Below, one piece after another: positions 1-64,000 of a DNA stretch of 64,000 nt (position 1 is the stretch's first letter; every line of letters begins with the position of its first letter). The notes beneath the pieces are model-generated. The model saw only the letters and a list, made by a program, of their open reading frames with translations. It searched no databases and was not told where the DNA came from. The stretch is from Vagococcus penaei (lineage in GTDB: Bacteria; Bacillota; Bacilli; Lactobacillales; Vagococcaceae). The position numbers and the translations under genes were made by a program. The stretch spans positions 1,786,001 to 1,850,000 of the forward strand of contig NZ_CP019609.1 of the NCBI RefSeq assembly GCF_001998885.1. Direction: 5' to 3'.

Positions 1-2
1 TA

Positions 3-266
3 AAATTAGGTGTATCACTTTCTTTGATACGAAAAAATATTTATAAAGAAAATGCTGTCATCTTTTTTATTCCCATGGGGATTGCTTTTTTCCTAATGTT
101 GTTTATGTTAAATTGGGTTTATATAATCATACCAGTAGTAGACATGACATTGACACGTAGTTTATGGGGAATATTAATTGTATTGTATTTTTTATTTTAT
201 GTTATGACATCTCACAGTGCATATCGTATGGTACAAGACAAGGTGAAAATAGATCATTATCAATGA
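3..266 (+). CDS. ABC-type permease, C-terminal fragment (5' end outside window)
   Basis: The frame is open from the left edge to a stop at 264-266, so this is the 3' end of a longer gene; the TTG at 24 is not a convincing start because nothing like a ribosome-binding site precedes it. The visible 87 residues have two hydrophobic stretches, around FFIPMGIAFFLMLF and GILIVLYFLFYVM, followed by a short charged tail. A final pair of membrane segments after a basic loop is what the ends of FtsX/BceB-type ABC permeases look like, but too little remains to assign the family firmly. It lies 13 bp before the YfhO gene and may be cotranscribed with it. Confidence 0.5.
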   Translation, partial: KLGVSLSLIRKNIYKENAVIFFIPMGIAFFLMLFMLNWVYIIIPVVDMTLTRSLWGILIVLYFLFYVMTSHSAYRMVQDKVKIDHYQ

Positions 267-279
267 AGGTGGTAGACAT

Positions 280-2865
280 ATGTTAGCAGTTAAAATTAGA
301 AATAAGTTGAAAGGGTATGGTTTAAGTTTGCTGTTACCATTTATTGTTCTAATGGTGGTATTTTTTATTTTAGATATTACTCCGTTTGGTAACCGTAATT
401 TACTTGTTAGTGATTTGGGAACTCAGTATTACCCCTTTTTAGCAGAATTCAAACGTTTTTTTTTAACAGGTGATTTTGGTAAAAGTTTATATTCTTTCTC
501 GAATGGTATTGGTGGAACAATGGAGGCGTTAAGTGCCTATTATTTAATGTCTCCTCTAAACTTTATTATTCTATTATTTTCAAACGATCAAATCCCTGTG
601 GCTATTTCATGCCTAATTATTTTAAAAATATCACTTATGAGTTTGACAATGTATACTTATTTAGATAAGCATTATAATCAAAGTGATTTATTGACTCAGA
701 TATTTGCATTATCTTATAGTTTATGTGGATTTGTTGTAATATACTTATATAATTTTATGTGGTTAGATGTCTTGATTATTTTTCCGATTTTAGTGTTGGG
801 AATTGAACGATTGTGGCATAGCCAACAGTACGGTGTATATGCTATAACTTTATTTTTGTCTATTGTAACTAATTATTATTTAGGATATATGATTTGTATT
901 TTTTCAGTGGGCTATAGTGTCTATTTATATTACTATAATCATAATACGTTTAAAAAAACGCATCGTATTCGGCAACTATTATCTGATTGGAAGCAATTCT
1001 TTTTAGTATCGTTATTAACTGGATTAGCGACAAGTTTTATGCTTATACCCGCATTATATGGAATGCTACAAACTGGGAAATCCAACTTTCATGTAGATGA
1101 TTTTCTTCTTGTACCTCGATTCGGTTTAGAGGCTCTATCACAGATGGCCGTAGGTACACTTAATTTTAATATTCGTTTGGATCATTTACCAATGATTTAT
1201 TCAGGAATATTAGTATGGTTATTGGCATTTGTATACTTCTTCTTACCTAATATCCCTAGGAAGAAGAAAGCAGCTATGATTATTTTATTACTATTTATTT
1301 ATTGTAGTTTCTTTTTTGAAATGTTTAATACAATATGGCACATGTTTCAGAGCCCGGCAGGGTTTCCTTATAGAAATTCATTTATCTTTAGCTTTGTCTT
1401 GATTAAATTGGCGTATGAAACAAGTCTTTATGCAAGATATGAGCAAAATAAAAATTTGATTAAACAAAAAATAATACTATCTGGATTAGTTTATTCATTT
1501 CTATTAAGTTTAGGGCAATTATTTTTAAATCTAGATTCTAATAAAGAATATCTAGTATCAAATCGTTATTATATTATATCATTAATTATTGTTTGGTTAT
1601 TTGTCTTTTTAATTATTGTTGGTTCAATGCGAATGAAGCGACAATTTCAATTTATTTTGTTGTTATGTGTTGCCCTTGAATTAGGGGGGAATTTATGGGT
1701 GTCATTAAAAGGTACCCCTTTTGGTAATCAACAAGAATACGCGGACATGTATAAGCAACAAAATGAGGTGATTCAATATATACTAGGGCAAACGAAAACA
1801 ATTACCCGATTGAATCATCGTCTACCTGAACAGAATAATGGTTACCAAGAAGTGATGAATGGTTATAATAATCCTATGCTATTTGGGTATCCTGGAGTAT
1901 CCAGCTACACATCCACTTTAAACGCAACAACGCAAGATGCACTCGTTGATTTGGGACTTTATGCTAAAAATGATCGACGTTTTTCATATGTTGATGAATC
2001 TCAGTTAGCCAATTTATTACTCAATGTAGCGTACACAATAGTGCCCAATGATATGGAACAAAAGAAATTGTTAGAGAAAAAGTATGATATGCGTGTGTAT
2101 GAAAATATAGAAGCAGTCGGAATGGGCTTTGTTACTGACGATTCTTTGGAGGACTTAGCATTTGAAAAAAATAAGGTACTAACTAATCAAGAGAATATTA
2201 TGCAGTTAATTTATCCTAAAAATACACCTTTCTTTCATGAATTAACAGAAATCAAAGAATCTATCAAACAAGATTCTGTCGTAATTAAAGGTCGAACAAC
2301 GCATGAAGGGATTGTCTATCTTTATTTTCCACATGCTGCTTGGAAAAATATTAATGACTTTTCAATCAATGGTGAGCGGTTTAAATCATTTCAATATATT
2401 TCAACCAATCAATTGTTTAATTTAGGGCATTATAGAGCCAATGAAGATATCGAGTTAACCTTTAAAACAACTGAGCCAAGTCAGATTGCTAATATGCAGT
2501 TAAGTACTTTAGATGAGAGTGATTTTAACCAGCTAGTATCGAAGGTGAAGCAACAGAAATTAGAATTAACGCAAGCAGAAAATGGCAGACTGTCTGGTGA
2601 AATTGATGTAGCAAAAGGTCAACAACTTTTATATCTAGCGATTCCTTATGATGATAACTGGCAAATTACAGTTGATCAAGAACAGGTCGCTCCAATCAGA
2701 GTACTAGGCGATTTTATGGGAGTTCCCTTAGGTAAAGGTAGTCATCAAATTGAGATGATGTATGTATCAAAACCACTAATTGTGGGGAGTATAATTTCTG
2801 GGATAATTATTATCGGTAGCTTGGGAAGTATCCTTTATCAAAAGCGAAAAAAACGCGCAAAATAA
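280..2865 (+). CDS. YfhO family membrane protein
   Basis: An 861-residue polytopic membrane protein. The N-terminal two thirds carry about a dozen hydrophobic segments with the loop motif VSDLGTQYYPF after the first, as in the YfhO family. A soluble extracellular region follows (about residues 500-830), and a single C-terminal membrane helix ends in RKKRAK. YfhO-type proteins are GT-C-like glycosyltransferases implicated in decorating lipoteichoic or wall teichoic acid with sugars; the acceptor here is unknown. The ATG at 280 is preceded by AAGGTGG at a suitable distance. Family assignment rests on length, topology and the N-terminal motif. Confidence 0.8.
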   Translation: MLAVKIRNKLKGYGLSLLLPFIVLMVVFFILDITPFGNRNLLVSDLGTQYYPFLAEFKRFFLTGDFGKSLYSFSNGIGGTMEALSAYYLMSPLNFIILLFSNDQIPVAISCLIILKISLMSLTMYTYLDKHYNQSDLLTQIFALSYSLCGFVVIYLYNFMWLDVLIIFPILVLGIERLWHSQQYGVYAITLFLSIVTNYYLGYMICIFSVGYSVYLYYYNHNTFKKTHRIRQLLSDWKQFFLVSLLTGLATSFMLIPALYGMLQTGKSNFHVDDFLLVPRFGLEALSQMAVGTLNFNIRLDHLPMIYSGILVWLLAFVYFFLPNIPRKKKAAMIILLLFIYCSFFFEMFNTIWHMFQSPAGFPYRNSFIFSFVLIKLAYETSLYARYEQNKNLIKQKIILSGLVYSFLLSLGQLFLNLDSNKEYLVSNRYYIISLIIVWLFVFLIIVGSMRMKRQFQFILLLCVALELGGNLWVSLKGTPFGNQQEYADMYKQQNEVIQYILGQTKTITRLNHRLPEQNNGYQEVMNGYNNPMLFGYPGVSSYTSTLNATTQDALVDLGLYAKNDRRFSYVDESQLANLLLNVAYTIVPNDMEQKKLLEKKYDMRVYENIEAVGMGFVTDDSLEDLAFEKNKVLTNQENIMQLIYPKNTPFFHELTEIKESIKQDSVVIKGRTTHEGIVYLYFPHAAWKNINDFSINGERFKSFQYISTNQLFNLGHYRANEDIELTFKTTEPSQIANMQLSTLDESDFNQLVSKVKQQKLELTQAENGRLSGEIDVAKGQQLLYLAIPYDDNWQITVDQEQVAPIRVLGDFMGVPLGKGSHQIEMMYVSKPLIVGSIISGIIIIGSLGSILYQKRKKRAK

Positions 2866-2923
2866 TAAGAAATAATGGTATGATAGATTCAATCAATAAT
2901 AAAATTAACGAGGTGGAAAAACC

Positions 2924-4009
2924 ATGTTACAAGAAAAAGATGAGTTATTTTTAAAAGAATTAACCGACGCAAACGGTGTACCTGGAAATGAAGACCAAGT
3001 ACGAGCGATTTTTAAAAAATATGCTGAACCATATGCAGATAAAATTGTATATGATGGTTTAGGCGGAATTAATGCTCGGCACATTGGAGATAAAGAAGGA
3101 CCCAAAGTTTTAATCGCAGGTCATATGGATGAAGTTGGTTTTATGGTCACTAAAATTACAGAAAAAGGATTTATTGAATTTCAAACCTTAGGTGGTTGGT
3201 GGGGTCAAGTCATGCTTGCCCAACAAGTGACAATCACAACGGGTTCGGGAAAAGAAATCCATGGAGTTATTGGTTCAAAACCACCTCATGTTTTATCGCA
3301 AGAGGCACGAAAACAACCCTATGATATTAAGGATATGTTCATTGATATTGGTGCAACAAGTGCTGAGGAAGCATCAGCTTGGGGAATTAAACCTGGAGAT
3401 ATGGTAACACCATTTATCAATTACCAACGCTTAAATGGTTCAAAATATCTTTTAGCGAAAGCGTGGGATAATCGAATTGGGACAGCTGTTTCACTAAAAG
3501 TACTTGAAAACTTAGCTAAAGATGGACATCCCAATATTTTATTTGCTGGTAGTAATGTCCAAGAAGAAGTTGGCTTAAGAGGCGCTCGTACAAGTACACA
3601 TTTAGTGAATCCAGATATTGCTTTAGCTCTTGATACAGGTACAGCTGGTGATACACCGGGAATGACACCGAAAGAAGCAGATTCTGTTTTAGGAAAAGGC
3701 CCACAAATCATTGTTTTCGATGCGTCAATGATTCCGCATAAAAAATTACGTGATTTTGTGATTAGCGTTGCTGAAGAGTTAGAGATTCCTTTCCAATATA
3801 CTGTTATTACTGGTGGGGGAACAGACGCAGGTATGCAACACATTACACGTGATGGAGTACCAGCATTAGCAATTACAGTTGCGACACGTTATTTACATTC
3901 ACATACATCGATTATCCATGAAGATGATTATCTGAATACAGTCAAATTAGTAACTGAAGTTGTAAAACGCTTAGATGCTGATAAAGTGGCTGAATTAAAA
4001 AATTATTAA
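2924..4009 (+). CDS. pepA: M42 family glutamyl aminopeptidase
   Basis: A 361-residue cytoplasmic metallopeptidase of family M42, which removes N-terminal Glu/Asp (and sometimes other residues) from peptides in lactic acid bacteria. Metal-binding and catalytic motifs are in the expected order: AGHMDEVG with H67 and D69, then [18 protein letters not shown] with its catalytic glutamate pair, [12 protein letters not shown], and the final His in RYLHSHTSI. The length is typical. The start ATG at 2924 follows GAGGTGG. It appears to be monocistronic, with a short hairpin after the stop codon. The alternative is a broader-specificity M42 enzyme of the YtoP type. Confidence 0.88.
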
Positions 4010-4024
4010 TAGTTAATTAATCAT

Positions 4025-4061
4025 GGCTCGATTGTCTAATTTTTTGTAGAAACATCGAGCC
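4025..4061 (+). terminator. possible hairpin terminator after pepA
   Basis: GGCTCGAT at 4025-4032 pairs with ATCGAGCC at 4054-4061. There is no clear T run after the stem, so it may be an mRNA 3' stabiliser rather than an intrinsic terminator. Confidence 0.35.
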
Positions 4062-4228
4062 TATTGCTTAGTTGACAGTACATCTTAAAAAGACAAAAAT
4101 GTGTGTCAGCTAGCTTTAAAAAATAAAAATGCTTGTTTTTTGCTCGTTTTAAGTGGATTTAATTGTGAATTTTACGCAATCAAAGTAAAGTAGAGGTAGA
4201 GATAGTTTCAGAAAGGAGTAGACATCAA

Positions 4229-4969
4229 ATGAATGTGACAGTATTAGGTTATTGGGGAGGCTTTCCCTATAAAAATGATGGTACCACATCTTACTTAATT
4301 GAATCAGACGGTTTTTCTTTGTTACTTGATGCTGGTAGTAGTACATTAATTCAATTAGAAAAAGTTTTAGATCCGTCCACACTAGATGCTGTGATAATTA
4401 GTCATTATCATCACGACCATATTGCTGACTTGGGGGTATTACAATATTACCGACAGTTAATGCCAAAAACAGCACTCCCAGAATTACCGATTTACGGACA
4501 TACGCTAGATGATTGGCACTTCTCACAACTAACGATGCCTGGTATTTCAAAAGGTATTGGTTATCATGAAGATGACACGTTAGAAGTTGGTCCTTTCAGT
4601 ATTACATTTATTAAGACGGTTCATCCAGTTGTCTGCTACGCGATGCGTATTGTTGAAAAAGCAACAGGTAAAATCTTTGTCTTTACTGGTGATACTGGCT
4701 ACTTTGACGAACTATCAGCTTTTTGCCAAGATGCCGATTTATTGATTACTGATACCTACTTTTTAGAAGGTCATGAGCATCATCCAGCGCATTTAACTTC
4801 GAAAGAAACTGGACTGATTGCAAAAGAAGCGAACGTGAAACACTTGGTTTTAAGCCATTTACGACAAGACATAGATTTAGAATTATTAAAGCAACAAACA
4901 TGCGATTATTTGGCTAATGAGCAAGTGGACGTCCAATTAGCTAAGACGCATTTAAAAATTTCATTATAG
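4229..4969 (+). CDS. MBL fold metallohydrolase (YhfI-like)
   Basis: A 246-residue metallo-beta-lactamase-fold hydrolase related to ribonuclease Z. The zinc motif HxHxDH is present as H59, H61, D63 and H64, and further ligands are likely in HPVVCYAMR, FTGDTGYFD and the late LSHLRQD. The substrate is unknown; Bacillus YhfI is the usual comparison. The ATG at 4229 follows GAAAGGAG. The next gene, lplA, starts 11 bp after its stop, so the two are almost certainly cotranscribed, an arrangement also seen for yhfI-lplJ in Bacillus. Confidence 0.8.
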   Translation: MNVTVLGYWGGFPYKNDGTTSYLIESDGFSLLLDAGSSTLIQLEKVLDPSTLDAVIISHYHHDHIADLGVLQYYRQLMPKTALPELPIYGHTLDDWHFSQLTMPGISKGIGYHEDDTLEVGPFSITFIKTVHPVVCYAMRIVEKATGKIFVFTGDTGYFDELSAFCQDADLLITDTYFLEGHEHHPAHLTSKETGLIAKEANVKHLVLSHLRQDIDLELLKQQTCDYLANEQVDVQLAKTHLKISL

Positions 4970-4980
4970 GAGTGACCCAA

Positions 4981-5988
4981 ATGATTTTTGTATCCAACGA
5001 AGGAATAACTGATCCACGAATTAATTTAGCTATTGAAACTTATTTAGTTCAAGAGATGCCAGTTGATGAACCGATTTTATTATTTTATATTAACGAACCA
5101 TCGATTATTATCGGGCGTAATCAAAATACGATTGAAGAAATTAATACGGAATATGTCGAAAAACAAGGTATTCATGTAGTCCGCCGTTTAAGTGGTGGAG
5201 GAGCTGTGTATCATGATGAAGGTAATTTGAATTTTAGTTTTATTATGCCAGATGATGGTGAATCTTTCCGTAATTTTGGTAAAGTCACTCAACCAATTAT
5301 TGATGCATTGCATGATATGGGTGTTGATGGTGCAGAATTAAAAGGTCGTAATGATTTAGTAATTGACGACAAAAAATTCTCTGGAAATGCGATGTATGCA
5401 ACAAACGGTCGCATGTTTGCACATGGTACGTTGATGTTTGATAGTGACATTAATGAAGTTGTGAATGCTTTAAAGGTTCGTAAAGATAAGATTGAATCAA
5501 AAGGGATTAAGTCAATTCGCTCACGTGTAACAAATATTCGTCCTTATTTGGCTGATGCGCATCAAAATATGTCAACAGAAGACTTTAGGGAAGAAATTCT
5601 TTTAAAAATTTTTAATACAACGGATATGAATGACGTTAATGTTTATAAATTAACAGAGCATGATTGGGAACGAATCAATGCCATTAGTGATAAATTATAT
5701 CGTAATTGGGACTGGAATTATGGGAAATCACCTGAGTTTGATTTAGTCCGTCGCAAACGATTCCCAATTGGTTCGATTGAAGCCAAAATGAACGTATCAC
5801 AAGGTCTGATTCAAGAAATTCGTATTTTTGGGGATTTCTTTGGAATGGGCGAAATTGCCGATATCGAGATGATCTTAACTGGTATTAGGTATGATAAGCA
5901 AGCTATTACTGAAGCTGTCGATACGATTGATGTTAAAACATATTTTGGAAATATTGAAAAAGAAGATTTAGTTGATTTACTTTATTAA
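4981..5988 (+). CDS. lplA: lipoate-protein ligase A
   Basis: A 335-residue ligase that attaches free lipoate to the E2 and GcvH subunits of 2-oxoacid dehydrogenases and the glycine cleavage system. The BPL/LplA motifs are visible: RRLSGGGAVYHD, NLNFSF, and KKFSGNAMYATNG with the catalytic lysine. The C-terminal accessory domain (after about residue 250) is present. I place the start at the ATG at 4981 rather than the in-frame GTG at 4972. AGGAG at 4968-4972 is then 8 nt upstream, and the resulting N-terminus MIFVSNEGITDPRIN matches the family. It is the second gene of an operon with the MBL hydrolase. Confidence 0.9.
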   Translation: MIFVSNEGITDPRINLAIETYLVQEMPVDEPILLFYINEPSIIIGRNQNTIEEINTEYVEKQGIHVVRRLSGGGAVYHDEGNLNFSFIMPDDGESFRNFGKVTQPIIDALHDMGVDGAELKGRNDLVIDDKKFSGNAMYATNGRMFAHGTLMFDSDINEVVNALKVRKDKIESKGIKSIRSRVTNIRPYLADAHQNMSTEDFREEILLKIFNTTDMNDVNVYKLTEHDWERINAISDKLYRNWDWNYGKSPEFDLVRRKRFPIGSIEAKMNVSQGLIQEIRIFGDFFGMGEIADIEMILTGIRYDKQAITEAVDTIDVKTYFGNIEKEDLVDLLY

Positions 5989-5998
5989 GCCAATTTAA

Positions 5999-6052
5999 AA
6001 AAATACGCCATAAACGTTTCTTTTTTAGAAACATCTATGGCGTATTTTTTTA
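5999..6052. terminator. bidirectional terminator between lplA and trpS
   Basis: AAATACGCCATA at 6001-6012 pairs with TATGGCGTATTT at 6036-6047. A smaller GTTTC/GAAAC helix sits inside. Flanking T runs on one strand and A runs on the other allow it to serve the two convergent genes. Confidence 0.8.
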
Positions 6053-6090
6053 TTGTGTATCAGTAGTAGTTAGCTATCTGTACTATTTTA

Positions 6091-7110
<1,020 letters not shown>

Positions 7111-7441
7111 TTATTACCATCCTTTTTAGTTACTAGTATCTATTATACTAGAAATAATACGGGAAAACACTAATCTGATGCAGATTTTAAATTTATATAG
7201 TAATACACAAATTTAAACTGTTATAGTGCGATAGACCTTTTTTAATTAATGTAAAATTTTAGTTAAGAATAGTCGTAACTGTTTTCAAACCTTGTAAAAT
7301 CAACGTTCATTTATGTTCGTTTATTTAAAAATACTCTTAAAAAAGTGTAGTAATTATGAAGTTGTTATAGTATAATTAGTAACAGATAAGGGACAGCAAA
7401 AAATTCCTGTTTATCTAGTATATCTGAAAGGGAGTGATTGT
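7111..7441. other. divergent intergenic region trpS / spx
   Basis: A 331-bp AT-rich gap with divergent promoters and no gene. On the minus strand a TATAAT lies at 7147-7142, a likely -10 for trpS with a poor -35. On the plus strand TATAAT at 7371-7376 is the best -10 for spx, also with a weak -35; an activator or extended contacts would be needed. No T-box specifier or anti-terminator sequence was found. Confidence 0.5.
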
Positions 7442-7840
7442 ATGTTGAAATTATATACGTCACCAAGCTGTACGTCGTGTCGGAAAGCAAGAGCCTGGTT
7501 GCAAGAGCATCAGATTCCTTTTGTTGAACGGAATATCTTTTCTGAGCCTCTAACTCAGGACGAGCTTAAAGAAATATTAAGAATGACTGAAAATGGTACG
7601 GAAGAAATTATTTCGACACGCTCAAAAGTCTTCCAAAAATTGGACGTCGATCTAGATGAATTATCACTTCCAGACCTACTAGACTTAGTCCAAAAGAACC
7701 CAGGATTATTACGTCGACCAATTATGGTTGATGATAAACGACTACAAGTCGGTTTTAATGAAGATGAAATTCGTCGATTCTTGCCACGTGAAGTTCGTGC
7801 AATTGAATTAAAACATGCTCAAATGCTAGCAGGCCTCTAA
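7442..7840 (+). CDS. spxA: transcriptional regulator Spx
   Basis: A 132-residue ArsC-fold regulator that binds the alpha C-terminal domain of RNA polymerase and controls disulfide-stress genes. The redox switch CxxC is intact (C10 and C13, in SCTSCRKA), and the conserved segment [15 protein letters not shown] is present near residues 92-106. The length matches Spx. The ATG at 7442 follows GGGAGTGATTG. It is followed by a strong terminator and then by mecA, the adaptor that delivers Spx and other clients to ClpCP; this spx-mecA adjacency is common in Lactobacillales. Confidence 0.92.
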
Positions 7841-7876
7841 TAAGTTATTAGGATTGCAAAAAGAATACAATTGATT

Positions 7877-7911
7877 CAGCATGCTCTTTGTAAACACATG
7901 CTGTTTTTTTG
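7877..7911 (+). terminator. spx terminator
   Basis: CAGCATG at 7877-7883 pairs with CATGCTG at 7897-7903 and is followed directly by seven T residues. Confidence 0.85.
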
Positions 7912-7994
7912 TTTGTCGAACGTATTCACTTTACTTTTTAGCAATTTACTATACAATAAAGCTAAGGATAAATTTAGAAGAGAGGTGTAGCGAT

Positions 7995-8705
7995 ATGGAG
8001 ATGGAACGTATAAATGAAAATACGATTCGAGTATCAATTGGTAGTGAAGACTTAGAAGCTCGAGGTATTACATTCTTAGACTTGTTAGGCAATCAAAAAC
8101 AAATCGAAGGATTTTTCTATAGTATTTTAGAGGAAGTTGATGTTGATGAACAATTCCATGAGACTGATGCCGTCACTTTCCAAGTACTACCAAATCGTGA
8201 TGGACTCGAGTTGTTTATTAGTAAAGCAACCAATAACCTATCGGATTCTCAAAACGATGTTGATTTTAATAATGAAAGCATCAAGCGCGCACTACAAGAC
8301 AAATTACCAAGAAATGTTATGAATGGTAACTTTGATTTAGAGGAACGCGACCCACAAGATCAATCAGCCGCTTTCCAACCATTTTTAACGGAGTACGATG
8401 ATGAAGATAGTGAAGATATTTTCAGCATTAAGTTTGTGTTACCAGATTTTGAGGCGTTAATTGAGTTAGCCAAACATTCACGTGTCACAAATGCGATAAC
8501 TAACGTTTATGCATACAATGATTGCTACTATCTACAAGTCATTTATGACACATATAATTTCCGTGAAGATTTGCTACTTAACCAAGCGGCTCATATGTAC
8601 GAGTTTGCTACTAGTACAGTTGTAACGGATGATATTTTAGAAGAGTACGGCACGTTGGTTTTTTCTGAGAATGCCTTAGAACAAATCAATCACTATTTTA
8701 ACTAA
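7995..8705 (+). CDS. mecA: adaptor protein MecA
   Basis: A 236-residue adaptor that brings substrates such as ComK/ComX-type factors and Spx to the ClpC-ClpP protease. The N-terminal domain begins MEMERINENTIRVSIG, an acidic low-complexity linker (EYDDEDSEDI) lies in the middle, and the C-terminal ClpC-binding domain (from about FSIKFVLPDFEA) is complete. The frame is open further upstream, but that extension runs over the spx terminator. The ATG at 7995, with AGAGGTG upstream, gives the family's N-terminus. A TACAAT at 7952-7957 with TTTACT at 7930-7935 is a plausible promoter. Confidence 0.92.
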   Translation: MEMERINENTIRVSIGSEDLEARGITFLDLLGNQKQIEGFFYSILEEVDVDEQFHETDAVTFQVLPNRDGLELFISKATNNLSDSQNDVDFNNESIKRALQDKLPRNVMNGNFDLEERDPQDQSAAFQPFLTEYDDEDSEDIFSIKFVLPDFEALIELAKHSRVTNAITNVYAYNDCYYLQVIYDTYNFREDLLLNQAAHMYEFATSTVVTDDILEEYGTLVFSENALEQINHYFN

Positions 8706-8715
8706 ATAGATTCTA

Positions 8716-8753
8716 AAGGAGGGCTTAAGCGTAAGATTAAGCCCCCTTTTTAT
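8716..8753 (+). terminator. mecA terminator
   Basis: GGAGGGCTTAA pairs with TTAAGCCCCC across an 8-nt loop and is followed by TTTTTATT. It ends only 14 bp before the next start codon, so read-through into the GtrA gene is possible. Confidence 0.8.
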
Positions 8754-8766
8754 TGAGGTGAATTAG

Positions 8767-9297
8767 ATGATTAGACGAAATGAGTTTTTATTATATGTAG
8801 TATTTGGTGTATTAGGTACACTAATTTATTTCTTTACGCGTTTTACGACACGTGAAGTGACAACTAATGTATTATTACCAGTCATTGTCGGCCAAGTAGT
8901 TGCCTTGTTATTTGCTTTTTTTGCCAATAAGTATATCGTATTTAAGAATAGCCATGTTGGGTGGCGTCACAGTATCACACAATTTTTTGAGTTCTTACTG
9001 ACTCGAGTCGGGGTCTTCTTACTAGATTTAGGAATTGCTTATATTTTTGTAGAAAAATATCAACGATTCTGGATTAAAGCGTTACATTTAAAACAATTAA
9101 ATTACCATCATGTTTTTTTTGCCAATCCTTTAGTCAGTCGATACATTGGTAATGCACAGTTACTTAATGAATTTTTGTTTACTATTTTATCGCAAAGTTT
9201 AGCAGCGATTATCAATTATGTGATTTCTAAACGGGTCGTTTTTAATATTAAACAAACACACGAACCCATTCATCAACGGTATGAAATAACTAGGTAA
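8767..9297 (+). CDS. GtrA family membrane protein
   Basis: A 176-residue protein with four predicted membrane helices, beginning FLLYVVFGVLGTLIYFF and including the GtrA-like segment FFANKYIVFKN after the second helix and INYVISKRVVF near the end. GtrA/DPMS proteins help move or present polyprenyl-linked sugars for cell-surface glycosylation. The loop between helices 3 and 4 is longer than usual (about residues 92-128). The ATG at 8767 follows GAGGTGAATTAG. Its glycosyltransferase partner is not next to it. Confidence 0.82.
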   Translation: MIRRNEFLLYVVFGVLGTLIYFFTRFTTREVTTNVLLPVIVGQVVALLFAFFANKYIVFKNSHVGWRHSITQFFEFLLTRVGVFLLDLGIAYIFVEKYQRFWIKALHLKQLNYHHVFFANPLVSRYIGNAQLLNEFLFTILSQSLAAIINYVISKRVVFNIKQTHEPIHQRYEITR

Positions 9298-9310
9298 TAA
9301 ATAACCTTTG

Positions 9311-9349
9311 AACAAGCTAAGATAGTTTACTTAGCTTGTTTTTTTTATT
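9311..9349 (+). terminator. terminator upstream of cas9
   Basis: AACAAGCTAAG at 9311-9321 pairs with CTTAGCTTGTT at 9330-9340, followed by a T run to 9347. It separates the GtrA gene from the CRISPR-Cas operon. Confidence 0.85.
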
Positions 9350-9423
9350 TTTTATAAAAAGTAGTGTCGATAAGTTATAAATTTGCTACAATTAAATAAA
9401 AAGACAGTTGGAGGTTCATAAGT

Positions 9424-12400
9424 ATGATAAAAGATATAAGTGTTAATTTAGGCTTCGATATAGGCATCGCTTCTGTTGGATGGGCAGTATTAAATAATGC
9501 TAATGGCAAAATTTTAGAATCAGGTGTTAGTATTTTTCCCAGTGCATCTGCAGAAAGAAATGCTGAACGTCGTAGTTTTCGACAATCACGACGTTTAGTT
9601 CGCCGTAGAAATGTGCGTTTGCATGATATGAAAGACTTATTAGAAAAAGCAGGTTTCCCTTATCCGACTAAACAGCACATTTATCCAAATCCTTATGAGC
9701 TACGTGTTAAAGGTTTAACGGAACAACTAACAAAAGAAGAATTAGCATTGGCGCTCTATCATCTAGTAAAACGTCGTGGAATCAGCTATGACTTGAAAGA
9801 TGTCGAAGATGAAACAGGAAAAAATAGTAGTGCTTATCAGGAAAGTTTACAAAAAAATCAAACACTCTTAAAACGCTTGACACCAGGAGAAATTCAATTA
9901 AACCGTTTGAAAAATGAAGGGAAAGTCCGAGGTCAGATTGTGACTGAAGATGAAGGAACATTACTGAATGTATTTCCAACTGCTGATTATCGAGATGAAG
10001 CGATGACCATCTTATCGCAACAACAAGCATTTTATCCAAACATAACAGATGAATTTATCAAGCAAGTCAGTGAGATAATCACACGTAAACGTGAATATTT
10101 TAAAGGTCCGGGTTCACTTAAGTCACCAACTGATTATGGTATTTATAAAAAAGATGGTACTGTTCTTGATAATTTATTTGAAATTCTAATCGGTAAGGAT
10201 AAGATTTTTCCAGACGAATATCGTGCGGCAAGTAATTCCTATACAGCACAGCTATTCAATTTGTTAAATGATTTAAATAATTTACGAATTGATACGACAG
10301 AGGATGGCAAGCTGACAACGGAGCATAAAGAGGAAATTATTCATTATTTGAAAACAACAGACAAGAAAAAGATTAATATGTTAGCTTTAATTAGTCAGGT
10401 AACAGGTGCAGAACAAACACACATCAAAGGGTTTCGGATTGACCGTGACGATAAACCAGAGTGGCATTCGCTTGCGATTTATCGGAAAATTTGTCGCAAT
10501 TTTGCTGAATTAGGAATCGATGTTGCTACTTGGCCAACGACATTACTCGATGATTTAGGACGTATTTTGACTTTAAACACAGAAAATGGGGAAATTCGTC
10601 GGGCTTTGACAACAGAAAAATTTAAAGAAAAGTATCCATTTTTAACAGAATCATTGGTTGATACCATGATTCAAAATAAACAATGGTTTCATACAAGTAG
10701 TAATCAAAAATGGCACAGTTTTTCATTGAAAACTATGTCACTGTTAATTCCTGAGATGTTAGTCACTTCAAAGGAACAAATGACGCTACTCTATGATTTA
10801 GGCCTAATTAAGGAAAAAGATAATATTTATGAAACAGAAACACAAATTAATTTGCCACATATCCTAGCTGATTTGTATAACCCAGTGGTAAGAAAATCAG
10901 TCAAACAAACTATGAAGATTTTTAATGCGTTATATCAGAAATACCCTAATATTCAATATATTGCGATTGAAATGCCTCGTGATACTAATGAAGAAGATGA
11001 GAAAAAACAAATTAAAGAATTTCAAAAGAAAAATGAACAAGAAAAAGATAAGGCCTATCTAGAATTTTTATCATTATCAGGTGTGAGTGAGACTGAGTTA
11101 AATAACAAAATATATAAAAATAAAAAACTTCGAACAATCATGCGTTTATGGTACCAACAACAAGGAATTTGCCCATACTCTGGTAAGCCAATGCCAGCTG
11201 AAGACATCTTGAGTACACCTAATAATTATGAAATAGATCATATTATTCCTATTTCTGTCTCTTTTGATGATAGCATGAATAATAAAGTATTATGTTTTGC
11301 TAACATGAATCAAGAAAAAGGAAAAAGTACACCTTATGAAATGATGCAAAATGGTCATGGGCAATCATTCGCTAGTCTAAAAGCAATGGTGGCTAAAAAT
11401 AAGCGGATGGATAATACTAAAAAGAAAAACTTACTCTTTACTGAGAAGTTAAGTGATATTGATGTTCGCAAGCGGTTTATTGCTCGTAATTTAGTTGACA
11501 CACGATATGCGTCACGTGTGGTACTAAATGAACTACAACAATTTGTTAAAGGGAATCAGTTGGATACTAAGGTGACGGTTGTTCGTGGAAAGTTTACTAG
11601 TGTTTTGCGTAAACGCTGGAGTATTAATAAGACACGTGATACGCATCATCATCATGCAATTGATGCGGCAGTTATAGCAGTCACACCAACGCTACGCATT
11701 TGGAAGAAAGAAAATGCAGTAATTATTCCTAAACAAGTTGGCGAGCACCTCATTGATGAACCAACGGGTGAGATTTTGGATAAAGAAACGTTTGAAAGAG
11801 AAGCCTACACGCCACCATTCACTCATTTTTTAGAAGATGTTCGTCAACTAGCACCAACTATCAAGTTTACGCATCAAGTTGATAAAAAAATGAACCGTAA
11901 AATTAGTGACGCGACTATTTATTCCACACGTCAGGTACAACTGGGTAAGGACAAACAACCAGCTGACTATGTATTGGATAAAATTAAAGATATCTATAGC
12001 GTTGATGGCTATAAAAAATTTGTTGAGACTTATAAAAAAGACAAAGCAAAATTTATGATGTATCGAATTGATCCTAAGACGTTTGAATTATTAGAACAAA
12101 TTGTTGCGACATATCCGGATTATGAGGAAGTCAGTTTACCTAATGGCAAAGTTAAGCGTCAGGAGGTCAGTCCGTTTGAACTGTATCGCCGACAAAATGG
12201 ATGGGTGAAAAAATATTCTAAGAAGCAAAATGGTCCCGCAGTCAAACAACTAAAATACTACAATAAGAAGTTGGGTTCTAAGATTGATATTACGCCGAAA
12301 AATGTGACGAAAGGTAAGAAAGTCGTGTTGCAATCACTCTCACCATGGCGGACAGATATTTACTATAATGACGTAACATCAGAATATGAAATCATGGGAA

Positions 12401-12822
12401 TTAAATATTCAGATTTAACATTTGGAAAATGCGGTCAGTATGGCATTAAGCGTGAACGATACGAAGAGATTAAGACAGATGAAAAAGTATCTGCTGAATC
12501 ATGTTTCATGTTTTCACTTTATCGCAATGACCGTATCAAAGTAATTGATACAGTAAATGATGAAACAGTCGAATTACTATTTGGGTCACGAACGCTACCA
12601 AATCAAAAAGGTTATGTGGAGTTAAAACCAATAGATAAAGCCAAGTTTGATTCAAAAGAAGTTGTGTCTTTTTATGGTTCGGTTACTCCTAACGGACAAT
12701 TTATCAAGCGATTTCTTAAAAAAAATTACTTGCTTTACAAAATCAACACTGATGTACTAGGCAATCCTTTTTATGTTAAAAAAGAAGGAGAAAATCCACG
12801 AGATATTATTGACAATAATTAA
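9424..12822 (+). CDS. cas9: CRISPR-associated endonuclease Cas9, type II-A
   Basis: An 1132-residue Cas9, the RNA-guided DNA nuclease of the locus. RuvC-I is at the N-terminus (LGFDIGIASVGW, catalytic D12), followed by the arginine-rich bridge helix (RRSFRQSRRLVRRRN, about residues 57-72). RuvC-II is YIAIEMPRD with E516, the HNH nuclease has YEIDHIIPIS with D605 and H606, and RuvC-III is HHHHAIDAA with H744 and D747. All catalytic positions are intact. Length, tracrRNA and repeat all match the compact S. thermophilus CRISPR1 (St1Cas9) group rather than the 1370-residue SpCas9 group. The ATG at 9424 has GGAGG upstream. It is the first gene of cas9-cas1-cas2-csn2. Confidence 0.96.
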   Translation: MIKDISVNLGFDIGIASVGWAVLNNANGKILESGVSIFPSASAERNAERRSFRQSRRLVRRRNVRLHDMKDLLEKAGFPYPTKQHIYPNPYELRVKGLTEQLTKEELALALYHLVKRRGISYDLKDVEDETGKNSSAYQESLQKNQTLLKRLTPGEIQLNRLKNEGKVRGQIVTEDEGTLLNVFPTADYRDEAMTILSQQQAFYPNITDEFIKQVSEIITRKREYFKGPGSLKSPTDYGIYKKDGTVLDNLFEILIGKDKIFPDEYRAASNSYTAQLFNLLNDLNNLRIDTTEDGKLTTEHKEEIIHYLKTTDKKKINMLALISQVTGAEQTHIKGFRIDRDDKPEWHSLAIYRKICRNFAELGIDVATWPTTLLDDLGRILTLNTENGEIRRALTTEKFKEKYPFLTESLVDTMIQNKQWFHTSSNQKWHSFSLKTMSLLIPEMLVTSKEQMTLLYDLGLIKEKDNIYETETQINLPHILADLYNPVVRKSVKQTMKIFNALYQKYPNIQYIAIEMPRDTNEEDEKKQIKEFQKKNEQEKDKAYLEFLSLSGVSETELNNKIYKNKKLRTIMRLWYQQQGICPYSGKPMPAEDILSTPNNYEIDHIIPISVSFDDSMNNKVLCFANMNQEKGKSTPYEMMQNGHGQSFASLKAMVAKNKRMDNTKKKNLLFTEKLSDIDVRKRFIARNLVDTRYASRVVLNELQQFVKGNQLDTKVTVVRGKFTSVLRKRWSINKTRDTHHHHAIDAAVIAVTPTLRIWKKENAVIIPKQVGEHLIDEPTGEILDKETFEREAYTPPFTHFLEDVRQLAPTIKFTHQVDKKMNRKISDATIYSTRQVQLGKDKQPADYVLDKIKDIYSVDGYKKFVETYKKDKAKFMMYRIDPKTFELLEQIVATYPDYEEVSLPNGKVKRQEVSPFELYRRQNGWVKKYSKKQNGPAVKQLKYYNKKLGSKIDITPKNVTKGKKVVLQSLSPWRTDIYYNDVTSEYEIMGIKYSDLTFGKCGQYGIKRERYEEIKTDEKVSAESCFMFSLYRNDRIKVIDTVNDETVELLFGSRTLPNQKGYVELKPIDKAKFDSKEVVSFYGSVTPNGQFIKRFLKKNYLLYKINTDVLGNPFYVKKEGENPRDIIDNN

Positions 12823-12838
12823 GTATATGTAGTAATAT
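12809..12838 (+). promoter_or_regulatory. probable tracrRNA promoter inside the end of cas9
   Basis: TTGACA at 12809-12814, a perfect -35, is followed 18 bp later by TAATAT at 12833-12838. Transcription would begin around 12844, at the 5' side of the tracrRNA hairpin. The -35 overlaps the last codons of cas9. Confidence 0.6.
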
Positions 12839-12841
12839 ATA

Positions 12842-12938
12842 GGTACGAAGGACGCTTCGTACCGTTACTAGATCTTTAAGAATCTACAAAAATAAGGCTT
12901 TATGCCGAATTTCCCATTCCTTTTGGAGTGGGTTTTTA
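12842..12938 (+). ncRNA. tracrRNA
   Basis: The anti-repeat lies at about 12860-12880 (ACCGTTACTAGATC then TTTAAG) and is complementary to the 3' half of the CRISPR repeat with one mismatch. It is followed by the nexus AAGGCTTTATGCCG at 12893-12906, nearly identical to the nexus of the S. thermophilus CRISPR1 tracrRNA, and by a terminator hairpin CCCATTCC/GGAGTGGG (12913-12932) with a T run. It sits between cas9 and cas1 on the same strand, as in CRISPR1 systems. A perfect 9-bp hairpin (GGTACGAAG/CTTCGTACC, 12842-12863) forms its 5' end and overlaps the start of the anti-repeat. Exact ends are inferred. Confidence 0.88.
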
Positions 12939-12961
12939 TTTTATCTAGGGAGGTGTAAGCG

Positions 12962-13867
12962 TTGACATGGCGTGTGGTACATGTAAAAGATAGCCAAAGT
13001 ATGAAGTTGAAGCTTGATAATTTAGAAATTATGAAAGGAGGACATTGTTATTTATTACCTTTAGCAGATATTAGTATGCTAGTTTTAGAAGGCAATATGA
13101 CGGTGACGACTAATATTTTATCAGCACTATCCAAATATAATATTGTAACTGTTATCTGTGATCAAAAATACCTGCCAACAGGGTTACTACTGAATTATGG
13201 AGGCTATCATCGTTCAGCAAAAAGAGCCTTAAGCCAAACTTTGTGGACTAGGGAATTGAAAGCAGTTATTTGGAAAGAAATTGTTGGTCAAAAAATGTTA
13301 AATCAAATCGTGTTTGCACAAACTAAAGACGTCACACAAGAGCGTTTGGATTTAATGACTGATTTGTATAGTGAGCTCCAGATTGGTGATATAACGAATC
13401 GTGAAGGTCATGTGGCAAAGGTTTATTTTAAATCATTGTATGGGTCAGAATTTACACGGGAAACGGACTGTTTTGAAAATGCGGCAATGAATTATGGCTA
13501 TGCCATTTTACGTGCAGCAATGGCACGTTTAGTAGTGGGACAAGGATTACTAACGATGTTGGGGGTTTTTCATTGTAATGAGTACAATGCTTATAATTTA
13601 GTTGATGATTTAATGGAGCCGTTTCGGCCAGTGATGGACTATTGGATTGATTATAAATTACTGAGTCAATGTGAGTTTCTCACGTATGATGCTCGGCTGA
13701 CGTTAATTGATTTCTTGAATCAGCCCATGTTTTACAAAACAACCAAAAGTACTGTAGACCAAGTGATGCAAAAATATGTATCTAGCTTTGTTAAGGCGAT
13801 GACTGAGGAGAATCCGGCATTATTACATCAAATTAATCTGCAGGATTTTGTGGAGGCGAGGAAATGA
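12962..13867 (+). CDS. cas1: CRISPR-associated endonuclease Cas1
   Basis: A 301-residue Cas1, the integrase subunit that inserts new spacers as a complex with Cas2. The N-terminus MTWRVVHVKDSQ is characteristic of type II-A Cas1, and the C-terminal helical domain contains the expected metal-binding segment (ENAAMNYGYAILRA and later HCNEYNAYNLVDD). The start is a TTG at 12962 preceded by GGGAGGTG; no better ATG fits the family's N-terminus. It overlaps cas2 by 4 bp (ATGA), indicating translational coupling. Confidence 0.93.
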   Translation: MTWRVVHVKDSQSMKLKLDNLEIMKGGHCYLLPLADISMLVLEGNMTVTTNILSALSKYNIVTVICDQKYLPTGLLLNYGGYHRSAKRALSQTLWTRELKAVIWKEIVGQKMLNQIVFAQTKDVTQERLDLMTDLYSELQIGDITNREGHVAKVYFKSLYGSEFTRETDCFENAAMNYGYAILRAAMARLVVGQGLLTMLGVFHCNEYNAYNLVDDLMEPFRPVMDYWIDYKLLSQCEFLTYDARLTLIDFLNQPMFYKTTKSTVDQVMQKYVSSFVKAMTEENPALLHQINLQDFVEARK

Positions 13868-14187
13868 GGTATCAACAAATGCGAATTTTATGTATGTTTG
13901 ATTTACCAAGTGACACAAAAGTAGATCAACGAAATTATCGATTATTTCGCAAGGAATTATTAGCGAATGGCTTTATTATGTTACAATATTCGATTTATTA
14001 CCGTATTGTTCCCAATCGTTCAGCAGGTAAAAAATATGAAAGTATCCTAAAACGGATGGTTCCGCCAGCTGGAGAAGTTCGTTTACTGTACGTTAGTGAG
14101 AAACAATTTAATGACATGCTTTTTCTAGTTGGTCAAAAAAGTCATCAAGAAGAAATTATTGGTGCACAAAAGTTGGTGATTATCTAA
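13864..14187 (+). CDS. cas2: CRISPR-associated protein Cas2
   Basis: A 107-residue Cas2, the dimeric ferredoxin-fold subunit that bridges Cas1 dimers during spacer acquisition. It begins MRYQQMRILCMFDLP with the conserved aspartate of the first strand, and includes FMLQYSIYYRI and VRLLYVSEKQF. It overlaps the end of cas1 by 4 bp and the start of csn2 by 1 bp, so the adaptation genes form one tightly coupled unit. Confidence 0.93.
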   Translation: MRYQQMRILCMFDLPSDTKVDQRNYRLFRKELLANGFIMLQYSIYYRIVPNRSAGKKYESILKRMVPPAGEVRLLYVSEKQFNDMLFLVGQKSHQEEIIGAQKLVII

Positions 14188-15221
14188 TGACGATTACTTT
14201 TGAATATGAGAATAGTCACTACCTTGAGTTGACCGAACACCCGATTAACTATCTTTATGGCTCCAATCATGATGTTAAGTGGAAGTTGTATCGAGGTCTA
14301 AAACGCTTTTACCAAGGGAAAAATCTTTCTTTACTTGAAGAAACGGTCTATGGTGATGATGGGATTGATATTCGGTTAGATGGTCAGACGTTAAAAAGTA
14401 AAGATATCTTGTTTCATTTTTTAGATTGTCGTGAAAGTTTTATTACTGAGTTTAAACTACTTAAAACAAGTTTGATTTATAATTATTTACAGAATTGTGC
14501 TTTGGATTTTGATGTGACGCGTCTTTTGGATCAAGTGAACAATCAATTACTCGCATTAGAAATTAAGCTACAACGACTTACTCGTGATATCCTGACTAAT
14601 GTTTCCCCAACTATTAAGCCATTAACTTATCCGGAATTGATGAAGTCTTATATGGGTTTGGAAACAATGGAAGATGGGGTGAATTATCCTGTTGAAATGA
14701 TTGATTTGAGTGCTTTGATTGACGACTACTGTCACTTACTTGAGCAAAATATTGAGCGTACAACTAAACAAACATGGCTTTTTATCAGTCAACCAACAGC
14801 TTTTTTACGCCAGGATTTACTGGCAAAATTATTACTAAACCTGACTAAAGTCAACCAAAAAACAGAATTACTGACAGTCTTTATTTTGAGTGATTCGTAT
14901 TGTCCCTTAAATTATAGGCGTAATGATATTGAAGCGACAACATTGATTTATAAAGAGTATCAGCAATTACCAGATTTTACAACATTAAGGGCGTCTATAG
15001 AACGTCACTATCCAGATACCTTGACGTTAACAGATGATGAACTAATTACTAGTTTGTATCGCTTAATGCCGTATATTGGTGTGATGAACTCAGAACAAGT
15101 TTATTTGAAAGACCAAGAATTACTTCTATTAAATGTCTTACATAAACTATTAGGTATTGACATAATAGTTAAGAGCCCAAAAAAAGTATTGACTAAACTA
15201 GAAGAAGCGTATTTAATGTAG
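14187..15221 (+). CDS. csn2: type II-A CRISPR-associated protein Csn2, long (St-type) form
   Basis: A 344-residue Csn2, the ring-forming, DNA-end-binding adaptation protein that defines type II-A. The length and N-terminus (MTITFEYENSHYLELTEHP) match the long Csn2 form linked to S. thermophilus CRISPR1 rather than the 220-residue form of S. pyogenes. The middle is rich in predicted helices. The ATG at 14187 overlaps the cas2 stop. Only 38 bp separate its stop from the first repeat, so the array promoter probably lies within its last codons. Confidence 0.88.
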   Translation: MTITFEYENSHYLELTEHPINYLYGSNHDVKWKLYRGLKRFYQGKNLSLLEETVYGDDGIDIRLDGQTLKSKDILFHFLDCRESFITEFKLLKTSLIYNYLQNCALDFDVTRLLDQVNNQLLALEIKLQRLTRDILTNVSPTIKPLTYPELMKSYMGLETMEDGVNYPVEMIDLSALIDDYCHLLEQNIERTTKQTWLFISQPTAFLRQDLLAKLLLNLTKVNQKTELLTVFILSDSYCPLNYRRNDIEATTLIYKEYQQLPDFTTLRASIERHYPDTLTLTDDELITSLYRLMPYIGVMNSEQVYLKDQELLLLNVLHKLLGIDIIVKSPKKVLTKLEEAYLM

Positions 15222-15259
15222 GTAGGTATAAAAATTTTATTTGGAGACGTTCATTTGAG
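15189..15259 (+). promoter_or_regulatory. CRISPR leader with array promoter and ATTTGAG anchor
   Basis: ATTTGAG at 15253-15259 touches the first repeat; this is the leader-anchoring sequence known to direct polarized spacer insertion in type II-A systems. A candidate array promoter is TTGACT at 15189-15194 with TTTAAT at 15212-15217, a 17-bp gap, located in the end of csn2. The non-coding leader itself is only 38 bp. The promoter assignment is an inference; the anchor is seen directly. Confidence 0.7.
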
Positions 15260-15428
15260 GTTTTTGTACTCTTAAAGATTTAGTAACGGTAAAACTATAT
15301 CACAAGATTTTAAAAAAATAGTTGTGTTTTTGTACTCTTAAAGATTTAGTAACGGTAAAACTAGATAGTCGCATAGTTTTAGATGATGATTAGTTTTTGT
15401 ACTCTTAAAGATTTAGTAACGGTAAAAC

Positions 15429-15591
15429 CAAAATAGTTATCCATTATTTTTTATCAAGAGTTTTTGTACTCTTAAAGATTTAGTAACGGTAAAACGTTTG
15501 CATTATCGACGAAGCACCACTCAATGTTTTTGTACTCTTAAAGATTTAGTAACGGTAAAACATCACTTCTACCCAACTTTTGCCGTCCCAT
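15429..15591 (+). repeat. three-spacer block, first copy
   Basis: A 163-bp stretch (three spacers with two repeats between them) that is identical to 15761-15923. Two other spacers lie between the copies. It reflects recombination between repeats. Confidence 0.95.
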
Positions 15592-15760
15592 GTTTTTGTA
15601 CTCTTAAAGATTTAGTAACGGTAAAACACTGATTTACCACTACCACAACCTGACACGGTTTTTGTACTCTTAAAGATTTAGTAACGGTAAAACCAAAAAT
15701 CAGTTAGACGACAGAAAAGGTTGTGTTTTTGTACTCTTAAAGATTTAGTAACGGTAAAAC

Positions 15761-15923
15761 CAAAATAGTTATCCATTATTTTTTATCAAGAGTTTTTGTA
15801 CTCTTAAAGATTTAGTAACGGTAAAACGTTTGCATTATCGACGAAGCACCACTCAATGTTTTTGTACTCTTAAAGATTTAGTAACGGTAAAACATCACTT
15901 CTACCCAACTTTTGCCGTCCCAT
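15761..15923 (+). repeat. three-spacer block, second copy
   Basis: Identical to 15429-15591, offset by 332 bp, with the 31-bp and 30-bp spacers in the same order. Confidence 0.95.
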
Positions 15924-17410
15924 GTTTTTGTACTCTTAAAGATTTAGTAACGGTAAAACCTACGGCGGTGCAATCGGCACGTACGGGCGGTTTTTGTACT
16001 CTTAAAGATTTAGTAACGGTAAAACAAAATTATCTCAATTAAAAAATGTTTTGGCGTTTTTGTACTCTTAAAGATTTAGTAACGGTAAAACAACATGTTT
16101 ATCGTTTATGATGACACCATTGTTTTTGTACTCTTAAAGATTTAGTAACGGTAAAACTAAAGTTGTTATCCTTCTGCTCTTCGCTACGTTTTTGTACTCT
16201 TAAAGATTTAGTAACGGTAAAACGTTTTTTAAGACAATCCTATCCAGAGCTGTGTTTTTGTACTCTTAAAGATTTAGTAACGGTAAAACAAAATTATCTC
16301 AATTAAAAAATGTTTTGGCGTTTTTGTACTCTTAAAGATTTAGTAACGGTAAAACAGTGAAGCTGATACTTGTTTTCGTTCATCAGTTTTTGTACTCTTA
16401 AAGATTTAGTAACGGTAAAACATCTCAACGAGGAACGTATTGGGCTGTTCGGTTTTTGTACTCTTAAAGATTTAGTAACGGTAAAACATTCCGATTGAAA
16501 TTGTTGACGGAATTACAGTTTTTGTACTCTTAAAGATTTAGTAACGGTAAAACCAGAAGGTGAGCGTGTTCTTTTCATCACTGGTTTTTGTACTCTTAAA
16601 GATTTAGTAACGGTAAAACCAATACCTTTTATTCCGCTTGTAAATCCATGTTTTTGTACTCTTAAAGATTTAGTAACGGTAAAACTAAAATTTTTTCTTT
16701 GATTAAGACTTTTTCGTTTTTGTACTCTTAAAGATTTAGTAACGGTAAAACTTGGTTTTTTTGACAAACGTCACATCGTCTGTTTTTGTACTCTTAAAGA
16801 TTTAGTAACGGTAAAACTTCTACACTTTTAAAAAAAGAGCAAACATGGTTTTTGTACTCTTAAAGATTTAGTAACGGTAAAACTTTTCTTTTGGCTCTGG
16901 AATAAGGAGTTTGGTTTTTGTACTCTTAAAGATTTAGTAACGGTAAAACTTCTACACTTTTAAAAAAAGAGCAAACATGGTTTTTGTACTCTTAAAGATT
17001 TAGTAACGGTAAAACTATGCCTCCTGTTTTTTAGAAATTCGGTAAGTTTTTGTACTCTTAAAGATTTAGTAACGGTAAAACAAACGTCAAAGCGCGGGTA
17101 ATAAATTAGGTACAGGTTTTTGTACTCTTAAAGATTTAGTAACGGTAAAACTAAAAGTATTGAAACCATTTATTGATAAAGGTTTTTGTACTCTTAAAGA
17201 TTTAGTAACGGTAAAACTGATTAATTTTTCTCAAAATGACAATAGCAGTTTTTGTACTCTTAAAGATTTAGTAACGGTAAAACCAACTCATTTACTGCCC
17301 AGCCACGTCCACGGTTTTTGTACTCTTAAAGATTTAGTAACGGTAAAACATTAAAGAATTGTTAGTTGTGCAACTTAACATTAACGCATTTTTGCATTGA
17401 AATCACACTT

Positions 17411-17466
17411 AAAAAGCTCTAGTCACTACCAAATACAACATAAGGTAGTAGCTAGAGCTTTTTTAT
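17411..17466. terminator. bidirectional terminator between CRISPR array and nrdF
   Basis: AAAGCTCTAG and CACTACC pair with GGTAGTAG and CTAGAGCTTT around a loop of about 13 nt, with T runs on both strands. It serves the end of the array and the end of the minus-strand nrd operon. Confidence 0.85.
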
Positions 17467-17489
17467 AGAGTCATTAAATCTAAACCAGT

Positions 17490-18458
17490 TTAATCATCTA
17501 AACCAATCAAGTAATCATCGTTTTTCATGGCTTCAACTGTACCAAGTAGGTAGCCGTTACCAACTTGCGAGAAGAAGTCATGGTTACTTGTACCTGTCGA
17601 TAAACCGTTCATAACAATCGGATTAACATCCTCGGATGTATCTGGGAATAATGGATCCATACCTAAATTCATTAGGGCTTTATTGGCATTATAACGTAAG
17701 AAGGTTTTTACTTCTTCAGTCCAACCTAATTTATCATAAAGTAATTCAGTATATAATTCTTCATTTTCATAGAGTTGGAAAAGTAAGTCATACATCCAAT
17801 CTTTTAATTCTTGTTGCTCATTTTCAGGTAATTCATTAAAGCCTAATTGAAATTTATAGCCAATATACGTTCCGTGAACGGATTCGTCACGAATGATTAG
17901 TTTAATAATTTCAGCAACGTTAGCTAATTTATTATTTCCTAAATAATATAGAGGTGCAAAGAAACCAGAATAGAACAAGAAGGTTTCAGAATACACGTTA
18001 GCCACTTTACGTTGTAAAGGTGTACCTGTTTTATAAATCTCATTAATAATTTTAGCTTTTTTTTGTAAATGTGGATTAGTATTGGTCCACTCAAAAATTT
18101 CATCGATTTCCGATTTAGTATGCAAGGTACTAAAGATAGAAGAGTAGCTTTTCGCATGGACTGATTCCATAAATTGAATATTATTCAAGACGGCTTCTTC
18201 ATGTTGTGTCCGCACGTCACTTCGTAAAGCTTCAATTGCACTTTCTGACTGAATCGTATCAAGTAAGGTTAGTCCACCAAAGACTAAACCAATATTTTCT
18301 TTTTGGTCCGCTGATAGTGTCCGCCAGTCGTCTAAGTCATTCGACAAGGGGATACGTGTATCCAACCAAAATTGTTCTGTTAATTTTTCCCACGTTGATT
18401 TATCAATAATATCTTCAACTGCATTCCAGTTGATAGCTTCATAATAGCGATTTGTCAC
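17490..18458 (-). CDS. nrdF: class Ib ribonucleoside-diphosphate reductase, beta subunit
   Basis: A 322-residue NrdF, the radical-generating subunit that carries a dimanganese or diiron tyrosyl radical cofactor and works with NrdE to reduce ribonucleotides aerobically. It begins with INWNAVEDIIDK. Metal-ligand segments appear as FMESVHAKSYSSIF and RDESVHGTYIGYKF, both with the E-x-x-H pattern of the family. It is the last gene of nrdHIEF, 13 bp after nrdE, and ends at a bidirectional terminator. Start ATG at 18458, with AAGGAGG just upstream. Confidence 0.95.
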   Translation of the reverse strand: MTNRYYEAINWNAVEDIIDKSTWEKLTEQFWLDTRIPLSNDLDDWRTLSADQKENIGLVFGGLTLLDTIQSESAIEALRSDVRTQHEEAVLNNIQFMESVHAKSYSSIFSTLHTKSEIDEIFEWTNTNPHLQKKAKIINEIYKTGTPLQRKVANVYSETFLFYSGFFAPLYYLGNNKLANVAEIIKLIIRDESVHGTYIGYKFQLGFNELPENEQQELKDWMYDLLFQLYENEELYTELLYDKLGWTEEVKTFLRYNANKALMNLGMDPLFPDTSEDVNPIVMNGLSTGTSNHDFFSQVGNGYLLGTVEAMKNDDYLIGLDD

Positions 18459-18471
18459 AGTTTATTCCTCC

Positions 18472-20640
18472 TTAAATAACACAGCTTTCACATTGGTTAC
18501 TGCCAATTTCACCAGAATCGTCGGTAAATGTCCGAATGTAGTAAATTGACTTGATTCCTTTATGGAAAGCATAGTGACGCAAGATGTTTAGGTCACGTGT
18601 TGTTTGTTTGGTTGTATCAGTTTTCCATTCGTACAAGCCTTCAGGAATATCTGAGCGCATAAAGAGTGTTAAACTCATGCCTTGGTCAACGTGTTTTTGT
18701 GCCGTAGCATAGACATCGATGACTTTACGCATATCCATATCATAAGCAGACGTGTAGTAAGGCATACTCTCATTTGATAAGTGTGCCGCAGGGTAGTAAA
18801 TTTTCCCGATTTTCTTTTCTTGACGTTCTTCAATCAAGCGAGTAATTGGGTGGATACTTGCGCTTGTATCATTAATATAAGAAATCGAGCCATTAGGTGC
18901 CACAGCTAAACGGTTTTGATGGTAAAGGCCATATTCTTGGATAGACTCTTTAAGAGCTTTCCAGTCGTCTGCGGTTGGAATCTCAATACCTTTAAATAAG
19001 TCAGCTACTTTATCAAATGTCGGTGCAATAGGTTCGTTAATATAGCTGTCAAAGTAAGAGCCATTTGCATAATCTGATTTATCAAAGTTATGGAAGGTCA
19101 CACCACGTTCTTTGGCGATTTGATTACTTTCAAATAATGTCCAATAGTTTAGCAGCATAAAGTAGACATTCGTAAAATCAAGTGATTCTTCTGAACCATA
19201 AGCCATTTGATTTTTCGCAAAATAAGTATGTAAGCCCATTGCGCCTAATCCAATGGTATGACCCAGTTGGTTGCCGTTTTTAATCGATGGTACCACATCA
19301 ATGCTTGACGCATCAGTGACAGAAGTTAAAGCACGAGTCATCACGCGGACAGATTGACCAAAATGCGGGCTGTCCATTAAATTAACAATATTTGTTGACC
19401 CTAGGTTACACGAAATATCTGTTCCTAATTCTTCGTATTCTTGACGGTCATTGATTGCAGATGGTTGTTGGACTTGTAAAATTTCTGAACACAGGTTACT
19501 CATGATAATTTTACCGTAAACAGGGTTGGCACGGTTTGCTGTATCAATGTTGATGATATATGGGTAGCCAGACTCTTGTTGAAGTTTACTGATTTCATTT
19601 TCTAAGTAACGCGCACTAATTTTTTGTTTACGAATATTTGGATTAGCCACTAATTCATCGTATTTTTCTGTGATATCCAAATAAGAGAAAGGCACACCGT
19701 ATTCACGTTCTACACTGTAAGGACTGAATAAATACATGTCTTCATTTTTACGTGCTAATTCGTAAAATTTATCTGGTACGACTAGACCAAGCGACAATGT
19801 TTTGACGCGGACTTTTTCGTCGGCATTTTCTTTTTTTGTTGATAAGAAGTGTTCAATATCAGGATGGAAGACATTTAAGTAAACGACACCCGCACCTTGA
19901 CGTTGGCCTAATTGATTACTGTAACTAAAGCTATCTTCAAATAATTTCATGACAGGGACAACGCCACTTGCAGCTCCTTCAAAACCTTTAATTGGTGCAC
20001 CAGCTTCACGCAGATTTGATAGGGTAATCCCCACACCACCACCTATACGTGATAATTGCAAGGCACTATTAATTGAGCGACCGATACTATTCATGTCATC
20101 AGTGACTTGGACTAAGAAACAGGATACTAGTTCTCCACGACGTTTACGTCCAGCGTTTAAGAATGATGGTGTCGCCGGTTGATAACGTTGGTAAATCATT
20201 TCTTCAGCTAATTGGCGAGCTAATGTTTCATCGCCATTGGCAAAGTATAGAGCATTAAATGCTACACGGTCTTCATAACGTTCAAGATATTCTGTTCCAT
20301 CATTACTTTTTAGAGCATATTGTGAATAAAATTTGTATGCTGCCATAAATGATTTGAAAGTAAAATTTTGGGCATCTAGGTACTCATAAAGAGACGTAAT
20401 AAATTCTATTGAATAGCGTTTGATAAATTCTTCTTCAATATAATCTTGTTCAATCAAATAATTGATTTTGTCTTCAATCGACGCAAACTGGCGTGTATTT
20501 GGCTCCACATTTTCCTTAAAAAAGGCCGCTAATGCTTCTTTATCCTTGTACAAAGGAATTTGATCATTAATTGGCCGATTAATCTCATTATTCAATTCAA
20601 AATAAGTTACATCTGTCAGTTTTTTAAGACTCAAGGTCAC
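18472..20640 (-). CDS. nrdE: class Ib ribonucleoside-diphosphate reductase, alpha subunit
   Basis: A 722-residue catalytic subunit. Family segments include RKRRGELVSCFLV (first active-site cysteine), NLCSEILQ (second), and the C-terminal CESCVI, whose cysteine pair passes electrons from NrdH to the active site. There is no N-terminal ATP-cone, as expected for class Ib. Its start at 20640 overlaps the end of nrdI by 17 bp, showing coupling. It sits in the order nrdH-nrdI-nrdE-nrdF. Confidence 0.96.
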   Translation of the reverse strand: MTLSLKKLTDVTYFELNNEINRPINDQIPLYKDKEALAAFFKENVEPNTRQFASIEDKINYLIEQDYIEEEFIKRYSIEFITSLYEYLDAQNFTFKSFMAAYKFYSQYALKSNDGTEYLERYEDRVAFNALYFANGDETLARQLAEEMIYQRYQPATPSFLNAGRKRRGELVSCFLVQVTDDMNSIGRSINSALQLSRIGGGVGITLSNLREAGAPIKGFEGAASGVVPVMKLFEDSFSYSNQLGQRQGAGVVYLNVFHPDIEHFLSTKKENADEKVRVKTLSLGLVVPDKFYELARKNEDMYLFSPYSVEREYGVPFSYLDITEKYDELVANPNIRKQKISARYLENEISKLQQESGYPYIINIDTANRANPVYGKIIMSNLCSEILQVQQPSAINDRQEYEELGTDISCNLGSTNIVNLMDSPHFGQSVRVMTRALTSVTDASSIDVVPSIKNGNQLGHTIGLGAMGLHTYFAKNQMAYGSEESLDFTNVYFMLLNYWTLFESNQIAKERGVTFHNFDKSDYANGSYFDSYINEPIAPTFDKVADLFKGIEIPTADDWKALKESIQEYGLYHQNRLAVAPNGSISYINDTSASIHPITRLIEERQEKKIGKIYYPAAHLSNESMPYYTSAYDMDMRKVIDVYATAQKHVDQGMSLTLFMRSDIPEGLYEWKTDTTKQTTRDLNILRHYAFHKGIKSIYYIRTFTDDSGEIGSNQCESCVI

Positions 20641-20992
20641 TCACTACTTTCTTAAATTTATTTACGTCTTGCTCGGTTCCGCTAAATTCAAACTCAAAGA
20701 GTAATGGAATGTGATAATCGCGAGCGATATCTTTCGCGGTAAAAATAAAAAGCTCCGCAAAGTTTCGGTTGCCTCCACCAGCAACACCTTTTAGGTAGCT
20801 TTGATTGTTTTTAAACTCAATAAAATCGTTCACTACTTCAGTGACTTCAGCATCATAAGTAGGAACGACTAAAATAAAAGGTTCATTGATTTGATGAAAA
20901 GGATTCGTCGTATCAATTTCGTAGGCCGGTAAGTCTAGTTTCTGAATAAAGCGTCTCGTTTGTCCAGTTAAAGAAAAAAAGACTAGTTTCAT
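20624..20992 (-). CDS. nrdI: flavodoxin-like NrdI
   Basis: A 122-residue flavoprotein that supplies the oxidant for assembling the manganese-tyrosyl cofactor of NrdF. It begins KLVFFSLTGQTRRFI, the FMN phosphate-binding loop, and contains VAGGGNRNFAELF, the loop near the flavin that is typical of NrdI. Start ATG at 20992, 2 bp after the nrdH stop. The length is normal. Confidence 0.93.
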   Translation of the reverse strand: MKLVFFSLTGQTRRFIQKLDLPAYEIDTTNPFHQINEPFILVVPTYDAEVTEVVNDFIEFKNNQSYLKGVAGGGNRNFAELFIFTAKDIARDYHIPLLFEFEFSGTEQDVNKFKKVVSDLES

Positions 20993-20994
20993 GA

Positions 20995-21228
20995 TTAGAC
21001 CGCCAACGTTCTTAATTGGTCAGGACGGAAACCTACGATAGTTACACGTGCATCTTCTGTTGTGATAACAGGTACGCTACGGAAACCTTTTGCTTTCAAA
21101 TCATCGATATATTCTGGTTTGCTATCGATATTAATTTCATTAAATGCAACCTCTTTATCGGCTAAGAATTTTTTTGTCATGGTACATTGTGGGCAATTGT
21201 TTTTTGTATATAAAGTAATTGTTGACAT
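20995..21228 (-). CDS. nrdH: glutaredoxin-like protein NrdH
   Basis: A 77-residue redoxin that reduces NrdE. The active site is NNCPQCTMTK (CxxC), and the C-terminal GFRPDQLRTL segment is typical of NrdH. I prefer the ATG at 21228 over the in-frame GTG at 21237, because AGGAGTG lies at the right distance upstream and the protein then begins MSTITLYTKNN as in the family. It is the first gene of the nrd operon and lies behind the NrdR-box promoter. Confidence 0.93.
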   Translation of the reverse strand: MSTITLYTKNNCPQCTMTKKFLADKEVAFNEINIDSKPEYIDDLKAKGFRSVPVITTEDARVTIVGFRPDQLRTLAV

Positions 21229-21277
21229 GTTAATCACTCCTAAATTTCTTTTTTCATGTAGGTTATCTATAAATAAT

Positions 21278-21305
21278 AGTATAACTTGAATATAAAAAAA
21301 GTCAA
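21278..21305 (-). promoter_or_regulatory. nrdHIEF promoter
   Basis: On the minus strand, -35 TTGACT (21305-21300) and -10 TATACT (21283-21278) are separated by 16 bp, 50-77 bp upstream of the nrdH start. The tandem NrdR boxes lie just upstream of the -35. Confidence 0.7.
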
Positions 21306-21312
21306 TGCCTAA

Positions 21313-21359
21313 ACACTATATATAGTGTTTTTAAGTTATCCACATACAATAGTTAGTAT
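21313..21359 (-). promoter_or_regulatory. tandem NrdR boxes
   Basis: The first box is ACACTATATATAGTGT at 21313-21328, a perfect palindrome that fits the NrdR consensus. The second is ATACAATAGTTAGTAT at 21344-21359, with 11 of 16 positions shared. Their centres are 31 bp apart, three helical turns, the spacing NrdR needs to bind both cooperatively. Known role: NrdR represses ribonucleotide reductase genes when dATP is abundant. Confidence 0.88.
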
Positions 21360-21462
21360 GAAAAAGCGCTTTAGGCTTGATATATCAATCGTTCTAAAAA
21401 GTTATCCCAAGAGTTACACACAGTATCTTAAAACTTAACGTGCTGAAATTCACAATTAATGA

Positions 21463-21491
21463 TTGACGAGTAAACTTTGACGTCGTACAAT
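21463..21491 (+). promoter_or_regulatory. feoAB promoter
   Basis: TTGACG at 21463-21468 and TACAAT at 21486-21491 are separated by 17 bp. The Fur-type operator lies immediately downstream, where bound repressor would block initiation. Confidence 0.7.
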
Positions 21492-21504
21492 TAACTTAAT
21501 AATT

Positions 21505-21523
21505 GAGAATGATTATCATTTCA
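21505..21523 (+). promoter_or_regulatory. Fur box
   Basis: GAGAATGATTATCATTTCA at 21505-21523 matches the classic 19-bp Fur consensus at most positions, with AATGATTATCATT as an unbroken palindromic core. It is placed between the promoter and feoA, so iron-replete repression of ferrous iron uptake is expected. Confidence 0.88.
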
Positions 21524-21568
21524 ATACGCTAGTTATGTGAATTAGATAATTTTGATAGGGGTAAGCAG

Positions 21569-22042
21569 ATGGAAAAATTAAGTGATGGGGTTGCTAGAAA
21601 AACCTATGAGTTTCTTGGTTACCAAGGAAATACACGCTATGACACGCATTTAAAAAATTTGGGTCTGGTTAAAGGCACAACACTATATATAGTAACAAAA
21701 GAAAAAAATCAACCACTAATCATTATGTTTAAGGGAGTACGGCTTGGTTTAGATGTCGATGTAGCACGAGATATGGTTGTTCGCGAGAAAGAGCTCGATA
21801 ATCAAGTCTCAATGGTATCGCTTAGTCAGTTAGCGGTTGGACAAGTCTCACGTGTGGTTAAGCTACTAGGGACTAGAGAAGTGAAACGTCGCTTATTAGA
21901 CATGGGATTGACAAAGGGAACTCCGATTGTGATTAAACAAGTTGCACCACTGGGAGACCCAATTGAAATTCGGGTACGTAATTATGATTTAACACTGCGG
22001 AAACAGGAAGCGGAGCATATTATGGTTGAAGGAGTCGACTAG
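21569..22042 (+). CDS. feoA: ferrous iron transport protein A (tandem FeoA domains)
   Basis: A 157-residue cytoplasmic protein with two SH3-like FeoA domains, roughly residues 1-74 and 82-155. The second has the typical SRVVKLLGTREVKRRLLDMG and TKGTPIVIKQVAPLGDP stretches (quoted in pieces). Single-domain FeoA is about 75 residues, so this is a duplicated form, common in Lactobacillales. FeoA assists FeoB in Fe(II) uptake. The start ATG at 21569 follows AGGGGTAAGCAG. Two base pairs separate its stop from feoB. Confidence 0.85.
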   Translation: MEKLSDGVARKTYEFLGYQGNTRYDTHLKNLGLVKGTTLYIVTKEKNQPLIIMFKGVRLGLDVDVARDMVVREKELDNQVSMVSLSQLAVGQVSRVVKLLGTREVKRRLLDMGLTKGTPIVIKQVAPLGDPIEIRVRNYDLTLRKQEAEHIMVEGVD

Positions 22043-22044
22043 CA

Positions 22045-24338
22045 ATGACGCACGAGGTATCGCTAGCTTTAGTTGGTAATCCCAATTGTGGCAAGACCAG
22101 TTTATTCAATGAATTGACTGGCTCAAATCACTCTGTTGGTAACTGGCCAGGTGTGACAGTTGAACGTAAAACGGGAATAATTAAGGGGACGGATAATATT
22201 GTCTTACAAGATTTACCAGGTATCTATTCAATGTCACCATATTCACCAGAGGAAGTCGTGGCTAGGGATTATCTCATCCAGGATATACCTGATGCTGTTT
22301 TAAATATTGTTGACGCGAGCAATTTAGAGCGTAACTTGTATTTAACGTTACAGTTACTTGAAACGGGGCATCCTGTTATTGTTGTCTTAAATATGATGGA
22401 TGTTGTGAAAAAACAAGGGACTCTACTAAATGACAATCAACTAGGCTATTTATTGGGCGTCCAAACAATTCCAATTAGTGTCACGAAAAATCAAGGATTA
22501 CAGGAATTGACGCATATAATTAGTAAACGTCGTAGTGGATTTAGTCCCATCGTTAATTATCCGACTTATGACGACCGTCTGGAAGTCGCTTTAGATGAGA
22601 TTAGTCAGTTAATCGAACCTTATGTGTCAGCTTATCAACTACGTTGGTACAGTATTAAATTATTTGAAAAAGACACACAAGTGATGGAGGTGCTTGAATT
22701 ACCCCCAGACATTCAGCAAGAAATTGCAGAAATTATTACAATTTCAGAAAAGGTATTTGATGATGATAGTGAGAGTATTATTGTCAATGCACGTTACGAA
22801 TTCATTGATGATGTGACAGCAATGTGTTTACAACATTCGCCAACTGCGACACAGACGATGAGCGATAAGATTGATCGCGTGGTAACCAATAAATGGCTAG
22901 CATTACCCATTTTTGCTATCGTTATGTGGTTTGTCTATTATCTTGCAATTCAGACAGTAGGAGCTTTGGGGACTGATTGGGTTAATGAACGACTATTCGG
23001 AGAATATATACCTCACATAACCAGTTATTGGTTAGCCACATGGCAAGTAGCCCCATGGTTACAATCCTTGATTTTAGATGGTATTTTGGCTGGTGTCGGT
23101 GCTGTGTTAGGTTTTGTCCCACAGTTAATGGTATTGTTTTTATGTTTATCTTTTTTAGAAGACTGTGGTTACATGAGTCGTATCGCATTTGTGATGGACC
23201 GTTTGTTTCGCCGATTTGGTTTATCGGGTAAATCATTTATTCCAATGCTTGTAGCAACTGGATGTGGGGTACCAGGTATTATGGCTAGTCGAACGATTGA
23301 AAATGAAAAAGACCGGCGAATGACGATTATGACAACGACATTCATGCCATGCTCTGCTAAGTTACCGATTATTGGTTTGATTTCAGGGGCTTTTTTCCAC
23401 GCAGCTCGTGGGTTGCTCCGTCTGCCTATTTTTTTGGTATTGGTGCAATTGTATTATCAGGAATTCTTTTGAAAAAAACGGCTTTATTTAGTGGTGAACC
23501 AGCGCCATTTATTATGGAGCTTCCAAATTACCATTGGCCGAGATTAAAAAATAGTTTTCGTCAAACTATCGAACGTTCAAAATCATTTGTCAAAAAGGCT
23601 GGTACGATTATTTTTGCCTGTTCAGTTTTTATTTGGTTCTTATCATCATTTAATTGGCAATTTAAAATGGTAACAACAGATCAAAGTTTACTGGCCCTTT
23701 TAGGGAAAGGATTAGCACCATTATTTGTTCCACTGGGTTGGGGAAATTGGCAAGCGACAGTAGCAACATTAACTGGATTGATTGCTAAAGAAAATGTTGT
23801 GGGTACGTTTGGTATTTTGTATGCACATTTACCTGAAATATCTGAGACAGGTAAAGAGTTCTGGCCACTATTTAGCACCAGTTTAACACCAGTCGCTGGC
23901 TACTCATTTTTACTGTTTAATTTACTCTGTGCACCGTGTTTTGCTGCTGTTGGTGCGATTAGACGTGAGATGTCAGATTGGCGTTGGACAACTTTGGCGA
24001 TTAGTTATCAATGTGGATTAGCTTATTTAGTTAGTTTTTTAGTGTATCAATTAGCGAGTGTTTTACTGGGCTATCATAGTTTTAGTTTAGGGACTGGTAT
24101 CGCTATAACTTTATTAATTGGATTGATAGGCTGGTTAATTTTGCCACAAAAAAAGCCATCAAAGATTTACCAGGGATTAAACTTTACTAGAAAAGAGGAA
24201 GAAAGTATGAGTACTATTATTATATCGGTTGTTATTTTTTCGTTAGTAATTTTAGTTGTTTATCGATACGGTATTAAAAAGAAATCAAGTTGCGACTGCT
24301 CAGTTACAGATTGTCCAATTAATAAAAAACACTTATAA
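22045..24338 (+). pseudogene. feoB: ferrous iron transporter FeoB, frameshifted
   Basis: Two reading frames (22045-23472 and one read from about 23397 to 24338) together encode a full FeoB. The N-terminal G domain has GNPNCGKTSLFNE (G1), DLPGIYSM (G3) and LNMMDV (G4). Membrane gate motifs include ATGCGVPGIMASRTIE and MPCSAKLPIIG. After GAFF the frame is lost at a run of six T (23391-23396); adding one T restores PRSSWVAPSAYFFGIGA, as in the family. The restored protein would be about 764 residues because the frame continues without a stop through a Cys-rich tail (MSTIIISVVIFSL... ending CDCSVTDCPINKKHL). The indel may be a sequencing error, in which case the gene is functional. Confidence 0.85.
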
Positions 24339-24364
24339 ATATTGAACTTTTATCGTTCCAAAAA

Positions 24365-24394
24365 TTGAATAGACAACAAAAATCACATTATAAT
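24365..24394 (+). promoter_or_regulatory. candidate promoter of the gene at 24657
   Basis: TTGAAT at 24365-24370 and TATAAT at 24389-24394 are 18 bp apart. If used, it gives an untranslated leader of about 255 nt that contains a T/G repeat tract and a long hairpin. Confidence 0.5.
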
Positions 24395-24449
24395 TTAATG
24401 GATTATCTGACTAGACCATTGCTAATAGCTATCGGATGATATTGACAAA

Positions 24450-24486
24450 TTTTTGTTGTTTTTGTTGTTTTTGTTGTTTTTTGTCG
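24450..24486 (+). repeat. short tandem repeat of TTTTTGTTG
   Basis: Three perfect copies of the 9-bp unit TTTTTGTTG (24450-24476) followed by a diverged TTTTTTGTCG. It lies in the untranslated leader between feoB and the next gene. Slippage-prone; its function is unknown. Confidence 0.85.
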
Positions 24487-24579
24487 TTTTCACGGACATA
24501 ATTGATTAATTCAACGGCGAAAAAATGAGTATGCTTAAAGTAGGGGAAGGGGATGACACCTCGACAATAGTAGTATTTG

Positions 24580-24627
24580 CTAAGTTGTTGCTTTAACCAC
24601 TTCATTCAGGTTAGAGCAACAACTTAG
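24580..24627 (+). other. long perfect hairpin in leader RNA
   Basis: CTAAGTTGTTGCT (24580-24592) pairs perfectly with AGCAACAACTTAG (24615-24627). One T/G position and a further TAACC/GGTTA helix extend it, leaving the 10-nt loop ACTTCATTCA. There is no T run after it, so it is not a standard terminator. It lies 29 bp before the downstream ATG. Confidence 0.8.
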
Positions 24628-24656
24628 ACATTTTAGCGATACAGGGAGAGATTATT

Positions 24657-25210
24657 ATGACAACTAATTATTTCAATGATAGTCAAAATCAATACCAATC
24701 AATGGAAAAGACAACACTAAAATTAATTGGTAACTTTCAAAAAAGTGTAGCATTTAAACAATTAGGTTATTGCGAACAACAATTTTCTGAGGATATTATT
24801 GCTAAATTTGCTGAGTATATGTTTGATTATCATTTTCAAAATGTAGTTGAATGGGAAACAATTGCTTTACAAGATGTTTTAGTGACACGTTTTCCGGAAA
24901 ATATATCTGCACCAAATTATTTTTTAATTGCGTTGAGTCGGTCTTAACGTCATTTTTCTTATATGTTTACGAGTCAGGCCAGTTACCACAAGGCGTTGTT
25001 TTAGCCGATTCACTACCAACTTTATGTAAATTAATGCTTGATGTTGTAGCAACTAAGCTAGAATTAACTAAAGAAAATCAATTATTTGCCTTAGCAGATG
25101 AATTGGCTATTGATACTGATAATCTATCTGATATTGAGAAACTTTATATGTTTGTAGAACACTTTCGACAACAAGAAATAGCAACCGATAGCCTTTTAAA
25201 AACTAGTTAA
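24657..25210 (+). pseudogene. hypothetical protein, frameshifted
   Basis: I do not recognise this family. The first frame (24657-24947) and the second (about 24924-25210) join into one protein of about 184 residues if one T is added to the run of six T at 24918-24923, giving APNYFFNCVESVLTSFF across the junction. The product would be soluble and mostly helical, beginning MTTNYFNDSQNQYQS with no signal peptide. The start ATG has GGGAGAG upstream. It follows feoB after a long structured leader and is followed by tRNA-Lys. The break has the same form as in feoB. Confidence 0.6.
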
Positions 25211-25217
25211 AAAATTA

Positions 25218-25246
25218 TTGAAAAATAAAATAGCGAGTGTTATAAT
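25218..25246 (+). promoter_or_regulatory. tRNA-Lys promoter
   Basis: TTGAAA at 25218-25223 and TATAAT at 25241-25246 with an ideal 17-bp spacing, ending 10 bp before the mature tRNA. Confidence 0.8.
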
Positions 25247-25256
25247 AGTGCTATCG

Positions 25257-25329
25257 GGGTTGTTAGCTCAGTTGGTAGAGCAACGGACTCTTAATCCGTG
25301 GGTCGCGGGTTCGAACCCCACACAACCCA
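25257..25329 (+). tRNA. tRNA-Lys (CTT)
   Basis: The acceptor stem GGGTTGT pairs with ACAACCC. The D stem GCTC/GAGC, the anticodon arm CGGA-CTCTTAA-TCCG with anticodon CTT, and the T arm GCGGGTTCGAACCCC are complete; the discriminator base is A, and CCA is not encoded. It stands alone, with its own promoter and terminator. Confidence 0.96.
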
Positions 25330-25341
25330 TGAAAAAAGAAA

Positions 25342-25388
25342 TGTTGATATATAGACGTTTATACGGTGTCTATCTATCAGCATTTTTT
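25342..25388 (+). terminator. tRNA-Lys terminator
   Basis: TGTTGATATATAGAC pairs with GTCTATCTATCAGCA, with one mismatch and one G-T pair, followed by a run of seven T. Confidence 0.85.
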
Positions 25389-26082
25389 TGTTATTTTAAG
25401 ATTAAATGAAAAAAAGTGCTGATGTAAATTTTAGAAGTGAATTGCCAACACTTTTCTATATAAAAATTATAAAGTCTTTATTTTTTTTGGATGGTTATAC
25501 TATATCCTACTAAATAGCCTGCTTCAATTCCCAGTCCAAACGATAATTAATCGGAGATTGGTAGCCTAATTTCCATGTTTTCTAAATTTATTCCACCAGT
25601 TGGTATAATTGATTAACTCATACTGTAATTCAAACAAGGAATCAAAAGGGTGAAATTGAAAAGGACATTAAATATTAAGAAGAATAATTAGAAGCTCACT
25701 TTGATTAGTGGCTTTTTTAGCGAGATCAATTTTACTTTTTCCTATTATATGGTTGTTTAGAACGACACCAAAAATATCGATTTTCTTATAGACTAAGAAA
25801 TACTCGCTACAGGTATTTACTCCCTCATATTATTTTAAATAGCTTAGAAGTCGTTTGTCTGCAGTTATTACCACTCAAAGTGATAGGTGAAAGGTAGAGG
25901 TGCTTATTATTCATGTTAGCTCAAAGGCAGTGAACAATCTTCCTATCCTTTTAGTGAATAGCTGATGCAACTGCTATTCGTATTAGGTATGTTGCCGTTT
26001 GTGGTAATGGTGAGTAATAAAGCGTATACTTGCAATAGATGCTACGTCACTAATTGGAATATCGCACAGAGAGGAAAATATT
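25389..26082. other. decayed intergenic region with IS remnant
   Basis: About 690 bp without an intact gene. Apart from the transposase remnant described separately, I see only AT-rich sequence with stops in all frames. No direct copy of the tRNA-Lys 3' end was found, so there is no evidence of a tRNA-integrated element. RBS GAGAGGAAA for the ceo gene is at its right end. Confidence 0.5.
25516..25650 (-). pseudogene. IS3-family transposase (OrfB) C-terminal remnant
   Basis: Reading the minus strand from about 25640, one frame gives PFDSLFELQYELINYTNWWNK (in pieces: PFDSLFELQ, YELINYTNWWNK). After a frame change a second gives KLGYQSPINYRLDW then ELKQAI and two stops. The pattern of an aromatic-rich NYxxWxN segment followed by KLGYxSPxxYR is the C-terminal end of IS3-family integrase-type transposases. 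Terminal inverted repeats were not found and the rest of the element is missing, so it is an old fragment. Confidence 0.65.
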
Positions 26083-27024
26083 ATGAAACTAGGTTTTATT
26101 AAATCCAGTTTTCCAAATGAGCAAAGAGTATCATTGCTTCCAAAACACATTAAAGATTTTAAGAATGATATTTTTATTGAAACAGGTTTTGGTGACAGCT
26201 TAAATATATCGGATGAGGAATATAGAAAAAAAGGAGTTACGATATTAGAAAGAAGCGAGATATTTTTTACGTGTAAAGCTATATTTTCTTTAAAGTTAAT
26301 ACAACCAAGTGATTATGAATACATTCGAAACAATCAAATTATTATAGGTTGGACACATCCTAAGGGGTCAGGAAAGTCTTTTATGATAAATCAGGCTATT
26401 CCGAAAAAATTAGTTGTTGTTGATTTAGATAATAAAAGACCTAAAGTATTTTATGATGGAAAAGAATATCTACCAAAATGGATCCCAACAGATTTTATTT
26501 ATCAAAACAGTTTTTATGCTGGTTATGCTGGTACAATTCATGCTTTAATAAGTTACGGATTGTTTCCGACTCATGAAGAAAAAATAGCGGTGCTAGGTTC
26601 TGGAAATGTTTCTCAGGGATCATTTCATGCGATATCCAAATTTTCTGATAACGTAAGAATGTTTTATAGAAAAACAATACCTGAATTTAAAGAGCAAATA
26701 GAAAAATTCGATATTATAATTAATGGAATAGATGTTGGCAGTGAAGGGGTGGCTATTGTTACTAAAAAGGAACGAAAAAAAATTAAAGAAGGTTGCTTGA
26801 TTATTGATGTAGCTGCAGACGTTGGTAATACTATAGAAGATACAGATTTCACTACAATTGATAATCCAATAAGATATGATTCTATAAATAAACATTATTT
26901 TTACGCTGTTTCTAATACTCCTACATTAGTTTATAGAAACGTTAGCGAGGTTATTAGTGAAAAATTCAGTAAGTATATATATGCCCCAAAAATTGAAATG
27001 TTTTTAGATTTAATTGAGACATAA
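26083..27024 (+). CDS. ceo: N5-(carboxyethyl)ornithine synthase
   Basis: A 313-residue dehydrogenase of the alanine dehydrogenase/PNT superfamily. It begins MKLGFIKSSFPNEQRVSLLP, and the Rossmann loop is VLGSGNVSQGSF around residue 172. The family member from Lactococcus lactis joins pyruvate to the side-chain amino group of ornithine or lysine using NADPH, giving opine-like N-carboxyethyl amino acids. Length and N-terminus agree with that enzyme rather than with alanine dehydrogenase (about 370 residues). It stands alone between a decayed IS and a terminator; its base composition is even more AT-rich than its neighbours, consistent with transfer. The ATG at 26083 follows GAGAGGAAA. Confidence 0.82.
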   Translation: MKLGFIKSSFPNEQRVSLLPKHIKDFKNDIFIETGFGDSLNISDEEYRKKGVTILERSEIFFTCKAIFSLKLIQPSDYEYIRNNQIIIGWTHPKGSGKSFMINQAIPKKLVVVDLDNKRPKVFYDGKEYLPKWIPTDFIYQNSFYAGYAGTIHALISYGLFPTHEEKIAVLGSGNVSQGSFHAISKFSDNVRMFYRKTIPEFKEQIEKFDIIINGIDVGSEGVAIVTKKERKKIKEGCLIIDVAADVGNTIEDTDFTTIDNPIRYDSINKHYFYAVSNTPTLVYRNVSEVISEKFSKYIYAPKIEMFLDLIET

Positions 27025-27095
27025 TTTTCAAAATTACAAGTAGTAAATTGAATATATTTTTGCTTGTGGCAAAAAAAATTTTTGAATACGTGATT

Positions 27096-27128
27096 AACTA
27101 CATCCTATTTTTAGGGTGTAGTTTTTTA
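27096..27128 (+). terminator. ceo terminator
   Basis: AACTACATCCT pairs with AGGGTGTAGTT (one T-G pair) around a T-rich loop and is followed by TTTTTT. Confidence 0.85.
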
Positions 27129-27845
27129 TACTTACAGAGTATTGTGATATAAGTTATTAACTGTATAAATATCTAAACTAGGATTCCAAGACGAATGAAT
27201 TGTAATGGATAGGTTACACTTAGTTGAACAATAAATATATGCCTTCAATAATAATATGATATCCGGTACTTAAAACAGAATTAAAAATAATACCGTTGAG
27301 ATTAATTCATTTGGATTTTCTAAGAATAATCCTAAAAAAAATGTTATTAATCCAACAAAAAACATTGTTATAGCAAATTTATAGTCGTGATTATGATTGT
27401 TTAACATGTATACATCTCCTTTTATTTTATATATGAATAACTGGTCAGGTATATTACGTTGATAATATATAAAAGTTTACTCATGTGTTAGCTTTTATTT
27501 TTGTTATTATAATTCAGCTAAAATAGGCAACTAGTAGTTTAAAATACTTTGTTAATGATTAAAGGCACAAAAAAATTCATTTGGTATAAGTAGGCTATCG
27601 CACTGAAATTTTCTGAGAAGATTTGTAATGACATATTTGACTAACGAATTGTTTTGGAATTTAAAGAATATACGACATATTTAAATATAGAGACATTAAT
27701 ATCTGAGTATTTTTACTAATATTTAAACAACATAAAATTTAAATTATTTAATTTTAAATGTGCTGAAAAAAAACAGTGGAAATTAACGATTATGAGTCCT
27801 TATCGAACCGTTTCTATTATATTTATTTGTTTTTTTACAAATATG
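27129..27845. other. AT-rich intergenic region
   Basis: About 700 bp between the ceo terminator and the promoter of the sugar locus. Apart from the small minus-strand gene at 27270-27407 I see no supported coding sequence, RNA gene or repeat. Confidence 0.5.
27270..27407 (-). CDS. small membrane protein, 45 aa
   Basis: A short frame on the minus strand starts with ATG at 27407, preceded by AAAAGGAGATGTATAC, a strong ribosome-binding site at good spacing. The product begins MLNNHNHDYKF, has a hydrophobic segment AITMFFVGLITFFLGLF, then ENPNEL and a second short hydrophobic stretch ending FLILF. This is a one- or two-helix membrane miniprotein of unknown role; its His/Asn-rich N-terminus is noteworthy. 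No promoter or terminator was identified. Confidence 0.55.
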   Translation of the reverse strand: MLNNHNHDYKFAITMFFVGLITFFLGLFLENPNELISTVLFLILF

Positions 27846-27849
27846 CTTA

Positions 27850-27878
27850 TTGTAAACGTTTTTTTAGTGTGATATCAT
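27850..27878 (+). promoter_or_regulatory. promoter of the glycan-utilisation locus with cre-like site
   Basis: TTGTAA at 27850-27855 and TATCAT at 27873-27878 are separated by 17 bp. TGTAAACGTTTTTT at 27851-27864 overlaps the -35 and matches 12 of 14 positions of the catabolite-responsive element consensus, so CcpA repression is plausible. Confidence 0.6.
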
Positions 27879-27887
27879 TTGTTTGTC

Positions 27888-27897
27888 GAAACGTTTC
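27888..27897 (+). promoter_or_regulatory. LacI-type operator
   Basis: GAAACGTTTC, a perfect 10-bp palindrome with the central CG typical of LacI-family operators, lies just downstream of the -10. The LacI-family gene at 39177 closes the locus and is the obvious candidate to bind it. The pairing is inferred. Confidence 0.6.
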
Positions 27898-27925
27898 ACC
27901 GGTAAAATGAAAGGAGGGCTTTACT

Positions 27926-28843
27926 TTGATTAAGTCAAAGATAGATCGTTTTTTATCACAATGGCAACTGCAATGGATGATTATTCCTGGAATTGCATTC
28001 ATGATTGTTTTTAATTATATTCCGATATACGGTATTATCATTGCTTTTAAAAATTATACAGTTGTCGATAGTATTTCTTCAGCTGATTGGGTTGGTCTAG
28101 AAAACTTTAGAATTATTTTTGAAGACACATTTTTTTGGGAAGCTGTAAGAAATACTTTAGCAATTAGTTTATTAAAATTAGCGCTTGGGTTCTTTTTACC
28201 GATTATTTTAGCAGTTATGATTTTTGAGATGAAAGATGGTCGTTTAAAAAAGACAATTCAAACCATTTCTTACATTCCTCACTTTTTCTCTTGGATTGTT
28301 TTAGGAGGAATGTTAATTAGTTGGCTATCAACATCAGGCTTTATTAATCAAATTTTAATGTCTGTTGGTCTGATGGATAATGGAGTCAATTATCTATTGG
28401 AAGCGGATAAATATTGGTGGATAGCAGTCTTCTCAGATTTGTGGAAAGAGGTCGGTTGGGGAACCATTTTGTATCTAGCCGGAATGTCTAAGATTGATGC
28501 TAGTTATTATGAAGCAGCACGTATGGATGGTGCAACTAAATTAACACAAATTAGAAAAATTACCATACCATTACTAACACCAATTATTTCATTAAATTTA
28601 ATTTTAGCTGTTAGTGGTATTTTAGGGTCGAATTTAGATCAAACGTTAGTCTTAATGAATGCGCAAAACCAAAATCGTTCCGAAGTAATCAACTCATTTG
28701 TGTATAAGATGGGGATTACACAAGGAGATTTCTCTTACGCAACAGCCGTTGGTCTAGGTGTATCAGTTATTTCAATCATTTTAGTTTTAGTGACAAATAA
28801 AATTACGAAGAAAATGAATAATGGACAATCTGTAATCTTTTAA
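27926..28843 (+). CDS. carbohydrate ABC transporter permease (LplB type)
   Basis: A 305-residue inner permease subunit with six membrane segments. It starts with QWMIIPGIAFMIVFNYIPIYG, and the ATPase-contacting EAA loop is YEAARMDGATKLTQIRKI, around residues 192-209. This family (LplB/YtcP-type, CUT1) imports oligosaccharides with a lipoprotein binding protein. The start TTG at 27926 or the nearby in-frame region follows AAAGGAGGG; TTG gives the family's N-terminus. It is the first gene of the long operon; 13 bp separate it from the second permease. Confidence 0.88.
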   Translation: MIKSKIDRFLSQWQLQWMIIPGIAFMIVFNYIPIYGIIIAFKNYTVVDSISSADWVGLENFRIIFEDTFFWEAVRNTLAISLLKLALGFFLPIILAVMIFEMKDGRLKKTIQTISYIPHFFSWIVLGGMLISWLSTSGFINQILMSVGLMDNGVNYLLEADKYWWIAVFSDLWKEVGWGTILYLAGMSKIDASYYEAARMDGATKLTQIRKITIPLLTPIISLNLILAVSGILGSNLDQTLVLMNAQNQNRSEVINSFVYKMGITQGDFSYATAVGLGVSVISIILVLVTNKITKKMNNGQSVIF

Positions 28844-28861
28844 ATAATGGAGGTGAATGTC

Positions 28862-29738
28862 TATGCATAAAAGAAAAAATGAAAATCGCGTATTCAGTAT
28901 TATCAACACAGTTTTACTCGTCACATTTGCGTTAATTATTGTTGTCCCAATTTGGAATATTCTTGTTTCCTCTGTCAGTGGCGATTCTGGATTAGGTAGT
29001 TCTGGATTAGTATTAATACCGAAAAACTTTACGTTAGAGAATTATCGGAAGGTTTTAGCAGATGATAGTATCCCAAGAGCATTAATGATTTCCGTTTTGA
29101 AAACAGTTATCGGAGCATTTACTCATGTCGCATTTTGTGCGATGGTAGCCTATGCTTTGAGTAAGCGTCACCTTGCTGGTCGGAGTATCTATGCAACTAT
29201 GGGTGTCATTACAATGTATTTTAGTGGTGGGATGATTCCAACTTACTTACTGATTCGATCACTGGGCTTATTAGATTCTTTCTGGGTATATATTATTCCG
29301 GCCCTGTTTAGTTATTATGATGTTATTATCTTAATGAATTTCTTCCGTGATGTGCCAGTATCACTTGAAGAATCTGCAAAAATTGATGGTGCTTCAGAAT
29401 TTATGATTTTTAGAAAGATATATTTACCTTTATCCAAACCAGCATTGGCAACAATTTTATTATTTAATGGCGTGAGTCAGTGGAATGACTTTATGACTAC
29501 GAAATTATATATTACGAATGAAAAATTGTATCCGCTTCAAATGAAAATATATGAAATTGTCGTTCAATCAAATATGAGCGCCATGAATAGCGGAAGTACC
29601 GATGTTGTGTTTGAAGCCACAACGCGTGGTGTACAGTTGGCAACAATTGTGATTACTACATTGCCAATTTTGATTATTTATCCATTGTTACAGAAACATT
29701 TTATTGGTGGCATGATGGCGGGAGCCGTAAAAGAATAA
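28862..29738 (+). CDS. carbohydrate ABC transporter permease (LplC/YtcP type)
   Basis: A 291-residue second permease subunit, partner of the preceding gene. It has six membrane segments, the EAA loop ESAKIDGASEFMIFRKI, and the family C-terminus KHFIGGMMAGAVKE. The ATG at 28863 after TGGAGGTGAATGTCT is the best start; an earlier in-frame GTG at 28857 is less likely. No ATP-binding subunit is encoded in the locus, so the importer probably borrows a shared MsmK-type ATPase encoded elsewhere. Confidence 0.87.
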
Positions 29739-29763
29739 TATAAAAAGAAAGGTGATTAATAAT

Positions 29764-31370
29764 ATGAAAAAGATCGTTTTAGGTTTGTTAACTGCATCAC
29801 TCGCAGTTACTTTAGCTGCATGTGGAGGAAAAGAAAAAAAGAGGAAGCAAAAGATTTTAGTATTAAAGATCGTTATGAATTAGACGCTAAAACACCTGCT
29901 TGGAAATTAGATAAGAAAAAAGAAATGACCGAAATTACATGGTATATCAATGCAGATTGGACAACAATTCCATTTGGAACAGATGCAACCACAAAGAAAA
30001 TCAAAGAGGATTTGAATATTGATGTTAAGTTTGTATCAGGAGACGATGCTAAATTGAATGCTTTGATTTCTAGTGGTGATTTACCGGACATCGTAACTTT
30101 AATGGATAAAGCAAGTCCAGCAGCTTTAAAAGCTGATACTTGGGCACTTCCATTGAATGATTTAGGAAAAAATTATGATCCATATTTACTTGAAACAGTG
30201 AATCAAGATACATTTAATTGGTTCTCATTAGATAATGGTAAAACGTATGGTTACCCTAACTACTCAAATACTGCTGAAGATTATGAAAATAACGTTGTCC
30301 CAATCAATGATGCATTTGTTATTCGTGAAGATGTGTATGAAAAATTAGGTAAACCTTCAGTTGCGACACCAAAAGAGTTTGTTAAAGTAATGAGTGATAT
30401 CAAAAAAGAATTTCCAGATATGGTACCTTTTGGATTTACACCAATAGGTGAAGATGGTGGACCTTTCGCTTCTGTTTTACAAGATTTCTTAGGAGTTCCT
30501 TTAGAAACAGAATCTGGATCATACAATGATCGTAACTTAGATCCAGAATACAAAGAATGGTTACAAGCAATTAATACTGTTTATCAAGATGGCAATATTA
30601 CAGATGATAGTTTTACCGATGATGGCCCAACATTTGATGAAAAAATTAAAAAAGGTAATTATGCAGTTGTCTTTTCACGTGGTATCAGTGGTTTAGTTGG
30701 TCAATTCCAAGAATTTGAAAATAAAGGTCAATCGAAATATATCGCAATTGACGGCCCAGCTAGTACGTCTGGACGTAGTATTGGTTTGAATCAAACTGGT
30801 TTATCTGGTTGGTTAATTAACTATGTAACAAAAAATGCTAAAGATCCTGCTAAAGTGACACAATTATTTACTTATTTAATTAGTGAAGAAGGTCAAATTT
30901 TAACTAAATTTGGTATTGAAGGGGAAACATTTAAGTATAATGACGATAAACTAATCGAAATTTTACCAGAAGTAAAAGAATTAGAAAAAAATGATCCTGA
31001 AAAATATCGTACAACATATGGTTTAAGTGCATTTAATTACTTTAACCATGATCGTATGAACAAATTAAAAGTCCCTGAAACTATCTCAATTAGTCAAATG
31101 CAAGAGTGGGGTAAAGGTAAATTGAAGCCACACTTTATCGTTGAAAAAGTTTCTCCAGATGCAGGAACTAAAGAAGCACGTTCTGAAAAAGCGATGGAAA
31201 CAAAATTCAATACAACAGTTATTTCACTCGTTCGTGCAAAATCATCTGATGATTTTGAAAAAGTATACCAAGAATTCGTTGATTTCAATAAGAAAAATGA
31301 TAGTGAGAATGTGTATAAAGCAAAAACTGAAAAAATGAATGAGAATAAAAAGAAATTAAAACTTGACTAG
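29764..31370 (+). pseudogene. extracellular solute-binding lipoprotein, frameshifted after the lipobox
   Basis: The ATG at 29764 (AAAGGTG upstream) encodes a lipoprotein signal MKKIVLGLLTASLAVTLAAC with lipobox LAAC, but that frame stops after 39 codons. The main frame (from about 29835 to 31370) starts in the middle of the charged linker and encodes the whole mature domain, about 510 residues. Adding one A to the run of seven A at 29834-29840 joins the two into a normal binding protein of about 535 residues. The mature part (EITWYINADW, ISSGDLPDIVTL) is a typical family 1 sugar-binding protein for LplB/LplC permeases. As written the protein cannot be exported; a sequencing error is likely. 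Confidence 0.85.
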
Positions 31371-31393
31371 ATTAAATACTGATAGAAAGGAGA

Positions 31394-31426
31394 ATGGAAA
31401 ATAATTTTCCAAACACAAACCTATGA
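31394..31426 (+). other. possible 10-codon leader frame
   Basis: ATG at 31394 opens a frame of ten codons (MENNFPNTNL) whose TGA overlaps the next gene's ATG as ATGA. Inside it GGAAAATAATTTTCC (31396-31410) is a perfect palindrome. AAAGGAG lies only 1-2 nt before this ATG but about 30 nt before the DUF624 start, an unusual arrangement. It may be coincidental. Confidence 0.3.
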
Positions 31427-31995
31427 GAAAAGTTTTTGCCATTGATGGCTGGTACTTTAGAATTTTTTCTAAATTAGCTAATTTGATGATATTGAATCTA
31501 CTTTTTATCCTTTCGGTTATCCCAATAGTGACAGCAGGTATTGGACTAATGAGTTTAATTAAGACGGTTCAAGAGTTACGTCAAGATGAAATGTTGTCGG
31601 TTGTAACGGTATATGCACGTAACTTTAAGCAAAATATTATGCGGGGATTGATTTTACTGGGTGTTGAAGTGATTGGATTAGCGATACCTATGAGCATTAT
31701 TTATCTAAGTTTAATGTACTTACCGTTTTTAGCAACTTTACTTATGATTGTGTTCTCCTTTGTTTTACTGATTTTGAGTAGTTTTCCATTGATTTATTCA
31801 TTGGAAAACCAAGCCTTAATACCAGCGTTATACCAAACAATTGGTTTTGTGACAACAAAGATAGCTCTCGCAATTGCTATCTTTATTGTTCCATTAGTAG
31901 TTGGTTATCTGAGTTTTAAAGTGTCATTGATTTTTCTATTTTTTATGGGAATCTCACTAATCGTTTATGCGCAGTTAAGCTTAATGAGGAGGTAG
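31423..31995 (+). CDS. DUF624 (YesL-like) membrane protein
   Basis: A 190-residue membrane protein with about five hydrophobic segments. It begins MRKVFAIDGWYF and contains the YesL-family stretch LANLMILNLLFILSVIPIV. YesL/DUF624 proteins occur almost always beside sugar ABC importers of this type; their role in import is not established. The start codon has no ribosome-binding site at normal distance (the nearest AGGAG is about 30 nt upstream), so translation may depend on coupling to the short frame before it. Confidence 0.8.
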   Translation: MRKVFAIDGWYFRIFSKLANLMILNLLFILSVIPIVTAGIGLMSLIKTVQELRQDEMLSVVTVYARNFKQNIMRGLILLGVEVIGLAIPMSIIYLSLMYLPFLATLLMIVFSFVLLILSSFPLIYSLENQALIPALYQTIGFVTTKIALAIAIFIVPLVVGYLSFKVSLIFLFFMGISLIVYAQLSLMRR

Positions 31996-32002
31996 CGACT
32001 GA

Positions 32003-32932
32003 ATGACACAGTTGTATGACTATTGGCAACAACAGTTACAGATTTCAAAACGTTTGCCTTTAGAAATCACATTAGTTGAGCAAACAAGTTTATCTGATGA
32101 GAGACTAACTACGTATCAAGTGACCTATACTAGTCTTGGACAAGTAAAAATTACTGGTTGGCTGATAATACCAGCCAATCAAGAAACGTATCCACTAGTA
32201 ATTGACTATTTGGGTTATATGACACAGTTACAAAATCCAATGGAGTATCAGTCGTGGATAGACCTAGGCATTGGCGTATTAGCAATTGATATGCGAGGGC
32301 AAGGTGGTATGACACCTGATATCATGGCTTATGTTACAACACAAGAAAGACAATTACTCGCTAGAGGATGCACGACACCAGATGATTTTTATCTTCGGCG
32401 TCTGTATTGGGATGCTTTACGTTTAGTTGATGTGGCGTTTAGTTTGCCACAAGTCGATCAACAAGCTGTTTTTATTCATGGAACGAGTCAGGGTGGTGGG
32501 TTAGCTGTTTTCGTAGCGAGTCTAACCCCACATCCAATTCGTTATACTTTTGCGAATGTACCAAGTCATTCTAATATAGAAAATCGAGTGGTAACAGGAA
32601 CGGGTTCGTATCGAGAAATTAAGCAATTTATTGAAAAGAATCCAATGCTTTTGAACAACGTCTTGGAAACACTCAACTACTTTGATACACAGTTTGTGGC
32701 TCAATATTTAACAACACCAATTCTAGTTTCTGTTGGAGTGGCTGACCCAATTTGTCCAAAAGAAGATTTTTATCCGACCTATGGTGCAATCACAGCTCCG
32801 AAAGAACTAATTTGTTATCCAGAAACTGGTCATGGTGGTGGAGGTCAAATTCATTTAACAAAAATTTTAATGATGTGTGAAAGGATACTAGGAGGTGACT
32901 TACATGACGGAACTGAGAATAGCAACGTATAA
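32003..32932 (+). CDS. acetyl-xylan-esterase family alpha/beta hydrolase
   Basis: A 309-residue cytoplasmic serine esterase of the AXE1/cephalosporin-C deacetylase family (CE7-like). The triad can be placed as S162 in HGTSQGGG, D248 in GVADPICP and H277 in TGHGGG; RGQGG upstream is also family-typical. No signal peptide is present, so it would act on imported sugars, removing acetyl or similar acyl groups. It is embedded between the transporter genes and the glycosidases, and its 3' end overlaps the next gene by 29 bp. Substrate assignment is inferred from the family. Confidence 0.82.
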   Translation: MTQLYDYWQQQLQISKRLPLEITLVEQTSLSDERLTTYQVTYTSLGQVKITGWLIIPANQETYPLVIDYLGYMTQLQNPMEYQSWIDLGIGVLAIDMRGQGGMTPDIMAYVTTQERQLLARGCTTPDDFYLRRLYWDALRLVDVAFSLPQVDQQAVFIHGTSQGGGLAVFVASLTPHPIRYTFANVPSHSNIENRVVTGTGSYREIKQFIEKNPMLLNNVLETLNYFDTQFVAQYLTTPILVSVGVADPICPKEDFYPTYGAITAPKELICYPETGHGGGGQIHLTKILMMCERILGGDLHDGTENSNV

Positions 32933-33671
32933 TGTTCGGGTTGATACTGAAGAAGATGGTAGATGGTCATGGAATTATCGCCAACCATATGTTAGTGATG
33001 TCCTTAACTATTACCAATGGGATATCCTAGGATTACAAGAACTATTACCAAATCAATACCAAGATAGCCAACTTGCTAATTATCATGCGATTTATGCTGA
33101 ACGAGATGGTGATGGTTTAGGTGAAGGTTTGGCTATTTATTATCAGCAAGCTATTTTTGAACAGATTGAAACTGGTCATTTTTGGTTATCTGATACACCG
33201 GACAGACCATCGATTCACCCAGAGGCGGGCTGTCGACGCCTAGCAGTTTGGGGGCTATTATATCACCGTGAGAGTCAGAAAACTTTTCTGGTCATTAACA
33301 CACACTTAGACCATGTGTCATCAACTGCTCGAAAAGCTGGAGTTTCTGTCTTGTTAACACAATTAGCAAAAAAAATTGACAAGTATCCGACCATTTTATT
33401 AGGTGACTTTAATGGAGAACTTGATGAGGCATTACATGATGAGTTAAAAAAACGTTTCACTTATCCTCCAGAAGTAGGAGACCAAAGACGTTACGGACCA
33501 AAAGGAACATTCCAGGGATTTAATTATGAGATAGCCTGGCAGGAGTTAGAACAAATTGATTTTATTTTATTAAAAAACATTGATTGTCTAACATATGCAA
33601 CATTGACTGATTCGTGTGATCGACGTTTTCCGTCGGATCATTTTCCAGTAGTAGCAAAAATTAAATTATAA
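32904..33671 (+). CDS. endonuclease/exonuclease/phosphatase-family hydrolase
   Basis: A 255-residue metal-dependent phosphohydrolase fold. Active-site motifs in order are RIATYNVR, LGLQEL (metal-binding Glu), THLDHVS (His), LLGDFNG (Asp/Asn) and the final SDHFPV (Asp-His). There is no signal peptide. This superfamily includes nucleases, sphingomyelinases and sugar-phosphate or phosphodiester hydrolases; a place inside a glycan operon argues for a sugar-linked phospho substituent rather than DNA. I start it at the ATG at 32904 because AGGAGGTGACTT lies just upstream; an in-frame GTG is at 32895. Confidence 0.78.
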   Translation: MTELRIATYNVRVDTEEDGRWSWNYRQPYVSDVLNYYQWDILGLQELLPNQYQDSQLANYHAIYAERDGDGLGEGLAIYYQQAIFEQIETGHFWLSDTPDRPSIHPEAGCRRLAVWGLLYHRESQKTFLVINTHLDHVSSTARKAGVSVLLTQLAKKIDKYPTILLGDFNGELDEALHDELKKRFTYPPEVGDQRRYGPKGTFQGFNYEIAWQELEQIDFILLKNIDCLTYATLTDSCDRRFPSDHFPVVAKIKL

Positions 33672-33692
33672 AGTTTAGGGGAGACGACTATA

Positions 33693-35843
33693 ATGAAACA
33701 AGAAAATTTACAGGCAATTTTAGCTAAAATGACACCAAAAGAAAAAGTAGATCAATTATTACAATTGTCTGCTGATTTCTATACAGATGATGCCGAGGAT
33801 CGTACTGGTCCAATGGAGAACTTAGACATTACAGAACAAACAATTAAAAATGCTGGGACTATTTTAGGGGTGTCCGGTGCCCAAAAAACGATTGATATTC
33901 AAAAGGAATATATTGAAAATAATCCACACCATATTCCAACTTTGTTTATGGCTGATATTATTCATGGTTTCCGGACAATTTTTCCAATTCCTTTAGCACT
34001 TGGTTGTACATGGGATATAGCGGCAGTGAATGAAATGGCTTCTATATCAGCAGTTGAATCAGCTGTCTCTGGATTACATTTAACCTTTTCACCAATGCTT
34101 GATTTAGTACGTGATCCACGCTGGGGACGTGTCTTAGAATCAACTGGTGAAGACCCTTATTTAAATAGTGAGTATGCAAAAGCAATGGTTCAAGGTTATC
34201 AAGGTGATGATTTAATTGCTGATACACAAAAAGTAGCTGCTTGTGTGAAGCACTTTGCGGCTTATGGTGGTGCTATTGGTGGACGTGATTATAATACAGT
34301 TGACGTTTCAGAAACAACTTTACGAGAAAAATACTTGCCAAGTTATCAAGCAGCGATTGATGCTGGAGCAAAAATAGTTATGACGGCATTTAATACTGTT
34401 GAGGGTGTTCCTGCAACTGGTAATAAAAAATTATTCCGTCAAATTTTACGTGATGAGTTTAAATTTACAGGGCCAGTAATTTCTGACTGGGGTGCTATCT
34501 ATGAGCTGGTTAATCACGGAGTAGCTCCAGATGAAAAAGAGGCGGCTCGTTTGGCAATCGAAGCTGGAGTAGATATCGAAATGATGACTACTTGTTATGA
34601 CAAACATTTGTTGACATTAATTGAAGAAGATTCACACTATATGGAGTTATTAGATGAAGCCGTTCTTAGAATTTTAGAGTTAAAAAATGATTTAGGTCTT
34701 TTTGAAAATCCACACCGTGGGGCAAATGTTGAAGACGAAAAACGATTAATTTTATCAGATGAGCACCGTGAATCAGCCCAGAAAATTGCTGAAAAATCAA
34801 TTGTATTGTTAGAGAATAAAAACGCTTTACCTGTTGATAAATCAACAAAAGTAGCTTTGATTGGTCCTAAGGCGAAAACAGGTGATTTGATGGGTGCATG
34901 GTCTTGGCAAGGTAAACAAGATGAGGTCGTAACAATTGCGCAGGGTTTGTTAGCTAAAAGTAATCAAGTTACTGTTTCAACAGGTGATTATGATTTGTTT
35001 GATAATAGTCCTGAAAGTATAGAAGATGCATTAATGCTTGCTAAAGCAAATGATGTAGTCGTTTTAGCACTTGGTGAAGCTGATTGGATGAGCGGAGAGG
35101 CAGCTAGTCGTAGTGATATTAAATTACCAGCAAGTCAAATTGCTTTATATAAAGCTGTTAAAGATGTGGCGAAGCAAGTTGTCGTAGTGATTATCAGTGG
35201 TCGACCATTAGACTTAACGGATATTGCTGATGCTGATGCTATTTTACAAGCTTGGTTCCCTGGAACAGAAGGTGGATCAGCAATTGCAAATGTCTTATAT
35301 GGTGACGTTAACCCAAGTGGGCGCCTAAGTATGTCCTTCCCGCATTCTGTCGGTCAAGTTCCTGTTTATTACAATACGGAAAATACGGGACGTCCTTATG
35401 AATTAAATCCAACTGAAAAATATGTATCGAAATATTTAGATGTGTCAAACTATGCAAAATATCCATTTGGTTTTGGCTTGAGTTATAGCAACGTTACTTA
35501 TGACGCACTAGAGTTATCTCACCAAACACTTAAAGCAGACGATACATTAGAAGTAACTGTGACTGTGACTAACCATTCTGAACGCCCAGTTATTGAGACT
35601 GTTCAATTATATGTTCGCGACTTAGTTGGTATCACATCACGACCATTAAAAGAATTAAAAGGTTTCGCACAAGTTGAGTTAGTTGGTGGTGAAACAAAAT
35701 CAGTGACAATAGCATTACCAATCAGTCAATTATCTTATGTACATCCTGATTTAACATGGGGCATTGAAGCTGGTGAATGCCATGTGATGGTTGGGCCGAA
35801 TAGTCGTGATTTAATCTTAACGGAAGCATTCTTTATTGAGTAA
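33693..35843 (+). CDS. glycoside hydrolase family 3 beta-glucosidase
   Basis: A 716-residue cytoplasmic GH3 enzyme. The (beta/alpha)8 domain has the nucleophile D265 in PVISDWGA and the substrate-binding VKHFAAYGG; the alpha/beta sandwich domain follows (VALIGPKAKTGDLMG), then a fibronectin-III-like C-terminal domain (from about residue 600). It has no signal peptide. It would release glucose from short beta-linked oligosaccharides. The neighbouring GH94 phosphorylase suggests beta-1,2 linkages, as in the Listeria sophoro-oligosaccharide locus where a GH3 enzyme accompanies the phosphorylase. The ATG at 33693 has GGGGAG upstream. Confidence 0.88.
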   Translation: MKQENLQAILAKMTPKEKVDQLLQLSADFYTDDAEDRTGPMENLDITEQTIKNAGTILGVSGAQKTIDIQKEYIENNPHHIPTLFMADIIHGFRTIFPIPLALGCTWDIAAVNEMASISAVESAVSGLHLTFSPMLDLVRDPRWGRVLESTGEDPYLNSEYAKAMVQGYQGDDLIADTQKVAACVKHFAAYGGAIGGRDYNTVDVSETTLREKYLPSYQAAIDAGAKIVMTAFNTVEGVPATGNKKLFRQILRDEFKFTGPVISDWGAIYELVNHGVAPDEKEAARLAIEAGVDIEMMTTCYDKHLLTLIEEDSHYMELLDEAVLRILELKNDLGLFENPHRGANVEDEKRLILSDEHRESAQKIAEKSIVLLENKNALPVDKSTKVALIGPKAKTGDLMGAWSWQGKQDEVVTIAQGLLAKSNQVTVSTGDYDLFDNSPESIEDALMLAKANDVVVLALGEADWMSGEAASRSDIKLPASQIALYKAVKDVAKQVVVVIISGRPLDLTDIADADAILQAWFPGTEGGSAIANVLYGDVNPSGRLSMSFPHSVGQVPVYYNTENTGRPYELNPTEKYVSKYLDVSNYAKYPFGFGLSYSNVTYDALELSHQTLKADDTLEVTVTVTNHSERPVIETVQLYVRDLVGITSRPLKELKGFAQVELVGGETKSVTIALPISQLSYVHPDLTWGIEAGECHVMVGPNSRDLILTEAFFIE

Positions 35844-35855
35844 CGGAGGGTGAGC

Positions 35856-38800
35856 ATGAAGACAATTAATTATACAGGTAAAAATGTAACCATCTCTTTT
35901 TTACCATATGGAGATATTAAAGAAATTTTAGCCGAACCGATTTTAATCAATCAATATATTGGAACGGAAATAGATGGTAGTATAAATAATCTTTATTTAC
36001 GTGTCTATCAAGATGATTCATTTAAAACATATCCATTACTTGGTAAAAATTCAACTAGTACGTGTGAGTTTTATGAATCAAAAGTCTGTTGGTCAGGACA
36101 AATTGACGATATTTTTTATCAAGTGACTTTTCGTTTATCAGAACACGATAATTGGTTCTTTACGATTGATTTAATGGGAACTGATAAACAAGTGGATGTA
36201 ATCTATGGACAAGATTTAGGCTTAGCAGCTAAATCAATTGTTTTAACCAATGAAGCCTATAATTCACAATACATTGACCACTCTGTTTATCAGACAGAAA
36301 CTGGCTACACTGTTTGTTCAAGACAAAATATGGAACAAGAAGCTGGCTGTTTTCCAATGGTACAGCAAGGTAGTCTAACGAAAACAATTGGTTTTGTAAC
36401 GGATGGTTATCAATTTTTTGGACGTGAATATCGTGAGGACGGACGTCTTCAAATAGAAAAAGAAAGTAATCTACCTAATGTAGTTTATCAATACGAGATG
36501 GCTTATATTGGCCTACAATCAACCAAACTAAGCTTGTCCGAAGATAGCCAGTCAGTTATATTCTATGGAAGTTATATCACTAATCATCCAGAAGCAGTAA
36601 CGGATCCTATCAAGACTGAAAGAGAACTGATGCAAGATTTTGAACATGTCATGTTATCATCAGCCGGTACAACTCAAACTTTAAGTCGACCCGGTTCAAC
36701 ACATATTGAATTATTATCAGGTCGAGAATTAACGGATAGTGAGATAGAAACCTTATTTCCAAAGCGTAAATTAGAAGAAATTAAAGCAGGTAAGCTATTA
36801 TCTTTCTTTGATGCTCAAGATTATCACATCGTTTTAAAGGCGAAAGAAATCTTGATGGAACGTTCTCATGGTCACATTATTTTGAGTGGAGAAGAAGAAA
36901 CGATTGACCGTCCTGTTCTTGCATCGACAGTTTACATGAATGGTCTATTTAATGCACAAATTGTCTATGGCAATACGACAATGAATAAATTTATTAGTAA
37001 TAGTCGCAATCCATTAAATTGTTTGAAAAAATCGGGTCAACGGTTGTATATTAAGCGTCATAATGAGTGGCAACTATTAGGTATGCCTTCTGCTTTTAAA
37101 ATGGGATTCAATTTTGCGACTTGGTATTACCAATTATCAGATGATTTAATCAGTGTAACTAGTTATACGACACCTAATTCGCGAATGCTCAAATTTACTG
37201 TGACAAGTCATAATAAAGTGCACTATGATTGGGTAACAACCTTTGATGTTGTAATGAATGATATCGAGCACACTGATAGTGTCAAAATGATGAAAAATGG
37301 TCCATTGATTAGTTTTGAGCCGACTGAACAGGCTGCTAGTTACAATAAATATCCTGGATTAAGATATGACATTAAATTAAAAACACCGTTTTATTTAGTT
37401 TCAATGGAAGATTTTTTTGGTGTGACAGATACGGATAATTTGATTGGCCTCGGTTTTACTGAGACAGATACAGTCGAGTTAACGATTAATGGGACGCTTT
37501 CTGCTGAACCGTTTGAAGAAGATCATGTGTCATTAAGTGAGGCAAGTCAGTCATATGATACTTATATTGCCAATTTATCGAATCATTTTCATTTAGAGCA
37601 TATCAATCAAGCTAAAGTGGATAAAGTGAATAGTTTGGTTAAGTGGTACACCCATAATATGTTAGTTCATTATTTATCACCTCATGGCTTAGAGCAATAT
37701 GGTGGTGCTGCTTGGGGGACTAGAGATGTGTGTCAAGGGCCGGTTGAGTATTTCTTTGCAATGGAAAAACCGGAAGTCGTACGCTCAATTTTATTAACGC
37801 TATATGCGCATCAATTTGAAGATGATGGTAATTGGCCACAGTGGTTTATGTTTGATCGTTATGAAGAAATCAAAGCAGCTGAGAGTCATGGAGATATTAT
37901 TGTCTGGCCATTAAAAGTTATTAGTGACTATTTACATATGACGAAAGACTACAGTGTTTTAGAGGAATTACTACCCTATGCAAATCGACAAACGGGGAAA
38001 CAAAGCGCTGAAAAAGAAAGTTTACTAGAACATATTGAAAAACAAATTAGTTATCTAACAAGCCATTTCTTACCGGGAACTTATTTATCTAGTTATGGTG
38101 ATGGCGATTGGGACGACACGTTACAACCTGCTGACCAAACGTTGAAGAAAAATATGGCAAGTAGCTGGACAGTTGCTTTAACCTATCAAACATTACGGAA
38201 TTTTTCACAGATTATGGTTGACTATGCTCAAGATATTTCTCAGCGTATGAATGAAATAGCTCAAGGAATCAAACATGATTTTCATCAATACATGATTCAG
38301 GATGGCGTTATTTCAGGATTTATTTTAGATAATGGTAATCAAACATACGAAGCAATTGTTCATCCTAACGATCAGCGAACAGGTATCAACTATCGTTTAT
38401 TACCGATGACACGAAGTATGATTGCAGAATTGATTAGCCCAGAAGAAGTTGTTAAACATTATGATTTAATTCAGACACATTTAACGTTTCCAGATGCAAC
38501 ACGTTTAATGGATCAACCAGCACATTATGCAGGTGGTGTTAGTCGTAATTTTAAACGAGCTGAACAAGCAGCGAATCTTGGTCGTGAAGTAGGTCTAGCT
38601 TATATTCATGCGCATATTCGTTACGTTGAGGCTATGGCTAAAATTGGTAAGACAGAAGAAACTTGGTCAAACTTAGAGAAGATTAATCCAATCGGCTTGA
38701 CTGAATTAATTGAACATGCAAGTTTAAGACAAGCGAATGCGTATTTTAGTAGTTCAGATGGTGCGTTTAATACACGTTATGATGCTCAAAATCAATTTAA

Positions 38801-39176
38801 TCAATTAAAAACAGGTGAAATCGAAGTCAAAGGTGGTTGGCGTATTTACTCTAGTGGCCCAGGTATTTATTTACACCAACTAATAAGTCAAGTTTTAGGA
38901 ATCCGTGAGGACTATGAGTCAATGATTTTTGATCCAGTGCTACCTTCAGAACTGGATGGATTATTATTAACGTATCAATTGGGTAAGCGGAAATTAAATA
39001 TTCGTTATCATTTAACTAATACTGTCCATAAACTATTAATTAATGGTAAACTGGTAGAAACAAAACATAACAGTAATCAGTATCGTCAGGCCGGTTTAGT
39101 TGTATCAAAAGAACAGTTTAATCAATGGACAAAAGAAGGAGAAAACGAAATCGAAATATTTATTGGAGAGATGTAA
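35856..39176 (+). CDS. GH94 phosphorylase, probably 1,2-beta-oligoglucan phosphorylase
   Basis: An 1106-residue enzyme with a long beta-sandwich N-terminal half and an (alpha/alpha)6 barrel from about residue 590 (LVKWYTHNMLVHYLSPHGLEQ, in the barrel's first helix pair). The barrel contains YGDGDWDDTLQP, residues 747-757, where one of D749-D754 should be the general acid, and the late ISQVLGIREDYESMIFDP. Length and motifs match the GH94 1,2-beta-oligoglucan phosphorylase group (known from Listeria innocua), which converts sophoro-oligosaccharides plus phosphate to glucose 1-phosphate. There is no signal peptide. The ATG at 35856 follows GGAGGGTGAGC; an upstream GTG at 35850 is less likely. 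The exact linkage specificity is an inference. Confidence 0.82.
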   Translation: MKTINYTGKNVTISFLPYGDIKEILAEPILINQYIGTEIDGSINNLYLRVYQDDSFKTYPLLGKNSTSTCEFYESKVCWSGQIDDIFYQVTFRLSEHDNWFFTIDLMGTDKQVDVIYGQDLGLAAKSIVLTNEAYNSQYIDHSVYQTETGYTVCSRQNMEQEAGCFPMVQQGSLTKTIGFVTDGYQFFGREYREDGRLQIEKESNLPNVVYQYEMAYIGLQSTKLSLSEDSQSVIFYGSYITNHPEAVTDPIKTERELMQDFEHVMLSSAGTTQTLSRPGSTHIELLSGRELTDSEIETLFPKRKLEEIKAGKLLSFFDAQDYHIVLKAKEILMERSHGHIILSGEEETIDRPVLASTVYMNGLFNAQIVYGNTTMNKFISNSRNPLNCLKKSGQRLYIKRHNEWQLLGMPSAFKMGFNFATWYYQLSDDLISVTSYTTPNSRMLKFTVTSHNKVHYDWVTTFDVVMNDIEHTDSVKMMKNGPLISFEPTEQAASYNKYPGLRYDIKLKTPFYLVSMEDFFGVTDTDNLIGLGFTETDTVELTINGTLSAEPFEEDHVSLSEASQSYDTYIANLSNHFHLEHINQAKVDKVNSLVKWYTHNMLVHYLSPHGLEQYGGAAWGTRDVCQGPVEYFFAMEKPEVVRSILLTLYAHQFEDDGNWPQWFMFDRYEEIKAAESHGDIIVWPLKVISDYLHMTKDYSVLEELLPYANRQTGKQSAEKESLLEHIEKQISYLTSHFLPGTYLSSYGDGDWDDTLQPADQTLKKNMASSWTVALTYQTLRNFSQIMVDYAQDISQRMNEIAQGIKHDFHQYMIQDGVISGFILDNGNQTYEAIVHPNDQRTGINYRLLPMTRSMIAELISPEEVVKHYDLIQTHLTFPDATRLMDQPAHYAGGVSRNFKRAEQAANLGREVGLAYIHAHIRYVEAMAKIGKTEETWSNLEKINPIGLTELIEHASLRQANAYFSSSDGAFNTRYDAQNQFNQLKTGEIEVKGGWRIYSSGPGIYLHQLISQVLGIREDYESMIFDPVLPSELDGLLLTYQLGKRKLNIRYHLTNTVHKLLINGKLVETKHNSNQYRQAGLVVSKEQFNQWTKEGENEIEIFIGEM

Positions 39177-40139
39177 ATGGTTGGTATCAGAGATATTGCA
39201 AAAGAGGCAGGGGTATCAATTTCAACGGTGTCTTATGCATTAAATGGAAGTGATAAGGTAACGGAAGAAACACGACAGCGAATTGAAAAAATTGCAAAAG
39301 AGATGAACTATGTACCAAATATGGCTGCCAAAGCTTTAAAACGCCGTGAAACGAAAATTATTGGTGTTTATCTAGCTGATTACTCTGGTAGTTTTTATGG
39401 TGAATTATTAGATGGTATTAAGTACGGTTTAGAATCGTATGACTATGAGATGATTGTTTGTAGTGGTAAACGGTCACATTTATTTATTCCTGAACGAATG
39501 GTAGATGGTGTGATTATTCTAGATTGGACATTTGATACAGCTGAGATTGAGAAATACGGTAAAGCAGGTTACAAGTTAGTGACGCTTGACCGTGAAGTAT
39601 CAGGTGATAATTTAGGTCATGTGCTACTGGATAATATGGGGGGAGCGACTTTAGCTATTGAAAAACTTGTCGAAAAACCAGCTAAAGCAACCTACTTAGT
39701 AACGGGACCTGAGAATTCTTATGATAGTCGTAAGCGCTTAGAAGCTGCTGAAAAAGAACTAGTTCGCTATGGTATTGACTATCAGATTTATATTGGTGAT
39801 TTTAATGCTCAATCGGGCAATCGGATTGCTGAAAAAATTTATCGAACGACGGAAGTATATCCTATTTCAATTTTTTCCTTCAATGATGAGATGGTTATTG
39901 GAATGTATGACTTTTTTAAAGGGACAGATTTAGTTATTGGTCGTGACGTCAATATCATTGGATTTGATAATGCTGATTACAGTACTATTGTATCACCAAC
40001 AATTGCGACCATTGGATTTTCAAAAAAACGTTGGGGTATGTTAAGCGTTGAAAAACTAATGCAACTAATTAATGGTGAAAGTATCACAAATAGTCTCATC
40101 TATACGAGTTATATCAGCGGAGAATCTTTTCCAGAATAA
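39177..40139 (+). CDS. LacI family transcriptional regulator
   Basis: A 320-residue repressor. The N-terminal helix-turn-helix is IRDIAKEAGVSISTVSYALN, followed by the hinge helix NMAAKALKRRETKIIGV, then a periplasmic-binding-protein-like sensor domain. Its ATG directly follows the stop codon of the GH94 gene with GGAGAG upstream, so it is the last gene of the operon and is autoregulated if it binds the GAAACGTTTC operator at 27888. The ligand is probably a product or intermediate of the imported glycan. Confidence 0.9.
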   Translation: MVGIRDIAKEAGVSISTVSYALNGSDKVTEETRQRIEKIAKEMNYVPNMAAKALKRRETKIIGVYLADYSGSFYGELLDGIKYGLESYDYEMIVCSGKRSHLFIPERMVDGVIILDWTFDTAEIEKYGKAGYKLVTLDREVSGDNLGHVLLDNMGGATLAIEKLVEKPAKATYLVTGPENSYDSRKRLEAAEKELVRYGIDYQIYIGDFNAQSGNRIAEKIYRTTEVYPISIFSFNDEMVIGMYDFFKGTDLVIGRDVNIIGFDNADYSTIVSPTIATIGFSKKRWGMLSVEKLMQLINGESITNSLIYTSYISGESFPE

Positions 40140-40140
40140 A

Positions 40141-40188
40141 AAACATTCTAAAGTTTAGCAAAATTGCTCAAACTTTAGAATGTTTTTT
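40141..40188 (+). terminator. terminator of the glycan-utilisation operon
   Basis: AACATTCTAAAGTTT pairs with AAACTTTAGAATGTT around an AGCAAAATTGCTC loop that can itself fold (AGCAA/TTGCT), followed by six T. Confidence 0.9.
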
Positions 40189-40624
40189 AGGCAATATATT
40201 ACCATAAAACGTTAGTTTATTGTAATATTGTTGGATAAAAAAGTAGAGACGAGTCCCTACTTATTTGTAGATACAAGATAAAGTTATGTAAGGGAAGGGG
40301 AAACTAAACAGGTATCTACAGAATAGCCGAATAAATTAAATTAATAACTTATACTATTATAATAAATTAAATTACTTAAAATAACAATAAAAAGATATAG
40401 AAAAATAAAATATTTTTTTGTTTATTAATAAAAATGTGGATAAAATAAGCTTGTGTAGCGTTTTCATTTTTTGCTTATCGATACGCAAAAAAAAGAGTAA
40501 ATGACAGTAAACTAAGTAATAGTAAGTAGGGATTTGGTAAATAGTGTTTTAAGATAGAAAAATAATGTATAATAGAAGGGATACTTATCAAATGATAAGA
40601 GTGAACAATAGGAGGACAGCCAAC
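40189..40624 (+). other. walR upstream region
   Basis: About 430 bp without a gene. It holds two adjacent potential hairpins (AGTAG-GAC/GTC-CTACT at 40242-40262; TGTAGATAC/GTATCTACA at 40266-40274 and 40312-40320), a long AT-rich stretch, a TATAAT at 40568-40573 serving walR (the -35 is poor), and the palindrome CTTATCA-AA-TGATAAG at 40584-40599 in the 5' untranslated region. Confidence 0.55.
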
Positions 40625-41329
40625 ATGAAAAAAATATTAGTTGTTGACGACGAAAAACCAATCTCAGATATTGTTAAGTTTAATTTAACAAAAGAAGGAT
40701 ATGAGGTTTATACAGCATTTGACGGTGAAGAAGCTGTTGAAATGGTAACAGAAGTGGAACCAGACTTGATTTTACTTGATTTAATGTTACCTAAAAAAGA
40801 TGGCCTAGAAGTTTGTCGTGAAGTTCGAAAAAATTATGATATGCCAATCATTATGGTGACAGCAAAAGATTCTGAAATAGATAAAGTATTAGGATTAGAA
40901 TTAGGTGCCGATGATTATGTGACAAAGCCGTTTTCAAACCGTGAACTCGTTGCACGGGTTAAGGCTAACTTACGCCGACAAGGACAACCAAAGCAAAAAC
41001 CAGAAGAAGAAGAAACCAATGAATTAAGTGTTGGTGCGTTAACAATTCACCCAGATGCTTATATTGTCTCAAAACGGGGTGAAACCATTGAATTAACACA
41101 TCGTGAGTTCGAGTTATTGCATTATTTGGCTAAACACATTGGACAAGTAATGACGCGTGAGCACTTATTACAAACTGTTTGGGGGTATGATTATTTTGGT
41201 GACGTTCGGACGGTTGATGTAACGGTACGTCGATTACGTGAAAAAATTGAAGATAATCCTAGTCATCCAACATGGTTAGTGACACGTCGTGGTGTCGGTT
41301 ATTATTTAAGAAATCCTGAACAAGATTAG
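40625..41329 (+). CDS. walR: response regulator WalR (YycF)
   Basis: A 234-residue OmpR-type regulator of the essential cell-wall two-component system. The receiver domain begins [15 protein letters not shown] with phospho-acceptor D52 in LLDLMLP. The winged-helix domain has the [12 protein letters not shown] and [14 protein letters not shown] segments that are characteristic of WalR. The frame is open upstream to 40565, but the ATG at 40625 with AGGAGGACAGCC upstream is the true start. It is first in walR-walK-yycH-yycI-yycJ. Confidence 0.95.
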
Positions 41330-41342
41330 GAGTAAGTCATCT

Positions 41343-43166
41343 ATGAACAAAAGAATTCGCTTTTTTGCTTCTGTTCATTTTAAAATTGCACTAGTTTTTG
41401 TTTTGCTGTTGATGATTTCAGTTGAAATTATTGGTGCAATTTTTATTCGTGAGTTAGAGGCGACAACGACAAAGACTTTTGAAGAAAATATTACCTCTCA
41501 AGTTGAGACATTAGCGACGAACATTAGCGGTGAATTAATGAAATATCAAGAAGATAATAAGGACTCAACATTGAAACGAACGTTAGCTGAATTTTCTAAA
41601 AGCGATATTTTAGAAGCGCGTCTGGTTGATGATAAAGGCGTCGTGATTGTGACGAGTGACCCTAATTTACAAGATGATGTTGGAAAGAAAAATGATTTTG
41701 AATTGTTTAATACTTTTTCGCAACGTAAAGAGGAACAAACAGATCCAGACACTGGTCGCCGAGTATTGGTTAATATCCAACAGATTTATTCGCCAACTGG
41801 TGATGCAGTGATTGGTTTTATTTATGTCAAAAGTGATATTGAAAGTAAGTATCAGCAAGTCAATGATATCGCATTAATCTTTTTCTATGCGTCGATGATT
41901 GCACTCGTCTTTTCCTTAATCATTGCTTTGTTAGTTGCTAGGACTATCACCAAACCAATTGGAGAGATGAAGCAACAAGCGGAACGAATTGCAAATGGAG
42001 ACTATTCACATAAAGTTGAAGTTTATGGAAAAGATGAACTTGGTCAGTTGGGTGAAACCTTTAATGAATTGTCCGCTAGAATTGAAGAAGCACAAGAAAT
42101 TACTGAAGCCGAACGGCGACGTTTGGATAGCGTGTTGTCACATATGACAGATGGCGTTATCGGAACTGATCGCAGGGGGCATCTAATCTTAATTAATGAA
42201 ACAGCACTTGAGTTATTGGATTTAACTAACGAAGAAGCGCTTGGAATGTCAATTTTAGACATTTTAAAATTAGATGAAAGTTATACTTTTCGAACATTAC
42301 TTGAGCAACAAGAAAGTATTTTGATTGATTTGACTACATCTACTGATCAAACGCTTTTAGTCCAAGCAGAATTTTCAATGATTCGTCGTGAATCTGGTTT
42401 TATCAGTGGATTAGTGTGTGTGCTGCATGATGTAACTGAAAAACAACGTGATGAGGAAGAACGACGTCAATTTGTATCGAATGTTTCACACGAATTGCGG
42501 ACACCTCTAACAAGTATGCGTAGCTATTTAGAAGCTCTTTCAGATGGTGCTTGGCAAGATCCCGAAATCGCACCACAGTTTTTAAAAGTGACACAGGAAG
42601 AAACCAGTCGAATGATTCGTATGATTAATGATTTGCTGCAACTTTCGCGGATGGATAATAACAAAGTCGAATTGAAAAAAGAATTAGTCAATTTGAATGA
42701 ATTATTTAATTATGTACTAGACCGTTTTGATATGGTAGTTAAAGATAATGATAATAATTATAGTATTAAACGTGAATTTACTAAACGAACAATATGGGTA
42801 GAAATTGATACAGATCGGATGATTCAAGTCTTGGATAATATCTTGAATAATGCAATCAAGTATTCTCCAGATGGTGGCATGATTACATGTCGTCTCTTGG
42901 AAACTCATAAAAATGTCATCGTGAGTATTTCGGATGAAGGACTAGGAATCCCCAAACAGAATTTAGGTCGAGTTTTTGACCGTTTTTATCGTGTAGATAA
43001 AGCACGATCACGTGCGATGGGTGGTTCTGGTTTAGGCTTGGCAATTTCACGTGAATCAGTACAGGCGCATGGTGGTAGTATCTGGGCTGAAAGTGAAGAG
43101 GGCAAAGGCTCAACCTTTTTCATCTCATTACCCTATGAACCTTATGAGGAGGACCTTTGGGAATGA
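41343..43166 (+). CDS. walK: sensor histidine kinase WalK (YycG)
   Basis: A 607-residue kinase. Two membrane helices flank an extracellular sensor (about residues 35-175), followed by a HAMP domain (ARTITKPIGEMKQQAERI), a PAS domain (LDSVLSHMTDGVIGTD), the phospho-acceptor H383 in VSHELRTPLTS, and the ATPase domain with NILNNAIKYSPDGG and DRFYRVDKARSR. It regulates autolysins in response to cell-wall status. The start ATG follows AGGAGTAAGTC. It overlaps yycH by 4 bp. Confidence 0.95.
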   Translation: MNKRIRFFASVHFKIALVFVLLLMISVEIIGAIFIRELEATTTKTFEENITSQVETLATNISGELMKYQEDNKDSTLKRTLAEFSKSDILEARLVDDKGVVIVTSDPNLQDDVGKKNDFELFNTFSQRKEEQTDPDTGRRVLVNIQQIYSPTGDAVIGFIYVKSDIESKYQQVNDIALIFFYASMIALVFSLIIALLVARTITKPIGEMKQQAERIANGDYSHKVEVYGKDELGQLGETFNELSARIEEAQEITEAERRRLDSVLSHMTDGVIGTDRRGHLILINETALELLDLTNEEALGMSILDILKLDESYTFRTLLEQQESILIDLTTSTDQTLLVQAEFSMIRRESGFISGLVCVLHDVTEKQRDEEERRQFVSNVSHELRTPLTSMRSYLEALSDGAWQDPEIAPQFLKVTQEETSRMIRMINDLLQLSRMDNNKVELKKELVNLNELFNYVLDRFDMVVKDNDNNYSIKREFTKRTIWVEIDTDRMIQVLDNILNNAIKYSPDGGMITCRLLETHKNVIVSISDEGLGIPKQNLGRVFDRFYRVDKARSRAMGGSGLGLAISRESVQAHGGSIWAESEEGKGSTFFISLPYEPYEEDLWE

Positions 43167-44464
43167 AATCAGTTGGAGATAAATTGATTAAAGTTAGTCT
43201 AATTTTCATGATTTTACTAAGTTTGGTGTTATCATGGAAAATTTGGACAAAACCTTCCAATCATAGATTAGAGGACGCCAATCATAAGGCAAATGATATT
43301 ATTCAAAAGAAAAAAGTGACAGATGTTTACGTGCCAACTAAGCTTTTTTATCGAAAAGATAAGACAGTCACTATGTATACTAATCGTGAGTCGCTAATTA
43401 GCAATATTCAGCAAGAGTTAACTCAGTTAGGGTTTAAAGATGGTCATTCACTAAATCGGACAGAGATTAATCAATTAATAGCGACACCTTTTCGAAATAT
43501 TGACTTAAGTTTCCCGACAGAGCTACCAATTGGATTTTATTTAGAAAATTATCAGCTAGATGTACGAGAATCAACAAATGTTGATCACTTAAAATTTAGT
43601 CGTATTGTTATTGATTTAGATAATCATAAGTTATATTTTGCTAATCGTAATAAAGAAATGCTTGCTGCATTTACTATTGATGGTGATTTAAGTAAATTTG
43701 ATAAATTACTGGATGATAAACAAACCAATTATTATGACGTGGAAATGACAAAAAATAATTTAGCTGATGTTTATTATTTAACCAAAGAGTCAAAACTAAA
43801 AACTTATAGTTACATAGTAGCTACCCAATCATTTACGACTTTTTCGAAAGCTTTTTTCTATCAATCAGAAGATTTGTTTTCAAGTGAAGGCGGAGACGAT
43901 GTCAATTTATCAAATGGTGAAGGTGAATCGTTGACTATTCAATCAAGAAATGGTGAAGTTAATTATTTTGGCAAGCTACAAAATACGTCAAATGATTTAT
44001 ATTCTAATACATTTCGCTATGTTGAAAATTTGGGTAGTACACTAGGCACAATCCGTTATTTTGATAATACAGGAAGCGATATAACTTATCGTAATTATGT
44101 TGAAGGATTTCCGGTTTTTGGAGAAGATTTTAAAGGAACTCTAGATATTACGGTTCAAAATCAAAAAAATGTACATATTGCAACCAATCAAGAGACCATT
44201 CAAATACCTATTCCTTCAGAGGAGACGGTTAGTTTGCCACCAACTCAACAAATGATTGATGAGTTGGAATCTTTAGGTATAGACAAGGGGAAAATTAAGG
44301 ACATTCAAATTGGCTACGAATGGCAATCAAATTCAGATACTAGACAAGTGGTCGATTTAGTGCCTAAGTGGTATTTGAAATATGATGGAGAGTGGCAATC
44401 AAGTGAGCAAGTGAAAAGATTGTTACAAGCTAAAGAACCGTTTAGAGAAGGGAGAGATGACTAA
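43163..44464 (+). CDS. yycH: WalK regulator YycH (WalH)
   Basis: A 433-residue single-pass membrane protein, N-terminal helix LIKVSLIFMILLSLVLSW, with the rest extracellular. YycH and YycI bind WalK in the membrane and adjust its activity. I use the ATG at 43163, preceded by GAGGAGG and overlapping the walK stop as ATGA, rather than the TTG at 43157. It overlaps the next gene's ATG by 1 bp. Confidence 0.9.
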   Translation: MKSVGDKLIKVSLIFMILLSLVLSWKIWTKPSNHRLEDANHKANDIIQKKKVTDVYVPTKLFYRKDKTVTMYTNRESLISNIQQELTQLGFKDGHSLNRTEINQLIATPFRNIDLSFPTELPIGFYLENYQLDVRESTNVDHLKFSRIVIDLDNHKLYFANRNKEMLAAFTIDGDLSKFDKLLDDKQTNYYDVEMTKNNLADVYYLTKESKLKTYSYIVATQSFTTFSKAFFYQSEDLFSSEGGDDVNLSNGEGESLTIQSRNGEVNYFGKLQNTSNDLYSNTFRYVENLGSTLGTIRYFDNTGSDITYRNYVEGFPVFGEDFKGTLDITVQNQKNVHIATNQETIQIPIPSEETVSLPPTQQMIDELESLGIDKGKIKDIQIGYEWQSNSDTRQVVDLVPKWYLKYDGEWQSSEQVKRLLQAKEPFREGRDD

Positions 44465-45297
44465 TGGATTTTAAGCGTGTTGAAGGAATCTTTTTAGTTG
44501 TTTTTTTCTTGATGAATATTTTTTTGTTTTATACTTATCAAGAAACCCGAATACCTAATCAACCACTAACGGCTGGGACAATCTCTGAGCATATCGAAGA
44601 ACGATTGAAACAAGATGAAATTACGGCGCCAACTAATCTATCTGAAGAAATTAAGGAAGGTTATTATCTAGCTGCTAGCGACGTTAATTTAGCAGAACAA
44701 GCAAGAAAACAACTAAAGAATCAAGAGTGGGCAATTACTAATTCTGTTTTACACAGCACATTTATGAGTAATAGTGAAGTCAATATATTAGAAAAAGTGG
44801 ATGTAAATAGTTTAGAACACTTTATTCTCAATCCTGAAAATGTCATTAATGGTAAGGCATATGTATTTGATCAGTCACGGAGTAAAGACAAAAATAAATT
44901 TGTCTTTACGCAAGAATGGGAAGGAATTCCCTTCTTAGATGATACATCGATTCTTAGCGTGACAGTCGATCAAAGTCAAGCAGGAATAACTTTTGTTGAA
45001 AGTTATGACCAAAATATGTTATCATCCGATATTGAACCACTACGGGAAAAACAATCGTTAATTTCTGAGCGAGATGCGGTTATTAGTTTGTATACAAATA
45101 ATCGTTTGCCAGTTAATTCTAAAATTAGCCGCATTCAATTGGGTTATTCTAAAATTTTTACGGTTCGAGAAAAGGGTATCTATATCCCAACATGGTTTAT
45201 AGAAGTTAATAATAATAAAAATAATTCGCAAATTGAACGTGTAAATGCTTTTACAAGTGCCATTATTACGTCAAATGTGTCTGAAGTTAAAAATTAA
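44464..45297 (+). CDS. yycI: WalK regulator YycI (WalI)
   Basis: A 277-residue protein with one N-terminal membrane helix (IFLVVFFLMNIFLFYTY) and an extracellular YycH/YycI-fold domain ending in the conserved YIPTWFIEVN region. It is translationally coupled to yycH. It acts with YycH as a modulator of WalK. Confidence 0.9.
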   Translation: MDFKRVEGIFLVVFFLMNIFLFYTYQETRIPNQPLTAGTISEHIEERLKQDEITAPTNLSEEIKEGYYLAASDVNLAEQARKQLKNQEWAITNSVLHSTFMSNSEVNILEKVDVNSLEHFILNPENVINGKAYVFDQSRSKDKNKFVFTQEWEGIPFLDDTSILSVTVDQSQAGITFVESYDQNMLSSDIEPLREKQSLISERDAVISLYTNNRLPVNSKISRIQLGYSKIFTVREKGIYIPTWFIEVNNNKNNSQIERVNAFTSAIITSNVSEVKN

Positions 45298-45329
45298 GTG
45301 GTTAGTTATGAGAAGGAAGGAAGATTCTT

Positions 45330-46136
45330 TTGGAAGAAAGTAGTCAATTTAATGTTAGCATTTTAGCTAGTGGTAGTTCTGGAAACACTCTCTATATCGA
45401 AACCAACAAACAAAAGTTGTTGGTAGATGCTGGTTTGAGTGGAAAAAAAATTACTGGTCTTCTAGCCCAAATTGACCGTTGTCCAGAAGATTTAGACGGT
45501 ATTCTAGTGACACATGAACATCGTGATCATATCCATGGTGTCGGTGTAATGGCTAGAAAGTATCGTTTAGATATCTATGCAAATGAAAAAACATGGGAAG
45601 CGATGACGCCTTTAATTGGTGAAGTTGCAGTTGATCAAAAACATATTTTTAATATGGGTAAAACGATGACTTTAGGTGATGTTGATATTGAAAGTTTTGG
45701 TGTCTCTCATGATGCGGCAGAACCACAGTTTTATCAATTTCATAAGGACAATAAGTCTTTTGTCGTTTTGACGGATACGGGATATTGTAGTGATCGAATT
45801 AAAGGGATTATTAAGAATGCTGATGCTTATTTAATGGAAAGTAATCATGATTTGAACATGTTAAGAATGGGTAAGTATCCATGGGGTACGAAGCAGCGTA
45901 TTTTGAGTGATCGAGGCCACTTATCCAATGAAGATGGTGCATTAGCAGCTATTGATGTTATTGGTGACAAAACTAAGCGCATCTATTTAGGTCATTTAAG
46001 TCGTGAAAATAATTTAAAAGAATTGGCACATATGACAATGACAGATACTTTACGTCAACATGAATTTAATGTTGGTAAAGAGATATTGATTTGTGATACT
46101 GATCCAGAAGTAGCTTGTGAGCTATATTCTATTTAA
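45330..46136 (+). CDS. yycJ: MBL fold hydrolase YycJ (WalJ)
   Basis: A 268-residue metallo-beta-lactamase-fold protein, the last gene of the wal operon. The core motif is THEHRDHIHG (HxHxDH), preceded by SILASGSSGNTLYIE, and followed by SNHDLNML and LGHLSREN. WalJ is a DNA exonuclease in some relatives. Start TTG at 45330 with GAAGGAAGGATTC upstream; there is no suitable ATG. A bidirectional terminator follows, and the usual HtrA-type protease gene is absent here. Confidence 0.9.
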   Translation: MEESSQFNVSILASGSSGNTLYIETNKQKLLVDAGLSGKKITGLLAQIDRCPEDLDGILVTHEHRDHIHGVGVMARKYRLDIYANEKTWEAMTPLIGEVAVDQKHIFNMGKTMTLGDVDIESFGVSHDAAEPQFYQFHKDNKSFVVLTDTGYCSDRIKGIIKNADAYLMESNHDLNMLRMGKYPWGTKQRILSDRGHLSNEDGALAAIDVIGDKTKRIYLGHLSRENNLKELAHMTMTDTLRQHEFNVGKEILICDTDPEVACELYSI

Positions 46137-46137
46137 A

Positions 46138-46186
46138 AAAAAACAGCCGACAACGATAGGTTTCTCGTTGTCGGCTGTTTTATTTA
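46138..46186. terminator. bidirectional terminator between yycJ and the YfcC gene
   Basis: AAACAGCCGACAACGA pairs perfectly with TCGTTGTCGGCTGTTT (16 bp), with A and T runs on either side. Confidence 0.92.
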
Positions 46187-46187
46187 A

Positions 46188-47925
46188 TTAATTAAACCCT
46201 ATTGCAACAGCAATAATGATAAAGATGGTACCTAAAATGAATAAGAATCCTTGCATCTTTATCTGGAATTTCGCCCATTTTGCCCAATCAATTCCAGCTA
46301 CACCAAGGACACCAATCAAGCTAGCAGATACTGGTGTGAATGCATCGACAAAACCAGCACCTAGTTGATAGGCTAAGACTGCAATTTGCCTTGATACACC
46401 GATTAAATCAGCTAAGGGTGCCATGATTGGCATAGTTAAAGCTGCTTGACCTGAGTTTGATGTAATCACTAAATTAAAGAGACTTTGGAAAACATACATT
46501 GCCCATGCACCCAGCATGGTTGGAACGTCAGCTAAAACAGTTCCCATTCCGTGTAGAACAGTGTTTAAAGCAGACGGCACATTGGCATCTGACCCACCAA
46601 GTACTAATAAAATACCTTTTGCCATACCAACGACAATTGCCGTTCCAGCCAATTCTGAAGCACCAGATTGAAATGAGGAAGCAATATCATTTACGGTCAT
46701 ATTATTAAGTTTAAAAATGACAGCGATGATTCCCGCAAAGAGTCCCATCACAAAGAATTGTGAGGCGATTTCAGGAATATAATAGCCTTTTTGAGTGACA
46801 CCCCAAATAATCCAAACTAAAACAATAGCCATTTCAATTAAGATTAACTTATGGCCAAGTTTAAATTCTGGATGCTCATCAAAGGTTTGTGATAACCGAT
46901 CACGAAATTTTGCATCTGTTTTATAACTAAGTGAGCTAGTCGGATTTTTACGGATTCTTTCCGCATAAATTAACGTATAGCCGGCAGCAGCGAGGGTAAT
47001 GACAATCCACATGATTAAGCGGAAGGTTGCTCCGGATAGGACTGGAACCCCCGCAATTCCCTGAGCGACAGCTACACTAAAAGGATTCATCCAGGAAGCG
47101 GCATTCCCAATCTGTGAAGCAACATAGGTTACCGTCACTGCTACAATGGAATCATAGCCTAATGCAATGACAAATGGCACCATCACCATTGAAAAAGGAA
47201 TAACTTCTTCAGCCATTCCAAATGTTGCCCCGCCAAATGAGAAGGTAATAAAGACAAGCGGGATAGCTAAGCGCTCTAGCCCTTTGACTTTACTAATGAA
47301 GGCAAAAATTCCAGCTTCAATGGCACCAGTACTCATGATGATTCCAAAGGCACCTCCGACGACTAAAATTAATGCGGCAATTCCTACAGCTGAACCGTAC
47401 TTGTCTCCAGAAACTAAGCCTTCAAAAACAAAGTTCATGAAACCAAAGCCATTGAAATCTTCAGTTCCCCAAAATTTAGCAGTTTTATGCAGTTTTTTAG
47501 ATGTATCATAAATTTTATCACCGTATTCTTGATACAATACATCATCAGTTAACGAAATTTTGTCTAGAGCTTCTTGTGTCAGATCTTTTTCTCCTGATTG
47601 AATTAGTTCGGTTAGTTGCTCTTTTGGTACATTTAATTTTTTTAATTCCTCAGGTTTTTTTTCCAATTCTTCTAGTTGATCAAAAACAAAAGATTTATTC
47701 ATTTTATATGAATATCTAAAGGAATCTTGTTTTAAAACAGTTCGTGTGCTAACTTCTCCAGCTTCGTTTTTGTAAGTAACATCTTCTGTACTAAATTTCC
47801 CAGCTGGTACTAAAAAAGTTAAAAGCCAAGCTAAAATAACCACACAAAAAAATAATAACATAAGTATGTGGTGTTCTCATTTTAGTGAAATCTTTTTTCT
47901 TTTTTATTTGGGCCGGATCTTCCAT
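46188..47925 (-). pseudogene. YfcC family transporter, frameshifted near the N-terminus
   Basis: The main frame (47861 to 46188) encodes 557 residues of a multi-pass C4-dicarboxylate/amino-acid antiporter-like protein. Signature stretches are FGMAEEVIPFSMVMVPF, SNSGQAALTMPIMAPL and DAFTPVSASLIGVLGVAGI, as in YfcC/ArcD-type proteins. The proper start is the ATG at 47925, with AGGAAGG upstream, giving MEDPAQIKKKKDFTKMRTPHT then YVIIF. That frame is lost at seven T on the coding strand (47852-47846); one more T joins it to FFCVVILAWLL. A loop insertion rich in charged residues follows the first helix. The substrate is unknown (arginine or other basic amino acids in relatives). Confidence 0.8.
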
Positions 47926-47952
47926 ATTAAACCTTCCTTTCATATTTTTAAT

Positions 47953-47975
47953 ATATTATAGAAACGTTTTCTCGT
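47953..47975 (-). promoter_or_regulatory. YfcC promoter region with cre-like site
   Basis: On the minus strand a TATAAT lies at 47960-47955 just downstream of AGAAAACGTTTCTA, which matches 11 of 14 positions of the catabolite-responsive element consensus. Placement suggests carbon catabolite control; no clear -35 is present. Confidence 0.5.
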
Positions 47976-48125
47976 TATTAATTGTAACATAAAAACAGTT
48001 GAACAAAAATAGATAGTGAAATAACTCTCAAATGAAATGAATTAAACAATCATGTCTTATAATATCTGATATTTTTCCAAACTATAAAATGTAAGATTCT
48101 CTAAATACCAACTAAAGGAGTAGTT

Positions 48126-48134
48126 TGCTATAAT
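48126..48134 (+). promoter_or_regulatory. extended -10 promoter of the ABC exporter operon
   Basis: TGCTATAAT at 48126-48134 is a perfect extended -10 element. No good -35 is needed or seen. It lies about 45 bp before the ATP-binding gene. Confidence 0.65.
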
Positions 48135-48176
48135 AAACATAGGAAAAATGATTGAAGTGGGGAGGATGTAATTAAT

Positions 48177-48878
48177 ATGAGTTATGTTGAAGTAAAAGAC
48201 GTTTATAAACGGTATCATATGGGAGACAGTACGATTGTTGCGAATAATGGTGTTTCTTTTAGTATTAATCAAGGTGAATTTGTGGTGATTTTAGGCCCAA
48301 GTGGTGCTGGAAAATCAACAGTTCTAAATATGTTAGGTGGAATGGATAGTTGTGATGAAGGAATGATTATGGTTGATGGTGTGGATATCGCAAAATTTTC
48401 TGCCAAAGAACTTACTGCGTATCGTCGCGTTGATGTCGGATTTGTGTTTCAATTTTATAATTTAGTCCCTAATTTGACTGCACGGGAAAATGTCGAATTA
48501 GCTTCTCAAGTCGCTCCTGATGCACTCGATGTCGATGATGTGTTGGCCCGAGTTAATTTAGAAAAGCGTAAAGCGAATTTTCCGGCACAGTTATCTGGTG
48601 GGGAACAACAACGAGTAGCAATTGCGCGGGCACTAGCTAAAAACCCTAAACTATTACTATGTGATGAACCCACAGGTGCGCTTGATTATGAAACAGGTAA
48701 ACAAATTCTGAGTATTTTAAGTGAGACATGCCGACAGTATCAGACAACTGTCATCGTCATTACGCATAACTCTGAAATTGCAAAAATGGCGGATAGAGTC
48801 ATTCGAATTAATGATGCTGTTGTGCGAAGTATCGAGATTAATGAACAACCGTTACCTGCGGAAGCGATAGAATGGTAG
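48177..48878 (+). CDS. ABC transporter ATP-binding protein (MacB/LolD type)
   Basis: A 233-residue ATPase. Walker A is [10 protein letters not shown], the signature is [15 protein letters not shown], and Walker B is [12 protein letters not shown] with H-loop ITHNSEI. The sequence belongs to the MacB/FtsE-like group that works with FtsX-type permeases. It is paired with the 916-residue permease that starts 10 bp downstream. Substrate unknown; antimicrobial-peptide resistance and lipoprotein or lipid extraction are known roles of the family. Confidence 0.9.
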
Positions 48879-48888
48879 GTGCCGAGTA

Positions 48889-51639
48889 ATGAAAAAACGA
48901 GCATTAAGACAGTCAATTATTCGTGAGATATTTCAATCAAAAGCGCGTTTTCTTTCTATTTTATTAATTATTTTACTAGGTGTTGCTTTTTATGCGGGGA
49001 TTAAAGCGACAGGTCCGGACATGATCCGTACAGCAGACACTTATTATCAAAAACAAAAATTGATGAATACGACTGTTACAGCACCTTTTGGTTTGGAAGA
49101 AGCAGACTTAGAACTAATTAAAGCAAGTGACAAAGTACAACAAGCTGAGGGAGCTTATCGCCTTGATACGGTCAACGAAAAAGAAAACCAAGTGATTCGT
49201 TTGCTATCGTATGATTTAAATCAAGTCAATCAATTGAATAAACCACGAGTTGTTAGTGGACGACTTCCTAAAAAAGCCAATGAAGTTGTACTTGATAATC
49301 GAGCAGCTGAATTTCGACAAGTAAAAATAGGAGATACATTTAAGATTGATGATGATGAGACTAAAAAGGAATTAACCATTACTGACTATCAAGTAGTCGG
49401 TTTTGTAAATTCACCACTCTATATTGATCAAGTCTCACGTGGAAATACGACGGTTGGTAAAGGATCAATTGATTATTTCGCTCTAGTTCCTAAAGAAAAT
49501 TTTAAAGCAACAACTTATAGTGATATTTATGTTACTTATAAAAATTTAGTAACAGTCGAAAGTTATAGTGAGTTATATAATAAACGTTATCAAAAAAATG
49601 AGAAAGCTTTAAAAGAGTTATTATCTACACGTTCAGATGAACGTAAAGCAGCTAAAATTAAAGCAGTTGAATCAGATTTAGCGACAGGGACACAACAAAT
49701 TACAGATGGCAAACAACAAATTAAAATAGGTCGTCAGCAATTAGCACAACAATCTGATTCTCTAGAAAATCAGCGTAAACAAATCGAGCAAGCTAAAGTT
49801 TTAGGGCAAGATAATCGCTTAGCCGAACAACAATTAGAACAAGCTAAAAAGATACTTAGTGATAAAGAGAAGGAACTGGACGAAGCGGCTACTAATTTAA
49901 CAAAACAAGAAATAGAACTTCAATCACAAAAACAAGCGGCTGCCCAATTAAAACAGGCGGATTATCGTTATACTGGACGCGATGATAACGCAGCGTATTC
50001 AGAATACGAGGATAATGCTGATCGTATTTCATCGATTGCTACGGTTTTTCCAGTCTTCTTTTTACTAATCGCTGCACTAATTTGTTTAACAACTATGACG
50101 CGAATGGTCGATGAAAAACGTGGAGAAATAGGAACATTAAAAGCACTAGGGTATACAAATTGGGAAATCGCTCAAAAGTATATTGTTTATGCAACCCTAG
50201 CTAGTTTGATTGGCAGTTTAGCTGGTCTAGCTATTGGATATTACGTTTTTCCAATGGTTATTTTTAACGCATATGGTAGTTTATATAATTTGCCTGCTGT
50301 CATTATTACGTTTTATACTAGTTATGCGATTCAATCACTGATTGTTGCATTATTATGCACGTTGATTTCAGCACTTATTGTATTAAGAGTCGACTTAATC
50401 AGTACGCCAGCTGTTTTAATGCGACCTAAAGCACCAAAACCTGGACAACGTATTTTACTGGAAAGAATTCCATGGGTATGGCAACGTTTAAACTTTAATC
50501 AAAAAGTGACTGCTCGAAATTTATTCCGTTACAAACAGAGGATGTTAATGACGATTTTGGGGATTGCTGGCTGTATGACGATGATTATTACAGGGTTTGG
50601 GATTAAAGACTCTGTTGGTGATATTGTCGGCATTCAATTTTCTAAAATTTGGCACTATGATGCGACTGTAATCTATAATAATGATACATCTGAGAATGAC
50701 AACAAAGATTATGAACAGGTTCGAGATGATTTACCTGAATATAGTCAGCATTTGTTGTTGGCACAGAAAACAGTTGAGGTAAAGAAAAAAGGCTATAAAA
50801 CGCATGAAGTTACCTTAGATGTTCCAAAAAATACAGATAAATTAGCTCAATTTATTACCTTTCAACAACGGCAAACACAAGAAAAGTATCAGCTAACAGA
50901 TGATGGCGTGATTATTAATGAAAAATTGGCTAATCTTTTTGACATTAAAACAGGTGATGATATTACAATTGATCTTGGTGACAATGCAACCTATGAGGTG
51001 AAAGTCGCTCACATTGTTGAAAATTACACGCTTCATTTTATTTATATGACACCAAATTATTATGATACTCTATTTGGGCACCAACCGACATATAATGTCG
51101 AATTGCTTAAATTCAAACACGCATTAAGTGAGAAGCGTGAGGAACAATTGGCAAAAGAATTGATGGATAGTCCAAAAGTGATTAACGTTAGCTTCACGAG
51201 TCAAATTGGAAAAGCCATGGAAGACACCATGAGCAGTTTGACGATTGTGGTTTGGGTGTTGATTGTATCGGCTGCGTTGTTGGCGTTTATCGTATTATAT
51301 AATCTAACCAATATTAACATTTCAGAACGAATTCGTGAGTTATCGACGATTAAAGTGTTGGGTTTCTATGACCGAGAAGTGACACTGTACGTATATCGTG
51401 AGAACAACATTTTAACGGCTATCGGTATTTTAGCAGGCTGTCTACTCGGTAAGTTACTGCATGGTTTTGTTTTAAAAACGGCTGAAGTAGATATTATGAT
51501 GTTTCCACCAACCATTCATTGGGTTAGTTATGTTTATTCAGCATTATTAACTATCTTCTTTTCATTGGTTGTCATGCTAATCATGCATCGTAAATTAAAA
51601 AAAGTCGATATGATTGAGGCCTTAAAGTCAACGGATTAA
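48889..51639 (+). CDS. large FtsX-domain ABC transporter permease
   Basis: A 916-residue permease with an N-terminal helix (ARFLSILLIILLGVAFYAGI), an extracellular MacB-like domain, a coiled-coil insertion (about residues 250-355, rich in Q, K and E), an FtsX domain with three helices (SIATVFPVFFLLIAALICL), a second extracellular domain and a second FtsX domain at the C-terminus. It is the partner of the ATPase before it. This is the typical architecture of large permeases in Lactobacillales whose substrates are mostly unknown. It is followed by a bidirectional terminator. Confidence 0.88.
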   Translation: MKKRALRQSIIREIFQSKARFLSILLIILLGVAFYAGIKATGPDMIRTADTYYQKQKLMNTTVTAPFGLEEADLELIKASDKVQQAEGAYRLDTVNEKENQVIRLLSYDLNQVNQLNKPRVVSGRLPKKANEVVLDNRAAEFRQVKIGDTFKIDDDETKKELTITDYQVVGFVNSPLYIDQVSRGNTTVGKGSIDYFALVPKENFKATTYSDIYVTYKNLVTVESYSELYNKRYQKNEKALKELLSTRSDERKAAKIKAVESDLATGTQQITDGKQQIKIGRQQLAQQSDSLENQRKQIEQAKVLGQDNRLAEQQLEQAKKILSDKEKELDEAATNLTKQEIELQSQKQAAAQLKQADYRYTGRDDNAAYSEYEDNADRISSIATVFPVFFLLIAALICLTTMTRMVDEKRGEIGTLKALGYTNWEIAQKYIVYATLASLIGSLAGLAIGYYVFPMVIFNAYGSLYNLPAVIITFYTSYAIQSLIVALLCTLISALIVLRVDLISTPAVLMRPKAPKPGQRILLERIPWVWQRLNFNQKVTARNLFRYKQRMLMTILGIAGCMTMIITGFGIKDSVGDIVGIQFSKIWHYDATVIYNNDTSENDNKDYEQVRDDLPEYSQHLLLAQKTVEVKKKGYKTHEVTLDVPKNTDKLAQFITFQQRQTQEKYQLTDDGVIINEKLANLFDIKTGDDITIDLGDNATYEVKVAHIVENYTLHFIYMTPNYYDTLFGHQPTYNVELLKFKHALSEKREEQLAKELMDSPKVINVSFTSQIGKAMEDTMSSLTIVVWVLIVSAALLAFIVLYNLTNINISERIRELSTIKVLGFYDREVTLYVYRENNILTAIGILAGCLLGKLLHGFVLKTAEVDIMMFPPTIHWVSYVYSALLTIFFSLVVMLIMHRKLKKVDMIEALKSTD

Positions 51640-51644
51640 AAAGA

Positions 51645-51693
51645 ATAAAAGCGCTAAGGATATATTTTTCAATCCTAGCGCTTTTATTTTTTT
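51645..51693. terminator. bidirectional terminator after the ABC permease
   Basis: AAAAGCGCTAAGGAT pairs with ATCCTAGCGCTTTT across a T-rich loop, with one bulged A, and is followed by ATTTTTTT. It overlaps the last codons of the minus-strand ArAE gene. Confidence 0.82.
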
Positions 51694-52262
51694 AATTCTT
51701 TAATTTCTTGTTTGAGTTGTTCGATTTCCTTTTCTTTGTTACTAATTTTAACAAGTTTTTCATGAATGGTTTCTGTTTTATCCTCTAAAGGTGATTTGAT
51801 CACATAATTCATAGAAATTGCAAAGAATGTTCCAATAAACGTATCAATGACACGGTGAAACGCATATAAAAAAGACTCGTCCTTTGGAATAGAAAAGGTA
51901 ATAAACAGTAAAGTTGCCACTCCACCAATGATTCCTGCTTGGTTATTTAAGCTAATAGAAATAATAATAGTTAACGCGACAAACAAAGGAATCAGTAATG
52001 TCTCGGCTAAAGCTTTATTAGCTATTTCTTGATGCAATAAATAATAAAAAAAGGCGTTAAGACCGCCTACAGTATTACCAAGAATTCGTGACTTGCCAAA
52101 ATCAATAGTTGTTGGTAAGTCTTCACGTAAAGCAAAAACAGCACTTAGGGTCGCTACCATGGGCGAGCCACGATCGGTTAGATGGAAAAAAATGATACAG
52201 GCCATAACAGCTAAAGCTGTTTTAAGCGTTCGAAGCCCTAGATGAAATCGTCCATAATGCAT
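51684..52262 (-). CDS. ArAE/FUSC family membrane protein (short form)
   Basis: A 192-residue protein with an aromatic-acid-exporter-type membrane domain of about five helices (RTLKTALAVMACIIFFHL, SPMVATLSAVFALRED). It ends in a short coiled coil rich in K and E (EKEIEQLKQEIKELKK). It has no large cytoplasmic C-terminal domain, unlike its paralog at 53023. It lies 18 bp downstream of the YkyA-like lipoprotein gene on the same strand, so the two are cotranscribed. Substrate unknown. Confidence 0.78.
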   Translation of the reverse strand: MHYGRFHLGLRTLKTALAVMACIIFFHLTDRGSPMVATLSAVFALREDLPTTIDFGKSRILGNTVGGLNAFFYYLLHQEIANKALAETLLIPLFVALTIIISISLNNQAGIIGGVATLLFITFSIPKDESFLYAFHRVIDTFIGTFFAISMNYVIKSPLEDKTETIHEKLVKISNKEKEIEQLKQEIKELKK

Positions 52263-52280
52263 AGTGTTCCCTCCGATTGG

Positions 52281-52910
52281 TTATTCTTTTGTAACGGATG
52301 CTTCTTTTTGGAAGGTATTAATTAGATTTAAACTGTAATCAATATTGCCAAGTGTCTCTTCACCAGTTAAAATTATAGAACCATTCATACGCTCAATGGT
52401 TGATCGCTCGGTATCTAAATTATCTACGGGCAATTGTTGGTATAAAGTGTCTTCCAAAGTAGTCACTGATTCTAAATTAAGAATGCTTGCTTCGTAATTA
52501 TTTGTTATAATATCTAAGCTGTTGGCAATGGATAGTAGTTGTTGGTTATTCACATCAACAGCTTCTTTGTGGGCAATTGATGTAAGTGCCTTTTTAGTTT
52601 GTTTAATTTTTTTTTGTTGCCCGGTTAACGTCTCAATAAATTGCTGCCGTTTTTGGACATTTCGATACAATTTTCCTTCTTTTGTCGCATATAAACCCGC
52701 TTCAGGCTTTTCTGCTAAATCAGCATCAAAGGCTTTTTTTGAATGACGGGTCAATTCGATTAACGTATCAATTTGTTGCTTTTGGGTAGTTAATTCTTTT
52801 TTTAGCTCAGAAGTTGTTCTCATAGCAGAATCGAGTTCTTGCGTCATGCCGCAACTGGTCAGGAGCAAAGTAATAAAAAGTGTCGTCAAAAGTACCATTG
52901 GTTTTTTCAA
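52281..52910 (-). CDS. YkyA-like lipoprotein
   Basis: A 209-residue exported lipoprotein. The signal is MVLLTTLFITLLLTSCG with lipobox LTSC, and the rest is helical with repeated Q, K, E and L patterns consistent with a coiled coil. This fits the YkyA-type putative cell-wall-binding lipoproteins of Firmicutes, whose function is poorly known. Start ATG at 52910, with AAGGGGGAAC just upstream. It is first in a two-gene minus-strand operon with the short ArAE protein and divergent from the long ArAE gene. Confidence 0.75.
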   Translation of the reverse strand: MKKPMVLLTTLFITLLLTSCGMTQELDSAMRTTSELKKELTTQKQQIDTLIELTRHSKKAFDADLAEKPEAGLYATKEGKLYRNVQKRQQFIETLTGQQKKIKQTKKALTSIAHKEAVDVNNQQLLSIANSLDIITNNYEASILNLESVTTLEDTLYQQLPVDNLDTERSTIERMNGSIILTGEETLGNIDYSLNLINTFQKEASVTKE

Positions 52911-53022
52911 AAAAAGTTCCCCCTTATTTACATACTATCATAAACGATAGTAGCTGATTCGGCTAGTAGATAAGATAAGACTTTTAGACTTTTTAATTAA
53001 TTATTAGGATGGAGGAAAAAAA

Positions 53023-53979
53023 TTGCGAATTGGATTACGGACGATTAAAACTGTGATAGCTGCTGTTTTGGCGATTTTGTTAGCAAATTTTTTTGGTTTG
53101 ACAGCTCCTACAACAGCTGGAATCATCGCTATTTTGAGTGTAACAAATACGAAAAAGTCATCATTTAAAGTTGGCTTTGGACGAATTGTAGCTTTATTAG
53201 GTGCACTTTTAATTGCTTATGGATGCTATTCTTTGTTAGGATATAATGCTTTTGCTTTTGGTTTGTTTTTATTGATTTACATTCCTTTGGCTGCTAGATT
53301 TAAGGTCGCTGAGGCTATTCCAGTCAATTCAGTTTTAATCACACATTTTCTGATGGCTCAAAGTATGTCACTTGACCTAGTACTAAATGCCATTTATTTA
53401 CTTTTAATTGGTGTTGGGCTGGCTTTAGTTGCTAATTTGTATATGCCAAATGTTGAAAAAGAGATTAAAACTAATCAACAAGTCGTTGATGAGACTATTC
53501 AATTTATTTTAATGAAATTGTCACGTTCACTTAGTCAGTCAGCCACATTTGAAGAATGTGATGTATTACTTGAGGGGTTATCTAAAAGTATCAAGCAAGG
53601 AACAGTTTATGCTAGGAATCATCAGGAAAATCGCTTACTAACAAGTAGCGGCTATCATTTTGAGTACTTTCAAATGCGCCGGATGCAATTGTCAGTTTTA
53701 GAATCAATGACACGGTTAATTCGCGAAATTGATGTTGACAGTGATGTCGCAAAAGAGGTATCTACTTTATTAGCGACAATTTCAAAGGAATATGGAGAGA
53801 AGAATGACGCGCAAGCATTAAAAGAACAAGTTGAACAAGTCTACAACGTGTATGTAGGTAAACCACTACCAGCCACACGTTCAGAATTTGAAAATCGCGC
53901 ACGATTGTATCAGCTGTTGAATGATATTCAATTGTTTATTGATATTAAGGTTAATTTTAGTAATAATGACTCTCGTTAA
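53023..53979 (+). CDS. ArAE family aromatic acid exporter-like protein
   Basis: A 318-residue protein with an N-terminal ArAE_1-type membrane domain of six helices (GLRTIKTVIAAVLAILLANFF, in pieces: RTIKTVIAAVLAIL) and a cytoplasmic helical C-terminal domain (from about residue 145). It starts at a TTG at 53023 preceded by GGATGGAGGAAAA. Together with the short paralog at 51684 it flanks a lipoprotein gene. The family resembles AaeB-type efflux proteins, but the transported compound is not known. Confidence 0.82.
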   Translation: MRIGLRTIKTVIAAVLAILLANFFGLTAPTTAGIIAILSVTNTKKSSFKVGFGRIVALLGALLIAYGCYSLLGYNAFAFGLFLLIYIPLAARFKVAEAIPVNSVLITHFLMAQSMSLDLVLNAIYLLLIGVGLALVANLYMPNVEKEIKTNQQVVDETIQFILMKLSRSLSQSATFEECDVLLEGLSKSIKQGTVYARNHQENRLLTSSGYHFEYFQMRRMQLSVLESMTRLIREIDVDSDVAKEVSTLLATISKEYGEKNDAQALKEQVEQVYNVYVGKPLPATRSEFENRARLYQLLNDIQLFIDIKVNFSNNDSR

Positions 53980-54079
53980 ATCTTAAAAATTTCTAGTATC
54001 TTATCATGAAAGATGATTTTTTTGTTTAAAAAGAGTAAAATGATATATAGTCTTAAAATATATGAAGGGATGGATAGGC

Positions 54080-54622
54080 ATGCATCAAGCAATTGTTAAT
54101 ATTATGTTGGATCGAGTGAAGGATCAATTTTTTAATGAGCAATTATTTTGTGAACAATTTTTAAATGTTCCAGTCTCTGAGTGGGATGATTGGAAACTAG
54201 GAAAAGCTGCATTACCAACGGAATACATGCAAAAATTAAAAAGTCTTTTTTCTGATTATGAATGGATGTTAATTCAAAAAATTGCCCGTCAGACTATTCT
54301 GTTCCCAGAAAAAAGAAATTATGTTGTAACAGAGTATAAACGCCTCAAAGCAGTAATTGCTAAAAATTGGCTTAAAGCCGGGCTTGCAAAGGTCGAATTA
54401 ATTACCAATCAAGGATCGATTGATATCATCGGACCAAATCAACGTGATCATATTACCTTACGGGTTATTTCGAGTTATCAAGAGTGGGGATACGATGATA
54501 TTTTAGAGTTTTTCTTACCTGGTATTGTTCAAGAGCAAATTGCTGAAGCGAAGATTGATTTACTTGAGTGGGTTGACGAAAACTTAAGCGATACCTATAT
54601 CATAGAAGTAGATGAAGACTAG
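54080..54622 (+). CDS. hypothetical protein, 180 aa
   Basis: I do not recognise this family. The product is soluble, with no signal peptide or membrane helix, beginning MHQAIVNIMLDRVKDQFF. The N-terminal half is helical, with a segment (LNVPVSEWDDWKLGKAALP) whose spacing suggests a helix-turn-helix-like fold; the C-terminal half has beta-rich stretches (KVELITNQGSID, HITLRVISS) and an acidic end. I start it at the ATG at 54080 rather than 54062 because AAGGGATGG is 9 nt upstream. It precedes a carboxypeptidase gene by 15 bp and may be cotranscribed. Confidence 0.65.
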   Translation: MHQAIVNIMLDRVKDQFFNEQLFCEQFLNVPVSEWDDWKLGKAALPTEYMQKLKSLFSDYEWMLIQKIARQTILFPEKRNYVVTEYKRLKAVIAKNWLKAGLAKVELITNQGSIDIIGPNQRDHITLRVISSYQEWGYDDILEFFLPGIVQEQIAEAKIDLLEWVDENLSDTYIIEVDED

Positions 54623-54637
54623 GAGTTTGATAATTAC

Positions 54638-55399
54638 ATGGCAAAAAAAATATTTGCGACACTTGTTGTTTTAATTTTCTGTGTGACGCTGATTTTTTAT
54701 CATCCTGGAAATCAAAAAGCCCAAGCCTTGAAAGAATCCAAAGAACAATCTGAGGAAACAGTCGAGTCGCATGAAAAAATTGCCACTAATGAATCTAAAA
54801 AGGTAGAATTACCGGGAAAACGTGACGATTGGAATTTAGTGTTGGTAAATAATACACACGAAATAAAAAAAGAACCTACGGATTTAGTGACAGTTGATGG
54901 CGGGAAACAAATTGATCGCCGCATTGAAGAGCCATTCAAGGCTTTAATGACAGGTGCAAAAGATGCCAATATCCAATTAACCGTGATATCTGGTTATCGG
55001 TCAGTTGCTGAACAAACAGCTGTTGTCAACGAAAGTATTAATAGTTACATAAATCAGGGGATTAGCGAAGAGGAAGCAAAGAAAAAAACGTATGAATATA
55101 TGACGATACCAGGACATAGTGAGCATCATACAGGATTAGCTGTAGATGTATTAGAATCAGGATGGAATGCTTCAGGAAAAGGACTTGAAGAAAACTTTTC
55201 TGATACTGACGCAGGAAAATGGTTAGATGAACATGTGGCTGATTATGGTTTTGTGATTCGTTATACAAAAGGTAAGGAAAAAATTACAGAAATAAACTAT
55301 GAACCATGGCATCTTAGATATGTTGGAAAAGAAAACGCTAAGTATATGACAGAGAATCACTTAGTATTAGAAGAGTACGTTAATCAGCTGAAAGAGTAG
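54638..55399 (+). CDS. D-alanyl-D-alanine carboxypeptidase, M15 (VanY-like)
   Basis: A 253-residue membrane-anchored peptidase. After an N-terminal helix (FATLVVLIFCVTLIFY) and a charged linker comes the M15B domain with SGYRSVAEQ, the zinc motif GHSEHHTGLAVDV (His and Asp ligands) and EPWHLRYVG with the last His. It trims the terminal D-Ala from peptidoglycan stem peptides outside the cell. Chromosomal copies like this one are usually part of normal wall metabolism; there is no van regulator or ligase beside it, so it is not evidence for glycopeptide resistance. Confidence 0.88.
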   Translation: MAKKIFATLVVLIFCVTLIFYHPGNQKAQALKESKEQSEETVESHEKIATNESKKVELPGKRDDWNLVLVNNTHEIKKEPTDLVTVDGGKQIDRRIEEPFKALMTGAKDANIQLTVISGYRSVAEQTAVVNESINSYINQGISEEEAKKKTYEYMTIPGHSEHHTGLAVDVLESGWNASGKGLEENFSDTDAGKWLDEHVADYGFVIRYTKGKEKITEINYEPWHLRYVGKENAKYMTENHLVLEEYVNQLKE

Positions 55400-55407
55400 G
55401 TATGTGA

Positions 55408-56028
55408 ATGGTTAAAAAGAAGTACAAATCAAGGCAAAAAAATAAAATGCCCATGATATTAATAGCTATCATTTCGTTTGTTGGTTTCTTTGTTTTTTTT
55501 GTTGCGATTAGAGGACTTTCTGATAATACCCCTATCACTGATAATCCAGAACAACAGAATCAACGACAAAATAAAGAGTTTGTTCAGGAGTTATTACCTG
55601 TCGCTAAACAAATTCAAGAACAATATGGCTTATTACCAAGCATTAGTATTGGGCAAGCAATTTTGGAATCTGATTGGGGCACAAGTGAGTTAAGTGCTAA
55701 ATATAATAATTTATTTGGAATTAAGTCATTTAGTCCAGAAGATGATTTTGTGAAGCTAAAAACTAAAGAGTTTAAAGATGGTAAGTGGATTGAAGTGTCA
55801 GCAAATTTTAAAGTTTATAAAAATTGGGAAGAATGTATGTTAGATCATGCGGCACTGTTTGCACATGGTGTTGATTGGGACCCATATCTTTACAATGGAG
55901 TCTTATTAGCTGATAATTATCAAACAGCTGCTTCTGCTTTACAAGTAGCCGGATATGCTACCGACCCAACTTATGCTAAAAAAATTGTCGATGTGATTGA
56001 AAGTCACAAGCTTTATCAGTATGATTAG
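55408..56028 (+). CDS. glucosaminidase, GH73 (LytG-type)
   Basis: A 206-residue peptidoglycan hydrolase with an N-terminal membrane anchor (MPMILIAIISFVGFFVFFV). Catalytic-domain motifs are QAILESDWGTSELS with the acid Glu, AKYNNLFGIK, FKVYKNWEECMLDH and YATDPTYAKKIVDVI, all typical of family 73 endo-beta-N-acetylglucosaminidases. It has no wall-binding repeats. It lies 8 bp after the carboxypeptidase gene; the two act on the wall and are likely one operon. Confidence 0.88.
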   Translation: MVKKKYKSRQKNKMPMILIAIISFVGFFVFFVAIRGLSDNTPITDNPEQQNQRQNKEFVQELLPVAKQIQEQYGLLPSISIGQAILESDWGTSELSAKYNNLFGIKSFSPEDDFVKLKTKEFKDGKWIEVSANFKVYKNWEECMLDHAALFAHGVDWDPYLYNGVLLADNYQTAASALQVAGYATDPTYAKKIVDVIESHKLYQYD

Positions 56029-56088
56029 TTTTGTTGAAAAAGGATAGACGTTTAGGGTGCGTCTCTCTTTAAATTTAGGAGGTTAAAA

Positions 56089-56781
56089 ATGAAAAATGGA
56101 AAAGTCGTACCAGAGATTGTCACTGATTTGAAAAAAGATTTTTTGAAAGTACCATCAATTATTAGAGAATGTTCTGGTATTCGAATTTTTGGTAAACGGA
56201 TTAAATCAATCTGTTATTCTACTGATATTGCAATTATTAAAAATATCGATGCAGATGCGATTATTGCGGTTTACCCGTTCACACCACATCCGGCAATTAC
56301 AAAAAGTATTGTTGAAGTTGCTGATGTTCCTGTTTTTTCTGGAGTAGGTGGAGGACTGACTCAGGGTCATCGTTGTGTTAGTATGAGTATGTTTGCTGAG
56401 GCGAACGGGTCACTAGGTGTGGTTGTTAATGCCCCGACAACGAAAGAGACAATTTTTGATATTTCACAAGTTGTTGATATTCCTATTATTGGAACGGTAA
56501 CTTCTGAATTTACCGATATTGAAGAAAAGATTCAAGCTGGAGTTAAGATTTTAAATGTGAGTGGTGGCCGTGACACTGCTCGAATTGTACGTTTGATTCG
56601 AGAACAGTATCCGACATTTCCAATAATGGCCACTGGTGGGCCAACAGATGAATCAATTATTGAGACGATTCACGCTGGAGCTAATGCAATTACTTACACA
56701 CCACCAACAAATGGAGAGCTATTCAGTAAAAAAATGGTGGCTTACCGAGTCAAAGAGGAAAAAGAATCAGAAGAAGAATAA
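56089..56781 (+). CDS. TIM-barrel protein of unknown function
   Basis: A 230-residue cytoplasmic protein. Sequence features suggest a (beta/alpha)8 barrel: strands ADAIIAVYPF, VPVFSGVGGG, LGVVVNAPT, IIGTVTS, ILNVSGGRD and FPIMATGGPTDES, the last resembling the phosphate-binding loop of barrel enzymes. Similar genes are annotated as hydrolases in enterococci, but I know of no demonstrated reaction. The ATG at 56089 follows AGGAGG. A terminator follows. Confidence 0.65.
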   Translation: MKNGKVVPEIVTDLKKDFLKVPSIIRECSGIRIFGKRIKSICYSTDIAIIKNIDADAIIAVYPFTPHPAITKSIVEVADVPVFSGVGGGLTQGHRCVSMSMFAEANGSLGVVVNAPTTKETIFDISQVVDIPIIGTVTSEFTDIEEKIQAGVKILNVSGGRDTARIVRLIREQYPTFPIMATGGPTDESIIETIHAGANAITYTPPTNGELFSKKMVAYRVKEEKESEEE

Positions 56782-56802
56782 AATCAATATGATTAAGAAG
56801 TG

Positions 56803-56836
56803 AAGGGACTCTGCTCATGTGGCTTAGTCCTTTTTT
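56803..56836 (+). terminator. terminator after the TIM-barrel gene
   Basis: AAGGGACT pairs with AGTCCTTT (one bulged G) followed by a T run. Confidence 0.75.
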
Positions 56837-56865
56837 ACTAATTTAAAGATGAGGGATAGTTTAAA

Positions 56866-57651
56866 ATGAAAAAAGGCTTGATTATTGCTGGTTCTGATAC
56901 GTTGAGCGGGGGTGGACTACAAACTGATATTCGGACCTTTAGTGCACATAATTTATCTGTCAGTAATGTTTTGACGTGTATTGTCACACTAGACTCAGAG
57001 ACTAACGCTATTGATATTTGTGATTTACCTGTAGGGCTTGTGGAACAACAATTGCAAATGATTGCTTTCTCATCTATAAGTGTGATTAAAATTGGCATGT
57101 TGGCAAATTTAGCAGTTGCGAAACAAATTGAATTATTTTTGAAACGCATGACAACAACACCGATTATTTTGGATCCAGTTCTGGCCCTTAAAGAATCTGG
57201 ATTTGGATTGTCTGAAAAAATCGTCTCATTTTTTAGTGAACGATTGTTGCCACTAGCTGATATCACCACTCCAAATCTAAGGGAAGCTGAATTATTAGCC
57301 AATATGACTATTACGACATTAGCTGATATGGAGCAAGCAGCCAAAGTAATCCATCAGTTTGGAGTGAAAAATGTTGTCATTAAAGGTGGCACACGTTTAG
57401 TTGGTATTGAGGCAATTGATTTATTGTATGATGGTCACAACTATACCTATTTTAAAGCTCCTAAATTGCAAACAACAAATAATAATGGAGCGGGCTGTAC
57501 ATTTGCTTCTGCTATTGCAGCAAACGTCGCTAATGGACTATCAGTCACTGAATCAGTTACTGATGCAAAAAAATTTGTGTATCAAGCAATTAAGCACGGC
57601 TTTCCTTTTTTAGATGACTTAGGCAATGTTTGGGCACCGAATAAAATGTGA
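56866..57651 (+). CDS. pdxK: PdxK/ThiD-type pyridoxine/hydroxymethylpyrimidine kinase
   Basis: A 261-residue ribokinase-fold kinase. It begins KKGLIIAGSDTLSGGGLQTD, has TPNLREAELL and VVIKGGTRL, and ends in the anion-hole motif NNNGAGCTFASAIAA (with N in place of the usual T-G-x-G-D/C context). Relatives phosphorylate pyridoxal/pyridoxine and sometimes HMP in vitamin B6 and thiamine salvage. No thiamine genes are nearby, so vitamin B6 salvage is more likely. The ATG at 56866 follows GAGGGATAG. Confidence 0.82.
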   Translation: MKKGLIIAGSDTLSGGGLQTDIRTFSAHNLSVSNVLTCIVTLDSETNAIDICDLPVGLVEQQLQMIAFSSISVIKIGMLANLAVAKQIELFLKRMTTTPIILDPVLALKESGFGLSEKIVSFFSERLLPLADITTPNLREAELLANMTITTLADMEQAAKVIHQFGVKNVVIKGGTRLVGIEAIDLLYDGHNYTYFKAPKLQTTNNNGAGCTFASAIAANVANGLSVTESVTDAKKFVYQAIKHGFPFLDDLGNVWAPNKM

Positions 57652-57746
57652 TAAATATAAATCATTCATTTATTTTATTGAGATTATCATGTAAACTAGA
57701 AAGTAAGAAGAAAAAGAGTAACTTTTGACTAGAAAGAGGAGAAAAA

Positions 57747-58130
57747 ATGGAATTAATAAGACAACAAGAATTTGTTCAAGCATTTGGCTATGAGGCGTTA
57801 CCGAAAGAACACAGTGAGGAAACAGCAATTAATGTTAGTTTAAACCCGTTTGAAATTACTGAGGAGATGGATATTGATCCAGAAAGTAATTCAATTTTAG
57901 GTCTACGTGTAGAATTTAAAATTGTACTAGAGAAAGCAATTGTTTCTGGAGATGTTGCGCAATTTGTCCAATTAGTTGGTCGTAAAGTAGATAAGATTGA
58001 AGATTTTTCAGCAGAAGAAGTAGATGAACTAGTTCATCCATTATTTAATTTAATTGAACGCATGACTTATGAAATTACTGAAATAGCATTGGACCAACCA
58101 GGTATCCAGTTAAACTTTTCTCAAGGCTAA
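57747..58130 (+). CDS. DUF1149 family protein
   Basis: A 127-residue cytoplasmic protein, beginning MELIRQQEFVQAFGYEALP and ending LDQPGIQLNF. Acidic, with alternating beta-like stretches, matching the DUF1149 family of Lactobacillales, which resembles SecB in fold. No specific role is established. The ATG has AGAGGAGAAAA upstream, and its own terminator follows. Confidence 0.82.
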   Translation: MELIRQQEFVQAFGYEALPKEHSEETAINVSLNPFEITEEMDIDPESNSILGLRVEFKIVLEKAIVSGDVAQFVQLVGRKVDKIEDFSAEEVDELVHPLFNLIERMTYEITEIALDQPGIQLNFSQG

Positions 58131-58147
58131 TAGAATATAGGTGTAGT

Positions 58148-58178
58148 AAGTGTTGTGTTCAAACACAGCACTTTTTAT
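58148..58178 (+). terminator. DUF1149 terminator
   Basis: AAGTGTTGTGTT pairs with AACACAGCACTT around a 2-nt loop, with one G-T pair, followed by TTTTTAT. Confidence 0.82.
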
Positions 58179-58220
58179 TTGGTAGACAGTAGATTGGAAA
58201 AGGTAGATAGGAGGTATGAG

Positions 58221-60416
58221 ATGATAAAAAGTGATAGTCAGGTTTCTAGTTATTTATACGTTAAAAATCGAAAAAAAAGTGATTCGCAAAGTGACATCAT
58301 TTTATCGATTACTCCATCAAATGATTTAAAGTACCAAATTGAGGTCAGTTGGCTAAACACTACTGAGTTGACCCGACCTTTTGTTTTAATTATTTGTCGA
58401 GTCTTGTCAAAAGAATGGCGTCGAGTCTTTAAACGCTATCCAATATATTATTGCTTTGTTAATTATCACGAGACGGGAAGTAATACATTGTATTTTAACT
58501 TTACAAGCAAAGAACGTTTAACTGAGAAGGATAGTTTGTTTTTATGTGATAACGTTTGTCGTTTATTTGAAGAGTGTTTGAATCGTGTGATTGCAAGGCA
58601 AACAGCTGAGGTTGCTGACCATGAGCAGCAAGAGGTAGTTCCACCACAATTAGAATTATTAAGTGCTGAATTGACTAAAGTTGATCAAACATACCAACAA
58701 CTGGTTACTGAGATTAGAGAGCAGGAAGTTGTGTTAAAACAATTAGCCAGTCAACCAATTGCAGAACTGAATCCTGAAGAAATGCGGCAGCAAAGATACT
58801 TGTTGCAACAAATGTATCAACAAGTGGAGCAACAACGACAACAACTTGATTCTTTGGCAGACTTAAGGAGTGAACTAAGCAAGGAGGAGTCAAAAAATAA
58901 TAGTGAATCTTCCACCTTCTTTAGTGCTGATAAAGATTACCCAAAACAATTTAACACATCGGAATCAGTTAATCAGGATATTGAACAAAGTGAAAAAGTT
59001 AAATCATTTGATGCTTTTCAATTGTTTGATGAAGTTGATCGTGTCTTGCAACCTTTTGGACAACTGACAGGTCAAAAAACGAAGCAAGCTGATTCGTTAA
59101 GTCAAGTGGCAGAAATTAGTGAATTGCGTCGTGAACTCCAGGCTATGCAAGAAGAAGTAACTTATTATCAAAAACAAGCTGTCAAATTTGAACAGAAAAC
59201 GAATCAACTTGTCACAATGGTAGAATCATTGGAAAATAATCGGGATGAACTGAGAAAGCAAGCACAATTTGATATTGAACAAGCGGAATTAGATTTAGCT
59301 AATACTGAGAGTCAATTAATCACCGAATTAAATGAGAAAAAACGCCTGTTGGTTGAAATGAAAGGTTTACAAAAAACTATCCAGTCTTTAGAAGAAAATT
59401 TGAAATTAATAGATAGTGAATTATTACAAGAACAAGACTATGCTGATACGATGGAACATGAAAATAATCAGCTAGAAAGTCTTTTGGATCAGTTTAAGGA
59501 GCAAAATACGTTGTTGACTCAAAAAATGCAGCAACAAAATGAGCTTATTGCTACACAGAGAGAGTCAATTGAAATGCTTAAACAACGTTTGTTGACATTA
59601 CCAATTGATAACAGTCATAATGAGTTAGCAACTGATAACCAGTTGTTTAGTCGTTTGCAACAGCTCTGTGAACAAATTGAAGAACAACCTAATGTTACCC
59701 AATCAACGCTTGACTGGATACTGGGTAATATTCATCAATTAGAGCATGAATTAGAAAATGTTCTCAGTGATGAGCAAGAGTTAGGACAACAAGATGCTAT
59801 TGACTCAGATAATTCTGAAGCAACTAAGGAATTACTTGAAAAAAGCGATGAAAAAAGCGAGTTGCCGACAAGTAATGGTTCTAAAGATTGGACGGCTAAT
59901 GTTGTCAGTCACATAGATGAGGTAGAGCAAGAACAGTTTGAGGATTTATATGACCTTGATCCTTATATTGATTATGTTGCGAGTGAGGAATTGGTTAAGT
60001 CATTAAGTCAGGATCAAAAACGTATTGAGCAAGACATTAAATTATTGTTTACTTCACTTGATACCCAACCAGAAAAAATGGAAAAGATTAGTAAAACTCA
60101 GTATCATTTCCATCGTAAAAATTGTAATCAATTAATTAGTCGTTGGAATAGGGTCAAAAAAATTCGGAATATTGATAAAAATACGAAGTTTTTAGAATTT
60201 TGTCTTTATTATTTGGATTATTTCAATGAATTCAATTTACTTTTAGAATCATCTATCAAAGAACCATTTTTTGATAAGCGGCATATCTTAATAGATGCAG
60301 CAACATTCGCTGAATTAAAAGCGTATAGTTTATTATCAACTTATTTGGATAAGTATTACTTACAAGTTTCTGAATATGTTGAACAGTATTTTTTAGAAGA
60401 TGAGGAGATCGATTAA
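58221..60416 (+). CDS. large coiled-coil protein of unknown function
   Basis: A 731-residue cytoplasmic protein that I do not recognise. Residues 1-130 form a globular N-terminal domain (YLYVKNRKKSDSQ, KRYPIYYCFVNY). Residues 140-500 are Q/E/L/K-rich with long heptad-like coiled-coil segments, separated by a polar linker near 215-245. A C-terminal helical domain (about 590-731, including HFHRKNCNQLISRWN) ends in acidic residues. No membrane segment is seen. The frame is open from 58155, but that start lies inside the preceding terminator; the ATG at 58221, with ATAGGAGGTATGAG upstream, is right. It is 5 bp before tex. Confidence 0.75.
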   Translation: MIKSDSQVSSYLYVKNRKKSDSQSDIILSITPSNDLKYQIEVSWLNTTELTRPFVLIICRVLSKEWRRVFKRYPIYYCFVNYHETGSNTLYFNFTSKERLTEKDSLFLCDNVCRLFEECLNRVIARQTAEVADHEQQEVVPPQLELLSAELTKVDQTYQQLVTEIREQEVVLKQLASQPIAELNPEEMRQQRYLLQQMYQQVEQQRQQLDSLADLRSELSKEESKNNSESSTFFSADKDYPKQFNTSESVNQDIEQSEKVKSFDAFQLFDEVDRVLQPFGQLTGQKTKQADSLSQVAEISELRRELQAMQEEVTYYQKQAVKFEQKTNQLVTMVESLENNRDELRKQAQFDIEQAELDLANTESQLITELNEKKRLLVEMKGLQKTIQSLEENLKLIDSELLQEQDYADTMEHENNQLESLLDQFKEQNTLLTQKMQQQNELIATQRESIEMLKQRLLTLPIDNSHNELATDNQLFSRLQQLCEQIEEQPNVTQSTLDWILGNIHQLEHELENVLSDEQELGQQDAIDSDNSEATKELLEKSDEKSELPTSNGSKDWTANVVSHIDEVEQEQFEDLYDLDPYIDYVASEELVKSLSQDQKRIEQDIKLLFTSLDTQPEKMEKISKTQYHFHRKNCNQLISRWNRVKKIRNIDKNTKFLEFCLYYLDYFNEFNLLLESSIKEPFFDKRHILIDAATFAELKAYSLLSTYLDKYYLQVSEYVEQYFLEDEEID

Positions 60417-60421
60417 TTATT

Positions 60422-62599
60422 ATGCAACAGCCAGAAGTATTAAACTTATTAAATCAAGAATTACCAAATGTTAATATGAAACAATTAAAGACCGTATTAA
60501 ATTTACTAGAAGAAGGTAATACTGTTCCTTTTATCGCACGTTATCGAAAAGAAATGACGGGCAGCCTAGATGAAGTAGCTATTCGTGAAATTGAAGAACG
60601 TCATCAGTATATTCAGACATTATTTAAACGTAAACATGAGGTTTTACGCTTAATTGAAGAACAGGGAAAATTAACAGATTCTTTAGCTAAAAAAATCACT
60701 TCTGCAACTAAGATGCAGCAAGTAGAAGATTTGTATCGCCCGTACAAGCAGAAACGTCGGACTAAAGCAACGATTGCTAAAGAAAGTGGCTTAGAGCCTT
60801 TTGCTCAATGGTTATTGACTTTCCCAACGGCTATTAGTATTGAGAATGAAGCTGAAAAGTTCATCAATCTTGAATATAAAGTTAATACTGTATCAGATGT
60901 CTTGCAAGGAGCGCATGAAATTTTAGCTGAGATTATTGGTGATGAGCCAGAATACCGAAAATGGATTCGTCAACAAACGTGGGAAAAAGGTTTGTTTGCC
61001 ACGACAGAAAAAGATAAGTCTTTAGATGAAACTAGTGTTTATGAAATGTATTATGACTTTTCAGAGCCAATTAAAAAATTAGTTCCTCATCGAGTATTAG
61101 CTGCTAATCGTGGTGAAAAAGAGGGTATTTTAAAGGTTGAAATTTTGGTACCAAGTGAAGCTATCCATGGTTACTTGGAAAAACAATTAATTAAAGTGGC
61201 CAACAGTCCGGCAGCAACGTTCATTCGTGCAGCTTACGAAGATAGTTACAAACGGTTTATTGGCCCATCAATTGAACGTGAAATTCGCAAAGAATTGACA
61301 GAAACTGCGGATGAACAAGCTATTTCTATTTTTGGTGAAAATCTAAAAAATCTTTTGTTACAATCACCATTAAAAGGGAAAGTTGTATTAGGTTTTGACC
61401 CGGCGTATCGAACAGGTTGTAAGCTATCAATTGTGGATGAAACTGGAAAAGTATTAGCAATTAAAGTAATTTATCCACATAAACCAGCTTCCCAAGCGAA
61501 ACGTTTAGAAGCGAAGCAAGAATTTATTGATTTTGTAGAAAAATATCAAGTGGATGTTGTTGCTATTGGTAATGGAACTGCTAGTCGTGAGTCAGAGCAA
61601 TTTGTTTCAGAGCAATTAAAAGAAACTAAACGTGATGTTTTTTATGTGATTGTTAATGAGGCAGGAGCATCAGTTTATTCTGCAAGTGATGTCGCACGTC
61701 AGGAGTTTCCAGATTTACAAGTGGAGGAACGTAGTGCAGTTAGTATCGCTAGACGTTTACAAGATCCATTAGCTGAATTAGTGAAAATTGATCCAAAGGC
61801 AGTAGGTGTTGGACAGTATCAACACGATGTTTCACAAAAGCGTTTAGCCGATCAGTTAAATTTTGTCGTTGAAACAGTTGTGAACCAAGTTGGAGTTGAT
61901 GTGAATACAGCTAGTCGTGAGCTACTACAACATATTGCTGGGCTGAATAAAACGACGGCCACTAATATTGTGTTATATCGTGAAGCAAATGGCTCATTTA
62001 AGAATCGTAAAGAGTTGAAGAAAGTACCACGCTTAGGGCCGAAAGCTTATGAACAAGCAGTTGGTTTCTTACGTATCCCTAATGGCGATTTAATTCTTGA
62101 TAATACTGGAATTCATCCGGAAAGTTATCAGTTAGTCAATCAGTTGTTAGAAAGTTTATCGATTGCTCTTGAGACGATTAATTCAACTGAAGCACATCAA
62201 GCATTGGCTGAAAGTTCAATTGAGACACTAAGCCAACAGTTAGAAATTGGTAAAGAAACTTTAACTGATATTATAGCTAGTTTACTGCAACCTGGTCGTG
62301 ACATGCGTGAAGATACTGCCAAGCCGTTATTACGTCAAGATATTTTAAGTATGGAAGATTTAAAAGTTGGGATGGAACTAAGAGGAACAGTTCGGAATGT
62401 CGTTGATTTTGGTGCTTTCGTTGATATTGGTGTGAAACAGGATGGACTAGTCCATATCTCTAAGTTGAGTACTAAATTTATTAAACACCCAACGGATGCA
62501 GTGGCAGTTGGCGACATTGTCACAGTTTGGGTTGAAGATGTGAATTTAACTAAACAACGTATTTCATTAACAATGATTGAACCTGCTCAAAAGAAATAA
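60422..62599 (+). CDS. tex: RNA-binding transcription accessory protein Tex
   Basis: A 725-residue Tex protein. The N-terminal helical domain (VPFIARYRKEMTGSLDEV), the YqgF-like resolvase-fold domain (LGFDPAYRTGCKLSIVD), the helix-hairpin-helix pair (VDVNTASRELLQHIAGL, PRLGPKAYEQAVGFL) and the C-terminal S1 domain (ELRGTVRNVVDFGAFVDIG) are all present in order. Tex binds nucleic acid and affects transcription and translation-related processes; its exact job is unsettled. The ATG at 60422 is preceded by GAGGAG in the end of the previous gene, and sprT follows 14 bp later. Confidence 0.95.
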   Translation: MQQPEVLNLLNQELPNVNMKQLKTVLNLLEEGNTVPFIARYRKEMTGSLDEVAIREIEERHQYIQTLFKRKHEVLRLIEEQGKLTDSLAKKITSATKMQQVEDLYRPYKQKRRTKATIAKESGLEPFAQWLLTFPTAISIENEAEKFINLEYKVNTVSDVLQGAHEILAEIIGDEPEYRKWIRQQTWEKGLFATTEKDKSLDETSVYEMYYDFSEPIKKLVPHRVLAANRGEKEGILKVEILVPSEAIHGYLEKQLIKVANSPAATFIRAAYEDSYKRFIGPSIEREIRKELTETADEQAISIFGENLKNLLLQSPLKGKVVLGFDPAYRTGCKLSIVDETGKVLAIKVIYPHKPASQAKRLEAKQEFIDFVEKYQVDVVAIGNGTASRESEQFVSEQLKETKRDVFYVIVNEAGASVYSASDVARQEFPDLQVEERSAVSIARRLQDPLAELVKIDPKAVGVGQYQHDVSQKRLADQLNFVVETVVNQVGVDVNTASRELLQHIAGLNKTTATNIVLYREANGSFKNRKELKKVPRLGPKAYEQAVGFLRIPNGDLILDNTGIHPESYQLVNQLLESLSIALETINSTEAHQALAESSIETLSQQLEIGKETLTDIIASLLQPGRDMREDTAKPLLRQDILSMEDLKVGMELRGTVRNVVDFGAFVDIGVKQDGLVHISKLSTKFIKHPTDAVAVGDIVTVWVEDVNLTKQRISLTMIEPAQKK

Positions 62600-62613
62600 A
62601 AAGAGGTGATTAG

Positions 62614-63063
62614 ATGGCACTGTTGACAACAGAAGAATTACAAAAGCTAGTTGAAGAAACGTCACTAGAATATTTTCACCAGCCATTTAAGCACCAAGCA
62701 GTATTTAATTCACGATTAAAAACAACTGGTGGTCGGTATCATTTAACCGATCACCACTTGGATTTTAATCCAAAAGTCTATGAAAAATATGGCTTATCTG
62801 AATTGATTGGTGTGATTAAGCATGAATTATGTCATTATCACTTGCATTTAGCAGGTAAGGGGTATCAACATCGTGATACTGACTTTAGAAAACTATTAAA
62901 ACAAACGGGTAGTCCGCGATTTGTCAAATCACTAGTTAATGAATCGGAACAAAAAATTTATGTGTATTCTTGCCAAAAATGTGCTAAAATAATTAAACGT
63001 AGACGTCGCGTTAATGTAAAAAAATACGGCTGTTTATGTGGTGGTAGATTGAAACTAATATAA
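62614..63063 (+). CDS. SprT-like family protein
   Basis: A 149-residue protein with the zinc metallopeptidase motif KHELCHYHLHLAG (HExCH/HExxH-type) in the middle and a C-terminal zinc ribbon (CQKCAKII with CLCGGRLKL). It begins MALLTTEELQKLVEETS. The family is SprT/YdcK of Firmicutes. Eukaryotic relatives (Spartan) act on DNA-protein crosslinks; a role in bacteria is not proven. It is cotranscribed with tex. Confidence 0.88.
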   Translation: MALLTTEELQKLVEETSLEYFHQPFKHQAVFNSRLKTTGGRYHLTDHHLDFNPKVYEKYGLSELIGVIKHELCHYHLHLAGKGYQHRDTDFRKLLKQTGSPRFVKSLVNESEQKIYVYSCQKCAKIIKRRRRVNVKKYGCLCGGRLKLI

Positions 63064-63067
63064 TATA

Positions 63068-63150
63068 GCGGTCATGGCGGAATGGTAGACGCGCTAGCTT
63101 GAGGGGCTAGTGGGAGCAATCCCGTGGAAGTTCGAGTCTTCTTGGCCGTA
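63068..63150 (+). tRNA. tRNA-Leu (GAG)
   Basis: A class II tRNA of 83 nt. The acceptor stem GCGGTCA pairs with TGGCCGT (two G-T pairs). The anticodon arm CTAGC-TTGAGGG-GCTAG gives anticodon GAG. A variable arm (TGGGAGCAATCCCG) and the T arm GGAAGTTCGAGTCTTC are present. CCA is not encoded. It lies 4 bp after the sprT stop, so it is probably transcribed with it or from a promoter inside it. Confidence 0.94.
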
Positions 63151-63198
63151 TTCTCGATTATCAAATAGGTTGAAATCAATACGTTTGGGGGGAACGAT

Positions 63199-64000
63199 TT
63201 GAAGAGACTAATAAAATGTTCATTTAACCAAGTTAATTTAACTAGAAAAAAGGTAGTTATTGGGCTACTAGTTCTTTTTAGTGTGATATTGGGCTCTCAT
63301 TTAATTACCAAAAATCAGTCGCGTGTTGATGCTGTAGATGATGGTTTTAATTCAGAACAGATTAATCAGTTAATCGATGCTGCCCATTTGAAAGGGAGTT
63401 TGTTATTAATTAAAGATAAAAAAGTCATTTATACAAATAGCTATGGTTATGCTGATGAAGATAAAAAGCAAAAAAATACACCAGATACACTTTATCCAAT
63501 GGCATCGATTCAAAAAAGAATGACTGCATTAATGATTGGTCAACTGATTGGTGAAGGGAAACTGAATTATGATGATGTTTTAGCTGATTTTTACCCAATG
63601 ATTCCTCATGCTGATCAAGTGACGGTCCGTGAGTTGTTAGATCATCGGTCAGGTTATATGATGCCAGAAGTCCCAGCTACGGAAGTGTTAATGACTGAAG
63701 AAGCCCAATTAAATAATGTAATTGCTAATACAACATATAGCGATCGGCACAATTATGCTTATTCTAACGGTAATTATGCATATTTAGCAGCAATTGTTAG
63801 TAAACTAGATAATCAAACCTACGAGGAAAGTCTGAAGAAGAGAGTGTTAGAACCTTTAAAAATGGAAAATACTTATTTTTGGAATGACTTACCAAAAAAT
63901 CAATTAGTCGCGAAAGAATATAAATATCAAGAAGCCGATTACGGGACGGAAAACTTAGTTTACTCAAAAGAATTGATGAGCACACTACTTGGAGCTGGTA
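63199..64000 (+). CDS. serine hydrolase, beta-lactamase/penicillin-binding class C fold (3' end outside window)
   Basis: An open frame running off the right edge, 267 codons visible. It begins at a TTG at 63199, preceded by TTGGGGGGAACG, with an N-terminal membrane anchor (KKVVIGLLVLFSVILGS). Active-site motifs are SxxK as S-I-Q-K in PMASIQKRMTAL, and YxN as YSNGNYAYL. This is the class C beta-lactamase/DD-peptidase-like family found in Gram-positives, usually esterases or peptidases with wall- or D-Ala-related roles rather than drug-hydrolysing enzymes. The third motif (HxG/KTG-like) would lie beyond the window. Confidence 0.85.
   Translation, partial: MKRLIKCSFNQVNLTRKKVVIGLLVLFSVILGSHLITKNQSRVDAVDDGFNSEQINQLIDAAHLKGSLLLIKDKKVIYTNSYGYADEDKKQKNTPDTLYPMASIQKRMTALMIGQLIGEGKLNYDDVLADFYPMIPHADQVTVRELLDHRSGYMMPEVPATEVLMTEEAQLNNVIANTTYSDRHNYAYSNGNYAYLAAIVSKLDNQTYEESLKKRVLEPLKMENTYFWNDLPKNQLVAKEYKYQEADYGTENLVYSKELMSTLLGAG

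What the first reader, a model, noticed from the sequence alone, without database searches (positions are those of the whole stretch)
27850..40140. Putative system for importing and dismantling substituted beta-1,2-glucans
The permease pair, binding protein, GH3 enzyme and GH94 1,2-beta-oligoglucan-phosphorylase-type enzyme parallel the Listeria sophoro-oligosaccharide locus. Here two further intracellular enzymes sit in the middle of the operon: an acetyl-xylan-esterase-family hydrolase and an endonuclease/exonuclease/phosphatase-fold hydrolase. Natural beta-1,2-glucans (osmoregulated periplasmic and cyclic glucans of Proteobacteria) carry acetyl or succinyl and phosphoglycerol-type substituents. 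The two enzymes could remove these after import so that the phosphorylase and glucosidase can finish the chain. That would make it a decorated-glucan scavenging system.
Basis: inference. Interest (0 to 1): 0.65.

Follow-up and report, generated by a model that had tools for sequence, protein, structure and literature searches.

The report
Importer and dismantler of decorated glucans
This nine-gene Vagococcus operon very probably imports beta-1,2-linked glucose chains made by other bacteria and, before breaking them down, trims off chemical decorations with two extra enzymes; the gene set recurs as a swappable module in many relatives, but what the two trimming enzymes act on has not been tested.

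Summary

The substituted-glucan reading gains real support. EEP and SOGP co-occur in 29 of 32 EEP-bearing genomes (SOGP background 78/295), and EEP lies beside SOGP in several different arrangements. Esterases of two unrelated Pfam families (AXE1 or PF00756) recur at SOGP loci, almost never together. One correction: the transporter is not the Listeria type but alginate-importer-like (AlgM1/AlgQ2). Across 95 SOGP loci, transporter, AXE and EEP behave like a module: EEP in 17 of 19 alginate-type loci, 4 of 76 others.

The catalytic activities are not shown. The nearest characterised EEP relative is a sugar-6-phosphatase, so phosphomonoester removal rivals phosphoglycerol removal. No GH144-type (PF10091) glucanase is found in the genome, so linear rather than cyclic glucans are likelier. 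PDB 3l1w, "functionally unknown", is 98-99% identical to EEPs in such operons, so the idea is directly testable.

The parts
27850..27878 (+). promoter-like site TTGTAA-17-TATCAT with TG before the second hexamer
   Evidence: consensus only; the same block is kept upstream of four Vagococcus relatives
27887..27898 (+). presumed LacI operator CGAAACGTTTCA just downstream of the -10
   Evidence: one exact match in the whole 2.37-Mb genome, control 0; identical in four Vagococcus relatives
27926..28843 (+). ABC permease 1, AlgM1-like
   Evidence: Pfam BPD_transp_1; best PDB sequence match AlgM1, E=1.6e-54
28857..29738 (+). ABC permease 2
   Evidence: Pfam BPD_transp_1
29764..31370 (+). large solute-binding lipoprotein; frameshift in a 7-A run at 29,834-29,840 separates signal peptide/lipobox from the mature part (ORF 29,820-31,370)
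   Evidence: profile matches 9pmy, 5gub/5xs8 and AlgQ2
31423..31995 (+). YesL/MusI-type membrane protein, presumed transporter accessory
   Evidence: NCBIfam MusI_fam E=2.9e-11, below its curated cut-off; kept in nearly all alginate-type loci
32003..32932 (+). AXE1-family (CE7-like) carbohydrate esterase, no signal peptide
   Evidence: Pfam AXE1 E=1e-55; PDB cephalosporin-C deacetylase / acetyl xylan esterase E=7.5e-43; Ser-Asp-His and RGQ/GxSQG conserved, HE motif reads HG
32904..33671 (+). EEP-fold phosphohydrolase (GTG start at 32,895 also possible), overlaps AXE, no signal peptide
   Evidence: Pfam Exo_endo_phos; 3l1w E=3e-82, 4c1r mannosyl-6-phosphatase E=6e-28; catalytic residues invariant in 26 relatives
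33693..35843 (+). GH3 beta-glucosidase, Lin1840-like
   Evidence: best PDB match Lin1840 E=3.4e-208; NCBIfam BglX above cut-off
35850..39176 (+). [quoted passage not shown]
   Evidence: Pfam SOGP_N, SOGP_2nd, SOGP_4th, Glyco_hydro_94; LpSOGP 5h3z E=2e-272
39177..40139 (+). LacI-family regulator, last gene of the operon
   Evidence: Pfam LacI and Peripla_BP; kept with SOGP in most loci

Best explanation
The operon takes up short linear beta-1,2-glucans that still carry substituents, most likely enterobacterial osmoregulated periplasmic glucans or fragments of them. The alginate-type ABC importer, energised by a shared MsmX-type ATPase encoded elsewhere, brings them in. In the cytoplasm the AXE1-family esterase removes acyl esters and the EEP protein removes phosphate-linked groups (phosphoglycerol, phosphoethanolamine or bare phosphate). 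The cleared chain is then shortened by SOGP to glucose 1-phosphate plus sophorose, and GH3 splits sophorose to glucose. LacI represses the operon from one operator. Shown by sequence: gene content, operon layout, SOGP and GH3 identity, transporter kinship, conserved catalytic residues, co-occurrence. Inferred: that the ligand is decorated, the chemistry of both trimming steps, and their order.
For: SOGP residues described for LpSOGP (Y141, R630, D631, W758, D760, R907, E917, Y922, H924, and the Gly/Ala of subsite +2; PMC5309861) are all present in the aligned window protein. GH3 is closest to Lin1840. EEP and SOGP co-occur in 29 of 32 EEP genomes against 78 of 295 overall, Fisher p=5e-16 (not corrected for kinship), and 13 of 20 against 50 of 398 in the class. 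EEP lies next to SOGP in different arrangements and transporter contexts, and on the EEP tree the linkage needs about five changes, at least three on well-supported branches. SOGP loci carry an AXE1 esterase in 18 of 19 alginate-type loci, or a different PF00756 esterase in 23 of 76 others, with one locus holding both. EEP is in 17 of 19 alginate-type loci and 4 of 76 others. PermA is closest to AlgM1 and the SBP profile hits AlgQ2 and 5gub. No MalK-type ATPase in the operon but one elsewhere in the genome. No PF10091 glucanase in the genome.
Against: No activity has been measured. AXE1-family enzymes are known mainly for deacetylation, whereas E. coli glucans carry succinyl. The closest characterised EEP relative is a phosphomonoesterase by name. 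Two alginate-type loci lack EEP beside SOGP (L081 and L141, EEP elsewhere in both genomes) and one of them also lacks AXE. EEP paralogues exist away from SOGP, some in genomes without SOGP. Independent-pair tests on the SOGP tree point the right way but are too few to be significant. The binding protein is frameshifted in this assembly.
Confidence: 0.6

Rival explanations
1. Same system, but the EEP protein is a sugar-6-phosphatase: it removes phosphomonoesters from imported oligosaccharides (or clears accumulating sugar phosphates) rather than phosphoglycerol diesters.
For: The nearest characterised relative is Bt3783 mannosyl-6-phosphatase (4c1r): profile E=5e-66, Z 33 against at most 27 for the nucleases and sphingomyelinases. 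The R, E, WLSxTPxxPS and second R positions invariant or nearly so in the family are shared with 4c1r.
Against: The cassette clade replaces the aromatic or His residue after the shared Glu by Gly, which may make room for a larger substituent. I recall no beta-1,2-glucan with phosphomonoesters; the known ones carry phosphodiesters.
Confidence: 0.3
2. An ordinary bare sophoro-oligosaccharide system; AXE and EEP are passengers carried along with the transporter module.
For: The Listeria loci work without AXE1, and the three genes travel together, so linkage between AXE, EEP and transporter could be inherited rather than functional.
Against: EEP is also linked to SOGP without this transporter (L119, L133, L134, L061, L157) and esterases of two unrelated Pfam families recur at SOGP loci. 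V. fluvialis has a second EEP in front of the same operon. Passengers should not recur in this way.
Confidence: 0.12
3. The imported compound is not a bacterial glucan but another acylated and phosphorylated sophorose-containing glycoside, for example an acetylated sophorolipid headgroup or a plant sophoroside.
For: GH3 and an acetyl-type esterase would suit acetylated sophorose; AXE1-family enzymes are known deacetylases.
Against: SOGP needs three or more residues; sophorolipids and sophorosides are disaccharides without phosphate; an alginate-type importer suits longer chains.
Confidence: 0.08
4. EEP acts on nucleic acids or lipids and has no link to the sugar pathway.
For: The fold superfamily contains DNase I, TDP2 and sphingomyelinases.
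Against: Closest kin is a sugar phosphatase; strong SOGP linkage; no signal peptide; nucleases match only weakly.
Confidence: 0.04

Closest known systems
Listeria innocua sophoro-oligosaccharide cluster (Lin1838-1843: LacI, SOGP Lin1839, GH3 Lin1840, SBP Lin1841, permeases)
   Same: SOGP, GH3 and LacI orthologues; cytoplasmic phosphorolysis of chains of 3 or more plus hydrolysis of sophorose (PMC3960220, PMC4757417)
   Different: transporter of another kind (MalFG-like permeases with an SBP_bac_1 binding protein); no AXE1 esterase, EEP or YesL between transporter and GH3. Some Listeria relatives carry a PF00756 esterase plus EEP next door (L133, L134)
Ignavibacterium album beta-1,2-glucanase cluster (IALB_1185 region)
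   Same: SOGP homologue, GH3 and ABC transporter for beta-1,2-glucans (PMC8861115)
   Different: has GH144 endo-glucanases and a GH35 transferase; the terms phosphatase, esterase and exonuclease do not occur in the paper text
Sphingomonas alginate importer AlgM1M2/AlgQ2 and the Smon0123-type importer
   Same: first permease and binding protein belong to this kind
   Different: alginate or glycosaminoglycan ligands there; here the partners are beta-1,2-glucan enzymes
Bt3783 mannosyl-6-phosphatase (PDB 4c1r) and PDB 3l1w
   Same: same EEP subfamily; 3l1w is 98-99% identical to EEPs encoded inside SOGP operons
   Different: Bt3783 is a Bacteroides enzyme for yeast mannan (from memory); 3l1w has no assigned function

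Membership tests
[quoted passage not shown]
   SOGP_N, SOGP_2nd, Glyco_hydro_94 and SOGP_4th all above cut-off
[quoted passage not shown]
   read off the alignment to 5h3z (chain index = paper number + 1) against the residues in PMC5309861; S1005 was beyond the printed alignment
[quoted passage not shown]
   needs enzyme assay
Lin1840-type GH3 beta-glucosidase | closest sequence relative among solved GH3 enzymes is Lin1840 | tested here: met
   E=3.4e-208, next best 3.7e-178
AXE1 / carbohydrate esterase family 7 | Pfam AXE1 over cut-off; Ser-Asp-His, RGQ and GxSQG motifs | tested here: met
AXE1 / carbohydrate esterase family 7 | HE motif (signature recalled from memory) | tested here: not met
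   HG in the window and most relatives; the catalytic His itself is kept. Filed as AXE1-family, CE7-like, not as a strict CE7 member
EEP (Exo_endo_phos) superfamily | catalytic N, E, H, D-x-N and S-D-H residues | tested here: met
   N13, E49, H137, D171, N173, D222, D248, H249 invariant in 26 sequences
Mannosyl-6-phosphatase (Bt3783) | activity on mannose 6-phosphate | not testable with these tools
   only kinship shown
Listeria-type SOGP cluster | SBP_bac_1-type binding protein and MalFG-like permeases (Lin1841-1843) | tested here: not met
   no Pfam SBP match for the window SBP; PermA nearest AlgM1; Listeria-locus SBP is SBP_bac_1/8
AlgM1M2/AlgQ2-type importer | sequence kinship of permease 1 and binding protein | tested here: met
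AlgM1M2/AlgQ2-type importer | uptake of long anionic saccharides | not testable with these tools
   needs transport or binding assay

The most novel reading that the evidence does not exclude
The alginate-type importer, AXE1 esterase and EEP hydrolase form a swappable module that turns a plain sophoro-oligosaccharide operon into a scavenger of native, substituted periplasmic glucans, and the EEP proteins (including the unassigned structure 3l1w) are the first recognised enzymes that strip phosphoglycerol or phosphoethanolamine from such glucans.
Probability: 0.33. Interest if true: 0.65.

Novelty: new variant of a known kind. Interest (0 to 1): 0.52.

Why it matters
The breakdown of beta-1,2-glucans has been studied almost only with bare chains, although native glucans of Gram-negative bacteria are acylated and carry phosphoglycerol or phosphoethanolamine. 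How those decorations are removed by consumers is, as far as the papers searched show, not described. This locus names candidate enzymes for both decorations, ties a 15-year-old structure of unknown function (3l1w, Enterococcus faecalis V583) to a pathway, and suggests that Enterococcus and Vagococcus, which share habitats with Enterobacteria, feed on their neighbours' periplasmic glucans.

Tried and rejected
Papers: searches for a glucan phosphoglycerol phosphodiesterase, for an esterase or EEP in an SOGP cluster, and for 3L1W/4C1R/Bt3783 found nothing relevant; the Nature 2015 yeast-mannan paper and the 2018 Lin1841 paper are not held. Extracellular endo-glucanase: PF10091 absent from the genome; other beta-1,2-glucanase families (GH162, GH186, GH189 and newer) were not tested. 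Independent-pair tests of transporter against EEP on the SOGP tree had only about four supported pairs and could not reach significance. Structure of the EEP (AlphaFold, pLDDT 88) confirmed the fold and nearest relatives but cannot tell diesterase from monoesterase. Nuclease and sphingomyelinase were considered as functions and rejected as less close. A link to the bacterium's own teichoic acids was considered: enterococcal glycolipids carry alpha-1,2 (kojibiose), not beta-1,2 (from memory), so SOGP would not fit.

Full report
What is there. Nine genes on the + strand from 27,926 to 40,139 form one operon with gaps of 0-52 bp and an AXE/EEP overlap: two ABC permeases, a large binding lipoprotein, a YesL/MusI-type membrane protein, an AXE1-family esterase, an EEP-fold protein, a GH3, an SOGP-type GH94 and a LacI regulator. 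The genome is a 2.37-Mb single contig of the genus Vagococcus, judged by kinship to V. fluvialis loci. A promoter-like site at 27,850-27,878 is followed by CGAAACGTTTCA at 27,887-27,898. That 12-mer occurs once in the whole genome, and the block is kept in four relatives, so LacI probably controls only this operon. None of the four enzymes starts with a signal peptide by eye.

The backbone is beta-1,2-glucan. The SOGP carries all four SOGP/GH94 domains and matches LpSOGP (5h3z) over its full length. The residues that define LpSOGP specificity (PMC5309861) are present in the aligned window sequence: Y141, R630, D631, W758, D760, R907, E917, Y922, H924 and the GGAA stretch at subsite +2. The GH3 is closest to Lin1840, the sophorose-splitting GH3 of Listeria (PMC4757417).

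The transporter is not the Listeria one. PermA matches AlgM1 of the alginate importer at 1.6e-54, against 8e-14 for the next sugar permease. The binding-protein profile reaches 9pmy, 5gub/5xs8 and AlgQ2. Listeria-type loci carry SBP_bac_1/8 binding proteins instead. The operon has no ATPase; one MalK/MsmX-type ATPase is encoded elsewhere in the genome, the usual Firmicutes arrangement.

The esterase and EEP belong to the system. In 295 genomes of the order, 32 have the EEP, 78 have SOGP and 29 have both (Fisher p=5e-16, not corrected for kinship). In 398 genomes of the class the figures are 20, 50 and 13. In 17 of the 32 order genomes the two genes lie within about 12 kb. Arrangements differ: the full cassette in Vagococcus and Enterococcaceae; GH3-SOGP-permeases-SBP with LacI, AXE and EEP downstream (L130, L131); GH3-SOGP-permeases-SBP-YesL-AXE-EEP-LacI (L122); a Listeria-type transporter with GH35, GH13 and EEP (L119); a Listeria relative with a PF00756 esterase plus EEP beside the SOGP operon (L133, L134); SOGP-GH35-sulfatase-EEP in Halobacillus (L061); PF00756 esterase-SOGP-GH35-EEP-sulfatase (L157); and L158. 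In Alkalibacterium the EEP sits beside a PF10091 (GH144-type) protein (L129), whose homologues also occur near SOGP in eight Bacillaceae loci. On an EEP tree the SOGP-linked state needs about five changes, at least three forced by well-supported branches. V. fluvialis has a second EEP immediately in front of the operon.

Esterases of two unrelated Pfam families serve SOGP loci. AXE1 is in 18 of 19 alginate-type loci and in none of 76 others. A PF00756 esterase is in 23 of those 76 and in one alginate-type locus. Replacement of one esterase family by another is what one expects if ester removal is needed. EEP is in 17 of 19 alginate-type loci and 4 of 76 others (p=4e-13, not corrected for kinship). 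On the SOGP tree the alginate-type state changes six times, at least four on supported branches, so transporter, AXE and EEP look like a module that moves on and off a constant SOGP-GH3-LacI backbone. The formal independent-pair test has too few pairs to be significant.

What the EEP does is open. Its catalytic residues are invariant in 26 relatives. The nearest structures are 3l1w (48% identity, Z 37.6; 'functionally unknown conserved protein from Enterococcus faecalis V583') and Bt3783 mannosyl-6-phosphatase 4c1r (Z 33.0), ahead of nocturnin, TDP2 and sphingomyelinases (Z 27 and below). Two Enterococcaceae genomes encode proteins 98-99% identical to 3l1w, and in both the gene sits between AXE and GH3 in the SOGP operon (L117, L118). 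So the structure of a member of this operon is already solved. The cassette clade has Gly after the shared Glu (E77) where the other EEPs mostly have Tyr or Phe and 4c1r has His. This might widen the pocket for a diester, but EEPs linked to SOGP in other arrangements (L130, L131, L133, L134) keep the aromatic residue, so it is only a lead.

Which glucan. E. coli glucans are linear, 6-12 glucoses, carrying phosphoglycerol, phosphoethanolamine and succinyl (PMC3818809). Alpha-1,6-cyclised glucans carry succinyl or acetyl (PMC11842490). Without a PF10091 endo-glucanase, cyclic chains could not obviously be opened, so I favour linear glucans or pre-cut fragments. The chain length and charge of such molecules also suit an alginate-type importer; this is inference.

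Caveats. The binding-protein gene is one A short in a 7-A run (29,834-29,840) and so out of frame. FeoB in the same window is likewise split (22,045-23,472 and 23,469-24,338). Both look like homopolymer errors or recent mutations. All co-occurrence figures depend on sampled genomes and sequence thresholds. No biochemical activity was or could be tested.

Noticed in passing
window 29,764-29,860: Binding-protein gene frameshifted: signal peptide/lipobox and mature part in different frames, one A short in a 7-A run; the relatives checked are in frame. Assembly error, mutation or slippage site.
   Followed up: partly
window 22,045-24,338: FeoB-like gene also split into two overlapping ORFs (475 and 289 aa), a second apparent frameshift in the same window.
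   Followed up: no
L002 960-1,742: V. fluvialis carries a second EEP gene (53% identical to the window EEP) directly in front of PermA, so two EEPs belong to one locus.
   Followed up: partly
L124 8,590-9,372 and L125 8,459-9,235: In two Vagococcaceae genomes whose SOGP operon lacks EEP, an EEP paralogue lies beside a dlt-like set (DltD, MBOAT, AMP-binding enzyme).
   Followed up: no
L061 15,941-20,492 and L157 12,407-16,200: Two Bacillales SOGP loci contain a sulfatase-family protein with a formylglycine-generating partner next to EEP, hinting at yet another kind of substituent.
   Followed up: no
L119 5,831-9,998: An SOGP locus with GH35 and a GH13 alpha-amylase-family enzyme; the latter could open alpha-1,6-cyclised beta-1,2-glucans. 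Similar GH13 genes lie near SOGP in at least a dozen other loci.
   Followed up: no
PDB 3l1w (L117 9,218-10,054; L118 7,926-8,762): A solved structure of unknown function from E. faecalis V583 is 98-99% identical to EEPs encoded inside SOGP operons.
   Followed up: yes
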